The translations under genes and the position numbers were made by a program. Shown one piece after another: positions 1 through 53,175 of a stretch of DNA of 53,175 bases (position 1 is its first letter; each line of letters opens with the position of its first letter). The notes under the pieces were generated by a model that did no database searches, was not told the origin of the DNA, and saw only the letters and a list, made by a program, of their open reading frames with translations. The stretch covers positions 1-53,175 of the forward strand of contig CAJXKO010000010.1 of the NCBI GenBank assembly GCA_913055845.1, written 5' to 3'. This DNA comes from an uncultured Bacteroidota bacterium (GTDB lineage: Bacteria; Bacteroidota; Rhodothermia; Rhodothermales; Salinibacteraceae).

Positions 1-1173
1 ATTGTCCTCGGCACACCAAGCGACGAAATCGATGCGCTCTACGAGGCACTGGATGCCCGGGCGGCCATAGCCCTGCGTCCCGGCCCGCACGCCTGGATTC
101 CGAAGGGACCGGCGGGGCCGGGCGACCCACCCGATGCGCTTCGGGCCCCTGAGACGGCCCGCACGCCGGACGTCCGGTTTCTAGTGCGCACCTCCGGCAC
201 CACTCAGCTTGCGCGGTGGATTGCACTGTCGGATCGCAACGTGCTGTCGGTTCTGGCGAGCCACCTGCCGCACCTCGCGCTCCACCGGGCCCGCGTCCTG
301 TCCGTATTGCCTTGGGATCACGCCTTCGGACTCGCGCTGGACCTCTTGCCGACACTCTTGGCGGGGGGAGAGGTGATTCGGGATCCGGAGGGCGGCCGCG
401 ATCCCTCTTCGCTCGTGGCCCTCGCCGACAGATGGAGCGCAACACACCTGTCGGCCGTGCCGCTTACCGTGCAGCGCCTGCTCGGGCAGGAGGGCGGGCC
501 GGCCCTGCTGGATCAGTTACGCGGCGGCATCGTCGGGGGCGCTCCGGTACCTGGCCCACTTGCTGAGCGTCTCTCCGAAACGCGCCTCCGGGCGGGCTAC
601 GGCCAGACGGAGGCCGCGCCCGGCATTACTCTTGGGCCGCCGGGACGCTGGGCCGCGAACTATCTGGGCCGCCCTCTTGGCTGTGAGGTGGAGGTGGCGG
701 AGGATGGGGAACTGCTGTTTAGCGGCCCCAACGCCTGCATTGGCGTTTGGCGACGGTGCGAGGGACTCGATCGGCTAGATCCAGGCCGGACCGTCCGCAC
801 CGGCGATCTCGTCCGTCGAGAGGATAATGACGTGTTCTTTGAAGGGCGCAAAGATACTGCCTTCAAGCTGTCCAATGGGCGCCTCGTCCGGGCCGGGGCG
901 TGGGAGGGACGGCTCAAGAGCGCGTACCCGTTCCTACACGATACACTTCTGTTTACACCGGACGGCACCGACGTGGCCCTCGCACTCTGTACTGACCGTC
1001 CGCCAGCCGACTGTCCGTCGCTGGGCGATTTGCGGGAGTTCCTCGGCGGGCTCGGCAGCCGGCTGGACGAGGTTACGACTGTTTCCCCTGAGAACTGGAT
1101 CCAATTGCCGAAAGGCGCGGTAGATCGGGATGTGATGACTCGTCGACTGCGGGACGGCCTCTCCTCCGGCTAA
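1..1173 (+). CDS. AMP-binding (adenylate-forming) enzyme, 5'-truncated by the window edge
   Basis: The frame is open from base 1, so 390 codons of the C-terminal part are visible. It belongs to the acyl-CoA synthetase/MenE-like adenylate-forming superfamily, which activates carboxylic acids as acyl-adenylates. The A3 phosphate-binding loop is at about residues 63-72 (RTSGTTQLARW), the A5 motif GYGQTEA is near residue 200 and RTGDLV (A7) near 268. Two core positions are off: the A3 loop lacks the usual G-x-P-K after SGTT, and the C-terminal A10 site reads PKGAVDR, with Ala where the catalytic lysine of GK-[VI]-x-R normally sits. This resembles the divergent AMP-ligases of aryl-polyene or fatty-acid-like clusters, or a degenerate enzyme. 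The upstream neighbours that would decide this lie outside the window. Superfamily call sure; substrate unknown. Confidence 0.8.
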   Translation: MVLGTPSDEIDALYEALDARAAIALRPGPHAWIPKGPAGPGDPPDALRAPETARTPDVRFLVRTSGTTQLARWIALSDRNVLSVLASHLPHLALHRARVLSVLPWDHAFGLALDLLPTLLAGGEVIRDPEGGRDPSSLVALADRWSATHLSAVPLTVQRLLGQEGGPALLDQLRGGIVGGAPVPGPLAERLSETRLRAGYGQTEAAPGITLGPPGRWAANYLGRPLGCEVEVAEDGELLFSGPNACIGVWRRCEGLDRLDPGRTVRTGDLVRREDNDVFFEGRKDTAFKLSNGRLVRAGAWEGRLKSAYPFLHDTLLFTPDGTDVALALCTDRPPADCPSLGDLREFLGGLGSRLDEVTTVSPENWIQLPKGAVDRDVMTRRLRDGLSSG

Positions 1174-1226
1174 ACCGAATCTCTTCGTGTTGTCCCGTTC
1201 GGCTTGTTGCCCCCGTTCCAATCTCT

Positions 1227-1250
1227 TCATTCGTCATGTCATTCGTCATG
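1227..1250 (+). repeat. Perfect 12-bp tandem duplication spanning the DUF427 start codon
   Basis: The unit TCATTCGTCATG occurs twice head to tail (1227-1238 and 1239-1250). Each copy ends in an ATG in the same frame, so the gene has two possible starts four codons apart (1236 and 1248). It looks like a small slippage duplication and is not part of the protein family's conserved region. Confidence 0.85.
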
Positions 1251-1739
1251 CCGACGCCTACAGAGCCTGGCCCCGAACAAGAGTCCGTCTGGAACTACCC
1301 GCGTCCCCCCGCGCTCGAATCGACGGACCGGCGCATCCGCGTCGTCTTCAACGACGTGACCATCGCCGACACGACCGATGCGATGCGCGTTCTCGAAACG
1401 AGCCACCCCCCGGCCTACTACGTGCCGCCCACGGACGTGGCCATGGAGCACCTGGAGCAGGAGTCCCGCACCACGATGTGCGAGTTCAAGGGCCGCGCCG
1501 TCTACTACACCGTGACCGTGGGCGACCGCTCGTCGCGCAGTGCGGCGTGGGCGTATCCCGATCCCACGGACCGCTTCGCCGCCCTCGAAGACCACGTCAC
1601 GTTCTACGCCAGCAAGGTCGATGCCTGCTACGTCGACGACGAGCAGGCCCGTGCCCAGGAGGGCGACTTCTACGGCGGGTGGATCACTGACGACGTCGTG
1701 GGCCCGTTCAAGGGCGGGTCCGGAACCATGGGCTGGTAG
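1236..1739 (+). CDS. DUF427 domain protein
   Basis: A 167-residue soluble protein matching the DUF427 family along its whole length. Family signatures are SVWNYPRPP near the N-terminus, VRVLETSHPPAYY-like text at about residues 49-64 (MRVLETSHPPAYYVPP), CEFKGRAVYY in the middle, AAWAYPDPT, and the terminal run FYGGWITDDVVGPFKGGSGT. DUF427 proteins are small beta-rich proteins of unknown biochemical role, often near oxidoreductases or photoprotection genes; no activity is established. The start is 1236, or possibly 1248, because a 12-bp duplication repeats the start codon. It follows the upstream AMP-binding gene by 62 bp on the same strand, so co-transcription is possible. Family assignment is firm; function unknown. 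Confidence 0.92.
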   Translation: MSFVMPTPTEPGPEQESVWNYPRPPALESTDRRIRVVFNDVTIADTTDAMRVLETSHPPAYYVPPTDVAMEHLEQESRTTMCEFKGRAVYYTVTVGDRSSRSAAWAYPDPTDRFAALEDHVTFYASKVDACYVDDEQARAQEGDFYGGWITDDVVGPFKGGSGTMGW

Positions 1740-1845
1740 GGAAATGAGGCCAAGAGGCCGCCCTGTTACAATTGAGGCGATCTAGGCGGCCCAACGAAGG
1801 GAGCAAGAGATTCAGTCCCTTCGGAATGGCGCTCCGACCTACACC

Positions 1846-2625
1846 ATGTGCACTGGCCTCTTGCCTCTGGGACGGCAATCTCGACGGAAGAGGTCGCTGT
1901 CTTACCTATCCGATTCTGGAAATACGGACTTCACGAGCCGCGCTGTTTTTCTTGTGGGGGCTGCGGCGATCATCCTGGGAGTGGGACTTGAAACCAGCGT
2001 GCTCCAGGCCCAGGATCGGGCGTTTCAGTCCCTACCGCTTCGGCCCATTGGCCCTGACGCACCATCCCCTAGCGCTTTGGCGAGCGGAGGGCTTTCGCCC
2101 CGTTCCCGTGCACTGCTCGGGGGCACGATCGGCGTAGGCGCGGGGGTTCCCCTCGGTGTTCTTCTGATACGGGCGTCTCGGAGCGAGTCGGCAGAATTCA
2201 GCGGAGACGACGAGCTCGGGGCTCGGTTGGGTGCGGGGCTTCTGGGTGCAGTCGCGCTCGTCGGGGGAGGGCCCATCGGGGCCGTTCAGGCGCTCGGGGG
2301 CGGTGAGGCGACCACCTACGCGGGAGCGGTGGTTGGGGAGTTGTTGCTCGGGGGCGCAGGACTTGCCCTCGGTTCGGCCCTCGGGAGCCGCACAGACTCG
2401 CGTCGGGCATGGAGCCTCGCTCTCGGCATGCCCCTCGCGGCCGTCGGGGCGGCCGGGGGCGCCATTCTCGAAAGCGATGGGGATGCTCACCGCCGTTCGG
2501 CCGCCGTGGCGCGCACCCACGACGGAGCGTGGCGCATCCGCATGCCGGACGTGCAGATTGCTCCCGTCGCTCGGGGAAAGGGCGCCGTCTCGGCGCAGGC
2601 TACGCCCGTGCGGATCCGACTTTGA
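1846..2625 (+). CDS. Hypothetical Gly/Ala-rich membrane protein
   Basis: No family recognised. The 259-residue product has one clear hydrophobic segment near residues 33-50 (VFLVGAAAIILGVGLETSV), followed by AQ, which could serve as a signal-peptidase site. Residues about 85-210 are very rich in Gly, Ala and Leu in alternating hydrophobic blocks (for example GGTIGVGAGVPLGVLL and GELLLGGAGLALGSALGS), which could be glycine-zipper membrane helices. The C-terminal 45 residues are polar and basic. The N-terminal 30 residues before the hydrophobic segment are atypical for a signal peptide, so the true start may be internal. Codon and GC use match the neighbours. It is convergent with the downstream PLP-enzyme gene, 84 bp away. 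Confidence 0.55.
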   Translation: MCTGLLPLGRQSRRKRSLSYLSDSGNTDFTSRAVFLVGAAAIILGVGLETSVLQAQDRAFQSLPLRPIGPDAPSPSALASGGLSPRSRALLGGTIGVGAGVPLGVLLIRASRSESAEFSGDDELGARLGAGLLGAVALVGGGPIGAVQALGGGEATTYAGAVVGELLLGGAGLALGSALGSRTDSRRAWSLALGMPLAAVGAAGGAILESDGDAHRRSAAVARTHDGAWRIRMPDVQIAPVARGKGAVSAQATPVRIRL

Positions 2626-2709
2626 TCTGTCATCGTCACCGGGCTACAGTCGGGACTGGGCGCGGCTCTCCGTTTCCGAGTGGTTCGATATCCGCCCCGG
2701 TGCTCGGGG

Positions 2710-3909
2710 TTAGCCTACCTGATCCAGCGCACGATCGAGATCGTCGCGCAGGTCCTCGAACGACTCCACGCCCACGCTGAGGCGGATCAGCGAGTCGGTG
2801 AGGCCGATCTTGCGCCGCTCCTCGGCCGGGATGGACGCGTGGGTCATGGAGGCGGGGTGCTCGATGAGGCTTTCCACGCCGCCGAGGCTTTCGGCGAGGG
2901 TGAAGACCTCCACGGCGTCTAGAATGGCGAGCGCCTTGTCCATGTCGTCGTCGGCCAGCTCGAACGAAATCATGCCGCCGTAGTCCGACATCTGCTTCTG
3001 CGCGAGGGCGTGGCCGGGATGAGAGGGAAGCCCGGGGTACCGCACGAGCCCCACCTTCTCGTGGGCGTTGAGCATCTGGGCGAGCCGCCGCGCACTGTCG
3101 CAGTGCTGCTCCATGCGTAGGTGCAGCGTCTTGGTGCCGCGCAGCGTCAGGAAGCAGTCCATGGGGCCGGGGGCCGCGCCGGTGCTCTTGATTTGGAACC
3201 GCAGCTTCTCCGCCCACTCGTCCGAGTTGGTACACACGGCCCCGAGGATGAGGTCGGAGTGGCCGCCCAGGTACTTCGTCGCGGAATGGAGCACCATGTC
3301 GGCGCCGTGGTCGAGGGGCTGCTGGAGGTAGGGTGTGGCGAACGTATTGTCGACCGCCACCGTCACGTCGTGGGCGTGAGCCCGTTCGCTGAGGGCTTCG
3401 ATGTCCACCACGCGCATGAGCGGATTGGTGGGGGTTTCAATCCATAGGAGCCGCGTGGCGTCTGTAATCGCCTCGTTCACCGCGTCCAGGTCGCTCATGT
3501 CCACGAACGAGGTGTGAATGTCGAGCGGCTCAAAGATCTCCCGCAGCAGCCGGTAGGTCCCGCCGTACAGATCGTCCGTGGCGACAATGTGGTCGCCGGG
3601 CCGCAAGCTCTTCACGATGGCGTCGATGCCGGCCACGCCGGAGCTGAATGCGATGCCGTGCTTTGCGCCTTCCAGCGAGGCGAGATTGCCTTCCAGCGCC
3701 GTGCGCGTCGGGTTGGACACCCGTGAATACTCGTAGCCCTTGTGGGCGCCGGGGGCCTCCTGGGCGTACGTCGAGGTCTGGTAGATGGGCGTCATCACCG
3801 CGCCGGTAGACGGGTCGGGCTGCTGCCCGGCGTGCACGGCCCGGGTCCCGAAGCCTTGAGGGGCGTCGGAGGAGGTTTCGTCGTTCGATGAGGGAGGAAA
3901 GTCTGACAT
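2710..3909 (-). CDS. Cystathionine gamma-synthase/lyase family PLP enzyme
   Basis: A 399-residue, full-length member of the Cys/Met-metabolism PLP-dependent family (transsulfuration). Visible motifs, N- to C-terminal, are YSRVSNPTR, the cofactor-stacking region with FSSGVAGID, ETPTNPLMRVVDI, VDNTFATPYLQQPL, the Schiff-base lysine in SATKYLGGHSD, and the C-terminal ESLGGVESLIEHPASMTH. These enzymes handle cystathionine (MetB/MetC/CGL) or O-acylhomoserine plus sulfide. Sequence alone does not separate synthase from lyase, though the overall pattern is closest to proteins annotated as cystathionine gamma-synthase. Residues 1-20 form an acidic, Ser-rich extension typical of halophile proteins. 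It is a single gene; no SAM or other riboswitch was seen upstream. Confidence 0.92.
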   Translation of the reverse strand: MSDFPPSSNDETSSDAPQGFGTRAVHAGQQPDPSTGAVMTPIYQTSTYAQEAPGAHKGYEYSRVSNPTRTALEGNLASLEGAKHGIAFSSGVAGIDAIVKSLRPGDHIVATDDLYGGTYRLLREIFEPLDIHTSFVDMSDLDAVNEAITDATRLLWIETPTNPLMRVVDIEALSERAHAHDVTVAVDNTFATPYLQQPLDHGADMVLHSATKYLGGHSDLILGAVCTNSDEWAEKLRFQIKSTGAAPGPMDCFLTLRGTKTLHLRMEQHCDSARRLAQMLNAHEKVGLVRYPGLPSHPGHALAQKQMSDYGGMISFELADDDMDKALAILDAVEVFTLAESLGGVESLIEHPASMTHASIPAEERRKIGLTDSLIRLSVGVESFEDLRDDLDRALDQVG

Positions 3910-4044
3910 AAAACAGCGGTTAAATGACGGTGAGAGGGCGGCGGGAGACTTCGTGGTGCGCGCGTCGCGTCCTCATGCGTCGACCCTATTCTGATGGTTC
4001 GAAGCGGTTCCAGTCGGTGCTGACAGACTGATGCCTGTGCGTAC

Positions 4045-4079
4045 AAAGCCCCGAGCCTCCGGCGGGGGAGACTCGGGGC
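4045..4079 (-). terminator. Rho-independent terminator of the TPR lipoprotein gene
   Basis: On the minus strand an 8-bp perfect stem GCCCCGAG/CTCGGGGC (arms at 4072-4079 and 4048-4055) encloses a 16-nt GC-rich loop and is followed by a short T run (TTTG). It lies 33 bp beyond the stop codon of the TPR gene at 4113. The T tract is short, so termination strength is uncertain. Confidence 0.6.
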
Positions 4080-4112
4080 CTAATTGAAGGTCGGGATGGT
4101 AGGGGACGAGTG

Positions 4113-5672
4113 TCAACCGCCGTCGCTACTACTGCCTCCACTACCGGTGGCAGTCTGACCGGCGCATTCCTTGACCTGCTCAGCCTTTTCCGTCTGCTCG
4201 GTTTGCACGTACGCCTGGAAGAGCGCCGAGCACGCGTTCTGTCGGTAGCGGTCGCCCGGACCACTGAGCTGGCGGGCCCGCTCCAGTGGCGGAATGGCGT
4301 CACGGAAGAGTGAGAGGCGCTGGTCGTCCAACTCCTTCACCATTTTCCGCTCCTCCTCCGTCGGGTTGCGATCCTTTGCCGTCAGGGAGTCGCGCAGGGA
4401 CACGAGGCTGTCCTGGAGCGCAACGCCCTTGTTCAGGTAGGCCGCGCCGAGGTTGTACTGCTTCTTCGGGTCCTCCGGATCGAGTTCCACGGCCTTTGCA
4501 AGCTGCTCGGCCGCCTCGTCGTACCGGTCCGCATTGAGCAGGAGTGACCCGTAATTGTAGCGGTACGTCGCGTCTTCCGGGTTGCGTTCAATCTGCTGCT
4601 CGTATGCTCGCATCGCCCGCTCGGTGTCGCCCGTCTCGTTGAGGGCATTCAGGCGGAAGTTCCGAATTTCGGCCAGGGGCGTCATGGACGTCAGGTCCGC
4701 CGAAAGAGAAAGGGTGTCGGACACCGCCATGCTCTGGCCGGAGGCAGCCTCCGTCCCCTGCTTGTAGAGGGTCACTTGCAGTCGGCCCTTCGTCTGTCGC
4801 TTTCCGCCCTCTGTCTTGTAGAAGGACCCGGAGACCATGCCTTCGTCGGTCGAGAGTTCAATGCGTCCCGGGACCGTGCCCTCCACGCTCCGAGAGGATC
4901 CGCCGGCTTCGATGGTCCCAGCGTATTGTACGCCGCGGGTCCCCGAGAAGCGGAAGTGCGTAGGACGGTTCGAAAGATCGTCGATCGCCCGTTCGGTCAC
5001 CTCAATTGTCTGCTCTGGCTGCTCATTCTGGAGATACAGCTGTGACAGAATGGTGTAGGCATTCTTCGTGGGCTGGTCTTCCTTCTCTATGTAGCGCTCC
5101 AGAATCGGGATGACCGTGCTCATCTCTTCGGTCATGTTGCCGCTCTCGCTAAGCCGGGCGGCCCGGAGGCGAGAGAAGGCCTCGTTGAGGATGGGGCCGG
5201 TGGAGTCGGGCTGAATGGCTCCCGCAGCACCAAAGAAGGCCGCCGCCCTCATAAACTGGTCTCGGGACTGGGAGCGCCGAGCCTCGTTAAAGGTGTCTGC
5301 TCCCTTCTGGTACTCCTGAATAAACTGCAGCTCCCGCTGCTCCTGCACGGAGCTGCGCTGTCCCGGGTCAAATTCGATGGCCTTCTCTTCGGCTTGTCGG
5401 GCCTGCGCAAACAGGTCCTTGTACTCATTGGGCGGCATCGTGCTGTCGGCCATTTGGCGCAGGATGCGAGCCTTCATCATGTACGCATCCACGTTGGCGG
5501 AGTCCTGGGTAAGTGCCGAGTCCACGTTGGCCAAGGCGCGGTCGTAGTTTTGCTGTTCCATGGCGCTCTCGGCCGCACTCATATTGGGATTGCCAGCCGA
5601 GCAACCTGACAGAGCCAGGAGCCCGAGGGTCCCCAAAAAGAGTGCAAAGAGCGCTGACTGTCGCGTCGTCAT
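4113..5672 (-). CDS. TPR-repeat lipoprotein
   Basis: A 519-residue predicted lipoprotein. The N-terminus has a signal peptide ending in a lipobox, ALSGC, with Cys24 as the lipidation site. TPR-like helical pairs are seen near residues 40-75 (NYDRALANVDSALTQDSANVDAY) and, very clearly, at about 370-425 (ATYRYNYGSLLLNADRYDEAAEQ, then VELDPEDPKKQYNLG). The middle, about 240-330, is a beta-rich stretch without TPR character. The C-terminus ends in a Ser/Gly-rich tail. Such proteins usually act as periplasmic scaffolds for protein complexes; no specific partner can be named. It has its own terminator and a 340-bp upstream gap, so it is probably monocistronic. Confidence 0.85.
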   Translation of the reverse strand: MTTRQSALFALFLGTLGLLALSGCSAGNPNMSAAESAMEQQNYDRALANVDSALTQDSANVDAYMMKARILRQMADSTMPPNEYKDLFAQARQAEEKAIEFDPGQRSSVQEQRELQFIQEYQKGADTFNEARRSQSRDQFMRAAAFFGAAGAIQPDSTGPILNEAFSRLRAARLSESGNMTEEMSTVIPILERYIEKEDQPTKNAYTILSQLYLQNEQPEQTIEVTERAIDDLSNRPTHFRFSGTRGVQYAGTIEAGGSSRSVEGTVPGRIELSTDEGMVSGSFYKTEGGKRQTKGRLQVTLYKQGTEAASGQSMAVSDTLSLSADLTSMTPLAEIRNFRLNALNETGDTERAMRAYEQQIERNPEDATYRYNYGSLLLNADRYDEAAEQLAKAVELDPEDPKKQYNLGAAYLNKGVALQDSLVSLRDSLTAKDRNPTEEERKMVKELDDQRLSLFRDAIPPLERARQLSGPGDRYRQNACSALFQAYVQTEQTEKAEQVKECAGQTATGSGGSSSDGG

Positions 5673-6012
5673 GGTGGAAAGTCGTCGGTCCGTGAGGGCG
5701 GCGAGAATGCGGCGTTCACGCGGTGCCGTTCAGCCGGGCGGAAAGCCTCAGGGGACTATCCCACGGTTGAACGACAGGGTAGTGTGACATTTTAGGATAG
5801 TAGGAATGGGGAGACCATTCAATACGTTTCCGGAATTTCATTCGTGAACTTCCGATCTATCGATTGGGAACTGGTGCGTTGTAACTGCTCGTCCGCTTTA
5901 TTTTCTTAAATTCGGCGCCTGTAAGGAGACGTCCAAAAATCCATCATCGGGCGTCGTGCCATACGGTCCCCGCGCCGCTCCTGTGGCTTTTCACTTGCCC
6001 TACCCCCTCCCC
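5673..6012. other. Divergent intergenic region, TPR lipoprotein / unknown-FAH unit
   Basis: 340 bases between two divergent genes. The part from about 5780 to 5935 is more AT-rich than its surroundings (for example TTTATTTTCTTAAATTC near 5896-5912) and probably holds promoters for both directions. No clear -33/-7 pair, operator or hairpin could be singled out. Confidence 0.4.
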
Positions 6013-7023
6013 ATGGAAATGGACTCCCCCGATCCGTCCGATTCGCTCGTCACGCCGGGCCTTCGGACGCTCCTCGACGAGATTCTCGATTACGCCGGAT
6101 TGTTTCCCCCGGCGGATCTCTCGCTCCACCGGGCCCTGCAGAACTACGCGGAGTACCGGCATGAGGACGAGTCGTGGATGCTCTCCCGATTTGTCCTCCC
6201 GGTCCGTCGTCTGCCCGACCTGTCGACCCACCGAAGCATCCTGAAGCAAGGCCCTCCCTATGTCTTCTCGGTGCTCGGGACGGGCGGGGCCACGGCGGAT
6301 ACATTCCTGGACGCGTTCGGGCGGGACCTGGAGGTCATCGACGACTTCGATGAGGCGCATGGCGGGCGGGCAGAGGTCGACACGATGGAGGTACCCCTCC
6401 CCGATGCCCTCGTGGGGGAAGGGCAGTCGGACCTGTCGTCGTTCCTCGACGCCCTAGATCGCACACTCGTGACGACAGGGACAGCCAAGCTCGATCTTTT
6501 CCTGGAGGTGCCCATGCACCGGACCGCCGTCAATGGCCTTTCGTCACTGTGCGCCGCCGTGGCCGAGCACAACAGCCGACAAGCCGTGCCCCCTCGGAGC
6601 CTCGCCGGCCTGAAAGTGCGCTGTGGAGGGGGCGAGCCCGCCGACGTGCCCGCCGTCGACGATGTCGCGGCCCTCATCGTCGCGTGCCGGAACGCGAGCG
6701 TGCCCTTCAAAGCCACGGCGGGTCTCCACCATCCGGTGCGTCACTACGACGATGGGCTGGATACGGAAATGCACGGCTTCCTCAATGTCTTTGTCGCCGC
6801 GGTCCTCGCCGCCGAGCGCGACCTTGATCGCTCTGATGTGGAAGCCATCCTACGAGAAGACACTGCGGACAACTTCCGGTTTCTCAAAGACGCAATTGCG
6901 TGGCGGGACCTTACGGCGTCGCTCGACGGGGTGCGGCACGTCCGCGACACCCTCGCTCGCTCCTTTGGAAGTTGCAGCTTTGAGGAGCCCGTCGATCACC
7001 TCCGAGACCTCGAATTGCTTTAA
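6013..7023 (+). CDS. Conserved protein of unknown function linked to fumarylacetoacetase
   Basis: 336 residues from the ATG at 6013; an in-frame GTG at 5956 would add 19 residues but they look non-coding in character. No domain of known activity was recognised. Strongly structured segments are ILDYAGLFPPADL near the N-terminus, WMLSRFVLPVRRL, LAGLKVRCGG in the middle, and PFKATAGLHHPVRHY followed by HGFLNVFVAA. The Lys in PFKATAG and the paired His in GLHHP look like active-site residues. The order of these elements along the chain (LDLFLEVP, then LKVRCGG, then PFKATAGLHHP) is suggestive of a TIM-barrel enzyme. It sits 109 bp upstream of fumarylacetoacetase on the same strand, so a role in tyrosine/homogentisate breakdown is likely by context only. 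Confidence 0.8.
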   Translation: MEMDSPDPSDSLVTPGLRTLLDEILDYAGLFPPADLSLHRALQNYAEYRHEDESWMLSRFVLPVRRLPDLSTHRSILKQGPPYVFSVLGTGGATADTFLDAFGRDLEVIDDFDEAHGGRAEVDTMEVPLPDALVGEGQSDLSSFLDALDRTLVTTGTAKLDLFLEVPMHRTAVNGLSSLCAAVAEHNSRQAVPPRSLAGLKVRCGGGEPADVPAVDDVAALIVACRNASVPFKATAGLHHPVRHYDDGLDTEMHGFLNVFVAAVLAAERDLDRSDVEAILREDTADNFRFLKDAIAWRDLTASLDGVRHVRDTLARSFGSCSFEEPVDHLRDLELL

Positions 7024-7132
7024 TTTCTGATTTCTCCCTCCGATGTCCGGACCGGTCTGATGCCGCTGAACGATCGCCCCCCGGTACGGCCCCTGAATCC
7101 TCGACGCACACTTCAACTCCCACCTCTCCTAC

Positions 7133-8422
7133 ATGACTGATTCGACCACCGATCCCGCTCTGTCCTCGTTTCTCGACGTGGACGCCGACCACCCGTTTCC
7201 CATCCAAAATCTTCCCTATGGCGTTTTTACGCCGCCGAACACAACGGTCCCTCGTGTGGGCGTCGCCATTGGCGATCACGTGCTCGACCTGGCCCTGCTC
7301 AACGAAGAAGGGGCCTTCGACACCCTGAATCTCCGGAATGTGCGCCCGTTCGCCCAGCCGAGCCTAAACGAGTTCATGGCCCTCGGGGCCGAGGCGTGGG
7401 CGGCTGTTCGAGAGCAGATCCAGACGCTCCTCCGGGCCGACACGGACGAATTGCGCGACGACGCCTCCCTCCGCGAGCGGGCGCTTTGGCCGCGAGAAGA
7501 TGTTGCGCTCCATCTGCCTGTCGAGGTGGGCGACTACACGGACTTCTACTCGTCGAAACAACACGCCACGAACGTGGGGACGATGTTTCGGGGTGCCGAA
7601 AATGCCCTGAAAGACAACTGGGTGCATCTGCCGGTCGGCTACCACGGTCGGGCCAGTTCGGTCATCCTGAGCGGGCAAGATGTGCGCCGTCCCTGCGGCC
7701 AAACGCGTCCCGACGACGATGCACCGCCGGTCTTCGGGCCCTCAAAACTACTCGACTTTGAGTTGGAAACCGGATTCTTCGTCGGGGATGGCAATGCCCT
7801 TGGAACCTCCATCCCCATCGATACGGCCGACGAGCACATCTTTGGCATGGTGCTGGTCAACGACTGGAGTGCCCGTGACATTCAGGGATGGGAATACGAC
7901 CCCCTCGGCCCGTTTCTGGGCAAGAGCTTCGCGACCACCATTTCGCCGTGGGTGGTGCCCATGGCGGCCCTAGAGCCGTTCCGAACGGCCGGCCCCACGC
8001 AAGAGCCCGAGCCACTCGACTACCTGCAGGCTGAGGGCGACGCGGCCTACGACATCACCCTGGAGGTCGACCTCCAAACGCCGTCGATGGCCGAGCCCCA
8101 CACCATTTGCCGCAGTAACACCAAGCACCTTTACTGGACAATGCGGCAGCAACTGGCCCATCACACCATCAACGGCTGCAACGCCCGGCCCGGTGACCTG
8201 ATGGCCTCCGGCACTATCAGCGGCCCCACGGAAGACAGCTACGGCAGCATGCTCGAATTGTCGTGGCGCGGAGAGAACCCCGTGGCCCTGCCCGGTGATG
8301 AGACCCGCTCGTTCCTCGAAGACGGCGATCGCGTAGTCCTGCGAGGCTACGCCCAGGGAGATGGATATCGCGTTGGTTTTGGCCCCGCGGAAGGGACGGT
8401 GCTCCCGGCCACGTGCACCTGA
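7133..8422 (+). CDS. fahA: Fumarylacetoacetase
   Basis: 429 residues, the usual length. The enzyme hydrolyses 4-fumarylacetoacetate to fumarate and acetoacetate, the last step of tyrosine/homogentisate catabolism, in the cytoplasm. The N-terminal SH3-like domain begins with HPFPIQNLPYGVF. The catalytic domain shows all metal and substrate motifs: YTDFYSSKQHATNVG (Asp ligand and catalytic His), LPVGYHGRASS, LDFELETGFFVG (the two Glu ligands), VLVNDWSARDIQGWEYDPLGPF (Asp ligand) and the C-terminal NGCNARPGDLMASGTISGP. Neither homogentisate dioxygenase nor maleylacetoacetate isomerase is in the window. The upstream unknown gene is probably in the same transcript. No terminator was seen in the 275 bp downstream. 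Confidence 0.97.
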   Translation: MTDSTTDPALSSFLDVDADHPFPIQNLPYGVFTPPNTTVPRVGVAIGDHVLDLALLNEEGAFDTLNLRNVRPFAQPSLNEFMALGAEAWAAVREQIQTLLRADTDELRDDASLRERALWPREDVALHLPVEVGDYTDFYSSKQHATNVGTMFRGAENALKDNWVHLPVGYHGRASSVILSGQDVRRPCGQTRPDDDAPPVFGPSKLLDFELETGFFVGDGNALGTSIPIDTADEHIFGMVLVNDWSARDIQGWEYDPLGPFLGKSFATTISPWVVPMAALEPFRTAGPTQEPEPLDYLQAEGDAAYDITLEVDLQTPSMAEPHTICRSNTKHLYWTMRQQLAHHTINGCNARPGDLMASGTISGPTEDSYGSMLELSWRGENPVALPGDETRSFLEDGDRVVLRGYAQGDGYRVGFGPAEGTVLPATCT

Positions 8423-8697
8423 GGCGCTGCAGAGGTGGACGAGTTGGCAGGGGAGACTGCGAAATCGTCAACGTCGTGACAGAACGCCCGGTTACGAGAT
8501 TGACACAATTGCGGGGCTTCGGGTCGGGGCTGTCACCTCGTCCGGGCTCCCCGTCGAACTGACAGAGGGTGCGGGGGCACACGCCGAGTGGTACGGGTGT
8601 TGCTCCTACGGGCAAATGAATTCGGCGGCGACAGTTGGCCCACGGGGCCGAGCCGTCGTCTCACACGCCCTTTCACGCAAAGCTACCACTCTGAATT

Positions 8698-9144
8698 ATG
8701 ACTCGCCTGACCCGCACCCGAAACCGAAATCTGAGCAGCCTCCAGAACGAGATTGACCGCGTCTTCGACCGGTTCTTCCCGTCTCGAGAAGACGACCAGG
8801 AGCGCACGTCGCCGCAGTCCGTCTGGCGCCCCCGCATGGACCTGATCGAGACAGATGAGGCCTACCGCTTGCACCTCGACATGCCGGGAATGAGCAGGGA
8901 CGAACTGAAGATCAGCTACCAAGACAACCAGCTCATCGTAAGCGGAGAACGAAAGAGCGCGCAGACCGACGAGGACGAGGAGTTCGTACGTGTGGAGCGC
9001 TCCTTCGGCCAGTTCCGCCGCTCCTTCAGCCTGCCCCGGACGGTGGACGCCGACAACATTAGCGCCACCTACGACAACGGCGTGCTGACCGTGACCGTCC
9101 CGAAGGCAGAGACGGTGAAGCCGCGGCAGATTGAAATTAAGTAG
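8698..9144 (+). CDS. Small heat-shock protein, Hsp20/alpha-crystallin family (copy 1)
   Basis: 148 residues. This is an ATP-independent holdase chaperone of the cytoplasm. A short N-terminal arm (residues 1-40, with LQNEIDRVFDRFF) precedes the alpha-crystallin domain at about 42-140, seen in RMDLIETDEAYRLHLDMPGM, LIVSGERK, FVRVERSFGQFRRSFSLP and the family hallmark YDNGVLTVTVPK. The C-terminal tail ends RQIEIK, providing an I-x-I-type motif. A paralogue with the same layout lies at 45894-46331. No inverted-repeat operator was found in the 275-bp upstream region. A strong terminator follows 73 bp after the stop codon, so it is transcribed as a single gene. Confidence 0.95.
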   Translation: MTRLTRTRNRNLSSLQNEIDRVFDRFFPSREDDQERTSPQSVWRPRMDLIETDEAYRLHLDMPGMSRDELKISYQDNQLIVSGERKSAQTDEDEEFVRVERSFGQFRRSFSLPRTVDADNISATYDNGVLTVTVPKAETVKPRQIEIK

Positions 9145-9217
9145 GTCCGTTGCGCAACCTAGGGCCCTGACCCTTCCGTGTTTGGTCCCTGCCGGAAGGG
9201 AATGGGTCGTCGATGCC

Positions 9218-9253
9218 AGCCCCTGGTCGGAGGTTCCGACCAGGGGCTTTTGT
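9218..9253 (+). terminator. Strong Rho-independent terminator after hsp20
   Basis: A perfect 14-bp stem (9218-9231 with 9235-9248, AGCCCCTGGTCGGA and its complement) with a 3-nt GGT loop is followed at once by TTTTGTGTTGTG. This is the best intrinsic terminator in the window and ends the hsp20 transcript. Confidence 0.93.
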
Positions 9254-9425
9254 GTTGTGTCCGCGTGGGCTTCCGGGCGGTTCTCGCGCATCTTTCATTC
9301 GCGCTCAGGGCGTTGGTCAACAGAATCTGCAATACGTTTCACGTTTGCGGCGCCGGCGTAGGAAACCTGCGACGCACCCCTGTACTTCTATCCGCGTGTT
9401 TCCTTGCACCGACTTTTGCACGACG

Positions 9426-9875
9426 ATGCGACGCACGACCCTCATCGACGAAAATGGGCACCTCGTGACCGTGAGGGCGCCCCAGGAGCAGCCCTCCAAC
9501 GACCCGAAAGAAGACGCGCACCACGATTTCCTTACGGATCATTGGATGGATGTGGCCGCGGCGTCCTATCTTGGGTTTAAACGCCACGGCATCGGGACGG
9601 TGGTGGTTACTCAGCGCGATCCGGCCACTAGTCCGATTCACGAAAGTATTGGCACACACAAGCTGCTCTACAGCTCGGCCAGCGGGGGATGGCTCAAACA
9701 TAACGAGGACCGTCTCCCTGCCGAATGGCTCGACACGCGCTTCCAGTCGTACAATCCGAACGAGTCGGCGATTATCGTCATGGCCGATGAGGACGGGTCC
9801 CTTCGCGTCTACGCCGTGGACGGCACGCCGGCCCCCCCACGGAGTTACGAGCTCGTGCAGGCGCGGCAAAACTAA
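9426..9875 (+). CDS. Hypothetical small soluble protein
   Basis: No family recognised. From the ATG at 9426 the product has 149 residues. It is acidic and hydrophilic, with no signal peptide or membrane segment. It begins MRRTTLIDENGHLVTV. The centre (AAASYLGFKRHGIGTVVVTQ) and the end (IIVMADEDGSLRVYAVDGT) each look like beta strands, suggesting a compact alpha/beta fold. The frame stays open upstream to 9213, but that part overlaps the hsp20 terminator and is not coding. It is convergent with the DUF4105 gene, with a 92-bp gap. Coding character is supported by GC-rich third positions and an intact frame. Confidence 0.65.
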   Translation: MRRTTLIDENGHLVTVRAPQEQPSNDPKEDAHHDFLTDHWMDVAAASYLGFKRHGIGTVVVTQRDPATSPIHESIGTHKLLYSSASGGWLKHNEDRLPAEWLDTRFQSYNPNESAIIVMADEDGSLRVYAVDGTPAPPRSYELVQARQN

Positions 9876-9967
9876 CCATCCGTCGGCCTGCTTTTTTGAA
9901 CGGAAAGGCCTATTTCAGCAGAGCGTGATGCGTATTGCGTAGTGTGTTCTCCGCCTGTCGGGGGGGA

Positions 9968-11194
9968 TCACGAATCGTGTCTCACTCCCAATATCGGGGC
10001 CTGCCTTACCGCCCGCCATCCGGTTCGAACGCCGACCGCCAGCACGACTGGAAACACCGCCGCGTGCAGGTCTTGCGGCCACCCCATCCAGCCCGCCGCT
10101 ACGATCAGTGTCCCCACCGCCGTGACAGCAAAGTATGCACGGAGCCCGTATGCCGAGGGCCGCCACAGGAGCACCGCCGCCGCAATTAGGTGGGTGGGCC
10201 ACGCCCAGAGCAGGTTCCAGTTGTATTCGGTCACCTCGTAGGTCGCCACGAACCAGAGGAAGCATGCCAGGAGCCCCGTACATCCGATGCCGGCGAGCAA
10301 CAGTGCATCGCCGTAGGTGCCTGGCCGGTGGCCTGTTGTGGCCTGCCAGCCGGTCCAGCCGAGCGTGAGGACGAGCAAAAGCCATCCCGCGGCCCGGGGC
10401 CAGTCGAAGGCCGTGGGCGTCGAAGAGTAGCCCTCGATCCAGCGCACTGTATCGGTACGGGCCACCAGCGCGCGGGTCGTGTCGCTGTGCTGAACGGTGG
10501 CGTGTTCGAATGCGGCGAATAGGTATTCGGGCAGGAAATGGGCCTCCCGCGGCGTGGGCCGCCGGTCGGATGGCATCCCGAGGGCAAGGTCGAAGCTCAG
10601 GTCCACGAGCGGCAGGTTGGCCGCGTAGGGGTCGAGGAGGTGGCGGAACGTCGCGTCTGGGTGGGGGCGGTCCGAAAACTGTACCGCATCGCCCAGTGCT
10701 TGCTCCAGTGCATCCCGCACCCGGGTGGAGCAGTTGTCGAAGAAAAAGACGTACTGGTAGTAGCGGTTTTCGGGGCGGGCATTCACCTGGAGGTAGCGAA
10801 AGAGCGCCGTTCGCTGGGCACGGGTCAGGTTGAGCGTCTGCTCGATGACCGGCCGTCGCTGTTGCTCGTAGGCCCGCAGGGCCGCCGGGTACGGCACCAC
10901 ACTGAGGAAGTAGCGCAGGTGGCCGTACGCAAACTTGGGAATGAAGAAGGGGTCACCGAAGTCGAAGGTCCCGTAGTTGTAGAGTCGATCGACGTTGAGG
11001 GCCGGGTCGTGCACCCGCAGGGCGCTGTGCCCGAACATTGAATACACCGGATCGCCGGGCAGAATGGTGACCATCGACACCTCCGACTCCGCCGAGAGAC
11101 GCGTGGGCTGTGCTGTGCTCGGAGCGATGCCGCCTCCTATCACACCGATCAGGAAAAGAAGGGCAAGGAGACGATTGGGGGCGGCGGGGGTCAT
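9968..11194 (-). CDS. DUF4105 (Lnb N-terminal periplasmic domain-like) membrane protein
   Basis: 408 residues from the ATG at 11194; a longer frame reaches 11518 but overlaps the divergent endonuclease III gene. A signal peptide (LLALLFLIGVIGGGIAPSTAQ) is followed by a periplasmic DUF4105-type domain at about 35-250. Its marks are MFGHSALRVHDP, YNYGTFDFGDP, FAYGHLRYFLS and FFFDNCSTRVRDAL; the Cys in DNCSTR and the early His in FGHSA are the likely active-site pair of the NlpC/P60-like fold. Four to five C-terminal membrane helices span about 270-400. DUF4105 proteins are common in Bacteroidota envelopes and have no settled function. It is divergent from nth, with a 106-bp shared promoter region. 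Confidence 0.85.
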   Translation of the reverse strand: MTPAAPNRLLALLFLIGVIGGGIAPSTAQPTRLSAESEVSMVTILPGDPVYSMFGHSALRVHDPALNVDRLYNYGTFDFGDPFFIPKFAYGHLRYFLSVVPYPAALRAYEQQRRPVIEQTLNLTRAQRTALFRYLQVNARPENRYYQYVFFFDNCSTRVRDALEQALGDAVQFSDRPHPDATFRHLLDPYAANLPLVDLSFDLALGMPSDRRPTPREAHFLPEYLFAAFEHATVQHSDTTRALVARTDTVRWIEGYSSTPTAFDWPRAAGWLLLVLTLGWTGWQATTGHRPGTYGDALLLAGIGCTGLLACFLWFVATYEVTEYNWNLLWAWPTHLIAAAVLLWRPSAYGLRAYFAVTAVGTLIVAAGWMGWPQDLHAAVFPVVLAVGVRTGWRAVRQAPILGVRHDS

Positions 11195-11300
11195 TCGGCG
11201 ACGGCGTGAAGCACAGAGCAAATCGCTGACGCCTCGAACGTTCGCCCCCCGGGCGGGTTCAACGCACGACCAATTTTTTCGCAAGCCATCTTTCCTCCCT

Positions 11301-12149
11301 GTGGGCCGAGCCGACCGTGCCGCGTTTGTTCTCGAGCGACTCCGCGAGCGCATCGACCGTCCGACGACTGAACTCCAGTACGAGACGCCGTACCAGCTAC
11401 TCGTTGCCGTCATCCTCTCGGCCCAGTGTACCGATGAGCGCGTCAACAAAGCCACCCCCGATCTCTTCGATGCGTACCCGACGGTGCAGGCCCTTGCCAA
11501 GGCCATGCCCGACGACATCTACCCCTACATTCAGTCCATCACGTTCCCCAACAACAAGGCGGGCTACCTGGCCAAGATGGCCCGACAGGTTGTCGAGAAC
11601 TTCGACGGCCGAATCCCCGATACCATCGATGCCCTTGAGACCCTGACGGGGGTCGGCCGGAAGACGGCACGCGTTGTGGCCCAGGTGGCCCACGACGCCG
11701 ACGCGCTGCCGGTGGACACGCACGTCTTTCGCGTGGCCAACCGCATTGGACTCGTCAAGGAAGACGCAACGACGCCCAAGAAAGTGGAGCAGCAACTCAA
11801 GCGTGTCATTCCGAAAGAGGATTGGGGCGAGGCGCATCATCTGCTTATTCTACACGGGCGGTATACCTGCACGGCTCGGTCGCCCGACTGTCATGACTGC
11901 GCCCTCACCGATGTGTGCAAGTACTACAAGCGACTCCAGCGCCGCCCTGATCAGGTGGACGGGTTGGATACATCGCGGGGGGCGTATTATTGCTCGACGA
12001 GCAACCACTATTTTGACGATCCAGATATCCACGTCGACCGCTACGATCAAGAGCAGATCGCCTGCCCGCACTGCGGGTCCATGCAGGTGGTCCGCACCTC
12101 GACCGGCGAGCCGACCAAGCAAGTGAAAGATTACCGAGTAAATGGATAA
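11301..12149 (+). CDS. nth: Endonuclease III with extra C-terminal Cys-containing tail
   Basis: A DNA glycosylase/AP lyase for oxidised pyrimidines (base excision repair). The GTG at 11301 gives 282 residues; no ATG is available nearby. The helix-hairpin-helix LTGVGRKTARV carries the catalytic Lys121, and VDTHVFRVANRIGL the catalytic Asp139. The [4Fe-4S] cluster ligands are Cys190, Cys197, Cys200 and Cys206 (C-x6-C-x2-C-x5-C). Typical Nth ends shortly after the cluster at about 210 residues. Here about 70 more residues follow, with Cys231, His236 and a CPHC pair (255-258), resembling half of a zinc ribbon. The core enzyme call is firm; the tail's role is unknown. Upstream coding extension to 10995 is unlikely because it overlaps the DUF4105 gene. 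Confidence 0.93.
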   Translation: MGRADRAAFVLERLRERIDRPTTELQYETPYQLLVAVILSAQCTDERVNKATPDLFDAYPTVQALAKAMPDDIYPYIQSITFPNNKAGYLAKMARQVVENFDGRIPDTIDALETLTGVGRKTARVVAQVAHDADALPVDTHVFRVANRIGLVKEDATTPKKVEQQLKRVIPKEDWGEAHHLLILHGRYTCTARSPDCHDCALTDVCKYYKRLQRRPDQVDGLDTSRGAYYCSTSNHYFDDPDIHVDRYDQEQIACPHCGSMQVVRTSTGEPTKQVKDYRVNG

Positions 12150-12322
12150 TCGGGGGACGGGCGTGTTCGAAGAGGGCAAGAGCCTCAGCGGGAGTCCTGA
12201 ATCTATGTCTGGGGCCTCTGTCCCTGGCGTTTTAGCCGCTGTGCCCACCTTCCACACATCCGTGTTCTCGTCTCCTCCATTTCTTTCTCCGACAGCCGAC
12301 GAACGCCAACCACTCCCTAGGT

Positions 12323-13894
12323 ATGAACCACTCAAAGCGGCACCTTCTTCTCATCCTCGACGGCTGGGGCCTTGCCGACGATCCGGCCGTGAGTGCCATC
12401 GACGCCGCGGACACGCCCTTCGTGGACAGCCTCTACGACCGGTTCCCCCACGCGACCCTCAAGGCCTCGGGCCTGGAGGTGGGACTGCCCGAGGGACAGA
12501 TGGGCAACTCGGAAGTGGGCCACACCAACCTGGGCGCGGGCCGCGTGGTCTACCAGGAAATCCTCCGCATCTCGAATGCAATCGAGGACGGCTCCTTCTT
12601 TAAAAATGAAGCGCTCGTGGGCGCCGCCCGGCACGCGAGGGCGAACGATCAGAAGCTGCACCTGATGGGCTGCTTTTCGGACGGCGGCGTGCATAGCCAC
12701 TTGGAGCACCTGTACGGCCTTCTGGAGTTGGCCCGGCGCGAGGGCCTTGATCCGGCGCAGGTGAACGTGCACGCCTTCACCGATGGGCGCGACACGGACC
12801 CGCACGGCGGCGTCAACTACGTCCGGCAGTTTCAGCAGAAGGCCGACGAGATTGGTGTTGGGCGGCTCGCCTCCATCGTGGGGCGCTACTACGCGATGGA
12901 CCGCGACGAGCGCTGGGAGCGCACCGAGCGGGCCTACCGGCTGCTGACGGAGGGCGAAGGGGCGGTCTTTGACGACCCGGAAGCCGCGCTGAAGGCGAGC
13001 TACGACGAGGACGTGACGGACGAATTTGTAGAGCCGCGCCGGGTCTGCGTGGACGATGAGGAAGCGTTTGGCAACAATGGCACCCGCGTGGAGGACGGCG
13101 ACGCGGTGGTCTTTTACAACTTCCGCTCCGATCGTGCGCGGCAGCTCACCCGCGCCTTCACGGAGACCAATTTCCAGGGCTTCGAGCGCGATCGGCCCGA
13201 CGACCTAAAGTTCGTGATGATGTCCCCCTACGACGAGACGTTTGATCTGCCGGTTGCCTTTGAGAAGCTCAATCTGCAGGGGACGCTTGGAGAGATCGTC
13301 AGTGAGCGGGGCGGACGGCAACTGCGGGCCGCCGAGACGGAGAAATATGCCCACGTGACCTACTTCTTTAGTGGCGGCCGCGAGGAACCGTTCGAGGGGG
13401 AAGACCGCATCCTAGTTCCTTCGCCAGAGGTGGCGACTTACGACCTCCAACCCGAGATGAGCGCGCCGGAACTCGCCGACCGCGCGAGCGAGGCGCTCCG
13501 CACCCACGACTACACCCTCGCAGTCCTGAACTTCGCGAACCCCGACATGGTGGGCCATACGGGCGACTTCGACGCGGCGGTACAGGCGTGCGAGGCCGTC
13601 GACCGGTGTGCCCGCCGGGTCGTGGAGGCCGCCCGCGAACAGAGCTACTCCGTCAGCATTATCGCCGACCACGGCAACGCCGATAAGATGAAAAACCCCG
13701 ACGGCTCGCCGCACACGGCCCACACCACGGCCCTCGTCCCACATGTGATCCTCAAGGATGGCTTCGACGGCCCGGTACAGGACGGGAAACTGGGCGACGT
13801 GGCCCCCACGATCCTGGCGCTGCTGGGCGAAGAGGTGCCCGACTCGATGGACGGTGAGGTACTCGTTCCGACCGAGACGGTCACTGCGTCGTGA
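12323..13894 (+). CDS. gpmI: 2,3-bisphosphoglycerate-independent phosphoglycerate mutase
   Basis: 523 residues, full length. It interconverts 3- and 2-phosphoglycerate in glycolysis/gluconeogenesis and needs two Mn ions. The alkaline-phosphatase-like metal site is seen in LLILDGWG at the start and in IIADHGNADKM plus PHTAHTTALVPHV near the end. The phosphorylated serine is in MGNSEVGHTNLGAGR. The substrate-binding insert contains HAFTDGRDTDPHGG and GRYYAMDRDERWERTERAY. It is followed by a 65-bp convergent gap with sppA that holds an imperfect hairpin (13898-13904 with 13930-13938), possibly a weak shared terminator. Confidence 0.97.
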   Translation: MNHSKRHLLLILDGWGLADDPAVSAIDAADTPFVDSLYDRFPHATLKASGLEVGLPEGQMGNSEVGHTNLGAGRVVYQEILRISNAIEDGSFFKNEALVGAARHARANDQKLHLMGCFSDGGVHSHLEHLYGLLELARREGLDPAQVNVHAFTDGRDTDPHGGVNYVRQFQQKADEIGVGRLASIVGRYYAMDRDERWERTERAYRLLTEGEGAVFDDPEAALKASYDEDVTDEFVEPRRVCVDDEEAFGNNGTRVEDGDAVVFYNFRSDRARQLTRAFTETNFQGFERDRPDDLKFVMMSPYDETFDLPVAFEKLNLQGTLGEIVSERGGRQLRAAETEKYAHVTYFFSGGREEPFEGEDRILVPSPEVATYDLQPEMSAPELADRASEALRTHDYTLAVLNFANPDMVGHTGDFDAAVQACEAVDRCARRVVEAAREQSYSVSIIADHGNADKMKNPDGSPHTAHTTALVPHVILKDGFDGPVQDGKLGDVAPTILALLGEEVPDSMDGEVLVPTETVTAS

Positions 13895-13959
13895 CGCGGG
13901 GCCATTTTTTGAAATAAGGATTCAGAGAATGGAGCCCCATTTCCCGCCGATTCTCCCAT

Positions 13960-15765
13960 CTACTGAATCTTCGGGGTAAATGGAAGCCGGGTTTGGATGG
14001 CGCCCTGGGAGCCAATCATGCGGTTGAGTACCTGTCGCTTTTGCTGCAGGGTTTCTCCGAGCTCGCCCATTGTCGCCGAGTGCCATGCATGCCGGGCCTG
14101 CGCCGCAAACTGCTCGCTGAAGCGCTGGAGGAAGGTTTTGGGGCGGGGAAGGGGGCGGGTCCGGTATGGCCCGTCGCCCAGGCCCGCGGCCTGTCCGGCC
14201 ATCGTCACGGCGTCGGCCAGGGTGCCCGTCGTATCCACGAGACCCACGCTCATGGCATCGCGCCCCGACCATACGCGCCCCTGTGCCACCGAGTCGACGG
14301 CCGCCACCGACATGCCCCGTGCATCGGCTACGCGCTGGAGGAACGTCTGGTAGGTCTGATCAATGGAGCGGGCGAGGATGCCGCGCTCGCCCTCCGAGAG
14401 GGCCTTGGTGGGTGAGTAGAGGTCCGCGTACGGGCTGGTCTGCACCCGGTCGAAAGTTACGCCGAGCTTGTTGGAGAAGAAGTCCTGCGCGTTGACTAGG
14501 AGCCCAAATACTCCGATCGAGCCCGTTGTGGTTGTCGGATCGGCCACGATCGAGTCGGCACCGGCGGCGAGGTAGTAGCCGCCCGACGCCGCCACGTCGC
14601 CCATCGACACAATGACCGGCTTCTCCGACGAGGTGCGCTTCACAGCACGCCACATGGCCTCGGACGCCGCGGCGCTACCGCCTGGGGAGTTCACCCGCAC
14701 CACCACCGCTTTCGTCGACGGGGTCGTCCGCGCCGTTTCGAGGGCCTGTGTCAAATCCGTTGAGCCTAGGGGTTGAGGACCACCGATGGGAACCTGCTCG
14801 TCGGTCGACCCAGTCACGATGTTGCCCTCCGCGTAGACAATGTCGACCTGGCCCGTGCCGGTGTACGACTGTCCCGCCGCCGAGGCCGGCACGCGCTTGT
14901 ACGAATTCATAGAGACCGTCGTGAGGTCGTCCGTCATGTCCCGGTCCGTGAGGGAGCGGAGACGGTCGCGCACCTCATCTTCGTAGCGGAGCCCGTCGAT
15001 GAGGCCTTCCTCGACCGCCGTTGAGGGCGAAAGAAATGCCTCCTCGTCCGCGAGTTGGTTGAGTTCGTTGACCGACAGCCCGCGCGCCTCGGCGATCGTC
15101 GACATGAACCGGTCATTTACCGTTTCGAGGAGGGCCGTCAACTGCTCGCGGTTCGGCTCCGAGAGGTCCTCCCGTACGAAGGGCTCGCCAGCGCTTTTAT
15201 ACTTGCCCGCCCGGATGAGTTGGGGTTCCACGTCGAGCCGCTCGAAGGCGCCGTCGAAGAAGGTGAGAATAGTGGCAAAGCCGTTGTACTCGAAGGAAGA
15301 CTGCGGGGCCGTGAAGACGCTGTCCGCGGCACTGGCCACGAAGTATCCCTTCTCGGTCATCCCGAATTCGTCGCTGGAGGCGATGACGGGCACGCCGCTC
15401 CGCCGGGTCTCAAGCACAGACTGGCGGACTTCTTCGAGCGTCGCCCACCCGGCCGAGAGGCCCTTTAGCCGGAGCCACACCGCTTGGACGCGAGAGTCGG
15501 AGCGCGCCTTTTGGAGGGAGGCCTGCAGGTCGCGCAGGTCGTAGGCGGGTCCCCCGCCAAACGCCCGCTGAAAGGGATCGTCCGTCACGCGTTCCGGCAC
15601 GTCCCCCTCCAGGGGCACCGTGAGGATCGAGCCAGGCTGCACGGTGGGGGCCTGTCCAGACGACAGGGACAGGGCAAAAAAGAAGAACACAAAGAAAAAG
15701 ACGACGAGCCCAAGCGCCAGGAGGGTGCCAATGACGCTGGCGGCGAGGGTGGAGAGGAAACGCAT
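13960..15765 (-). CDS. sppA: Signal peptide peptidase SppA, 67-kDa type
   Basis: 601 residues from the ATG at 15765, which places one membrane anchor (TLLALGLVVFFFVFFFFALSL) at residues 14-34. SppA degrades cleaved signal peptides in the inner membrane. The two-domain, tandem-repeat form is present. The N-terminal half contributes the general-base lysine in GKYKSAGEPF, and the C-terminal half the nucleophile serine in MGDVAASGGYYLAAG. Oxyanion-type motifs VNSPGGSAAASEAMW and TGSIGVFGLLVN are also visible. The frame runs open upstream to 15927, but that stretch lacks membrane-protein character. It is divergent from hrcA across a 408-bp region. Confidence 0.95.
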   Translation of the reverse strand: MRFLSTLAASVIGTLLALGLVVFFFVFFFFALSLSSGQAPTVQPGSILTVPLEGDVPERVTDDPFQRAFGGGPAYDLRDLQASLQKARSDSRVQAVWLRLKGLSAGWATLEEVRQSVLETRRSGVPVIASSDEFGMTEKGYFVASAADSVFTAPQSSFEYNGFATILTFFDGAFERLDVEPQLIRAGKYKSAGEPFVREDLSEPNREQLTALLETVNDRFMSTIAEARGLSVNELNQLADEEAFLSPSTAVEEGLIDGLRYEDEVRDRLRSLTDRDMTDDLTTVSMNSYKRVPASAAGQSYTGTGQVDIVYAEGNIVTGSTDEQVPIGGPQPLGSTDLTQALETARTTPSTKAVVVRVNSPGGSAAASEAMWRAVKRTSSEKPVIVSMGDVAASGGYYLAAGADSIVADPTTTTGSIGVFGLLVNAQDFFSNKLGVTFDRVQTSPYADLYSPTKALSEGERGILARSIDQTYQTFLQRVADARGMSVAAVDSVAQGRVWSGRDAMSVGLVDTTGTLADAVTMAGQAAGLGDGPYRTRPLPRPKTFLQRFSEQFAAQARHAWHSATMGELGETLQQKRQVLNRMIGSQGAIQTRLPFTPKIQ

Positions 15766-16173
15766 GAAGAAAGAGGGCGGATCTGGAAGTAAACGGGCGG
15801 TACCGCGCTGTGCAGAGGCAACTAGTGCATGTGTATTCGGACGGAGGGGACACCGTTTCGGGGGCTCAGCGTTTCGGGCCGCTCCTGTTCGGAGGCGTGA
15901 AGGAGCCCCAGTGTGGACAGGATCCATAGACGATCGTCCCTAATCCCGGACTGTATAGACGCGGAGGCCTTAGACTGGAGACACGCATTTTAACTGCGAG
16001 AGAACAGAGGCGCCCGATGGAAAAATGGAAACTCAAAACCAGTCGTTAAGTACACGAACTGACTTCTGGTTGGCCATGCCTCGACGGGTGGGTCCAGTTT
16101 TTCCCGCCAATGGACCCGTTGATTATGCTCGCACCGCTAGGCCGACAGATCGCATAATGGACCGGGAATCCGT
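15766..16173. other. Divergent sppA/hrcA intergenic region
   Basis: 408 bases that should hold the promoters of sppA and the hrcA operon. A 7-bp inverted repeat, GGGTCCA (16090-16096) and TGGACCC (16111-16117) with a 14-nt spacer, lies about 60-80 bp before hrcA. It is not the CIRCE operator (TTAGCACTC-N9-GAGTGCTAA), and no CIRCE-like sequence was found here. No other gene seen. Confidence 0.45.
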
Positions 16174-17292
16174 GTGTGCCCCACTGCTTCTCAGAATACC
16201 GTGAGCCCTGTAGAACACACCGACGATCGTCCTTCACTCAGCGAGCGCGAACGCAATATCCTCCGCCTCGTCGTAGAGCAGTTCGTTGACACGGCGGGAC
16301 CTGTGGGGTCGCGGTCGCTCGCGAAGGCGAGTACGATGGACCTCAGTGCCGCCTCCATCCGCAACACCATGGCGGATCTAGAGGACATGGGCTACCTGGA
16401 TCATCCCTACACCTCTGCCGGCCGAGTGCCCACGAAGCTGGGCTACCGTACGTTTGTGGACGAACTCATGGACACCCCAGAGCTCTCGGAGGTGGAGCGG
16501 GAGGTGCTCAAGGTGAAACTCGCCCGCCTGGTCAGCGACACCGATGAACTGCTCAGCGAAAGCACACGCCTCCTCAGCAAGCTCACGAACCTTCTCGGCA
16601 TTGCCCTGTCACCGCGTCTGTCGACCGCCGTCATGGAGCGGCTTGATATTGTGCCCCTGTCTAGCGCACGTCTCATGTTTGTCCTGAGCCTGAAGGGAGG
16701 GCTCGTGAAAACGGTCGTGCGTCGCTTTGAGCCGGACCTGCAGCGGTCCAAGATTGACCGCATTGTGTCGCTCCTTAACGAGCGCATTGCCGGCCTCACC
16801 CTCCGCGAAATTCGGGAAACCTACGATGAGCGCCTCAAAGACCTCCCCGACGAGACTGGGCTCGTTCAGCTCGTTCTGGACGAGGCCCCGCTCCTCTTCA
16901 GTGAGCCAGATGAAGGTCGCCTGCAGTTTGACGGCACACAGAACATTCTGTCCCAGCCCGAATTCCAGGAGCCGGATGACGTGCGCCAGCTCATCGAAAC
17001 CATCGAGGACGAGGACCGCGTGGTGCAGGTCCTGGAAAACTTGTTCGAGGCCAACCCCGACGCTGTAGGACAGGCTGTCGTGCGCATCGGCAGTGAGGCC
17101 GACGAGGACGAGATGGGGGATTATTCCATCGTTCTCTCGCCTTACCAACTCGGCGACACGGTCGGCTCCCTCGGCGTAATTGGACCGAAGCGAATGGATT
17201 ACGGTCGAGCGGTCGCTCTCGTCGAGAACATGGCCGCGGTCGTGAACCGTCCCTCGGACGACGAGACTGAAAGCTCGTCTGTACCGTCCTGA
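16174..17292 (+). CDS. hrcA: Heat-inducible transcription repressor HrcA
   Basis: 372 residues from the GTG at 16174; a second in-frame GTG at 16201 is also possible. HrcA represses chaperone operons and needs GroEL for activity. The N-terminal winged helix is clear: LSERERNILRLVVEQFVDT, GPVGSRSLAK, SAASIRNTMADLEDMGYL and HPYTSAGRVPTKLGYRTFVD. The C-terminal GAF-like domain ends with SIVLSPYQLGDTVGSLGVIGP and the family's KRMDYGRAVALVENMA. A roughly 30-residue inserted acidic region around 270-310 fits a halophile protein. It is first in the order hrcA-grpE-dnaJ. The usual CIRCE target site was not found in this window, so its operator is presumably divergent or elsewhere (for example at groESL). 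Confidence 0.95.
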   Translation: MCPTASQNTVSPVEHTDDRPSLSERERNILRLVVEQFVDTAGPVGSRSLAKASTMDLSAASIRNTMADLEDMGYLDHPYTSAGRVPTKLGYRTFVDELMDTPELSEVEREVLKVKLARLVSDTDELLSESTRLLSKLTNLLGIALSPRLSTAVMERLDIVPLSSARLMFVLSLKGGLVKTVVRRFEPDLQRSKIDRIVSLLNERIAGLTLREIRETYDERLKDLPDETGLVQLVLDEAPLLFSEPDEGRLQFDGTQNILSQPEFQEPDDVRQLIETIEDEDRVVQVLENLFEANPDAVGQAVVRIGSEADEDEMGDYSIVLSPYQLGDTVGSLGVIGPKRMDYGRAVALVENMAAVVNRPSDDETESSSVPS

Positions 17293-17598
17293 GTTGCGAT
17301 GAGGGCTGGACGTCGTCCAACCATTCGAGGTGGGAGAGGGATACCATGGCGCGAGCCGTGACGGCCCTGAGCCTGAGAAGCCCGGGAACGTGTGTCGCGC
17401 ATCCGGCTCGCCCCTGTGAAAGCAGAGCGGCCTCGCTTCCCGACCGCATTCATCCCTACATCGTGCACTCGTGCAGAATCACGAACATGCCTACGGTCGC
17501 TGGCCCGTGCCGGCGACCCTTTCGTGTCTGCCGTCGTGTCTCCCTTTCCCGTCCGATTCCGCCCTACAGTGAGCACAGATCAGACCAACGGCTGCCCG
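17293..17598. other. hrcA-grpE spacer
   Basis: 306 bases. The frame of grpE is open back to 17392, but the extra 69 residues are Arg/Pro/Thr-rich and unlike GrpE, so I treat them as non-coding. No operator, hairpin or small gene could be supported. The length suggests grpE-dnaJ may have its own promoter here. Confidence 0.4.
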
Positions 17599-18216
17599 AT
17601 GACCGACGAACCGACGCAGAACGCCGACAATACCGATACAGAGGCCGCCGACCCGGCTGTGGAGACCGAGCCGGAGGCGGCCGAGTCGGAAGCCTCTGAG
17701 GCCCCCGAAGAGGTCGAACGTCTCCAAGAGGAGTTGGAGTCTTTGAAAGCGGAGCGCGACGAATTGAACGATCGCTTGCTCCGGAAGGCCGCGGAGTTTG
17801 AGAACTTCCGCCGCCGTATGGACCGGGAGAAAAAACGTCGTCGCGAGGCCGGTAAGATTACGGTTCTCGAGTCAATGCTGGAGGTGATGGATGACTTTGA
17901 GCGGTCCCTCGACGCGGCCCATGACCTCGACGACGCAGAAGATCCTGAAGCGGCCTACGAATCCTTGAAGGGAGGTGTGGAGATGGTCTTCCAGAAGTTT
18001 CAGGACCAGCTTGAGTCTCTCGGGGTGGAGCCCATTGAGGCGGAAGGCGAGCCGTTCGACGAGCAGTTGCACGAGGCGATGATGCGCCAGCCGTCCGAGG
18101 AGGCGGCGCCGGGCACGGTCCTGGAAGAGATTCAGAAGGGGTACACCATGGGCGACCGCGTCATACGCCACAGCCGAGTGGTCGTGGCCGCGGAGCCCTC
18201 GGAGCATTCCAATTAG
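17599..18216 (+). CDS. grpE: Nucleotide exchange factor GrpE
   Basis: 205 residues from the ATG at 17599. GrpE releases ADP from DnaK. The first 40 residues are a very acidic low-complexity arm (Glu, Ala, Asp, Thr). A long coiled-coil follows (about 41-90, [20 protein letters not shown]), then the conserved [15 protein letters not shown] and [18 protein letters not shown]. The C-terminal beta-wing domain contains [20 protein letters not shown] and the signature [24 protein letters not shown]. It lies 92 bp upstream of dnaJ on the same strand. dnaK is not in the window. Confidence 0.96.
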
Positions 18217-18308
18217 CTGACCGGTTGCTCGGTGAGCCACCGGGCATAGCGGGCATCGGAGATCGACGTTGGCGACATGTTCTTTTTCTCAACGACACTG
18301 TACCGCAT

Positions 18309-19475
18309 ATGCCGCGCGACTACTACGACGTTCTGGGGGTGGACCAAGACGCCTCCGAAAAGGAAATCAAGAAGGCGTACCGCAAGAAGGCGATGGAGTA
18401 CCACCCGGACCGTAACCCGGATGACCCGGAAGCGGAGAAGAAGTTTAAGGAGGCCTCGGAGGCCTACGAGGTGTTGTCGGATTCTGAGCAGCGTCAGCGC
18501 TACGATCAGTTCGGCCACGCCGGCCTGGGAGAAGACGGCGGCGGTGGACGCGGACGTGGGCGTGGGTTCCACGACATTGAGGACATCTTCGACGCCTTCA
18601 GCGACATCTTTGGTGGCGCCCGGGGCGCTGGTCGCGGGCGTGGGGGGCGTGCGGATCGTGGGCGGGGACGGCCCGGTAGCGACCTGCGCGTGTCGCTCTC
18701 CCTCACGCTCGAAGAAATCGCGGAGGGGACGGAGAAGAACCTCCGGCTCCAGAAGTACCTAGAGTGTGAGTCGTGCGATGGAACGGGGGCGGAGGGCGGC
18801 ATGGGCGGCCAGAACTTCTCGATGTGTCCCAAATGCGACGGGACCGGCGAAATCCGTCAGGTTTCCCGCTCGGTATTCGGGCAAATGGTGAACGTGCAGC
18901 CGTGCCCGCGGTGTGAGGGAGACGGCCGCATTATTGAGAATCTGTGTGACGAGTGCGGCGGAGAAGGGCGCGTGCAGGGAGAAGAGTCGATCTCGATCAA
19001 TGTGCCTCCGGGGGTAATGGAGGGCAACTACCTGACCCTCGCCGAGGCCGGCAACGCAGGCCTTCGCGGTGGTCCCTCGGGGGATCTGCGCATTGAAATT
19101 GAAGAGGAGCCCCACGAGCATTTTGAGCGGGATGGGCTCGACATCTACTACGACCTGCACCTGTCCTTTCCCGAAGCGGCCCTCGGCACTGAGGTGGACG
19201 TACCCACATTGAAGGGACAGGCCCGGTTGGAGGTGGACCCGGGCGTGCAGGCCGGTAAGATTCTCCGCATGCGGGACCGTGGCCTCCCGGACCTGGAAGG
19301 CAGCGGACAGGGCGACCAGATGATCCGGGTGCACGTGTGGACGCCTCAGGAACTGACGACCGAAGAGCGCGAACTTCTCGAGCAGCTCCAAGATCACGAC
19401 CACTTTCAGCCCAGCCCCGGCGACGAGAAGACCGAAAAATCTTTCTTCCGCCGGGTTTCCGACGTCTTCTCGTAA
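18309..19475 (+). CDS. dnaJ: Chaperone DnaJ (type I Hsp40)
   Basis: 388 residues from the ATG at 18309, where the J domain starts ([16 protein letters not shown]); the frame is open to 18225 but that extension is not conserved. DnaJ stimulates DnaK ATPase and delivers substrates. The domains are a J domain with the HPD motif (YHPDRNPDD), a Gly/Arg-rich linker at about 75-120, then the zinc-binding region with four C-x2-C-x-G-x-G repeats ([32 protein letters not shown]), and two C-terminal substrate-binding barrels with [19 protein letters not shown]. It follows grpE and probably shares its transcript. The Gly-rich linker contains more Arg-Gly repeats than usual. Confidence 0.97.
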
Positions 19476-19626
19476 CAGACACCTTTTCGTAACAGATCGT
19501 CTCGGTGTGAACGGCGGGCCTCTCTTGCCATTCAACGGAGCCTATTCCGACGACGCGCCTATTTGGGGCCTGCCTCCCGATAGGGCCCGGCTCGTTTTTG
19601 TTTGCACGCATTGAGGCTGCCACCCC

Positions 19627-20166
19627 ATGGCTGAAGACCCGGATACGTTTCGTGCCACGATGCGGCGGGTGCCCTCTCCTGTCGTCGTGGTAACTGCTCA
19701 GGGGCCCCAAGAGGCCCGCGGCATTACGATCGGCTCATTTTCGAGTGTTGCGCTCGATCCACCCCTCGTAAGCTTCAATGTTGCCTGCGAGGCACGGATG
19801 CTTGACGTGATGGAGGCGTGTCAACGATTTGCCGTGCACGTGTTGGGGGAGGAACAGGCCCACCTTGCCAAGCAGTTCGCGGTGCCTGATTTAACGGGGC
19901 CGGAGCAGTTTGAGGCGGTACCTTACACGCGCGACCCGGACGGGACGCCCATTCTGGAGGGGGGGTCCGCCGTGCTCCGATGCCGGCCCCACGACTCGCT
20001 TCCGGCTGGCGATCATCGGCTCTACGTGGGACTCGTGGAAGAGGTGGAGCAGCGCCCGGACCGGGGGGCAGTTCTCTACTACAAGAGCAGCTACCGCGGC
20101 GTGGGCAACGAGCTGCGGTCCACCCGGTTGGCGCCCGTAAACCGTGTGTCCAGCGACTCGTCCTGA
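19627..20166 (+). CDS. Flavin reductase-like (FMN-binding split-barrel) protein
   Basis: 179 residues. The flavin reductase-like domain covers almost the whole chain: FRATMRRVPSPVVVVTA, GITIGSFSSVALDPPLVSFNV (the FMN-binding segment), FAVHVLGEEQAHLAKQFA and the late LYVGLVEEVEQ plus LYYKSSYRGVG. Relatives use FMN to reduce free flavin for a partner monooxygenase or act as flavoredoxins; the partner here is unknown, though an LLM-type flavin monooxygenase lies 30 kb away. The 3' end overlaps the convergent DUF2400 gene by 76 bp. Family call is firm; the specific reaction is not. Confidence 0.9.
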   Translation: MAEDPDTFRATMRRVPSPVVVVTAQGPQEARGITIGSFSSVALDPPLVSFNVACEARMLDVMEACQRFAVHVLGEEQAHLAKQFAVPDLTGPEQFEAVPYTRDPDGTPILEGGSAVLRCRPHDSLPAGDHRLYVGLVEEVEQRPDRGAVLYYKSSYRGVGNELRSTRLAPVNRVSSDSS

Positions 20167-20939
20167 GCTCCCACCCCAAAAAAGGCAAAGTCATAACGGG
20201 TGGGGTCCGACGAGCAGAAGTGCCGACAAATCGCTGTGAGGCGACGAACCGCCGTCCAGTCATTGCTTTTCCGCTCCAAGAGCCCCAGCGCACGTGCCTG
20301 ACGTCCCACGTGGACGTCGACCGGCAGCATCAGCTCCGACGGGTCGAGTACGGACCACAGATTCAGGTCAACCGGCCCCGGCCGCACCATCCAGCGTAGG
20401 TACATGTTGAGCCGCTTGCATGCGCTGCCCGCCTCGGGCCGCGCTAGGTGTTTGCGCAGGCGCTGTGGGGTGCTGTCGTTAATGGTGAGCAGCGTCGTGC
20501 TTACCCCCTGGATCATTGAAGCGACGGGCGACGCGTCTGCTTGATCCGTCGGGGGACGGTGCGCCGCGAAGAGGTTCTCTACGGTTTCGTGTCGGTCGAG
20601 CGCAGCGCATAGATTGGCGGTCAGCCAGCGCGCGTCGACGGGTTGAAAGGTGCGGTGGACGAACCCGTCGAGGGCATCGGCGTCGTGGTCTGGGTCAAAC
20701 GTCCGCACGAAGCGGTAGGGGGCGTAGTCCATGCGCTCACACAGTTCCTCCAGCTTGCGGAGCATCACGTCGCGCCGGCCCCAAGCTAGCAGCGCCGCGT
20801 ACAGCCCAATGACGGCCTGGTCGCGCGGGTCATTGAACGCGTGCGGGATGGAAATGGGATCGTCATCGATGAAGGCCGGCTGTTCGTGCCGGTCGACCAG
20901 CGTGTCGAGATACGCGTGCAGGGCGTCGAGGGAAGCCAC
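20091..20939 (-). CDS. DUF2400 / TIGR02757 family protein
   Basis: 282 residues from a GTG at 20939; the frame is open to 21074 but the extra residues are Arg/Pro-rich and overlap the neighbouring gene. TIGR02757 proteins are conserved in Bacteroidota and look like helix-hairpin-helix DNA-glycosylase relatives, without a proven activity. Diagnostic parts are DDPISIPHAFNDPRDQAVIGLYAA followed by LAWGRRDVML, KRLNMYLRWMVRP, and LMLPVDVHVGRQARALGLL, where the Asp-Val-His resembles the catalytic VDTHV stretch of Nth. The last 25 residues run past the usual family end and overlap the flavin reductase gene. Confidence 0.82.
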   Translation of the reverse strand: MASLDALHAYLDTLVDRHEQPAFIDDDPISIPHAFNDPRDQAVIGLYAALLAWGRRDVMLRKLEELCERMDYAPYRFVRTFDPDHDADALDGFVHRTFQPVDARWLTANLCAALDRHETVENLFAAHRPPTDQADASPVASMIQGVSTTLLTINDSTPQRLRKHLARPEAGSACKRLNMYLRWMVRPGPVDLNLWSVLDPSELMLPVDVHVGRQARALGLLERKSNDWTAVRRLTAICRHFCSSDPTRYDFAFFGVGAQDESLDTRFTGANRVDRSSLPTPR

Positions 20940-21039
20940 AAACGTGCATTTAGGCCTTGTTGGAACGCTGCGCCGTACCCGGACGCGAAGGCGAGAGGGA
21001 CGTTCCGAGCACAGGGAGGGGAGAGCACCGTGCGGGGCT

Positions 21040-21870
21040 TCATGGGACCGGGGTGGTTCCCTCCGCATCTCCACGCTTCCGTAACCGATTGGCCGCGTAG
21101 GCCGCGCCCGCTGCCGCCAGCCACCCGAGACCGCCGTCCACTGGTACCTGGGGCGGACTGTCGGGGGGGGCGGGAGGGGACCCCGACGATCGCTGGCGAG
21201 GATTGGGGGACGACCCGGATGGGGCGGAACTAGATGCCGAGGTGTGCTCTGCGCTGGGCTGTTGTGCAGATTTATTCGTCCGGCCCAGATGGTCCAGGGT
21301 GCTGCTCAGTGCCCGAACTTGACGTCTGATCGTAGACGCTTCCGACTGCCACGAGGTGCTCTTCCGCGGGCCTCTGGAGTCGAGAGTGGAGGACAGCGGG
21401 GCGCGATCCATATCTGCAGTCCCGCTGGGGACGGACGCCGAGCCGTTGTCCGCCAGGTGTCGGTCTGCTGGTTTGGAATTGGCGTTGGGGGCAGGGCCAA
21501 GGTTGGCGTGGCTCAGGTCTGGATTCAGGTCATACAGTTCCGGGGTGGGAGACGGTGGGGGGGCAACTGGCGTGTTGGATTTGGGGAGGGCTGGAAGGCG
21601 CCCGAATGTTTGTGGGGTGGGCCGTGCCCGACGAGGGCGCTCTCGGGGTGGAGGAGTGGAGGCACGCCTTCGGGCGGAGCGACGAGCCTCAGCGGGGGCC
21701 TCTGTTTTGAACTGCACCTCCGCTAGCCGAGTTCGGTGCCAGTCGGCAAGGGACCCGGCGGACGTAAACAGCAAATACACGGTGGCTCCCACGATGAAGC
21801 CTCCGCCAATGAGCACGGCGATGGCGATGGATAAGCTACGATCGGGACCGTACGGAGAGGGACCAGACAT
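21040..21870 (-). CDS. Pro-rich membrane protein with PVDGG C-terminal tail (long copy)
   Basis: 276 residues, no known domain. An N-terminal membrane helix (about 12-36, LSIAIAVLIGGGFIVGATVYLLF) is followed by a basic, Pro/Arg/Ser-rich, probably disordered stretch to about 240, with a short possible coiled-coil near ASTIRRQVRALSSTLDHLG. Near the C-terminus there is a QVPVDGG motif, a hydrophobic segment (LGWLAAAGAAYAAN) and a basic stop (RLRKR), exactly the plan of a C-terminal surface-sorting signal. The adjacent gene at 21946-22380 has the same 25-residue tail but an otherwise different sequence. Tails of this type in Bacteroidota are described as PID-CTERM-like, to my memory. Function unknown. 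Confidence 0.75.
   Translation of the reverse strand: MSGPSPYGPDRSLSIAIAVLIGGGFIVGATVYLLFTSAGSLADWHRTRLAEVQFKTEAPAEARRSARRRASTPPPRERPRRARPTPQTFGRLPALPKSNTPVAPPPSPTPELYDLNPDLSHANLGPAPNANSKPADRHLADNGSASVPSGTADMDRAPLSSTLDSRGPRKSTSWQSEASTIRRQVRALSSTLDHLGRTNKSAQQPSAEHTSASSSAPSGSSPNPRQRSSGSPPAPPDSPPQVPVDGGLGWLAAAGAAYAANRLRKRGDAEGTTPVP
21076..21150 (-). repeat. PVDGG tail, copy A (25 codons)
   Basis: This segment encodes the 25 residues starting QVPVDGGLGW and ending NRLRK. It matches 21973-22047 at every amino acid, yet the DNA differs at 16 of 75 positions in 15 codons, all silent. Confidence 0.9.
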
Positions 21871-21945
21871 GGAGTAGACGAGTTGTGTGGAAGTTAGGTG
21901 TGCCGGAAACCCGCCGACTGTGCAGGCTATGGGAGGGAACGATGC

Positions 21946-22380
21946 TTAGTCCTCTTCGGCCGTTGTGGACTGCTTCCGCAGTCGATTAGCAGCGTAAGCT
22001 GCGCCTGCGGCGGCCAGCCATCCAAGTCCACCATCGACTGGTACCTGCGATGGTGCAGCAGGCAGAGACGGGCCCTCGTTGGCGTGCTGCCTAGGAGCCG
22101 GCGCGCGCGGAGATGTCTCCGGCGCCATGGGGGAAGTTCCGGGACGGGTAGCCTCGGGGAGCTCCGCACCCGGAATTGATGGGGCGGATGGGCGGGGTCG
22201 AGTCTCCGGAGTACGCGACCCATTCCCCAAGTGCGATGGGGGCGGATGCGTGGAATGCAGGGACTCAGTCCCGTGCTGTGACTGTGCGAGAGCAAAATCG
22301 CAAGGCATAATTATGAGGCATAGACCCAGCAGTCCGGCCGGGAGGATAGATCGAGAACGATAAGCGGAGACGCTAAACAT
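21946..22380 (-). CDS. Secreted Pro-rich protein with PVDGG C-terminal tail (short copy)
   Basis: 144 residues. A classical signal peptide (ILPAGLLGLCLIIMPCDFALAQS, cleaved after ALA) leads into a short Pro/Ser/Thr/His-rich linker of about 75 residues without any recognised domain. The C-terminal part carries the QVPVDGG motif, a hydrophobic stretch and basic RLRKQ, followed by an acidic end. The tail is identical over 25 residues to that of the next gene downstream (21040-21870). With the signal peptide and sorting-type tail occupying much of the chain, it looks like a small surface peptide. It sits 59 bp after the T9SS cargo gene and 75 bp before the long copy, all on one strand, so the three may be co-transcribed. 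Confidence 0.75.
   Translation of the reverse strand: MFSVSAYRSRSILPAGLLGLCLIIMPCDFALAQSQHGTESLHSTHPPPSHLGNGSRTPETRPRPSAPSIPGAELPEATRPGTSPMAPETSPRAPAPRQHANEGPSLPAAPSQVPVDGGLGWLAAAGAAYAANRLRKQSTTAEED
21973..22047 (-). repeat. PVDGG tail, copy B (25 codons)
   Basis: Second copy of the 25-residue tail, protein-identical to 21076-21150 but with synonymous changes in 15 codons. Confidence 0.9.
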
Positions 22381-22439
22381 AGCGGCGGGGGATATGAGCG
22401 ACAGAACGTGAATCCTCGAGATTACCAGTGCTAAGGGGG

Positions 22440-25400
22440 TTACCGCACGACCGTAATGCGACGGGTTTTCTGGAACTGATCGCCGTTGGCTCGCAGGAGA
22501 TACAGCCCGCTGGAGAGGGTTTCCGCGTCCACTCGGAGAGCATGGGCGCGGTCGGGAGCGAGAGGGCCCTCGTGCACGGTGCGCACACGCCGACCTAGCA
22601 CGTCGTAGAGGGCAATCGTCACGGACTGCTTCTCCCGGACACGGACCGAGACCTCGGCACGGCTCTGTACCGGGTTGGGCGCGACGGCCACCTTTGCGGC
22701 CGCCTTGAGTCGCACCTGCACCGCCACCGTGTCACTGCGGGTCGCCGTTCCGTCGAGGTCCATCTGCCGTAATCGGAACACGTGCCGGCCTGGGTCCAGT
22801 GGATTGGTGTGAAAGCGGTATCGCTGGGGGGTATTGGTGGTGCCGTGGCCCTCCACGAAGCCCACGGACGTGAACTGTGTCCCCTCCGGTCCGCGGTGTT
22901 CGACGTGGAAACCAGCGTTATTTGTCTCACTAGCCGTGGTCCACGTGAGCCGTGCCGTCTCGCCACCGGCCGTGGCGTTGAGTCGGGCAAGCTCCACTGG
23001 AATAGGATTAGGGTGCACCGTGAGCGTAAATCGGGCGCTGTCCGACTGCGCCTTTGTGCGGATCTGCTTCGGCGTCTTCAGCGGCGAGCGTGGGCTGGGC
23101 ACCGACTGTGTCTTTGAGGTGGGCAGCGTAAACGCGTAGGAGGTGTGCACCCGGAGATTGATGGTCGAGTCCGAGACGGCGTCGTGCAGCGCGAGACTCC
23201 AGCCGTCCGGCACATTTGTCCAGGTGGGCCAGCTTAGCTGAAGGACCTCGAGTGGGGCGGTGCCCTGCAGCTGGAGAGAAAGAGGGAGTTCAATACCCTC
23301 CTCCGGCAGAGTGGACGGAATGGAGGACACCGACTGCAGGCGCAGTTTCCCGTCCACAGAGTCGCGGAAAGCCGCCGTGGCGTAGCGGCCCGCGAGAGGT
23401 GTCAGCTTCGAGGCGTCGTGCACGTCCCAGCCAGGGGTGGCGCCGTCCGGGGCATGAAGGAGCAGTGCTTCGTCGCGGGTGAGCTCCGAGCCGTCTTCGT
23501 CTTGACCCACGAGCCTGAACTCGATTCGTGGCGGGGCGTCCTCGACCGTTTTTAAATCGATTGGGTCGATACGGCGGCCCCCAGCATCGAAAGTGAGGGA
23601 AGAGGTGCCACCGGTGGTTTTCTCTACAAAAAATCCCTGGTACGGGCTCAGGAAGTCGTCGGCTGTGTAGGGGGCTGTAATCAGATCGTAGTTCCCATCG
23701 GCCGGGTCGTACACTTGCACTGTTGTATTGAAGTCCGTGCCGCCCGTCTCGATGCTAGTTCCCCCTTGTTCGATGCTTGCCGGATCGAAAGACTGACCAT
23801 ATGGAGTGCCGAGCAGATGAAAGCCCTCCCCCAAGGATCCGGTCGTCACGTCGTTCGTGCGGGGGACTCCGGGTACACCAAGCGTAAACGGTGGTGTATC
23901 AGTGAATTTTGTCTGGGCGGTGTCAAAAACGTACCAGATGTACCCCTGTCCACCGCCCGTCAGGTCTTCGTCCGCGGAGAAACTCGCGTCCCAGTCGGTT
24001 CCACTATCCGGGCCGCCAGGCCACCGGTAGAGGTTTGCTGCGGCATTGGGGAAGTGGCCGTCCACTCCTTGGACGAGACTGACCTTCGCGAGGGTGTCGG
24101 CGTTGACGCCGGCCACAGGGGCCGACAACATACGCCACCCCGCCCCGCCGGTAATCTCGGCGGTGGGCTGGAGGGACTGTTTTGCCCCAGTGCGACCGGG
24201 GGAACCCGGATCTCCACTTCCACTGCCGTCCTGTGTGAACCCACGCTCCCGCCGCGGGGTCGTCGTCCAGTTGGCGCCGTCGTTGTTTTGCGTAGTGCCC
24301 GTGAACACGATGGCAGCGTCGGAATTTTCCGGCCACGGATTCGAGTCCGTGTAGGTCACCTCGTCGACCACGTTGCCTTGCGGATCCAATATTTGGACCG
24401 TCGATCCTCCATTTACGAGCGAGATTTCATCGACGTAGTCCTCGTTACAATTTCTGATGCCTCCATTTGCTGCCACGTCATCGTCTCTGCAAAGGACAAC
24501 GGATCCTCGTGGAGGAATTGTGGCAGAAAGACTTTCGTCTTGATCCCCATCCACGTCGAGCGTCCATCCAGCGCCGAGATTAATTGAATTCAATGTCGCG
24601 TTGTATAACTCAATGTATTCAGCGTCCTCATCCGACGCGGAGGGAGCGGGCATTAGCTCCGTAATCAGCAGGTCGCCGTTGTGCTCGCCTACGTCGTCCT
24701 CAACAGCGAGGTCGACGTGGGAGGGGGCGTCGATGAACGCGTTTCCGTCGGACGAAAGGTTCTCAAGGACGAACTGAGCCGCTTCCCGGCCTTCCGCGCC
24801 GTCGTTTTGGTTGAGGTCCAGGTTGAGCGTCTTCGTATCCCCGTCGGACGCGTTCGATGGGAAGGTGACCGTCGTCGTGGTATCTGAACTCGGAAAGCTG
24901 CTGGTAAAGTCGGCCTGATCGGTACTGCTGTTCGCGTCGTCAAACGTGACGTCCACATCCACCTCATTTCCGTCGGGATTGGAGATCTCAACAGTGAGGG
25001 CTGAGGTGCTGTCCGCCTCGTTTATGGTGCCGGTTGCACTTGAGAACTGGACCGCAACTGGGGTCACGTCCGGGGTGGGCGTTAGGTCCAAGTTGTTGAG
25101 GGCGAGTTCGTCGCGCGACCCGCTCCCGCTCGCATCGTCCGACCGGAACTGAATGAAGATGCACTCTCCGTCTGAAATGCTAACGCCGGAAACGGTTGTG
25201 CTTCGCGATCTGATTTCCCACGAGGGATTGCTGTCGCTAGCTTCAGGAGAGGTGAAGTTCAGATCCGAGAGCACCGTAAATTCGTCCTCCGATGGAGCCG
25301 TGCCGCAGGCGCCACTTGTATAGGCAGAGTTAAATGAGTTGGCTCGCTCCTCGTCGTTGAAGACCCCGATATCGTACGACAGGTCAAATTTCGTAATTTC

Positions 25401-25841
25401 ATTTCCCGTCTTGTTCTCGTACTGCACCACGAACGTCCCGGACGTAAAATCGTCGCCTCCTGGTTGCACACCGAGACTATAGTTGTCGGTGGCGATGTCG
25501 AAGGCATAAATCCCGCCCGTTGCCTCTCCGCCTACGCTTTCACCGCGCGCAAAGTCCAAGGAGTCCGCCACGTCGCCAAACTCCATGTCTCCATTGCTGA
25601 GTCCCTTGGCAATGAACGCGTTGGAATTCAATTGTCCAGACGAGGGAGTTGGAGCAAAACCATCGCCCCGAAAGTCATCAAAGTCTTTGCTCACCTCCAC
25701 GCCGCTGGTAGACAGGTCAATCTGTCCGTGCGCCGCTCGGGGCACGGTCACGGAAAAGGCGAGGAGCGCGGTCAGTAGACCGAGTCTCCACACGGGCAAC
25801 GACGACAGTAAGGCGAATCGGTGCAGGCGCAGACGCATCAT
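22440..25841 (-). CDS. Secreted lamin-tail-domain protein with T9SS C-terminal sorting domain
   Basis: 1133 residues from the ATG at 25841, which gives a good signal peptide (LGLLTALLAFSVTVPRAAHGQ). The ectodomain starts with a beta-rich region (about 25-260). A Calx-beta-like domain (about 265-380, with INEADSTSALTVEISNPDG) follows, then a lamin-tail domain (about 387-530, GDLLITELMPAPSA and DAEYIELYN). A fibronectin-like repeat is at about 950-1045 (TWTTASETNNAGFHVEHRG and FRLRQMDLDGT). The last 80 residues form a type-A T9SS sorting domain: APNPVQSRAEVSV, VTIALYDVLGRRVRTV and GLYLLRANG. This predicts export across the outer membrane by the GldKLMN-type system encoded at 39-43 kb. Lamin-tail domains occur in secreted nucleases and adhesins, but no nuclease domain is visible here. 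Confidence 0.9.
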   Translation of the reverse strand: MMRLRLHRFALLSSLPVWRLGLLTALLAFSVTVPRAAHGQIDLSTSGVEVSKDFDDFRGDGFAPTPSSGQLNSNAFIAKGLSNGDMEFGDVADSLDFARGESVGGEATGGIYAFDIATDNYSLGVQPGGDDFTSGTFVVQYENKTGNEITKFDLSYDIGVFNDEERANSFNSAYTSGACGTAPSEDEFTVLSDLNFTSPEASDSNPSWEIRSRSTTVSGVSISDGECIFIQFRSDDASGSGSRDELALNNLDLTPTPDVTPVAVQFSSATGTINEADSTSALTVEISNPDGNEVDVDVTFDDANSSTDQADFTSSFPSSDTTTTVTFPSNASDGDTKTLNLDLNQNDGAEGREAAQFVLENLSSDGNAFIDAPSHVDLAVEDDVGEHNGDLLITELMPAPSASDEDAEYIELYNATLNSINLGAGWTLDVDGDQDESLSATIPPRGSVVLCRDDDVAANGGIRNCNEDYVDEISLVNGGSTVQILDPQGNVVDEVTYTDSNPWPENSDAAIVFTGTTQNNDGANWTTTPRRERGFTQDGSGSGDPGSPGRTGAKQSLQPTAEITGGAGWRMLSAPVAGVNADTLAKVSLVQGVDGHFPNAAANLYRWPGGPDSGTDWDASFSADEDLTGGGQGYIWYVFDTAQTKFTDTPPFTLGVPGVPRTNDVTTGSLGEGFHLLGTPYGQSFDPASIEQGGTSIETGGTDFNTTVQVYDPADGNYDLITAPYTADDFLSPYQGFFVEKTTGGTSSLTFDAGGRRIDPIDLKTVEDAPPRIEFRLVGQDEDGSELTRDEALLLHAPDGATPGWDVHDASKLTPLAGRYATAAFRDSVDGKLRLQSVSSIPSTLPEEGIELPLSLQLQGTAPLEVLQLSWPTWTNVPDGWSLALHDAVSDSTINLRVHTSYAFTLPTSKTQSVPSPRSPLKTPKQIRTKAQSDSARFTLTVHPNPIPVELARLNATAGGETARLTWTTASETNNAGFHVEHRGPEGTQFTSVGFVEGHGTTNTPQRYRFHTNPLDPGRHVFRLRQMDLDGTATRSDTVAVQVRLKAAAKVAVAPNPVQSRAEVSVRVREKQSVTIALYDVLGRRVRTVHEGPLAPDRAHALRVDAETLSSGLYLLRANGDQFQKTRRITVVR

Positions 25842-26319
25842 AGTTGAAAGAGAAGGAACCGGTCGGGAGAATCGGAGATGGCAGCGTCGGGGAGGGGGAC
25901 GCTTCAAAAGTCTCAGTCAATTCAAAGTTTTGAAACGAAGTACATTTAAATTCTCGCGTCTGTTTTCCTCTCCGTTTTTCTCAGTGGGGCACGGATGGAA
26001 TTTTTTAAAATAGGATATCCAAAAATCTCACAAATACACATAACCTTTGAGAATATAGAAAGTCAAGAAAAGGGCGACGAGCTGCCGGTGGGCTACGGAG
26101 GTAGCTTGGCGCTCTGCCCCCATTATGCCGCGCTTTGCCCGGACGTTTTATCCGTACGTCCGGGTAGCAGGAAGCGAAATATGTCCTTGCCTTCTGGAAA
26201 ACTTGGTATGTCTCCCGGTCTCCTACCGCGCTGTATTGCCATTCCCCTCTTCGAGATGCATTATTTAAGCTAGAATTATGATTCGATAATAGCGTCCCGA
26301 ATCAACTCGCGCCCCGAAC
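25842..26319. other. AT-rich divergent region between T9SS cargo gene and accA
   Basis: 478 bases, clearly less GC-rich than the genes, especially 25920-26070. It should hold the promoters of both neighbours. An 8-bp inverted repeat, CCCGGACG (26138-26145) and CGTCCGGG (26157-26164) with an 11-nt spacer, is present about 160 bp before accA. A 92-codon frame at 25995-26273 has no protein-like features and is not called. Confidence 0.45.
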
Positions 26320-27330
26320 ATGCCCGACGACGAACACCTGCTGGACTTTGAAAAGCCCCTCGTCGAGCTTGAGGACAAGCTCACGGAGATGCGGGAGCTC
26401 AATGCGGAGACGCAGGACGACCTCTCCACCGAAATCGAAGCCTTGGAAGACCGGGTGGAGCGGCTACGCACGTCCATCTACCGCAATCTCACCCGGTGGC
26501 AGCGGGTGCAGATTGCCCGTCATCCGCAGCGTCCCTACACGCTCGATCACATTGAGGCGTTGACGAAGGACTTCACGGAGCTCCGTGGTGACCGCAAGTA
26601 CGGCGACGACCGCTCCATCGTCGGCGGTCTGGCGCAGTTCCAGGGGGGGCACTTCGGGTATCATGACCGCACCGTCATGATTCTGGGGCACCAGAAGGGC
26701 CGCGACACGAAAGAGCGCAAGTACCGTCGCTTCGGCATGCCCAATCCTGAGGGGTATCGCAAGGCGGAGCGGCTGATGAAGATGGCCGCCAAGTTCAACA
26801 AGCCGGTCGTGGTACTGCTCGACACGCCCGGTGCGTATCCGGGCATGGGGGCTGAGGAGCGGGGGCAGGCCGAGGCAATCGCGCACAACCTCTTCGAGAT
26901 GGCGCGTCTGGAGACGCCCATCGTAGTCGTCGTCATTGGGGAAGGAGCGTCTGGAGGAGCCCTCGGCGTAGGGCTGGGCGACCGCATTCTCATGCTCGAA
27001 AACGCCTGGTACTCGGTGATCGCGCCGGAGAGCTGCTCGCAAATCCTCTGGCGCTCGTGGGATCACAAGGAGGACGCGGCGCAGGCGCTCAAGCTTACGG
27101 CCACAGACCTGACGGAGGTGGGCATCGTCGATGAGATCGTGCCGGAGCCGGTGGGTGGGGCCCACCGGGACCCCGAGTCCACCTACCAGTCCGTGGGCAT
27201 GGCCGTGGCCAGTGCCCTCGACGAACTCGATGACCTCGATTCCCAAACGCTCCTCGACCGTCGACTCGAAAAGTTCGACGCCCTCGGCGCCTACGAGTCG
27301 GCCGCGCCGATGGCCTCCGCGCAAGAGTAG
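26320..27330 (+). CDS. accA: Acetyl-CoA carboxylase carboxyltransferase, alpha subunit
   Basis: 336 residues, full length. With AccD it transfers CO2 from carboxybiotin to acetyl-CoA, giving malonyl-CoA for fatty-acid synthesis. The N-terminal coiled segment ([18 protein letters not shown]) is followed by the AccA core: [58 protein letters not shown]-type text ([19 protein letters not shown]), [40 protein letters not shown] and [15 protein letters not shown]. The C-terminus is acidic. It lies 42 bp upstream of a thioesterase gene on the same strand, probably one transcript. accD is not in the window. Confidence 0.97.
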
Positions 27331-27372
27331 TCTATTGGGCGGTCTCGTTCTCGCCTCTCACCCACCGCACCG

Positions 27373-27789
27373 ATGGCCTACACCTATACCCACCCGCATC
27401 GCGTCCGGTACCGAGAGTGTGACCCGATGGGGGTGGTGTACCACACGCACTACCTCGACTTCTTCGAGGTGGGCCGTACCGAAGCGCTGCGTGACGTGGG
27501 AATTCGGTACCGCGACCTCGAAGACGAGGGCATCATCATGCCGGTCGTGGAGGTAGAAGTGCAGTATCACGGGCCGGCCCACTACGATGACTTGCTGCGG
27601 GTGGATGTGCACTTCGAACACCCGCCCACCGTTCGGGTCCCCATCGACTACACCGTGCGCCGCGACGGAGAGGACGAGGTCCTCGTGAGCGGGCACACCA
27701 CGCTCTGCTTTATGGATACGGCGCGGCGGCGTCCCACGCAGGCCCCTGCCGCCGTCCGCGACGCTTTTGCCGCCGTGCTCGACGGGTAG
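27373..27789 (+). CDS. YbgC/4-hydroxybenzoyl-CoA-type acyl-CoA thioesterase
   Basis: 138 residues with a single hotdog fold. The family active site is YRECDPMGVVYHTHYLDFFEVGR, in which the Asp of ECDPMG is the catalytic residue. The following long helix and the strands IIMPVVEVEVQYHGPAHYDD fit YbgC/FadM-type thioesterases, which hydrolyse short- or medium-chain acyl-CoA. Its position directly after accA suggests a link to acyl-CoA or lipid metabolism. In proteobacteria ybgC belongs with tol-pal genes, which are absent here. The C-terminus is convergent with the serpin gene, with only 24 bp between the stop codons. Confidence 0.92.
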   Translation: MAYTYTHPHRVRYRECDPMGVVYHTHYLDFFEVGRTEALRDVGIRYRDLEDEGIIMPVVEVEVQYHGPAHYDDLLRVDVHFEHPPTVRVPIDYTVRRDGEDEVLVSGHTTLCFMDTARRRPTQAPAAVRDAFAAVLDG

Positions 27790-27813
27790 AGGCGGAGTCC
27801 GGCTCGCCAGGGG

Positions 27814-29079
27814 CTACGCCGTCGGATCCATGATGGCGCCGATGAAGAGGATCGTCCCGGAGTGGTTCTCGCGGATGACGACGACGAAAGGCCGGTCTAC
27901 AACGAACGAGGGCGGGGTAGATATTACCTCGATTCCAACCGACGTCGCCGCGCTGGTCTCCGTCCCCTCCTCGTCGACCCGGAGGAAGGTCTTGTGCTTC
28001 ACCTTGTCGATGGCCAGGGACGTGTCGGCGATGCCCCGAAAGCTGGCCCGCTTCGTGAACGCGACCCCCATCCCCAGGTCCCTGAGCACGTCGTTGAGCG
28101 TCTTCTTGTAGCGCAGCATGAACCTCGGCATCTTCAGGCGACTGAGCGACTGCGGGGCCAACCCCTCGGTCACCTGCGTCCACGTGTCGGCATTCAGGCT
28201 GTCGACGACCGACCGAACCGATACGTCCTCGTAGGGGAGCAGAATCGTCATGCTGTAGAGGCTATCCCCGTACGCGATGTCGACCGCCCGGAACTGCTCA
28301 GTCTGGTAGGTGGGGTGCACCACATCCTCTGTTTTCTCCATCATCGGGACCGAAATGGTCGATCCGTCGGCCCGCCGGAACGGTTCGTCCTCTGTCTTTG
28401 CTGGGTCGAATTGATCCCGCCACGGTCCCTTGAAATACGTGGCGTTGATGAGGTACATCACGATGTCGCGCGGAATCCGACTGGGGACGATCTCCGCGAT
28501 CTTGCCGTGCGTCTCCTCGTTCACCCAGCTGTTGATTTGGTCGGAGGCATCCGAGGTGGAAAAGTCGACCTCCCCTACTTCGGCGTCGAAATGGGTCCGA
28601 TTCGTGTCAATAAAGGCCCGCTTCACCGGGAAATCCTCGCGGTACCAGATGGAGTTGGCAAGCTCCATCTCTACGCTTGGGTCGAGCCCCTCCAGCAGGT
28701 CGATGAGTCCGCGGTAGGCATCATTGATCTCAGCGGATGAGAGGTTTTGCTTCTCCAGTGCGTCTTCCATCGCCGCCCGAGTCTTTCCACGCGCCCCATT
28801 CAGGGTCATGCCGAGGGCCATCGAGACGCTGAGGGGGGAGAGGAAGACATTCGTTGACGCATCCTCCGCCTCCATGGTGGCCCGCAGCAGCTTAAGCCCG
28901 AACGTGTTGTCGGTGTCGACGACCTGTTTCTCGGTCGCCGTGAGGGACCGTGGGGGCGGGGCGTCCTTCGGCTCGCCCGAACCGATCGTATCACAGCCCG
29001 CCCCGAGAAGGAGAAGAAGGCCAGTTACGGCGAGAAGTTGAACAGGGAGGAGACGGTTCAGCAGACGAAGGGCAGGCAT
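27814..29079 (-). CDS. Serpin (serine protease inhibitor family), predicted lipoprotein
   Basis: 421 residues from the ATG at 29079. The signal peptide ends in LLGAGC with Cys29 as likely lipidation site, placing the inhibitor in the envelope. The whole serpin fold is present: NVFLSPLSVSMALGMTLNGARG, ANSIWYRED, INSWVNEETHGKI, LINATYFKGPWRDQF and the C-terminal DRPFVVVIRENHSGTILFIG. The reactive-centre loop has an inhibitory-type hinge (EEGTETSAAT), and its length to the conserved Pro-Pro matches alpha-1-antitrypsin without gaps, predicting P1-P1' as Ile386-Ser387. Serpins act by trapping proteases after cleavage of this bond. Bacterial serpins are patchy and often acquired by transfer, but base composition here is like the neighbours. 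Confidence 0.95.
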   Translation of the reverse strand: MPALRLLNRLLPVQLLAVTGLLLLLGAGCDTIGSGEPKDAPPPRSLTATEKQVVDTDNTFGLKLLRATMEAEDASTNVFLSPLSVSMALGMTLNGARGKTRAAMEDALEKQNLSSAEINDAYRGLIDLLEGLDPSVEMELANSIWYREDFPVKRAFIDTNRTHFDAEVGEVDFSTSDASDQINSWVNEETHGKIAEIVPSRIPRDIVMYLINATYFKGPWRDQFDPAKTEDEPFRRADGSTISVPMMEKTEDVVHPTYQTEQFRAVDIAYGDSLYSMTILLPYEDVSVRSVVDSLNADTWTQVTEGLAPQSLSRLKMPRFMLRYKKTLNDVLRDLGMGVAFTKRASFRGIADTSLAIDKVKHKTFLRVDEEGTETSAATSVGIEVISTPPSFVVDRPFVVVIRENHSGTILFIGAIMDPTA

Positions 29080-29265
29080 GGCAATCGAGACGACGTAGAT
29101 GAGCAGTCCACGCATTGTTGTGAGGACGTTGGTATTGTGATACCCGTCGGCGCCACAAAATAACCAGGGGATGTTCGTTGACGAACGGGGCCGGTGGTGT
29201 CTACCTTTCAGGTATGCCGTACTTCCCTCCGGCAGTCCATTTTGCGCGATTACCCTCTCCCGAAT

Positions 29266-30402
29266 ATGGCCACGCTTCTCTTCCACGACCGGTACCTCAA
29301 CTACAATTTTGGTCCGGAGCACCCATTCAGCCCCGTCCGGCAGAAGATGACCCTGGACCTCCTTGATGCCTTGGGGCACCCCGTCGACGCAGAGGTGCCT
29401 CCGGTGGCGAGCCGCGACGATGTGCGGCGGGTCCACAGCGAAGCGTTTGTGGCCAAGGTTGAGGCGGCCTCAAACGGCACTGCGCCGCCTCGGGCGCGAT
29501 CCTTCGGGCTGAATACGGGCGACGTGCCGGTCTTTGAGGACATGGACGCTGCCACCCGAGGCTTGGTTGGAGGAACGCTGCATGGGGCCCGCTTGCTGGC
29601 GGAGGGACAGGCGAAGCGCGTGCTTCAGCTGGGCGGCGGTCTCCACCACGCCCGCGAGGAGGAGGCCTCTGGCTTTTGTGTCTACAACGACCTCTCCGTG
29701 GCCATCGATGTGCTTCGAGAGCACGACCTCCGCGTGGCCTACGTGGATGTCGATGTACACCACGGCGATGGCGTCCAATTTTTGCACTACGACGATCCAG
29801 GAGTGCTCACCCTGAGCCTCCACGAAACTGGGCGGGCCCTCTTTCCGGGGACGGGAGGGATCGAAGAAATTGGGAAAGGTCCCGGAAGGGGATTTTCGTT
29901 GAACGTCCCCCTTGCCCCATTCACCGAGTCCGAAAGCTTCCTCGACGCCTTCGAGCGCGTGGTCCCGTATGCGCTGTCGCATTTCCAACCTGATGTACTC
30001 GTGGTCCAGTGCGGGGCCGATGCCCACTTCAACGATCCCCTGGCCGATCTCCTGCTCACGACGCGGGCGTACGAACGGATTTTCCGTCGCCTCCTCGTCT
30101 TATCCGATGAACACACGGACGGCCGTCTCCTCTGCACGCTCGGCGGCGGCTACCGGCTCGACAGCGTCTCACGCATCTGGGCCCTGCTCGGATTGCTCAT
30201 CCAGGACCACGATTTGCCCCGGACCGTCCCCGAGGGGTATCGCACCCGCTGGGAAGCCCGCCTCGACGATCCGCTCACCCCCACCCTACACGATCGCGAG
30301 CGTTCCTTTGAGGTGGATCGGCGCGCGTCGATCGAGGACGAAAATCGTCGTGTCAGCGAGCAGGTGCTTGAACAGGTCGCGTCGCACTGGCGCCACGCCT
30401 AG
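29266..30402 (+). CDS. Histone deacetylase/AcuC superfamily protein
   Basis: 378 residues from the ATG at 29266. It belongs to the arginase/deacetylase zinc-hydrolase superfamily (class I HDAC, AcuC, acetylpolyamine amidohydrolase). Active-site motifs are GGGLHHAREEEASGF (His127-His128), YVDVDVHHGDGVQ (zinc ligands Asp163 and His165), QCGADAHFNDPL (third ligand Asp) and GGGYRLDSV (catalytic Tyr). In bacteria such enzymes deacetylate proteins such as acetyl-CoA synthetase, or polyamines. The C-terminal 60 residues, after the core, are acidic/basic helical and not conserved. It is divergent from the serpin gene (186-bp gap) and nearly abuts the convergent Mur ligase gene. Confidence 0.93.
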   Translation: MATLLFHDRYLNYNFGPEHPFSPVRQKMTLDLLDALGHPVDAEVPPVASRDDVRRVHSEAFVAKVEAASNGTAPPRARSFGLNTGDVPVFEDMDAATRGLVGGTLHGARLLAEGQAKRVLQLGGGLHHAREEEASGFCVYNDLSVAIDVLREHDLRVAYVDVDVHHGDGVQFLHYDDPGVLTLSLHETGRALFPGTGGIEEIGKGPGRGFSLNVPLAPFTESESFLDAFERVVPYALSHFQPDVLVVQCGADAHFNDPLADLLLTTRAYERIFRRLLVLSDEHTDGRLLCTLGGGYRLDSVSRIWALLGLLIQDHDLPRTVPEGYRTRWEARLDDPLTPTLHDRERSFEVDRRASIEDENRRVSEQVLEQVASHWRHA

Positions 30403-30424
30403 CGTCGGGCCGCCCGTCGGACTT

Positions 30425-32053
30425 TTACACCTCGTACTGGTCGGGTAGATCATTTTCGTAGAGCACCACGTCGCCCGCTTCAAGGTGCGGTGTGAGGAAC
30501 TCCTGCGCTTCGGAGAGGCCGGAAAAGACCTTCACGCGCTCCTCTGGAAACTGCGCCGAGGACAGGCCTTCCTGAATGGGGGCGGTCTGGTCGTCCCCCA
30601 CAAGCGCCACTAGGTCGAGGTCGTGCTGCGCGATAAACCGGCCGAGGGCCTCGTTCTCGTCCCATTGTTGTTCGCCGAGTTCGACCATGCCGGGGGTCAC
30701 AATTACGCGCCGGTTGCCCTCCATTTCGCTCAGGATTTCAACCGCGTTGCGGGCGCCTACAGGGTTGGAGTTGAAGGCGTCATCGATGATTGTGACCCCG
30801 TTTTGCTGGCGGAGTTGGAGGCGGTGCTCGATGGGCTCGATGCGCCGTGCCGCGTGGGCCATCTGGCGCAGCCGCAGTCCCATGGAGCGACCCACGGCCA
30901 CGGCGAGAAGCACGTTGAGTACGTTGTGGCGGCCCAGGAGTTGGGTCTGGAACGGGACGGCGGTTCCCGTGTCGTCCGTCACCTCGAAGGTCGTGCCGGT
31001 GGTGTCGTAGCGGATGTCGGTGGCGGTGAGATCTGCGTCGGGATGCCCCTCGGTCGACACCCGCCATACCGGACCGGGCGCGCGCTCGGCCATCGCCGCC
31101 ACCCGGTCGTCGTCCACGTTCAGGATGGCGGGGCCGTCCGGGACGGTTCGCTCCACGAGTCGTCCCTTCTCCGTCGCAATCCGGTCCTGCGTGCCCATCG
31201 TTTCGAGGTGCGCTACGCCCACGGTCGTCACGACGGACGTGTCCGGTGCGGCGATGTCGCAGAGCTCGTCCATATCCCCTGGGTAGCGGATGCCATATTC
31301 CAGCACCAACACCTGGTGCTCCGGCCGCAGGTGCTCATTGACGGCCAGGCAGAGCCCCATGGGCGTGTTGTAGGAACTCGGGGTGGCGTACACGTTGTAC
31401 CGCTGCCGCAGAAGCTCGGCCGTGATGAATTTGGTGCTCGTCTTGCCGTACGAGCCGGTGATACCCACGACTGTAAGGTCGGAGCGGTCGCGCAGCCGGC
31501 GGCGCGCCTGTCGCTTGAACCCGTTCTGGATGGCGGTTTCGAGGGGGTGCATGAGCGCCGCCCCGAGGGCGACCCACAGCGGGGCGCCCAGGTCGGCCAC
31601 CAGAAAGCCCCCCAGGTACCACAGCAGGCCCGTGGGGGTCCCCAGTGTCCATCCGTACAGGCCCCCGGCGGCAACCGGGAGGAGGGCCCAGAGGCCAACA
31701 GGGATCGCCAGGCGCGTCATGCGGTCGGTGAACGCGAGTGGCTTTTTTTCCTGGCTTCGGTAGCGACGAGACGAGATGAACACCACCGCCCACGCAGGTA
31801 AGACGCCGAGGGCGACCGTGGCCGGATCGACGACTGAGACGCCGAGCCTCCCGAGCAGAAGCACGGTCGCGCCGGCTCCATGTGAGGGGCGCACGACCGT
31901 CGTTCCCATGTGGCGGGTCAGCCAGCGGCCGTACCGGCCGAACTTGTAGGTTTCGAGCTGAAAAATGTGGAGAAAGAACCGGACGCGCCGGCCGGCCCGC
32001 CACCCCGCGAACAACGTCGCAATGACACCGAGAAGAACGAGGACAGTCGTCAT
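30425..32053 (-). CDS. Membrane-embedded MurF-like Mur ligase
   Basis: 542 residues from the ATG at 32053 (the frame also allows 32065). About 190 N-terminal residues carry hydrophobic helices (near 1-18, 62-95, 113-135 and 143-168), unlike normal soluble MurF. The rest is a full Mur ligase: ATP P-loop GITGSYGKTSTK (198-209), NTPMGLCLAVNE, HLETMGT, ILNVDDD, LLGRHNVLNVLLAV and the C-terminal VTIIDDAFNSNPVGARNAVEI, the latter typical of MurF. Mur ligases add amino acids or peptides to UDP-MurNAc. The standard dcw cluster is not nearby, so this is more likely a second, membrane-bound ligase (substrate unknown) than the housekeeping MurF. It may be co-transcribed with the hydrolase gene 109 bp upstream. 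Confidence 0.85.
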   Translation of the reverse strand: MTTVLVLLGVIATLFAGWRAGRRVRFFLHIFQLETYKFGRYGRWLTRHMGTTVVRPSHGAGATVLLLGRLGVSVVDPATVALGVLPAWAVVFISSRRYRSQEKKPLAFTDRMTRLAIPVGLWALLPVAAGGLYGWTLGTPTGLLWYLGGFLVADLGAPLWVALGAALMHPLETAIQNGFKRQARRRLRDRSDLTVVGITGSYGKTSTKFITAELLRQRYNVYATPSSYNTPMGLCLAVNEHLRPEHQVLVLEYGIRYPGDMDELCDIAAPDTSVVTTVGVAHLETMGTQDRIATEKGRLVERTVPDGPAILNVDDDRVAAMAERAPGPVWRVSTEGHPDADLTATDIRYDTTGTTFEVTDDTGTAVPFQTQLLGRHNVLNVLLAVAVGRSMGLRLRQMAHAARRIEPIEHRLQLRQQNGVTIIDDAFNSNPVGARNAVEILSEMEGNRRVIVTPGMVELGEQQWDENEALGRFIAQHDLDLVALVGDDQTAPIQEGLSSAQFPEERVKVFSGLSEAQEFLTPHLEAGDVVLYENDLPDQYEV

Positions 32054-32162
32054 ACCGCTGTACACCAGGGTCGTGAAAGGCGCACGTCTCGATTATGGAA
32101 CACCGAGCCTCCTAAACATTGGGCGCGTGGCTCCCTGGTGCAAGGGGAAGGAAGGAGCGGCC

Positions 32163-33080
32163 CTACGAGTTTTCCAGGAAATGCCGAAGCCCTGAGATTA
32201 CCACGTCGGGTTGATCGAGGTGCCCAAAGTGCCCGGCCCCTTCCAGCTTCACGAGGCCACAATCGTCGATGTTCTGTTCCATGACCCCCATCTGTCGACG
32301 CGAGATTGCCTCGTCCTCGGTTCCCCAAAACAGTAGGGTGGGCACGTCGATCTTGCGGAGCGTCCCGTTTAGGTGGTGGTTCACGGTCTTAACGAATGTC
32401 TCCCGCATGACGCCCCGTTGCGCATTGTAGTCGGCAGAACCCAGCAGGCGCCATGCAAGTGAATGGCGGAGCCAATCCTCAGCAGGGACCTGGAGGGGAG
32501 AAGGAAGCGCCTGCACCGGGGCCTTGAAAGCGCGGGCCAGGCCCGACCGCAGATGGTAAGCCCACGAGCGCTTAGGTTGTACCCCCGATGGGCTGATGAG
32601 GGCGAGCCGCTCGATAGGGGAGGACGGCTGACTGGCCATGTACAGCGCAATGCGCCCCCCGTTCGAGTGTCCTACAATCGTGACGCTGCTCTGAACCTTG
32701 CTTTGGATATACTTGTTCAGCAACTCGGCGTGCTCGGGGACGCCCCACGGTTCGGGGGGGGGCGGTGATCCCCCATGCCCCGGCAAATCGATGGCGTGGG
32801 TCCGGTAGGTCTCCGATAGGTCTCGGGCGATCGGGCGCATGTCGTTTCGGCTTCGCCCCCAACCGTGAAGTAAAAGGAGGGCGGGGCCGTCCGGAGGGCC
32901 CTGAACCGCGACGTTCAAATTGGAATCGCTCACAGAGAAGCCGAACGTCGGGTGAAGAGAGCAGTGAGCCCGCCGTTCGGGAAACCATCCTTGGGGGTGG
33001 GCGTTCCGGAATTTGAATTCTACCCTGTCTTCTGGCTTCGTGCCAGGTCCCAGCCTCCAGTTGGGCGTCACGGCCCACAT
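32163..33080 (-). CDS. Alpha/beta hydrolase
   Basis: Up to 305 residues. The fold starts near residue 48 (SDSNLNVAVQGPPDGPALLLLHGWGRS, where HGWG is the oxyanion region), so the first 45 residues may be an unneeded extension or a wrong start. The catalytic triad is visible: Ser in VGHSNGGRIAL, Asp in LFWGTEDEAI and His in LEGAGHFGHLDQP. A cap domain lies between, about 175-240. The family includes esterases, C-C hydrolases and haloalkane dehalogenases; no substrate can be inferred. It precedes the Mur ligase gene on the same strand. Confidence 0.88.
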   Translation of the reverse strand: MWAVTPNWRLGPGTKPEDRVEFKFRNAHPQGWFPERRAHCSLHPTFGFSVSDSNLNVAVQGPPDGPALLLLHGWGRSRNDMRPIARDLSETYRTHAIDLPGHGGSPPPPEPWGVPEHAELLNKYIQSKVQSSVTIVGHSNGGRIALYMASQPSSPIERLALISPSGVQPKRSWAYHLRSGLARAFKAPVQALPSPLQVPAEDWLRHSLAWRLLGSADYNAQRGVMRETFVKTVNHHLNGTLRKIDVPTLLFWGTEDEAISRRQMGVMEQNIDDCGLVKLEGAGHFGHLDQPDVVISGLRHFLENS

Positions 33081-33654
33081 GAGTGCCGGGAACCGTCCTC
33101 ACCGGCGTGAGGATGTACGACTCCCTCGCGTAACCCCACGGGCACAGTCACGACTCGTTGTCCCTGCGGACGCGTGAAGCTCCATCGGGTGGGATCGCTG
33201 TAGAACGGGATTATTATGGAAGTGGAAACTGTCTGCCTCGACGCTTGGAGGGACAGTCCCCTCAGCCCCCAACGCCGCGAGGGACGTCACGGTGGGCAGA
33301 AAACATCCGTTGTCACGATGGTTGACTCCTCTGCTGATTTTTGAATTTGCACACTCAGCATCGTCCCGGGGATGCGCCGGCCCGGGAGGCCTCAACGGGT
33401 CTAGTCGGAAGGAGCGCCCGCAATCTCCGGCAACCGGCCGCTTCCTGGACATGAACCCCCCCGAAGCGGACGGGCTTTTGGGAGGGATTTCTGCCGAATG
33501 TTAGTGTGCCGGAGAGATCGAAGCGCCCTCTTCAGTATCCCCCACAGACGGACTTTAGTCATCGGAGGGGCGGTATGCGTCCCTTCACATAGCGTATCGG
33601 CAACGCCTTCACGCAGAGGCGTTGTCGGATTCATCATTCATCGCAAAACCGACT
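33081..33654. other. Long intergenic region and rho leader
   Basis: 574 bases with no supported gene between a divergent hydrolase and rho. Several hairpins can be drawn. One (CCTCAC/GTGAGG) lies near 33095-33112. The best is CAACGCC (33601-33607) with GGCGTTG (33618-33624), extendable by about four pairs, sitting 30-55 nt before the rho start codon. It lacks a T run, so it is not an intrinsic terminator. A leader acting in rho autoregulation is a possibility by analogy with other bacteria. Confidence 0.4.
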
Positions 33655-34776
33655 ATGTCAGAAAACGACAACAAATCATTTCGACGGCTCCTTGAGCTTA
33701 TCGGCGAGAAAAAGTACGGCTTCATGCGTGAGCTGCGGCCGGATCTACCGAAAGACGAGGACGACCCGTTTATGCCCCCGCCCCTCATCAGCAAGTTCAA
33801 CCTCCGCGACGGCGTCGTCATTGAGGGTGACCTGAAGCCTGGGCGCAAAGGCGGCATGCAGGTTGGCTGGATCGACACCGTCATGGGCATGCCGCCTGGC
33901 GAGTGGGCCCAACTGAAAGACTTCGACCAGGGGGCAAGCATCTACCCGGACGAAAAGCTTGACCTCATCACAGGGGCCGACGATGAGTCGATGCGGGTGC
34001 TCGATCTTGTTGCCCCCTTGGGCAAGGGGCAGCGAGCCCTCATCGTTTCCCCTCCGCGGGCGGGCAAGACTGTTTTGCTCAAGGATATCGCCGCGGGCGT
34101 CACGAAAAACCATCCGGAGTGCGAGCTCGTCGCGCTGCTCGTGGACGAGCGGCCCGAAGAGGTCACTGACTTCCGCCGCACCACGGAGGCGCAGGTCTTC
34201 GCGTCGTCCAACGATCGGGGTGAGGACAACCACGTGCGCGTTTCGACGCTGGCGCTTGAATACTCGAAGCGGCTCGTGGAGACGGGAAAGGACGTCGTGA
34301 TTCTTCTCGACTCCCTGACCCGGCTCGGGCGCACCTTTAATCTCTGGGTCGACGGCAGTGGGCGCACCCTCTCCGGCGGACTCGACGCCGAAGCACTGAA
34401 GGTGCCGCGCCAGATCTTCGGTTCGGCCCGTAACATTGAGGGTGGCGGTTCGCTTACGATCATCGCCACCGCGCTCGTTGACACCGGGAGCCGGATGGAC
34501 GAGGTCATCTTCGAGGAGTTCAAGGGCACCGGCAACTCGGAAATTGTACTCGACCGTGAGATGGCGGACAAGCGCATCTTCCCGGCCGTGAACCTCCGCG
34601 AAAGCGGGACCCGAAACGAAGAGCGGCTCCTCGGTGAGGTGCGGCGCAAGAAGCACAACCAGCTGTTCCGTGCCCTCAATTCGCGGGCGCCCATCGAGGC
34701 GATGCAGGCTTTGTTGCGTCATCTGCGCAACAGTCCCTCCAATGCGCACCTGCTCAATGAACTGGTGCCGGAGTAG
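33655..34776 (+). CDS. rho: Transcription termination factor Rho, short form
   Basis: 373 residues from the ATG at 33655. Rho is a hexameric RNA helicase that ends transcription. The RNA-binding cold-shock-like part (DPFMPPPLISKFNLRDGVVIEGDLKPG) follows only about 40 residues, so the usual N-terminal helical (Rho_N) domain is missing. The ATPase core is complete: Walker A PPRAGKTVLLKDIAAG, ALLVDERPEEVTDFRR, VVILLDSLTRLGRTFN, GGLDAEALKVPRQIFGSARN, and MDEVIFEEFKGTGNSEIVLD. Two places deviate from the consensus (LTRLGRTFN instead of ITRLARAYN). It could be the only Rho of the organism or a short paralogue; this window cannot tell. Confidence 0.93.
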   Translation: MSENDNKSFRRLLELIGEKKYGFMRELRPDLPKDEDDPFMPPPLISKFNLRDGVVIEGDLKPGRKGGMQVGWIDTVMGMPPGEWAQLKDFDQGASIYPDEKLDLITGADDESMRVLDLVAPLGKGQRALIVSPPRAGKTVLLKDIAAGVTKNHPECELVALLVDERPEEVTDFRRTTEAQVFASSNDRGEDNHVRVSTLALEYSKRLVETGKDVVILLDSLTRLGRTFNLWVDGSGRTLSGGLDAEALKVPRQIFGSARNIEGGGSLTIIATALVDTGSRMDEVIFEEFKGTGNSEIVLDREMADKRIFPAVNLRESGTRNEERLLGEVRRKKHNQLFRALNSRAPIEAMQALLRHLRNSPSNAHLLNELVPE

Positions 34777-34938
34777 GAAGGACAGTAGGGATCAGCAGGA
34801 CCCCTTCAGGCCATGCGCGGGAGATGGCGGGCGATACGGTGGAGTATCACCGATTCCGAGCCCCGGGCGATGCGTTATAGACACAGGGACGAATGTGTCT
34901 GGAGAGCGTATCGCCCCTCCATCGGATTTCCATCCCCC

Positions 34939-35712
34939 ATGTCCCCCCCCGATCCTGACGCTGCTTCCAACGATTCTTCCCCCTCGGAGGAGACAGAAGA
35001 GCCCGATTTGCTCTATCATGTCCCCATCCACGAGTGGGACGAGTCGGACCAGCCCCGTGAGAAGCTTTTGAAGCATGGGCCTACCGTCCTCTCCGACGCG
35101 GAAGTACTGGCGCTCCTCCTTGGCTCCGGTACCCGCACCAGCGACGGTCCCGTCTCGGCCGTCGAGCTGGGGCGCTCGCTCCTCCAGAGCTACGGCTCGC
35201 TGCACGAGGTCTCGCAGCGGAAACCCAAAGAGCTGACCCGGACGCGGGGTGTGGGGCCGGCCAAAGCCACCAAGCTTGCCGCCGCGTTCGAGGCGGGGCG
35301 CCGGGTCGAGTCGCAGCGGCAGCAGGACGAGCGCGTGCAGGTGACCTGCCCCGGCGACGTGGCCGACGTCTACGGCCCGCTCCTGCGTGACCTGGACAAA
35401 GAGGTCTTCAAGGTTGTGCACCTCAACACGGCCAATGTCATCATCGGCGACTACACCGTGAGCGAGGGCGGCCTCTCGTCGAGCGTCGTCGAACCCCGAG
35501 GCGTCTTTGAGCAGGCCATCCTCGACGACGCGGCCGCGGTCATTTGTCTTCACAACCACCCCTCCGGCAACCCTGAGCCCAGCCGCGAGGACATCCGCAT
35601 CACACGGCAGCTCGTCGACGCGGGCGACACGATGGGTATTCCGGTGCACGACCATCTCATCATCGCCGGCACCGATCACACGTCGCTAGCGGAGCGTGGC
35701 GTCATCGGGTGA
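34939..35712 (+). CDS. radC: RadC family protein (JAB/MPN domain)
   Basis: 257 residues from the ATG at 34939; a longer frame starts at 34813 but its first 42 residues are not conserved. A UvrC-like helix-hairpin-helix region (GPTVLSDAEVLALLLGSGT and TRTRGVGPAKATKLAAAFE) precedes the JAMM metalloprotease-like domain with EPRGVFEQAILDDAAAVICL and the metal motif HNHPSGNPEPSREDIRIT. RadC was once linked to DNA repair, but its real role is unsettled. Residues 1-40 are an acidic Ser/Glu-rich arm. It follows rho by 162 bp. There is no phage or plasmid context here, so it appears to be the chromosomal copy. Confidence 0.95.
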   Translation: MSPPDPDAASNDSSPSEETEEPDLLYHVPIHEWDESDQPREKLLKHGPTVLSDAEVLALLLGSGTRTSDGPVSAVELGRSLLQSYGSLHEVSQRKPKELTRTRGVGPAKATKLAAAFEAGRRVESQRQQDERVQVTCPGDVADVYGPLLRDLDKEVFKVVHLNTANVIIGDYTVSEGGLSSSVVEPRGVFEQAILDDAAAVICLHNHPSGNPEPSREDIRITRQLVDAGDTMGIPVHDHLIIAGTDHTSLAERGVIG

Positions 35713-35715
35713 AAG

Positions 35716-35729
35716 CATTGGTCATTGAG
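35716..35729 (+). repeat. Left arm of inverted repeat flanking the S23-like pseudogene
   Basis: CATTGGTCATTGAG. Its reverse complement matches 36179-36192 at 13 of 14 positions. The two arms enclose the whole broken S23/IVP gene. It starts three bases after the radC stop codon. Confidence 0.7.
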
Positions 35730-35778
35730 GGTTTTCAGCATTGCGGGATTTCTTCTTCGCTAAAGACCAAATGACATA

Positions 35779-36147
35779 ATGAGCAATGATTCTCTTTCCT
35801 TCGGAAAACTGGAAGATCGCCTGATCGACTTTGCGGGGCGGACTAGGGCAGTGGCGGATGTATTGCCGGAGGCTTCGTTGGGATAGTACATTGCAAATCA
35901 GACCTTGCGCAGTGGGACATCGCCGGCACCGAATCACTCGGAGGGCTGTGTCGTGGAGAGCCGTCGTGACTTTGCCCACAAGCTGAGCGTCAGTCTGAAA
36001 GAACTGTGCGAGATCAAGACGTGGCTCCGCATCATCCGAAAGACTGGGGTGCTTCCCGCTAAGCGACTCCCCAGGATCACCGACGCAACGGATCAGCCCT
36101 GCGCCATCCCTTCGCAGTTGGTTCACACGGCGAAGGAGAAAATCTGA
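35779..36147 (+). pseudogene. Four-helix-bundle protein (S23/IVP family), broken by an amber codon
   Basis: One frame from ATG 35779 to TGA 36147 spells a 122-codon S23-type four-helix-bundle protein, the family's usual length. Conserved parts are KLEDRLIDFAGR, then YIANQTLRSGTSPAPNHSE, ESRRDFAHKLSVSLKELCEIK and TWLRIIRKTG. The frame is interrupted only once, by TAG at codon 36 (35884-35886), just before YIANQ where relatives usually have Lys or Arg; AAG or CAG to TAG is one base change. Family members are encoded in intervening sequences of 23S rRNA genes, as stand-alone genes and as Avd accessory proteins of diversity-generating retroelements. Here it sits between radC and glyS inside a 14-nt inverted repeat, which suggests insertion of a small element followed by decay. 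A start at TTG 35905 could still give an 80-residue fragment. Confidence 0.85.
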
Positions 36148-36178
36148 GGACGATAGGCGGACGTTCCTCTCGCCAATG

Positions 36179-36192
36179 CTCAATGAACAATG
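36179..36192 (+). repeat. Right arm of inverted repeat flanking the S23-like pseudogene
   Basis: CTCAATGAACAATG, complementary to 35716-35729 with one mismatch. The related string AATGAGCAATG also occurs just at the pseudogene start (35778-35788), so this TCATTG-type word is present at least three times around the element. Confidence 0.7.
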
Positions 36193-36278
36193 GGCCCTCC
36201 CCATTGCATCCAGTAAAGGCGGTTGATAGACTTTAAGGACCCGCACAGCATTCTTCGTCACCACTGTCCCCAGCGTCC

Positions 36279-37718
36279 ATGAGCGACGACTTGTTCGACA
36301 CCATCGTCTCCCTCTCCAAGCAGCGCGGCTTCATCGTGCAGTCGTCGGAGATTTACGGCGGCCTGAGCGCCACCTACGATTACGGGCCGATGGGGGTTGA
36401 GCTCAAACGCAACGTCAAGGAGAAATGGTGGCAGTCGATGGTCTACCAGAACGACGACATTGTGGGCCTCGATGCCGCGATCATGATGCACCCGAAGACG
36501 TGGGACGCGTCCGGGCACACGGAGGCGTTCAACGATCCGCTCATCGACGACAAGGCCTCGGGCAACCGCTACCGTGCCGACGAACTGATCGAGAACTACA
36601 TTCGCGACCTGAAGGAGACGGGGGAGGAGGAGCACGCGAAGGAGGTCCACGAGCGACTGGTGGAGGCCCTGAATGCGGGCGACGACATGAACGACGCCCT
36701 CCACGCCATCATCATGGACGAGGAGATTCCCGCGCCCGAGTCCGGTGCGTTCGACTGGACGGACGTGCGCCAGTTCAACCTCATGTTCGAGACGCAGATG
36801 GGGCCGGTGGACGGGCAGAAGGTCTTCCTGCGGCCCGAGACCGCGCAGGGCATCTTCGTCAACTTTCATAACGCCCGCGAGCCGGCGCGCCTGCACGTCC
36901 CCTTTGGCGTGGCGCAGATCGGCAAGGCCTTCCGCAATGAGATCGTGGCCCGGCAGTTCGTCTTCCGCATGCGGGAGTTCGAGCAGATGGAGATGCAGTA
37001 CTTCGTGAAGCCGGGCACGGAGCTCGACTGGTACGAGCAGTGGAAGGAGCGCCGGATGGAGTGGCACGAGAGCCTCGGCATCGATCCGTCAAACCTCCGT
37101 TTTCATGAGCACGAGCAGCTCTCGCACTACGCCAATGCGGCCGTCGACATTCAGTACAACTTCCCGATTGGCTGGAAGGAGCTGGAGGGCATTCACTCGC
37201 GGACCGACTACGACCTGAGCCGGCACGAGGAGTACTCGGGCAAGAAGATGTCGTACTACGACCCCTGGGAAGAGGAGCGCTACACGCCGTACGTGGTGGA
37301 GACCTCCACGGGGCTCGACCGGACGCTCTTCATGCTCCTCTGCGACGCCTACTACGAGGAGGAGGTGAAGGGCGACACGCGCTCGGTGCTCCAGTTCCAC
37401 CCGGAGGTGGCGCCCGTCCGCGCCGGCATCTTTCCGCTCACGGACAAGGAGGGACTCCCCGATATTGCCCGCGACATCGAGACCGATCTTAACCAGCACT
37501 TCAACGTCCGCTACGACGACCGCGGCTCGATGGGCAAGCGCTACCGTCGGCAAGACGAGGCGGGCACGCCCTTCTGCATCACCGTCGACTTCGACACGCT
37601 CGACGACCAGACCGTCACCGTGCGCGACCGTGATACGATGGAGCAGGACCGCGTGGCGATCGACCAGCTTGCGACCTATATCTTCGACCAGACCCGCAAC
37701 TGGGAGGCCGACAAGTAA
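36279..37718 (+). CDS. glyS: Glycyl-tRNA synthetase, single-chain (alpha2) type
   Basis: 479 residues, the homodimeric class II type rather than the alpha/beta tetramer. It charges tRNA-Gly. The N-terminus has KQRGFIVQSSEIYGGLSATYDYGPMG. Class II motif 2 is in LRPETAQGIFVNFHN and AFRNEIVARQFVFRMREFEQMEMQ. ELEGIHSRTDYDLSRH supplies the glycine-binding site, and motif 3 is STGLDRTLFMLLCDAY. The C-terminal anticodon-binding domain runs from LQFHPEVAPVRAGIFPL to the end, including YDDRGSMGKRYRRQDEAGTP. Start at ATG 36279. It is a single gene downstream of the S23-like element; no T-box leader was seen. Confidence 0.97.
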   Translation: MSDDLFDTIVSLSKQRGFIVQSSEIYGGLSATYDYGPMGVELKRNVKEKWWQSMVYQNDDIVGLDAAIMMHPKTWDASGHTEAFNDPLIDDKASGNRYRADELIENYIRDLKETGEEEHAKEVHERLVEALNAGDDMNDALHAIIMDEEIPAPESGAFDWTDVRQFNLMFETQMGPVDGQKVFLRPETAQGIFVNFHNAREPARLHVPFGVAQIGKAFRNEIVARQFVFRMREFEQMEMQYFVKPGTELDWYEQWKERRMEWHESLGIDPSNLRFHEHEQLSHYANAAVDIQYNFPIGWKELEGIHSRTDYDLSRHEEYSGKKMSYYDPWEEERYTPYVVETSTGLDRTLFMLLCDAYYEEEVKGDTRSVLQFHPEVAPVRAGIFPLTDKEGLPDIARDIETDLNQHFNVRYDDRGSMGKRYRRQDEAGTPFCITVDFDTLDDQTVTVRDRDTMEQDRVAIDQLATYIFDQTRNWEADK

Positions 37719-37771
37719 AGGATTGGAGGTCGAAAATCGCGGAGCGCGAAGAGAGGCCGGGTCTTAACGCC

Positions 37772-38962
37772 TTACCTGACGATCACGTGTTCGCTCGCAA
37801 GTGCGTCGATCCGGTCGGATGCGTAGCCGAGCCGTTCTCGTAGAACGGACGACGTGTGCTCGGCGTAGTGCGGCGGGGCGGACAGAGATGGAGAGGTGCC
37901 GTTAGGATGGGGAAAGGCCGTCTGCCGGAGGCCCGACAGGTCGTCCCCTGAGTCGAGAGTCATGGCCTGGGCAGCTGTCTGCTCGAAGACGGCGGGGACG
38001 TCACGTACTGAACCGGCGGGCACGTTGTGTTCGTGCAGGGCCGCAAGTAGGGCGTCGTGGTTGAGCTCTCGGATGCGGTCCGCCAGTGCAGCGTAGAGAG
38101 CCTCGCGATGGTCGACCCGGTCGGCGTTCGTCGAGAATCGTGGGTCCTCGGCCAGTTCTGGACGCCCAAGCACTTCGCATAGTGTCCCAAACTGGCGGTC
38201 CGTGCCTACGGCCAGCACGATGGAAGAGCCGTCGGCGGTGTCGTACGGGGTGCCGTAGGGCGCGATGTTGGGATGCGCCGAGCCCATGCGCTGCGGGCTG
38301 TGCCCGGCTACGAGCCAATTGGTGGCCTGATTGGCGAGTCCGCTCACCGCGGCCTGGAAGAGCGAGACGGGCACGCACGCGCCGGCGCCGCCACGCTCAC
38401 GATTCAGTAGAGCCACGAGAAGGCCCTCCTTGAGTTGGTGGGCGGCCAGTACGTCCATGAGCGCGACCGGCAGTTTCGTCGGCGGTCCGTCCGCCGAACC
38501 GTTCATGTGCATGAACCCGCTCTCGGCCTGGATGACGGCGTCGTATCCGGCACGCTTGCGGTCCGGGCCGTAGCCGGTGACATGGCCGTAGACGAGTTCG
38601 GGGTTCACGTCCGACAGCGTCTCGTAGTCGGCGCCCAGCGCCACCGCCGTTCCGGGTCGGTAGCTGGCAAGCACTACGTCGGCGTTCCGGGCGAGGTCGT
38701 GGAGAAGGGCCTGCCCATCGTCGGTCGAGAGGTCGAGGGCGAGTGACTGCTTTCCGGAGTTGCAGCAGCAGAAATAGGCGGAGCGATCGTCGCCCTCCGT
38801 GGTTAGATCGGCGGTCGGGGCCCGCCACCGACGGGTCACGTCACCGCCGGTGCGGGGATTTTCGACCTTGAGGACCGTCGCGCCGAGCTCGGCAAAGAAC
38901 TGCCCCACGCTCGGGCCGGCGAGAACGGATGCGAGCTCTAGAACGAGCAGATCATCGAGCAT
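37772..38962 (-). CDS. CaiB/BaiF (family III) CoA-transferase
   Basis: 396 residues from the ATG at 38962. Family III CoA-transferases swap CoA between carboxylates such as formyl-CoA/oxalate, carnitine or succinate/mesaconate. The start LVLELASVLAGPSVGQFFAEL and LGATVLKVENPRTGGD are typical. The active-site aspartate is Asp141 in GYDAVIQAESGFMHMNG. Further family text is TKLPVALMDVLAAHQLKEGLL and YDTADGSSIVLAVGTDRQF. It follows the gldKLMN genes on the same strand after a 126-bp gap, with no functional link apparent. Substrate unknown. Confidence 0.92.
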   Translation of the reverse strand: MLDDLLVLELASVLAGPSVGQFFAELGATVLKVENPRTGGDVTRRWRAPTADLTTEGDDRSAYFCCCNSGKQSLALDLSTDDGQALLHDLARNADVVLASYRPGTAVALGADYETLSDVNPELVYGHVTGYGPDRKRAGYDAVIQAESGFMHMNGSADGPPTKLPVALMDVLAAHQLKEGLLVALLNRERGGAGACVPVSLFQAAVSGLANQATNWLVAGHSPQRMGSAHPNIAPYGTPYDTADGSSIVLAVGTDRQFGTLCEVLGRPELAEDPRFSTNADRVDHREALYAALADRIRELNHDALLAALHEHNVPAGSVRDVPAVFEQTAAQAMTLDSGDDLSGLRQTAFPHPNGTSPSLSAPPHYAEHTSSVLRERLGYASDRIDALASEHVIVR

Positions 38963-39088
38963 TGTGGACAAACAGGAGATCGGGAGACCGGCACGTAATC
39001 CCCTAAGGCACACCGTCTGGGCGATACGGGTTCCATCAGACCAGTGTGCCGTCCCTGCGCCGCTGGCCCCCTAGTGCGACGGAACTCC

Positions 39089-39739
39089 TCAGTTGTAGGC
39101 AAGCTTCCGAATCGTCGCCATGATCTCCCGCTCTTCAGTCGCGGCCCGTTCAGGATCGCGAATGATTTGGTCTCCGACCTGCACGATCGTCGCGGTCCCG
39201 AGCAATCCGTGGAACGCAATCTGCTCCTTGAAAGGGCGGTAGATGGCCTCGTTTTCGGGGGAGGGAGTGCCTTTCTCAATCAGCAGCTGCTCGTAGAGCG
39301 TTTCCTCCGAAAGATTCACGTAGAGAATGGGAATGTCCTCTCCCTGCTGGCCTGCCGGGCGGTAGATGAGGTGAAGGTCCATGATATTGCGTCGGAGCCT
39401 GCTATTTCGCAGGGTAAACCGGTACGTAATGAACGCGTGGGTGGCACTGCTCAGAGCGAGACCCTCCCTCGAAAGCGTTGATCGGATCATCCCGAGCGAT
39501 GCTGTAGTGTCGGCATCTGGGCTTCGCCGAAGCCGGACGTCCTGCCCCTCTGCCATCGCGACCACAGAGTCCGTCAGCGCGCTCGTTACCTCTCCGTCTT
39601 CAACCGGTGCAATGACCTTAATCGTTCGTTGCCACTCAGCCTGCCCGGTGGCTTCCGAGACAGGGAGGAGGAGAACGGCCGCGGCGAGCAGCACGAGCCG
39701 AAAGAAGCCAGTATTCATGGAAGACATGTTAAAGCGCAT
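39089..39739 (-). CDS. Secreted protein in the GldN position (divergent/short GldN)
   Basis: Up to 216 residues; ATGs at 39739, 39727 and 39718 are all in frame. A signal peptide (FFRLVLLAAAVLLLPVSEATGQA) is followed by about 185 residues with AEWQRTIKVIAPVEDGEV, ILYVNLSEETLYEQLLI, YRPFKEQIAFHGLLGTATI and a final helix. The gene lies 20 bp after gldM, the place where gldN/porN is found in T9SS operons. GldN is a periplasmic partner that forms a ring with GldK, and is usually about 300 residues; this one is shorter and I cannot align its characteristic motifs with confidence. The GldN role is therefore inferred from position. Confidence 0.65.
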   Translation of the reverse strand: MRFNMSSMNTGFFRLVLLAAAVLLLPVSEATGQAEWQRTIKVIAPVEDGEVTSALTDSVVAMAEGQDVRLRRSPDADTTASLGMIRSTLSREGLALSSATHAFITYRFTLRNSRLRRNIMDLHLIYRPAGQQGEDIPILYVNLSEETLYEQLLIEKGTPSPENEAIYRPFKEQIAFHGLLGTATIVQVGDQIIRDPERAATEEREIMATIRKLAYN

Positions 39740-39759
39740 AGATCGTAAGAGGAATTGGA

Positions 39760-40797
39760 TCAGGAAAGGACAAAACCAAAGGTGCGGCTGTTTTGGCGGA
39801 GGGGCACGTCGACCCGGGTCCCTTGGTGGTTGACGCGGACGACGTTGTTGAGGCGGACGATGATTTGGTCGCCCGACTCGGCGCCCTGTAGCTCCTGCGT
39901 GAGGACAAGTCGGCCGTCGTCCCCTAGGTCGAACGTTCCCAGTTTCTCGCTGGCCATCTGGCCCTGACGCAGGTACACGGTGGCGCTGCCCGCTCGATAC
40001 CGCGCGTCTTCGGGGTGGCGGTTCTTAAACTCCCGGTCGGGCTCAACCTTGAATTCCAGCGATGCCCGACGCCGACTGATAGGATCTCCACTCGTCACCT
40101 CACCCTGCGGCCCGAACACACGGACTTGCGGGCGCGGGGGATCGATGACGGCAAACTCACGCTGTCCAAGCAACAGGTCCGATGCGCCGGAGCGCTTCAG
40201 ATAGACATCGATTGTTACCCGGTCGCCCGTGGGACTGAGGGAGAGGGTGGTGCCCGGGGCGGAGCCCCCCGGCCCCTCCACGCGAAGTGATTGGTCCTCA
40301 ATGCCGGGGACTGAAAGGCGGAGCCGGTTCAAACTGCGACGGTATAGGGCTTGAGCCGTCTCGGTCTTGGCCACGATCTCGGGACGCCGCACCGTAAACG
40401 ATCCCGACACCGGGAAGCGCTGTGTGGTGCCGCCCAGCTGTGGGGCCTCGTAGTAGGCCTCGTACGAGACGCGCGTCTCGTCCTCCCCGGGCTCCAACAG
40501 ATCATTGGTGTTCATCGTCAGCAGCGAGTCCCCCTGCGTGGAGAGGTCGCCCTGAGGGACGAGTTCGGGCTGGACGTTTGTGTCCTGCTCGGCGGTTGTG
40601 AGCTGATCAGCCGTCAGAAACGTGCGGGCCTCATAAGGCTGGCCCACCACGACGGTCTGGTCCCCCACCGCTACGCCCGTGTAGTCTTTCACGGCGTAGG
40701 TCTCCTCGGAGACGTCGAATGTGCTGACGGAGTACAGAAGGATGGGAAAATACAGCGCCAGCATGACATAGTACCGGAGCTCCTTCGTCTTATTCAC
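39760..40797 (-). CDS. gldM: GldM/PorM-like T9SS motor protein
   Basis: 345 residues. A single N-terminal membrane helix (VMLALYFPILLYSV, about 11-27) is followed by a long periplasmic part of beta domains. The charged residue Arg8 just before the helix matches the position of the Arg that pairs with GldL in Flavobacterium, as I recall the published motor structure. The C-terminal domain carries QVRVFGPQGEVTSGDPISR, SLEFKVEPDREFKNRHPE and a GDQIIVRLNNVVRVNHQG ending, which resembles the GldM/PorM C-terminal Ig-type domain. It is shorter than Flavobacterium GldM (about 510), so one periplasmic domain is probably missing. Placement directly after gldL (15 bp) and before the gldN-like gene supports the call. 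Confidence 0.8.
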   Translation of the reverse strand: MNKTKELRYYVMLALYFPILLYSVSTFDVSEETYAVKDYTGVAVGDQTVVVGQPYEARTFLTADQLTTAEQDTNVQPELVPQGDLSTQGDSLLTMNTNDLLEPGEDETRVSYEAYYEAPQLGGTTQRFPVSGSFTVRRPEIVAKTETAQALYRRSLNRLRLSVPGIEDQSLRVEGPGGSAPGTTLSLSPTGDRVTIDVYLKRSGASDLLLGQREFAVIDPPRPQVRVFGPQGEVTSGDPISRRRASLEFKVEPDREFKNRHPEDARYRAGSATVYLRQGQMASEKLGTFDLGDDGRLVLTQELQGAESGDQIIVRLNNVVRVNHQGTRVDVPLRQNSRTFGFVLS

Positions 40798-40812
40798 GGC
40801 ACTTTGGAAGAT

Positions 40813-41601
40813 CTATTTGGCAGAGCTCGAGGTGGACGTAGGCTCGCCCGGTTGTCCCGATCCGGCCTGGCCGTTTGCGGCGTGCCCGTTCGTGGAGGCA
40901 GCGCCCGGCGAGACCGGTTCGTTGAATCGCTCCAGACGGCTGGCGGCCCGGGCGAATTGCTCGCGCAACGCCCGCATCGCCTGACGCGTCTCCGCAATTT
41001 CGTCGCCTAGGCCCTTCGACTCTTCGGCCAACTCCGTCTGAACCTCCTCCAGGGATTGGGCCATGGACGCATGGGCCTGGTGCAGGGATTGAAGATCCTC
41101 CAGGTTGTTGCCGAGTGCTTCGGACTGTGTAGACAGGCTGTCGCCCGCATCGCGAAGGTTGTCGCGGAGCGTAGTAAATTGTTCGAGCACGTCGAGCTCC
41201 TCGGAAAGGCCTTCCCGCACGGTGTGGATTTTCTCTGCGAGCCGTTCGGCCTCCTGGCTGAGCTCATCCTCCGCGCTCCGCAACTCTGAGTCTAGGGGGC
41301 TTCCGGCGTCGGGGGGAGCAGAGGCGGTCGTTTCGGCCGTCGAATCGTCGTCGCCCTCGTCGGCGGGCACGTACTGCATTTCCCGCATCATGCCCATGAG
41401 GATGAAGACGAGTGCCTCTCCCATGAAGCCGACCAGTACGACGGGCTTCCACGTGAGCATGTACCCGAAGACCTCGGCTTCGAAGGCAAAGATCTTGGCC
41501 ATCACCCCGAGGATGGCTGTCGATCCAAAAATCCCGATTAGAAAGTGAGTGAGAGACCATCTGCGTTCAAGCTTGTAATCCTCTGGAGCGGTTGTTGGCA
41601 T
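40813..41601 (-). CDS. gldL: GldL/PorL-like T9SS proton-driven motor protein
   Basis: 262 residues. Two membrane helices (about 17-40 and 52-72) are followed by an acidic linker and a long coiled-coil cytoplasmic domain (about 105-225, ELSQEAERLAEKIHTVREG and so on). The helices hold the family's charged residues: Lys36 in GVMAKIF and Glu62 in GFMGEALVFIL, aligning with Lys27 and Glu49 of Flavobacterium GldL, the latter in LTEALIF (from memory of published work). These are thought to take part in proton flow that turns the GldM shaft. The C-terminal 30 residues are Gly/Ser/Ala-rich. It lies between gldK (102 bp) and gldM (15 bp). Confidence 0.88.
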   Translation of the reverse strand: MPTTAPEDYKLERRWSLTHFLIGIFGSTAILGVMAKIFAFEAEVFGYMLTWKPVVLVGFMGEALVFILMGMMREMQYVPADEGDDDSTAETTASAPPDAGSPLDSELRSAEDELSQEAERLAEKIHTVREGLSEELDVLEQFTTLRDNLRDAGDSLSTQSEALGNNLEDLQSLHQAHASMAQSLEEVQTELAEESKGLGDEIAETRQAMRALREQFARAASRLERFNEPVSPGAASTNGHAANGQAGSGQPGEPTSTSSSAK

Positions 41602-41703
41602 GTTGCTGAAGACATCTGTTCGAGAGAATACGTGGGGCGCAAAGCGTAGGGGAAACAGGGGCTGGTCTGCGCCAAAGGAAGCCGTTGAAGAACCCAGGGC
41701 TGC

Positions 41704-43299
41704 CTATTCTTGGGGCCGGGCCGTTGAAGAGCTGGAATCGGCAGGGGGCGCACTGGCGCGGCTCGTGAGCTCGCGGACACACCGGAAGCCAACGTCCACC
41801 GACGCCTGGTCCTTCGGCTGCGCGTCGCGTACCCCCACGCCGATGAAGTGGGCGGTAGAATTCCAGGCGCCGCCCCGTACGATCCGGCGCGGCTCGTCCT
41901 CGTCGGTGTGGTAGGGATTGAAGTCTGAAAGGTCGTCGTAGAGCGGAGTGTAGGCGTCTCGGGTCCACTCTGCGACGTTGCCCGACATGTTGTAGAGATG
42001 CCACTGGTTTTGCCGCATGGTGTCCACCGGTGCGGTGAACGCGTAGCCATCGATGGAGTAGCCCTCCGAGGGTTTGAAGTTGGCGAGGTACTGTCCCTCC
42101 TGGTCGCGGGTGCCGAGCCCATTCCAGGGGTAGACCCGTCCTGTGTGGCCGGCTCGCGCGGCGTACTCCCACTCCGCCTCCGTCGGCAGGCGCATGTTCT
42201 GGGCCTTGCAGTAAGCTTGGGCCTCGCTCCAGGTGACGGCCACGACCGGATATTCTGCGTAGCGCTCACTACGGAAGTAGGTGTCCCAGCTTTCCTGCGT
42301 GCGTGCCTTATTCCACGCCGTAGAGTCGGGCAGCCGCTCCTTGCGCTTCTCCGGCGAGAGCTGGCTGAGGTACTCGCGGTACTCGGCGTTGGTGACTTCG
42401 TACTGATCGAGGTAAAATGCACTGACCGTCACCCGCTTCCGTCCTGCGTTCTGGATGGAGAGGGGGTCCTCGTCGGTAAGCCCCATGATGAAGGTCCCGC
42501 TGGGGATGCGTACCGCTTCCTCAAAGCGCGAGGTATCGGCAGTCGCGCCCCGGGACGTCATCGCGCTGATCTTGGTCGGCTCCGTACGCGACGGGAGCGG
42601 GGAAGGAGTCGGGGGCGCTGTCGATTCCGCGTCCGACGAGCCGCCAAAATTGACCCTCACGCCAAAGCCTAGCAGTTGGTTCAGCGAATCGAAGGGCCCG
42701 GTGGTGCTTCCGTTGGGGGCGTCGGCGCTCCCGTCAATTGCATCGTCCGGATACGTAAAGTTGAATCGCGACTCGACAAAAAATGAGACCGAACGATCGA
42801 TCGGGACACTCACGCCTCCGCCTACGGTCGGACCGTATCCGGTTTTCAGGCCGCTGAAGGTAACGTTAGCGCCCACGTCGGCGTAGGGGGAGACCGACCA
42901 GCTCGGGATGTCAAACGTGTAGCGCCCCATGAGTTGAAGGGTGTACCGGTAGGAGTCCTTGAGCCCGGTATCCCCGGCGTATCCCACAATTGGATAATTC
43001 CCAACCTGTAGACCTAGAACGACTGCCTTGGACGAGGAAAACTGGTAACCTAGTTCGCTGGTGTTCGTGAACGGGAATCCCGTGCCCCGAACGAAATCCT
43101 GAAAGTCGAGGGGATGCCCGACATTCTGCGCGGGAAAGTCGCCGGTATAGTCCGAGAATCCAATTCCGATCTTGGCGAAAAACGGGTCCTGTACCTCCTG
43201 CGATTGGGCGAGAGAAGAGGTGGGGCTGAACAGGAGGACCACCAGCCCAGGAATCATCCAACCGAAGAGTACACGCCGTAGGGTGGAGTCAGTAGGCAC
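41704..43299 (-). CDS. gldK: GldK-like FGE-domain protein with N-terminal beta-barrel-like domain
   Basis: 531 residues. A signal peptide (PGLVVLLFSPTSSLAQS) without any lipobox cysteine is followed by an outer-membrane-barrel-like region at 39-220 (FFAKIGIGFSDYTGDF, YRYTLQLMGRYTF, YADVGANVTFSGLKTGYG, FFVESRFNFTYPD, LLGFGVRVNFGG). A Pro/Ser linker (221-258) leads to a formylglycine-generating-enzyme-like domain at 262-510 of the GldK/PorK type: KRVTVSAFYLDQYEVTNAEYREYL, PVVAVTWSEAQAYC, LPTEAEWEYAAR, NMSGNVAEWTRDAY, DFNPYHTDEDEPRRIVRGGAWN and VGFRCV. The FGE catalytic cysteine pair is absent, as in other GldK. Known GldK proteins are outer-membrane lipoproteins; here the barrel may replace the lipid anchor. 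First gene of gldKLMN. Confidence 0.88.
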   Translation of the reverse strand: MPTDSTLRRVLFGWMIPGLVVLLFSPTSSLAQSQEVQDPFFAKIGIGFSDYTGDFPAQNVGHPLDFQDFVRGTGFPFTNTSELGYQFSSSKAVVLGLQVGNYPIVGYAGDTGLKDSYRYTLQLMGRYTFDIPSWSVSPYADVGANVTFSGLKTGYGPTVGGGVSVPIDRSVSFFVESRFNFTYPDDAIDGSADAPNGSTTGPFDSLNQLLGFGVRVNFGGSSDAESTAPPTPSPLPSRTEPTKISAMTSRGATADTSRFEEAVRIPSGTFIMGLTDEDPLSIQNAGRKRVTVSAFYLDQYEVTNAEYREYLSQLSPEKRKERLPDSTAWNKARTQESWDTYFRSERYAEYPVVAVTWSEAQAYCKAQNMRLPTEAEWEYAARAGHTGRVYPWNGLGTRDQEGQYLANFKPSEGYSIDGYAFTAPVDTMRQNQWHLYNMSGNVAEWTRDAYTPLYDDLSDFNPYHTDEDEPRRIVRGGAWNSTAHFIGVGVRDAQPKDQASVDVGFRCVRELTSRASAPPADSSSSTARPQE

Positions 43300-44273
43300 G
43301 CCAGACTAGTATTTTTGGAGAGTGAGGATCACGAGGATGGAAGACTGACTTCGTGACTTTTGGTGGATCAACATCCGTGCCAGTCATGAAAAAGATGACG
43401 TGTCGGGCGATCATGCACGGGGGGCGGGACAATGTTCTGGGGGACGGCCTTCACGTCTGTACTCCTCGTATGGACCGAAGGAGGGTCGACAGGGGCTCAA
43501 CGACAGTAGGAGAGGCCTGCGTACCAGAGGGGCTCTTTCCACTACCGCTGAACGAGGGACATGAACCGCAAACGGCCCACGACCACCGTCATCCAGGGAT
43601 GTGGATGAGGCGCAGCCGTCAAAGGGGCGGTGCAGAGAGTTGCCGGACCGCAACGGTAGGATGCACAATTCACACCGTCGCGGTCCGGTGAAGACTACAC
43701 GCTTGCCCTGACTCCCGGATGCCGTCCAGGCGCTAGGGATGGGCAATCTCTACGCTCCCTGATTCAGGAGAAGGGACCACTGTTTTGGGGCTGAGAAACT
43801 CTCCCAAGAAGATTTGACCCGGACAAGGGAATTGATCTCCCGACTCTTCCGGGCACTCGCGGGACTGACTGGATTTTTGGGAGCGGTCCCCAAGCATGCG
43901 GTTGGGGATGGGACCTGGTTCCCGAGGGGAATCGCACGAGGCGAGCGGGTGGGCAAACGTGAGCCAGACAATCGGGGCGTTCGGGAGCTTGTGGGGCCTA
44001 CGGAGGCGGGGGCGATTCCAGAATTGTGGGACGGACTTCTGGTCCGTCCTGGTGGTTGGAGCAACCCCAAAGAAGCCATCGGGGACTGCATCGATCATTC
44101 GGAGCCCCTATGATCCTTGCAGGCGGGGGGAGGGGACGGTGCACAGAGCGGCCCTCAGGGACGCGACTCGTTGTGGAGATGCTAATGCTCGTGCCCCGAT
44201 ACGGCCCCCACGTTGGAGAAGGGGCGGTCCGGGAGGCCGCACGCCTCGCATGCGCACCGTATCTGCTGGTCGC
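43300..44273. other. Unexplained 974-bp gap upstream of gldK
   Basis: No protein-like gene was found, though several frames of 90-120 codons are open on both strands because of the high GC. Two strong hairpins are present: a 15-nt inverted repeat at 43643-43688, and GGACGGAC/GTCCGTCC at 44029-44049 with a 5-nt loop. The stretch 43780-44110 is dense in short complementary GC blocks and looks more like a structured RNA or a decayed mobile element than a promoter region. It also must contain the gldK promoter near its left end. Confidence 0.5.
43643..43688. repeat. 15-nt inverted repeat upstream of gldK
   Basis: CCGGACCGCAACGGT (43643-43657) and ACCGTCGCGGTCCGG (43674-43688) are complementary except for one A-C mismatch, with a 16-nt spacer. 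There is no T run on either side, so it is not an intrinsic terminator. It could be an operator, an RNA stem or the end of an element. Confidence 0.75.
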
Positions 44274-44762
44274 CTACATAGGATACTGGCCCGTGATAAA
44301 GTTGCGGAGCTGCAGAGCTTCCGACTTGGCCGCCTCCGAGATTTGCTTCGCGCAGTCCCGCATCGAGATGATGTCAGTGAGCTCATCGTCCTTGTCGACC
44401 ACCGGAAGGTGACGGCACTCGATTTCCGTCATCAGATCCAGGCACTTCTCAAGTTGCGTCTCGGGGGTCACCGTAACCACATCGTGGGTCATCACCTTCT
44501 GCACCTCCGTCTCCTCCGAGCGGCGTCCCTCCAGCACAAGGTTGCGCATGTAGTCACGCTCCGTAAAAATGCCGGCGATGTCGTCCTCATCCATCACCAA
44601 GATGGACCCAAAGTCGTGGTCCGCCATGCGATCGATGCAGTCGTACACCGTTGTGGTCGGCGCTGCGCTGAGGACATCAGTGTCCTCGGTGAGCGTTCCT
44701 TTCGTGCGGAGAACATCCTTCACGCGGGTGTCGACAAGTTCTTCGCGGGTATCCATTGGCAT
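44274..44762 (-). CDS. CBS-domain pair protein
   Basis: 162 residues from the ATG at 44762; the frame continues to 44951 but the extra N-terminal residues are not conserved. It consists almost only of two CBS motifs: about 18-80 (VKDVLRTKG, TVYDCIDRMADHDFGSILVMD, IAGIFTERDYMRNLV) and about 88-145 (VQKVMTHDVVTVTPETQLEKC, HLPVVDKDDELTDIISMRD). Stand-alone CBS pairs bind adenine nucleotides or SAM as regulatory modules. A short helix (AKQISEAAKSEALQLRNFI) ends the chain. No enzyme partner is encoded next to it. Confidence 0.92.
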   Translation of the reverse strand: MPMDTREELVDTRVKDVLRTKGTLTEDTDVLSAAPTTTVYDCIDRMADHDFGSILVMDEDDIAGIFTERDYMRNLVLEGRRSEETEVQKVMTHDVVTVTPETQLEKCLDLMTEIECRHLPVVDKDDELTDIISMRDCAKQISEAAKSEALQLRNFITGQYPM

Positions 44763-45058
44763 GGTTGAGGTTGATCGAAGAGAAGCGGCGGGCAAACTGC
44801 AGGGAGGGTGTAGTGCTGAGTGGTTCTGAGTGTAGCCTCTCCTTGGTCGCGAGGGAACGATTCCTCTATCATGCACCGTTTTCGACTCGCCCTGTACGCG
44901 CGTTCCCTGCCTCGCCAAGACGTAACGTCTCCTTGACGCTTTTCGGGACAATGGACAATTCGTACAAGAACACGGATCGGACGCCTGTCATGATGTGTGG
45001 CAGCTACCTGTGGATTCTGAACTGCGGGGATGAAGAGTGACCGACGCGCCAGCGTCGG

Positions 45059-45721
45059 ATGCACCTGTGCAAAACAGTTGACCGACTGAACGAGCCCGAC
45101 GTGGAAGACTGGTGGAATCGAGTTCGGTATCGGGGCTACGCGCCCGTCTACGACTGGCTGGCATGGCCGATGGAACGGGGCCGGCGGCGGACGATCGAAT
45201 GGCTGGCTCCCACCCCGAAAGAGCGGATCTTGCTAGTTGGGTGTGGGACAGGCGCAGATCTTCCGTATCTTCCCCGGGCGGCCCCTGTCACCATGATCGA
45301 TGCGGTGCCTGCAATGGTGCGCCGAGCGTCCGCCCGGGCCGTGCAGCTCGGTCGGTCGGCAGATGTGCATGTGGGTGATGCCCGAGCGCTCCCGTTCGGG
45401 GCGGACACCTACGATCTCGTGCTGCTCCACCTTTTTCTCTCGGTCGTTTCGGACCCCGTTGCTGTTCTGCACGAAACCGCCCGCGTGCTGGCGGCGGACG
45501 GTCGTGTGTCGATCTATGATAAGTTCGTTCCCGAGGGTGAAGCACCGTCCAGAATTCGCCGTGCGCTCAATCCCGTGGCGCGTGTGTTGGTCTCCGATTT
45601 CACTCGGCGCTTGGAGCCGTTGCTTGCCGAGGCCCATTTCGAGAAGGTAGCCCACCGCCGCGCTGGCCTGTGGGGGCTCTACACCGCTACCATCGCCCGA
45701 CCAGCGGGAGACACTGGTTGA
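45059..45721 (+). CDS. Class I SAM-dependent methyltransferase
   Basis: 220 residues. A Rossmann-fold methyltransferase of the UbiE/Methyltransf_11 type: motif I is ILLVGCGTGADLPYL, motif II/acidic loop VTMIDAVPAMVRRA, then VHVGDARALPFGADTYDLVLLHLFL and a late VLAADGRVSIYDKFVP. The N-terminal helix (YAPVYDWLAWPMERGRRRTIEWL) resembles phosphatidylethanolamine N-methyltransferase and related lipid/quinone methyltransferases, but the substrate cannot be told. The 337 bp before it (after the CBS gene start) form a divergent promoter region with nothing else seen. Confidence 0.9.
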   Translation: MHLCKTVDRLNEPDVEDWWNRVRYRGYAPVYDWLAWPMERGRRRTIEWLAPTPKERILLVGCGTGADLPYLPRAAPVTMIDAVPAMVRRASARAVQLGRSADVHVGDARALPFGADTYDLVLLHLFLSVVSDPVAVLHETARVLAADGRVSIYDKFVPEGEAPSRIRRALNPVARVLVSDFTRRLEPLLAEAHFEKVAHRRAGLWGLYTATIARPAGDTG

Positions 45722-45771
45722 GGATGGACCCAACGCTCAGGTTAGTTTCTAGAACAATAGATTGACCAGGC

Positions 45772-45808
45772 AAAAACCCCCGGCCGGACCGAGCGGCCCA
45801 GCCGGGGG
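45772..45808 (-). terminator. Rho-independent terminator of hsp20 copy 2
   Basis: On the minus strand the arms GCCGGGGG's complement CCCCCGGC (45801-45808) and GCCGGGGG (45777-45784) form an 8-bp stem followed by TTTTTG. It lies about 85 bp after the stop of the hsp20 gene at 45894 and also separates it from the convergent methyltransferase gene. Confidence 0.8.
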
Positions 45809-45893
45809 CACGAAGCCGCACCCGATCACAACCGACGGTATGTGGAGACCACTGTCTGCGGGCCCCACGGATCGGGTGCACGAGGTGACCAGT

Positions 45894-46331
45894 CTACTGG
45901 ATCTCAATTTGACGGCGCATGCTCTCCTCCGTCTTCGGAATGGTGATTGTCAGTACGCCGTCCTTATAGGTGGCCTCAATGTGGTCAGCGTCCACGGCGT
46001 CCGGAAGCGTGAAGGTGCGGTGGAAGGTGCCGAAGGCGCGCTCCACCCGGACGAACTCCTCACCCTCGTCCGTTCGTTCGCTGGACCGGTCACCGCTTAC
46101 GGTCAGCGTGCGGTCCTGAAGGTTAATGGTGATGTCCTCCTTCGTCATGCCCGGCACGTCAAGGCGTAGCCGAAAGTCATCGTCCGTTTCCACCATGTCG
46201 GTGCGCGGCGACCACACCGCGGAGGGGCTTCCGTCGCTGGAACGATTGAAGAACTGGTCGAAGAGACTGTCCACTTCGCGTTGCAGGGTCCGAAGCGTGC
46301 GATTGGGCGTTCGACGTGTCATCTGCGTCAT
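45894..46331 (-). CDS. Small heat-shock protein, Hsp20/alpha-crystallin family (copy 2)
   Basis: 145 residues from the ATG at 46331. The frame also allows GTG at 46340, but a GAGG ribosome site at 46340-46343 overlaps that GTG and sits eight bases before the ATG, so the ATG is preferred. An N-terminal arm (RTLQREVDSLFDQFFNRSS) is followed by the alpha-crystallin domain (RTDMVETDDDFRLRLDVPGM, LTVSGDRS, FVRVERAFGTFHRTFTLP, YKDGVLTITIPK) and a terminal RQIEIQ. It shares this plan with copy 1 at 8698-9144, and both are single genes with their own terminators. An inverted repeat lies just upstream. Confidence 0.95.
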   Translation of the reverse strand: MTQMTRRTPNRTLRTLQREVDSLFDQFFNRSSDGSPSAVWSPRTDMVETDDDFRLRLDVPGMTKEDITINLQDRTLTVSGDRSSERTDEGEEFVRVERAFGTFHRTFTLPDAVDADHIEATYKDGVLTITIPKTEESMRRQIEIQ

Positions 46332-46353
46332 ACGTATCACCTCGAATGTTGGT

Positions 46354-46376
46354 CTTGTTCAACTCTGATGAACAGG
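46354..46376 (-). promoter_or_regulatory. Inverted repeat in the hsp20 (copy 2) leader
   Basis: TGTTCA (46356-46361) and TGAACA (46369-46374) with a 7-nt spacer, extendable to eight pairs with one G-T. It lies 11 bases upstream of the hsp20 ribosome site. The arm-N7-arm geometry recalls the HAIR operator of HspR, but the sequence differs. It could be a repressor site or an mRNA hairpin. It is absent upstream of hsp20 copy 1. Confidence 0.4.
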
Positions 46377-46491
46377 TCAGCGACAACACACAAGGCAGGG
46401 GGTTGGGCATCTGTGACGCCCGATGCGTCCATGTTCACCCGCTTCAACAATCAATGGCCGTACCACTCCCAATCGATGGCCGTAGACCCCG

Positions 46492-46517
46492 AAAAGCCGG
46501 CAGGGCGTTCTGCCGGC
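46492..46517 (-). terminator. Orphan terminator-like hairpin on the minus strand
   Basis: GCCGGCAG (46496-46503) and CTGCCGGC (46510-46517) form an 8-bp perfect stem with a 6-nt loop. Read on the minus strand the stem is followed by TTTTC. No minus-strand gene ends here, because the region to the right is the plus-strand photolyase gene, so it may end a short antisense or leader RNA, or be incidental. Confidence 0.45.
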
Positions 46518-46666
46518 CCGACAGAGCCGGGCTGTAGATTTGACACGCTCGATAGGGTGGGGCGTCGCCTCCGCGATCTTTCAGAACGAACACGATTCGG
46601 ACGAATCGGACGGGGCTGCGCTCGGTACGTGACGGCAAGTAGATTCCGGACGAAAGGTCCCCTTCC

Positions 46667-48148
46667 ATGCCCACGTCCACCCAGATCGTCTGGTACAAGC
46701 GTGACCTCCGGGTGGGCGATCATCGTCCGCTTGCCGAGGCCGCTGACCGGGGTCCGGTGCTGCCCCTGTACGTGGCGGAGCCGTCCATCGCGGCGGGGGA
46801 CGACTACCGGCCGCGCCACTGGACGCTCATCCGAGAGGCCCTCATCGAACTCCGGGCCCGCCTGGCGAACCGGGGGCAGCCGCTCGTGGTGCGGTGTGGC
46901 GAGATGCCGGAGGTGCTGGAGGGCATTCGGGAGCAGGTGGGCCCGATTCGGCTGTGGGCCCACGAGGAGACAGGCAACCAGCTTACGTTCGAGCGGGATC
47001 GGCGCGTCCGCGAGTGGGCCGACGAGCACGGGGTGCCCTTTACGGAGGTGCCGAGTCGGGGGGTAATTCGGGGGCCGCACGATCGAGACAACTGGGCGGA
47101 ACAGTGGGAGGCCTACATGGACCGGCCCCTCGTCTATCCCCCCGACGCGTTGACGCCGGTCGACGGCATCGAGCCCGGCCCTCTGCCGTCCCACGCCGAC
47201 CTCGGACTCCGGCCGTCCACCGCTGCCCTCCAGCAGATTGGGGAGGCGGAAGCACACCGCACCCTTCAGTCGTTTTTCCAGGATCGGGGGGAGACCTACC
47301 GCCGCGCCATGTCGCGGCCCGGCCCCGCGACCACGGAATGCTCGCGGATCTCGGTGCACCTGGCCTACGGCACCATCAGCCTCCGGCGTGTGGTGCACGA
47401 GCTTCGACAACGGCAGGACGAGTTGCGTGGGGCACGGGGGGAGGCGGCCACGGCCCGGCGCAAGGCGCTCGATAGCTTCGACAGCCGCCTCCACTGGCAC
47501 AGCCACTTCACACAAAAGCTGGAGGATGCCCCTCGCATCGAGAAAGAAAGCTACATCCCGGCGTTCGACGCGCTCCGTGCCGACGACTGGGACCCGGCAC
47601 TCTACGAGGCCTGGCTCCACGGTCGCACCGGCTTTCCCATGGTCGACGCGTGCATGCGCCGCCTCCGGGCCACCGGTTGGCTCAACTTCCGCATGCGGGC
47701 GATGCTCTGCTCGTTTGCGGCCTACGACTGCTGGCTCGACTGGCGCCGCTTTGCGCCCGCCTACGGCGGCCTCATGGCCGACTACGTGCCCGGCATCCAT
47801 TACCCCCAGGTGCAGATGCAGTCCGGCACCACGGGCATCAATCGCGTCCGCATTTACAATCCGGTGAAGCAGGGGCGGGAGCAGGACCCGGACGGCACGT
47901 TTATCCGCCGGTGGGTGCCCGAGCTGTCTTATCTTGAGACGACCGCCTACGTCCACGCGCCCTGGAAGATGTCGCCAATCGAACAGCAGGCCGCCGGATG
48001 CGTGATCGGCGAGGACTATCCGGCGCGGGTCGTGGATCACAACGAGGCCTACCATCACGCCCAGGACACCATCCACGAGTACCGGCAGCGGCCCGAGATC
48101 CAGGCGCAGGCCGACGTGATCCTGGAGCGGCACGGCAGCCGGGCCTGA
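46667..48148 (+). CDS. Photolyase/cryptochrome family flavoprotein
   Basis: 493 residues. The N-terminal photolyase alpha/beta domain (IVWYKRDLRVGDHRPLAEA) is followed by the all-helical FAD domain: ECSRISVHLAYGTISLRRVV, SRLHWHSHFTQKLED, GRTGFPMVDACMRRLRATGWL, NFRMRAMLCSFAAYDCW and RIYNPVKQGREQDPDGTFI followed by RRWVPEL. Photolyases use light to split pyrimidine dimers; cryptochromes are related photoreceptors. Aligning back from RIYNP, the segment that in E. coli photolyase reads NNGGWQW near the FAD ring is here GIHYPQVQ, so the usual Asn and Trp at that place are missing. Repair activity is thus likely but not certain, and the subgroup cannot be named from this sequence alone. It is a single gene. 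Confidence 0.92.
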   Translation: MPTSTQIVWYKRDLRVGDHRPLAEAADRGPVLPLYVAEPSIAAGDDYRPRHWTLIREALIELRARLANRGQPLVVRCGEMPEVLEGIREQVGPIRLWAHEETGNQLTFERDRRVREWADEHGVPFTEVPSRGVIRGPHDRDNWAEQWEAYMDRPLVYPPDALTPVDGIEPGPLPSHADLGLRPSTAALQQIGEAEAHRTLQSFFQDRGETYRRAMSRPGPATTECSRISVHLAYGTISLRRVVHELRQRQDELRGARGEAATARRKALDSFDSRLHWHSHFTQKLEDAPRIEKESYIPAFDALRADDWDPALYEAWLHGRTGFPMVDACMRRLRATGWLNFRMRAMLCSFAAYDCWLDWRRFAPAYGGLMADYVPGIHYPQVQMQSGTTGINRVRIYNPVKQGREQDPDGTFIRRWVPELSYLETTAYVHAPWKMSPIEQQAAGCVIGEDYPARVVDHNEAYHHAQDTIHEYRQRPEIQAQADVILERHGSRA

Positions 48149-48386
48149 CGACTCCAGGGCCGGGAAGACCGTGGGTATACCGGGTCATTTTGTCGAGTAC
48201 GGACAAGCTGAAGACCGTGTAACGCCCGGGAACCCGTTGAGCCCCGAAAGATACCGAAAAGCGACGTATCGCTGAGGCCGTTTCCGCCATCCCACTACGA
48301 TGCTTGCTCCCGCGCGAGTGTACTGTTGTTGTATGCAGTCCCCCTGTGCGTGAACCGCGTGGTGAACGGCTGGTGCTGTCGTGTCC

Positions 48387-48414
48387 GCCCACCGGTTCGA
48401 CCGGGGGCTTTTTT
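48387..48414 (+). terminator. Rho-independent terminator upstream of the ATP-grasp gene
   Basis: A nine-pair stem (48387-48396 with 48400-48408, one bulged A) around the loop TCG is followed by six T. It lies 240 bp after the photolyase stop and 36 bp before the ATP-grasp start, so it separates the two units. The 302-bp gap 48149-48450 holds nothing else that I can name, although the long distance leaves room for a structured 3' RNA. Confidence 0.85.
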
Positions 48415-48450
48415 AGTTTGGCTTCCTCCGACGAGTCAGGTATCCCCCCC

Positions 48451-49398
48451 ATGAAAGCCTACATCATTTACGAAAACGAGGATTGGATGCCGCCGCTCCG
48501 CACGGCGCTCGACGACGCCGGCGTGCCGTACGAGGAGTGGTTCGTGAACGACGGCCACTTCGACGTGACGAGCGCGCCGCCCGAGGGCGTTTTTCTGAAC
48601 CGCATGAGTGCGTCCTCCCACACGCGCGGCCACACCCCGGCCGTCGAGCACACGCGCCAGCTGATCGCATGGCTGGAGCGGCACGGGCGTCGCGTCGTGA
48701 ACGGCTCGCGGGCGTTTGAGCTGGAGATTAGCAAGGTGCAGCAGCACGCTGCGCTGCAGCAGGCGGGGCTGCGCACCCCAGCCACACGGGCCGTGGCAGG
48801 GGGCGAGGAGGCACTGCTGAAGGCCGCGCGGGACGTGCCCACCCCGTTCGTGACGAAGCATAACCGGGGCGGGAAGGGCCTTGGGGTGCAGCTCTTTCGG
48901 ACCCACGAGGCCTTCGAGGAAGCGGTGCGAGACGGGGACATCCCCACGCCCCCGGCCCACATCACACTCCTCCAGCAGTTCGTGGAGGCGGCCGAGCCGT
49001 TCATCACGCGCTGTGAGTTCGTGGACGGAGAGTTTCTGTATGCCATCACGTCCGACACCAGCGACGGCTTCGAGCTGTGTCCGGCCGACGCCTGCCGCAC
49101 CGACGAAGACCGCTGCGCCGTGGACGGCGACGACTCGCTCTTTGCCCTGCGCGAGGACGTGCCCGCCGCCCTCATCGACCGCTACAAAGACTTCCTGGCC
49201 CGAGAGCAGATCGACGTGGCTGGCATCGAGTTCATCGAGGACGCCGAGGGGCAGATCTGGACCTACGACATCAACGGCACCACCAACTACTCGCCGGAGG
49301 TGGAGAACAAACACGACCTCAGCGGCATGGCCGCCGTCGCCGACCTCCTGAAGCGCGAACTGGAGGCCGCGGCCACCGCCGAACACGTCCCGTCGTAA
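48451..49398 (+). CDS. RimK-like ATP-grasp ligase
   Basis: 315 residues from the ATG at 48451; the frame is open upstream but runs through the terminator. The N-terminal pre-ATP-grasp part (KAYIIYENEDWMPPLRTAL, then VFLNRMSASSHTRGH) is followed by an ATP-grasp domain: RVVNGSRAFELEISKVQQHA, PFVTKHNRGGKGLGVQLF (the ATP-lysine and Gly-rich loop), LLQQFVEAAEPFITRCEFVDG, and the metal site VAGIEFIEDAEGQIWTYDINGTTNY. RimK/LysX-type enzymes join an amino acid or similar amine to a carboxylate. The gene is 52 bp upstream of an LLM flavoenzyme gene on the same strand, probably one operon. The substrate is unknown. Confidence 0.9.
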   Translation: MKAYIIYENEDWMPPLRTALDDAGVPYEEWFVNDGHFDVTSAPPEGVFLNRMSASSHTRGHTPAVEHTRQLIAWLERHGRRVVNGSRAFELEISKVQQHAALQQAGLRTPATRAVAGGEEALLKAARDVPTPFVTKHNRGGKGLGVQLFRTHEAFEEAVRDGDIPTPPAHITLLQQFVEAAEPFITRCEFVDGEFLYAITSDTSDGFELCPADACRTDEDRCAVDGDDSLFALREDVPAALIDRYKDFLAREQIDVAGIEFIEDAEGQIWTYDINGTTNYSPEVENKHDLSGMAAVADLLKRELEAAATAEHVPS

Positions 49399-49450
49399 CC
49401 TCCCAACCCACGAACTCTCAACCCGCAACCCACCAACCCAAAACGCACGA

Positions 49451-50503
49451 ATGATCGACCTCGGAATTTGGCTTCCCATCTTCGGCGGCTGGCTCCGAAA
49501 CGTGGACGACGAGGGCATGCCGCCCACGTTCGAGTACAACCGGAAGGTCGCACAGGCGGCCGACGCCGCGGGCTTCTCGACGATGCTTATTGCCGAGCTA
49601 AACCTGAACGACATCAATGGCCCGTCGCACCCGGCCCTGGAGTGCTGGACCACCGCCTCGGCTCTCGCCCCGGTGACCGACGACATCCGCATCATGGCGG
49701 CCATCCGTCCCGGCTTCCGCGAGCCGGCCGTGACCGCCAAGATGGCCTCCAACATCGACCACATCTCCGACGGTCGCTTTGAGATCAACCTCGTCTCGGC
49801 CTGGTGGGAGGAGGAGATGAAGATGTACGTCGGCGACTGGCTCGACCACGACGCCCGCTACGACCGCTCCGCCGAGTTCGTGCAGATCCTGAAGGGCCTC
49901 TGGTCGCAGGACCGCTTCTCGTTCGACGGCGACTTCTACACGATCGAGAACGCGATCCTGGAGCCGAAGCCGGTGCAGTCCGGCGGCGTGCCCGTCTACG
50001 CGGGCGGCGGCTCGGAGGAGGGGCGCAACATGATCGCCACGCACTGCGACCACTACCTGATGCACGGCGGCACCATTGACAAGATCGCCGGTGACATCGA
50101 GGACCTGCGCGAGCGCCGCGCCGAGAAGGGCCACGACCCGGACGATATGAAGTTCGGCATGGCCGCCTACATGATCTGCCGCGACAGTGAGCAGGAGGCC
50201 CAGGAGGAGCTCGACCGCATCACGACGGTCGACTACGAGGCCGAGGGCTTCGACAGCTACGACGACTTCGTGGAGCACTCCGAGCTCGACTCCGAGGTCG
50301 ACCTGAAGGACTACTCGGTCTCCAACCGCGGCCTGCGGCCCGACCTCGTAGGCACGCCGGATCAGATCGTGGAGAAGCTGAACGCGTACGCCGACGTGGG
50401 GCTCGATCTGGTGCTGCTGCAGTGCAGTCCCATGCTGGAAGAGGTGCAGCGCATCGGGCGGGAGGTCATTCCGCGCCTGGAATCCACGCCGGTCCGCGGA
50501 TGA
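49451..50503 (+). CDS. LLM-class flavin-dependent oxidoreductase (SsuD/SfnG-like)
   Basis: 350 residues with a single luciferase-like TIM-barrel domain. Family text includes LGIWLPIFGGWLRN, FEYNRKVAQAADAAGFST, IRIMAAIRPGFREPAVTAKM, NIDHISDGRFEINLVSAWWE, HDARYDRSAEFVQILKGLW and LVGTPDQIVEKLNAYADVGL. The pattern is close to alkanesulfonate (SsuD) and dimethylsulfone (SfnG) monooxygenases, which need reduced FMN from a separate reductase. The reductase partner could be the flavin-reductase-like protein at 19627, but that is only a guess. Its pairing with the ATP-grasp gene upstream suggests a joint task. Third-position GC is very high here and in the partner. Confidence 0.92.
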   Translation: MIDLGIWLPIFGGWLRNVDDEGMPPTFEYNRKVAQAADAAGFSTMLIAELNLNDINGPSHPALECWTTASALAPVTDDIRIMAAIRPGFREPAVTAKMASNIDHISDGRFEINLVSAWWEEEMKMYVGDWLDHDARYDRSAEFVQILKGLWSQDRFSFDGDFYTIENAILEPKPVQSGGVPVYAGGGSEEGRNMIATHCDHYLMHGGTIDKIAGDIEDLRERRAEKGHDPDDMKFGMAAYMICRDSEQEAQEELDRITTVDYEAEGFDSYDDFVEHSELDSEVDLKDYSVSNRGLRPDLVGTPDQIVEKLNAYADVGLDLVLLQCSPMLEEVQRIGREVIPRLESTPVRG

Positions 50504-50512
50504 GGGGCAGGC

Positions 50513-51349
50513 TCACGTCCCGCTGTTGTCGTCCCTCTGGAGCACGTCCACCCCGAGGCGGTTTTGGAGCTCGTCGATCCGGCTGCGGCTCACGCTGACC
50601 CGAATATCGTCCCGGAGGCGGACGGCATAGTCCCCGCCTCCGCCCCGCAGTATGAGCTCAATCTCGTCGAGCCGCACGATGGCCGAGCGGTGCACCCGCA
50701 CGAACTCGTCGGGATCAAGGCGCGCGGCGAGTGTCTTCATGCGCTCGCGGATCACGTAGGTATCATCACCCACGTGAAGTTCGGCGTAGGAGCCGTCGGC
50801 GGTGATGTGACTGATGTTTTCTACCGGAACGATGCGGGCCTTGCCGCGGCCCTGCACCGCGATGCGCTCCAGGTAGGGCTCCTCGCGGGCCTCGGCCTCG
50901 TCCAGGAGAGAGGGGTCGCGTTCCTGCAAGAGGTGAAGCAGGCGCTCCGAAATGGCCTCGTCCTCCTGATTAGCAATCTGTTCGCGGGCCCGCCGGAGGG
51001 CCTCCTCGAAGCGCTCGTCGTCGAATGGTTTTAGGAGGTAGTCCACCGCGGCGAGGTCGAACGCCTTGATGGCGTACTGGTCGTAGGCGGTGACGAACAC
51101 GGTGGTGGGCATCGCGTCCCGCCCAATTTCTTCGATCACGTCGATGCCGCTCATGCCGGGCATCTGTACATCGAGAAAGACCAGGTCGGGGGCCTGCTGT
51201 CGGATCGCGTCTACGGCCGCAGGGCCGTCCTCCGCGTTCCCTACAACCGTGAGCCGGGGCGCTTCGTCGAGCAGTTCGTGCAGCCGCTCGCGGGCCAGCG
51301 GCTCGTCGTCCACGATGAGGGCACGGATGGTGACAGCGTCGGAGGGCAT
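50513..51349 (-). CDS. LytTR-family response regulator
   Basis: 278 residues. The receiver domain (about 8-125) has the acidic pair IVDDEPLAR, the phospho-acceptor Asp60 in LVFLDVQMPG and the lysine in YLLKPF. The LytTR DNA-binding domain (about 165-270) shows ERIAVQGRGKARIVPVENI, ITADGSYAELHVGDDTYVIRE and EFVRVHRSAIVRLDEIELI. It lies 27 bp downstream of the LytS-type histidine kinase gene, and the two form a two-component system. LytTR regulators bind direct repeats in promoters of envelope or virulence-type genes; the targets here are unknown. The 3' end is 9 bp from the convergent LLM gene. Confidence 0.95.
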   Translation of the reverse strand: MPSDAVTIRALIVDDEPLARERLHELLDEAPRLTVVGNAEDGPAAVDAIRQQAPDLVFLDVQMPGMSGIDVIEEIGRDAMPTTVFVTAYDQYAIKAFDLAAVDYLLKPFDDERFEEALRRAREQIANQEDEAISERLLHLLQERDPSLLDEAEAREEPYLERIAVQGRGKARIVPVENISHITADGSYAELHVGDDTYVIRERMKTLAARLDPDEFVRVHRSAIVRLDEIELILRGGGGDYAVRLRDDIRVSVSRSRIDELQNRLGVDVLQRDDNSGT

Positions 51350-51376
51350 AACGCGGACGGGGCAGAGCGGGGAAAA

Positions 51377-52543
51377 TCAGTTGGTTACTGGGAGGGAAGA
51401 AGAGGCCGTTGGGGCCGACGCGCCCGCGGCGGTGTAGAGGGCCGTACTGGTGTGGTGCGGGATCCGGAGGACTGCTCGTGTGCCCCCGTCGTCCAGAGAT
51501 TCCAGAGAGAGCGACTGATTCTCGCCGTAGAGCTCCTCCAGGCGGGCGCGCACGTTGCGCAGGCCCAGCCCTTCCTCCTGGGCCTCGGGCAGTCCGGGGC
51601 CGTTGTCCGTCACCGAGAGCACGAGCACGTCGTCCGCCCGGCGTGCACGGACCTCGATGCGCCCCACCCCGCGCACCTGACTGGCGCCGTGCTTGATGGC
51701 GTTCTCGGCCAGGGGTTGCAGGATGAGGTTAGGTACCTGTGCGTCGCTCAGGGAGGTCGGGACGTCTACGTCGGTGTCCAGGCGGCCCTGAAACCGGATC
51801 GACTGGATCTCGAAGTAGTCGTCCAGGAAGTCGAGCTCCTCGGACAGGGGGACCTCCTGCGGGGCCTCTTCGTCGAGCACGTGGCGAAGCAACTCGCTAA
51901 GGCGTGCAATCATGCGCCGCACCCCATTGGGGTCGCGGTCCACGAGTGTGCTCACCGCGTGGAGCGTATTAAACAAGAAATGTGGATTGAGTTGCATGCG
52001 GAGGGCCTCCAGGCGCGCCTCCGTGAGCTGGGCTTCGAGCGCCTCGGCCCGTTCCTCGAGCCGCTCGGCCTCTTCCTGCTGGGCCTTTTGCTGGAAGTAG
52101 TAGCTCCGCGCGAAGCCGGCCATGAGGATGACGAGGTAGATGGCCAGCTCGTCGGTGAACCAGAACCGGGTTAGGGCCTCCACCAGTCCCGCCGAGCGTT
52201 CGCCCAGCCCCGCCGCCACGGCATCCTCGCTCAAATCGACCATCACGGCGCCCGTCAGGGCGACGGCCGCGTGCAGGGCCACGTTGCGGACCATTGTCGT
52301 GCGGTCCGTGTCGGTAGGGGCCACCACCGGGTGGGTTTCGGCAAACCAGAACACGAGCGGCGTGAACAGCGCCCACAGACTGTACTCTACCAGCTCGGCC
52401 GCCGTGCGTCCCCAGTGGATCTCCGCGGAGGCGTCCCCCAGCACGCTCTGTCCCACCGAGAGCAGCACCACGATTGCCCAGAAGGCCGCAATGAGCCCCC
52501 ACTCCACGCGACTTGGCGACGTAAAGACCGAGCGATCGTTCAT
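51377..52543 (-). CDS. LytS-type sensor histidine kinase
   Basis: 388 residues. Four membrane helices (about 15-35, 52-70, 86-105 and 130-148) form the sensor part with no large extracytoplasmic domain. A coiled-coil (151-180) links to the kinase: the phospho-acceptor is His188 in RMQLNPHFLFNTLHAVST, and the ATP-binding domain has LILQPLAENAIKHGA (N box) and LSVTDNGPGLP with GLGLRNVRARLEELYG (G boxes). This is the His_kinase (PF06580) plus HATPase type that always pairs with LytTR regulators, as it does here 27 bp downstream. The C-terminal 30 residues are Ala/Ser/Thr-rich and not conserved. Confidence 0.95.
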   Translation of the reverse strand: MNDRSVFTSPSRVEWGLIAAFWAIVVLLSVGQSVLGDASAEIHWGRTAAELVEYSLWALFTPLVFWFAETHPVVAPTDTDRTTMVRNVALHAAVALTGAVMVDLSEDAVAAGLGERSAGLVEALTRFWFTDELAIYLVILMAGFARSYYFQQKAQQEEAERLEERAEALEAQLTEARLEALRMQLNPHFLFNTLHAVSTLVDRDPNGVRRMIARLSELLRHVLDEEAPQEVPLSEELDFLDDYFEIQSIRFQGRLDTDVDVPTSLSDAQVPNLILQPLAENAIKHGASQVRGVGRIEVRARRADDVLVLSVTDNGPGLPEAQEEGLGLRNVRARLEELYGENQSLSLESLDDGGTRAVLRIPHHTSTALYTAAGASAPTASSSLPVTN

Positions 52544-52662
52544 TTCACGACGGAATCAGCGAAAGCAATGCGGGGGACAAACCCTTGGGCAACGCTACGA
52601 TGGGGGATCAAGAAGGTCGTGGCGAACACTACGAACCACACCGGAATGGTTCCAGGGGGGCA

Positions 52663-53175
52663 CTACCGGTAGTCGCGGCCCCCGCGCTCCTCGGCGCTAG
52701 GCCCCGAGCCAAAGTTGTACTGAAAGGTGAGCGCAAATTCCCGGCTTCCCCATTCAAAGGTCGACTCCTGGTAAATGTCCTGGTCTCGGTACCACATGTT
52801 CATCTGCGTATCGTTGAATACATCCTCCACGCTGAGCGTGAGGGTGCCGTCCCCCCCGAAGAGCGATTGCTGCAGCCCCACCTCCGTACTCGTGAAGCGG
52901 TCAATGCGGCCCTGGGGGGGAATGTCGCGGGCGGGTCGGTAGTACTGGCTCAGTTCCAGTTGCAGCCCGTCTCGCAGCTTGGCCCGCACGTTGGCTCGGC
53001 CCGAGAACAAGATCGCGTCCTGGCTGAGGTCGGTCGTGAGATTGGACCCGTCGGTGACCGAGCGGTAGACGTTGCCGCTGACCGTGCCCTCCAGCCGGTC
53101 GCCCACGTTGAGGGTGGTTACCAGCTCGGTGCCGTAGGAGGTACTAGTGGAGAGGTTTTGGGCCTGTCGGATGAT
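52663..53175 (-). CDS. Outer-membrane beta-barrel protein (TonB-dependent-receptor type), C-terminal part
   Basis: The frame is open to the window edge; 170 C-terminal residues are visible. The sequence alternates hydrophobic and polar residues in beta-hairpins of the outer-membrane beta-barrel family 3 type: LSTSTSYGTELVTTLNVGD, AILFSGRANVRAKLRDGLQL, LQQSLFGGDGTLTLSVEDVF and the last strand EFALTFQYNFG. VEDVFND-type text followed by a late long strand is typical of TonB-dependent-receptor-like barrels in Bacteroidota. A short acidic/basic tail follows the last strand. It is 119 bp from the histidine kinase gene, on the same strand. The N-terminal plug, if any, lies outside the window. Confidence 0.82.
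   Translation of the reverse strand: MIRQAQNLSTSTSYGTELVTTLNVGDRLEGTVSGNVYRSVTDGSNLTTDLSQDAILFSGRANVRAKLRDGLQLELSQYYRPARDIPPQGRIDRFTSTEVGLQQSLFGGDGTLTLSVEDVFNDTQMNMWYRDQDIYQESTFEWGSREFALTFQYNFGSGPSAEERGGRDYR

Follow-up and report, generated by a model that had tools for sequence, protein, structure and literature searches.

Genes for proteins with a C-terminal PID-CTERM tail were repeatedly found paired with genes for type IX secretion system (T9SS) cargo or with porV, and the tail co-occurred with exosortase X (XrtX). In the window, i.e., the whole stretch of 53,175 nucleotides that was analyzed, two such tailed proteins, P1 and P2, are encoded in an operon-like layout with a predicted T9SS cargo protein. 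The tag itself is already catalogued and is not new; its pairing with type IX cargo is less expected and is the part worth following. The best explanation of the layout is that P1 and P2 are PID-CTERM proteins, putatively co-transcribed with the cargo gene. The features concerned are the following.

20091-21074, minus strand: conserved gene that flanks the cassette on one side, with a copy in 12 of 13 genus genomes
21040-21870, minus strand: P1, open reading frame of 276 aa; N-terminal hydrophobic segment, Pro/Ser/Arg-rich low-complexity region of ~200 aa, PID-CTERM tail, and 11 further residues
21076-21150, minus strand: PID-CTERM tail of P1, QVPVDGGLGWLAAAGAAYAANRLRK, residues 241-265 of 276 (NF046080, 37.9 bits; cut-off, 26)
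21946-22380, minus strand: P2, open reading frame of 144 aa; signal-peptide-like start, Pro-rich spacer, PID-CTERM tail, and 8 further residues
21973-22047, minus strand: PID-CTERM tail of P2, QVPVDGGLGWLAAAGAAYAANRLRK, residues 112-136 of 144 (NF046080, 38.5 bits; cut-off, 26)
22440-25907, minus strand: large secreted protein, 1155 aa from a TTG start (the true start may lie slightly inside)
22449-22685, minus strand: C-terminal T9SS type A sorting domain of the large protein, residues 1075-1153
26320-27330, plus strand: conserved flanking gene at the other border, which adjoins the 20091-21074 gene where the cassette is absent

The tail stands at the extreme C-termini of the two adjacent proteins and consists of the motif PVDGG, a hydrophobic stretch, and a basic end. 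When recomputed, the figures of the first-pass annotation were reproduced: the tails are identical at 25 of 25 residues, and of the 75 bases that encode them 16 differ, spread over 15 codons, with every difference synonymous. A random single-base change in this sequence would be silent in ~28% of cases, which gives 16 silent changes out of 16 a P value of ~2e-9, and the ~21 silent sites of the tail are near saturation between the two genes. P1 and P2 are neighbors with the same orientation, as would be expected if recent duplication or gene conversion, and not selection, had made the tails identical. Either event would have equalized the silent sites too, and these have diverged without a single amino acid change, which reduces this explanation to a negligible probability. 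The remainder of the two proteins had been called unrelated, and this held: BLASTP with masking off aligned nothing but low-complexity stretches rich in Pro, Ser, and Arg (29% identity over 76 residues), a similarity of composition rather than clear homology. Judged by eye, the N-terminus of P2 is signal peptide like and that of P1 is signal anchor like, its hydrophobic segment being either a signal or an anchor.

Both tails scored clearly above the curated cut-off of the PID_CTERM model, NCBIfam NF046080, and they are the only two such matches in the genome of the window (G000), a 3.25-Mb draft assembly with 172 contigs and a completeness of 94%. The match, the C-terminal position, and the three-part architecture agree with the earlier reading of the tail as a C-terminal sorting tag. 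Related genomes contain many other tailed proteins, and the tail was C-terminal in all matches inspected. One of these, at locus L124 (G166:C1:2167132-2167203, minus strand), is a 995-aa frame of a multispanning membrane protein that ends in the PID-like tail DVPIDGEVWVLLAGGLALAVGQLRRTWQVG; large proteins can thus carry the tail as well. The NCBIfam accessions of PID_CTERM (NF046080), exosortase X (NF046081), and the XrtX-associated membrane protein (NF046082) are consecutive, and we therefore infer that the curators treat the three as one system. P1 and P2 resemble this system in their tails, and relatives pair the tail with the same short exosortase; the assembly of the window differs in having no XrtX match. 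A homologue of the NF046082 protein follows XrtX in three genomes, scoring above the cut-off in G072 and below it in G273 and G045. The tails also share with the PEP-CTERM/EpsH system the succession of motif, hydrophobic helix, and basic end, as well as an exosortase that is encoded beside polysaccharide genes. They differ from it in carrying P-[IV]-D-G-G instead of PEP and in the enzyme, which is of the short XrtX/XrtF kind; no PEP-CTERM model was among the matches of the two tails at E ≤ 10.

The cassette consists of the large gene, P2, and P1, in this order on the same strand and separated by 60 and 76 bp, respectively, an apparent three-gene operon with the large gene first. The large protein is a predicted T9SS type A cargo on the basis of its sorting domain (TIGR04183, 39.7 bits, cut-off 23; PF18962, 36.8 bits, cut-off 27), and it also contains a Lamin Tail Domain (PF00932, 61.1 bits). 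P1 and P2 themselves, unlike this first gene product, have no T9SS domain. The cargo gene lies outside positions 21040-22380, to which the first-pass annotation referred, and the T9SS link was absent from that annotation. As for the borders, the gene at 20091-21074 probably starts near position 20960 and is presumably DUF2400/TIGR02757-like; the gene at 26320-27330 we take to be accA-like.

The cassette was found at the same place in G301, the metagenome-assembled genome (MAG) Bacteroidetes bacterium QS_3_64_15, which is the closest relative to have it, whereas G297 and G298 carry it elsewhere; in all three genomes the large gene again lies next to P2 and P1. When the genome collection was scanned with the large cargo protein, QS_3_64_15 was the one MAG matched. 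In five genomes (G147, G195, G199, G296, and G304) the cassette is absent and the flanking genes adjoin. Orthologues of P1 with a conserved N-terminus occur in G301, G297, and G298. In the P2 orthologues of G297 and G298, the tail is conserved at 22 of 25 residues and the body is only ~35 to 40% identical, a difference that speaks for selection on the tail. The P1 tail of these two genomes has decayed, as has the P2 tail of G301, where the P1 tail is changed at three positions; thus, the tag can be lost. The strong purifying selection claimed earlier is therefore upheld by the all-silent differences between P1 and P2, but the constraint is less rigid than had been supposed, the tail having decayed in some orthologues.

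Gene neighborhoods were surveyed in relatives at 68 loci, each surrounding a PID-CTERM gene or XrtX; the loci were chosen from the stronger matches and are not independent. They yielded 67 PID-CTERM genes from 15 genera. For 54 of these, the gene immediately upstream is on the same strand and encodes a T9SS type A sorting domain. The gap between cargo and PID-CTERM gene is at most ~280 bp and usually less than 100 bp. The other 13 comprise four genes directly upstream of a T9SS-domain gene, three next to XrtX, and six near neither. T9SS-domain genes number 24 to 113 per genome in the six genomes counted, or ~1 to 3% of genes if about one gene per kb is assumed, and this low frequency excludes chance pairing. 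Most partners were called with our own profile built from genus proteins; the curated TIGR04183 model confirmed 10 of 10 upstream partners sampled and 5 of 6 further, more distant ones. The order cargo, PID-CTERM, and exosortase was found in G115 and G033. Most T9SS cargo genes have no PID-CTERM partner (in G139, there are 64 T9SS-domain matches and 4 PID-CTERM genes).

In four genus members, a further PID-CTERM gene directly follows porV. The porV product of G299 matched the NF033710 equivalog at 293 bits (cut-off, 250). The loci are as follows.

L105:7596-9398 (G299): porV and PID-CTERM gene
L104:7756-9599 (G302): porV and PID-CTERM gene
L106:7818-9764 (G303): porV and PID-CTERM gene
L108:9229-10985 (G300): porV and PID-CTERM gene

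The PID-CTERM genes near neither T9SS genes nor XrtX are those at L119, L125, L126, L127, L128, and L054, and such genes also occur in G029 and G107. L126 had been a candidate T9SS pair, was rejected when TIGR04183 did not confirm the partner, and is counted in this group. At L125 and L127 (G104 and G123, of one genus), the PID-CTERM gene lies between fumarase-like and alkaline-phosphatase-like genes and has no adjacent T9SS cargo gene; this setting possibly reflects a different use of the tag. At L037 and L038 (G029 and G107, of the same family but different genera), it lies beside a riboflavin-synthase-like gene, also without T9SS cargo, and a polyprenyl-synthase-like gene is nearby. A degenerate extra PID-CTERM copy with the motif ALINGG was found at L137:8815-9048, behind a second T9SS cargo gene, which suggests that partner genes undergo birth and decay.

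The bodies of P1 and P2 are long and of low complexity, in contrast to the 60- to 80-aa microproteins of the relatives sampled. In 23 of these microproteins, only 11 to 15 residues separate the apparent signal peptide, whose cleavage site was placed by a simple A/G/S-Q rule, from the motif. Processing may therefore yield a peptide rather than a protein cargo of the conventional kind.

Across the phylum, PID-CTERM proteins were present in 49 of 296 genomes. An XrtX/XrtF-type exosortase (E ≤ 1e-10) was found in 48 of these 49 (Fisher P of ~3e-29), and an exosortase scoring at least 150 bits in 39 of the 49, compared with 1 of the 247 genomes without PID-CTERM (G147; P of ~4e-38); these P values are indicative only, because the genomes are related. 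Another 41 genomes have an exosortase at E ≤ 1e-10 and no PID-CTERM match, so that the dependence is mainly one-way: the tail implies the enzyme. NF046081 matched above its cut-off of 170 bits in 36 of the 296 genomes. XrtX directly adjoins the PID-CTERM gene in G273, G072, G045, and G115 (loci L055, L057, L058, and L158), and in the genus of the window it adjoins wza/wzc-like polysaccharide genes. The XrtX-like proteins have invariant Cys, Arg, and His columns (C89, R130, and H149 in alignment A1), and a search of solved structures with the XrtX alignment gave no exosortase-like match. For most proteins scanned, the XrtF family of Flavobacterium johnsoniae (TIGR04128) was the next-best full-length model after XrtX; the XrtX proteins differ from that family in scoring below its cut-off.

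The best reading of these patterns, and one that we consider probable, is that the PID-CTERM tag is processed by XrtX. Several observations count against the overall reading: the lack of an exosortase match in G000, the decayed and altered tails of G301, the many T9SS cargo genes with no PID-CTERM partner, the PID-CTERM genes near neither T9SS genes nor XrtX, and the presence of XrtX in G147 with no detectable tailed protein. Alternatively, the tail may be a membrane anchor only, which would make P1 and P2 inner-membrane proteins of two helices whose tail is conserved for membrane packing or partner binding and read by no protease. The lack of an exosortase match in their own assembly would fit such an anchor, as would the N-terminal hydrophobic segment of P1, which need not be cleaved. 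A helix alone, however, would not require an exact motif, its hydrophobic residues normally interchange freely, and the anchor would leave unexplained why XrtX accompanies the tail in 48 of 49 genomes and is its neighboring gene in several. We therefore regard a pure anchor as unlikely.

The sole PID-CTERM genome with no exosortase match is the draft of the window itself. None was found in G000 with PF09721, with the NF046081 XrtX model, or with an alignment of 14 XrtX-like sequences, and no XrtX match was found in G301. The claim that the tail is read by a processing enzyme is thus sustained by co-occurrence and by the gene order in some relatives, but no exosortase was found in the assembly that prompted it. 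A search for the XrtX locus of G000 by way of the XrtX-linked wza gene returned nothing closer than a distant copy (34%), which lies on a contig of 3.45 kb and has no exosortase beside it. The XrtX neighborhoods of the genus are often on small or broken contigs (4.8 kb in G297 and 9.5 kb in G303), which makes a gap plausible. An assembly gap is the most likely cause of the missing XrtX, loss being less probable, and we infer that the organism has the enzyme beyond its assembly. When the 14-sequence alignment was run against G000, G147, G195, and G199, G147 alone matched. The chromosome of G147 (3,551,823 bp), presumably that of Salinibacter ruber DSM 13855, carries XrtX at L051:9459-10046 within a sugar/polysaccharide cluster and encodes no detectable PID-CTERM protein.

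Were XrtX lost recently in this lineage, the tails would be vestigial tags that have not had time to decay. The missing XrtX matches in both G000 and G301, the decaying tails of G301, and the five close relatives entirely without the cassette are all compatible with such a loss. On the other hand, silent sites near saturation with no amino acid change imply constraint until very recently, and both genomes are drafts (G000, ~94% complete; G301, 83%) in which, given the fragmented XrtX regions, a gap is plausible; we find vestigial tags improbable. Less probable still is that another intramembrane protease (a rhombosortase, a myxosortase, or a novel enzyme) reads the tail in this genome. Such a protease would account for conserved tails without an exosortase, and the tail of P2 does match MYXO-CTERM, with which it shares the three-part C-terminal build, at a subthreshold 11.7 bits (cut-off, 20). 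Yet the tail has no MYXO-CTERM cysteine, the GlyGly-CTERM model did not match either P1 or P2, and the pattern of co-occurrence favors XrtX.

Under processing by XrtX, P1 and P2 would be exported by Sec, after which the short hydrophobic tail, its basic end on the inside, would retain them in the inner membrane. XrtX would cut at or near PVDGG (P-[IV]-D-G-G), and the new C-terminus would probably be conjugated to a carrier from the neighboring polysaccharide pathway. Passages of the literature on exosortases describe these enzymes as generally thought to leave their substrates surface anchored and possibly conjugated (PMC11980579, PMC7468200). At the surface, the product would cooperate with the T9SS cargo whose gene immediately precedes its own. 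A functional partnership of PID-CTERM proteins with T9SS cargo is a serious possibility, to which we give somewhat less than even chances. More specifically, and a little more tentatively, a subset of T9SS cargo may have its own small PID-CTERM partner, from which XrtX would make a peptide or a conjugate for anchoring, docking, or licensing that cargo at the cell surface. PID-CTERM and XrtX may then serve type IX surface display as a dedicated accessory.

The term PID-CTERM was found in none of the open-access papers searched, and the passages of open-access papers that combine T9SS and exosortases yielded no description of the gene pairing. As described in a study of F. johnsoniae, deletion of xrtF caused defects in colonization, biofilm, and zorb formation like those of porV, porU, porZ, and sprA mutants, and the authors deferred the substrates of XrtF to future work (PMC10936215). 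The pairing found here offers a testable reason for this likeness between the xrtF deletion and T9SS mutants, namely, that small exosortase substrates are encoded with type IX cargo and, in certain species, beside porV. The gene pairing suggests cooperation between two distinct systems of surface display. If this is true, sorting systems that have until now been regarded as independent would be joined, and this branch of the exosortases would gain substrates.
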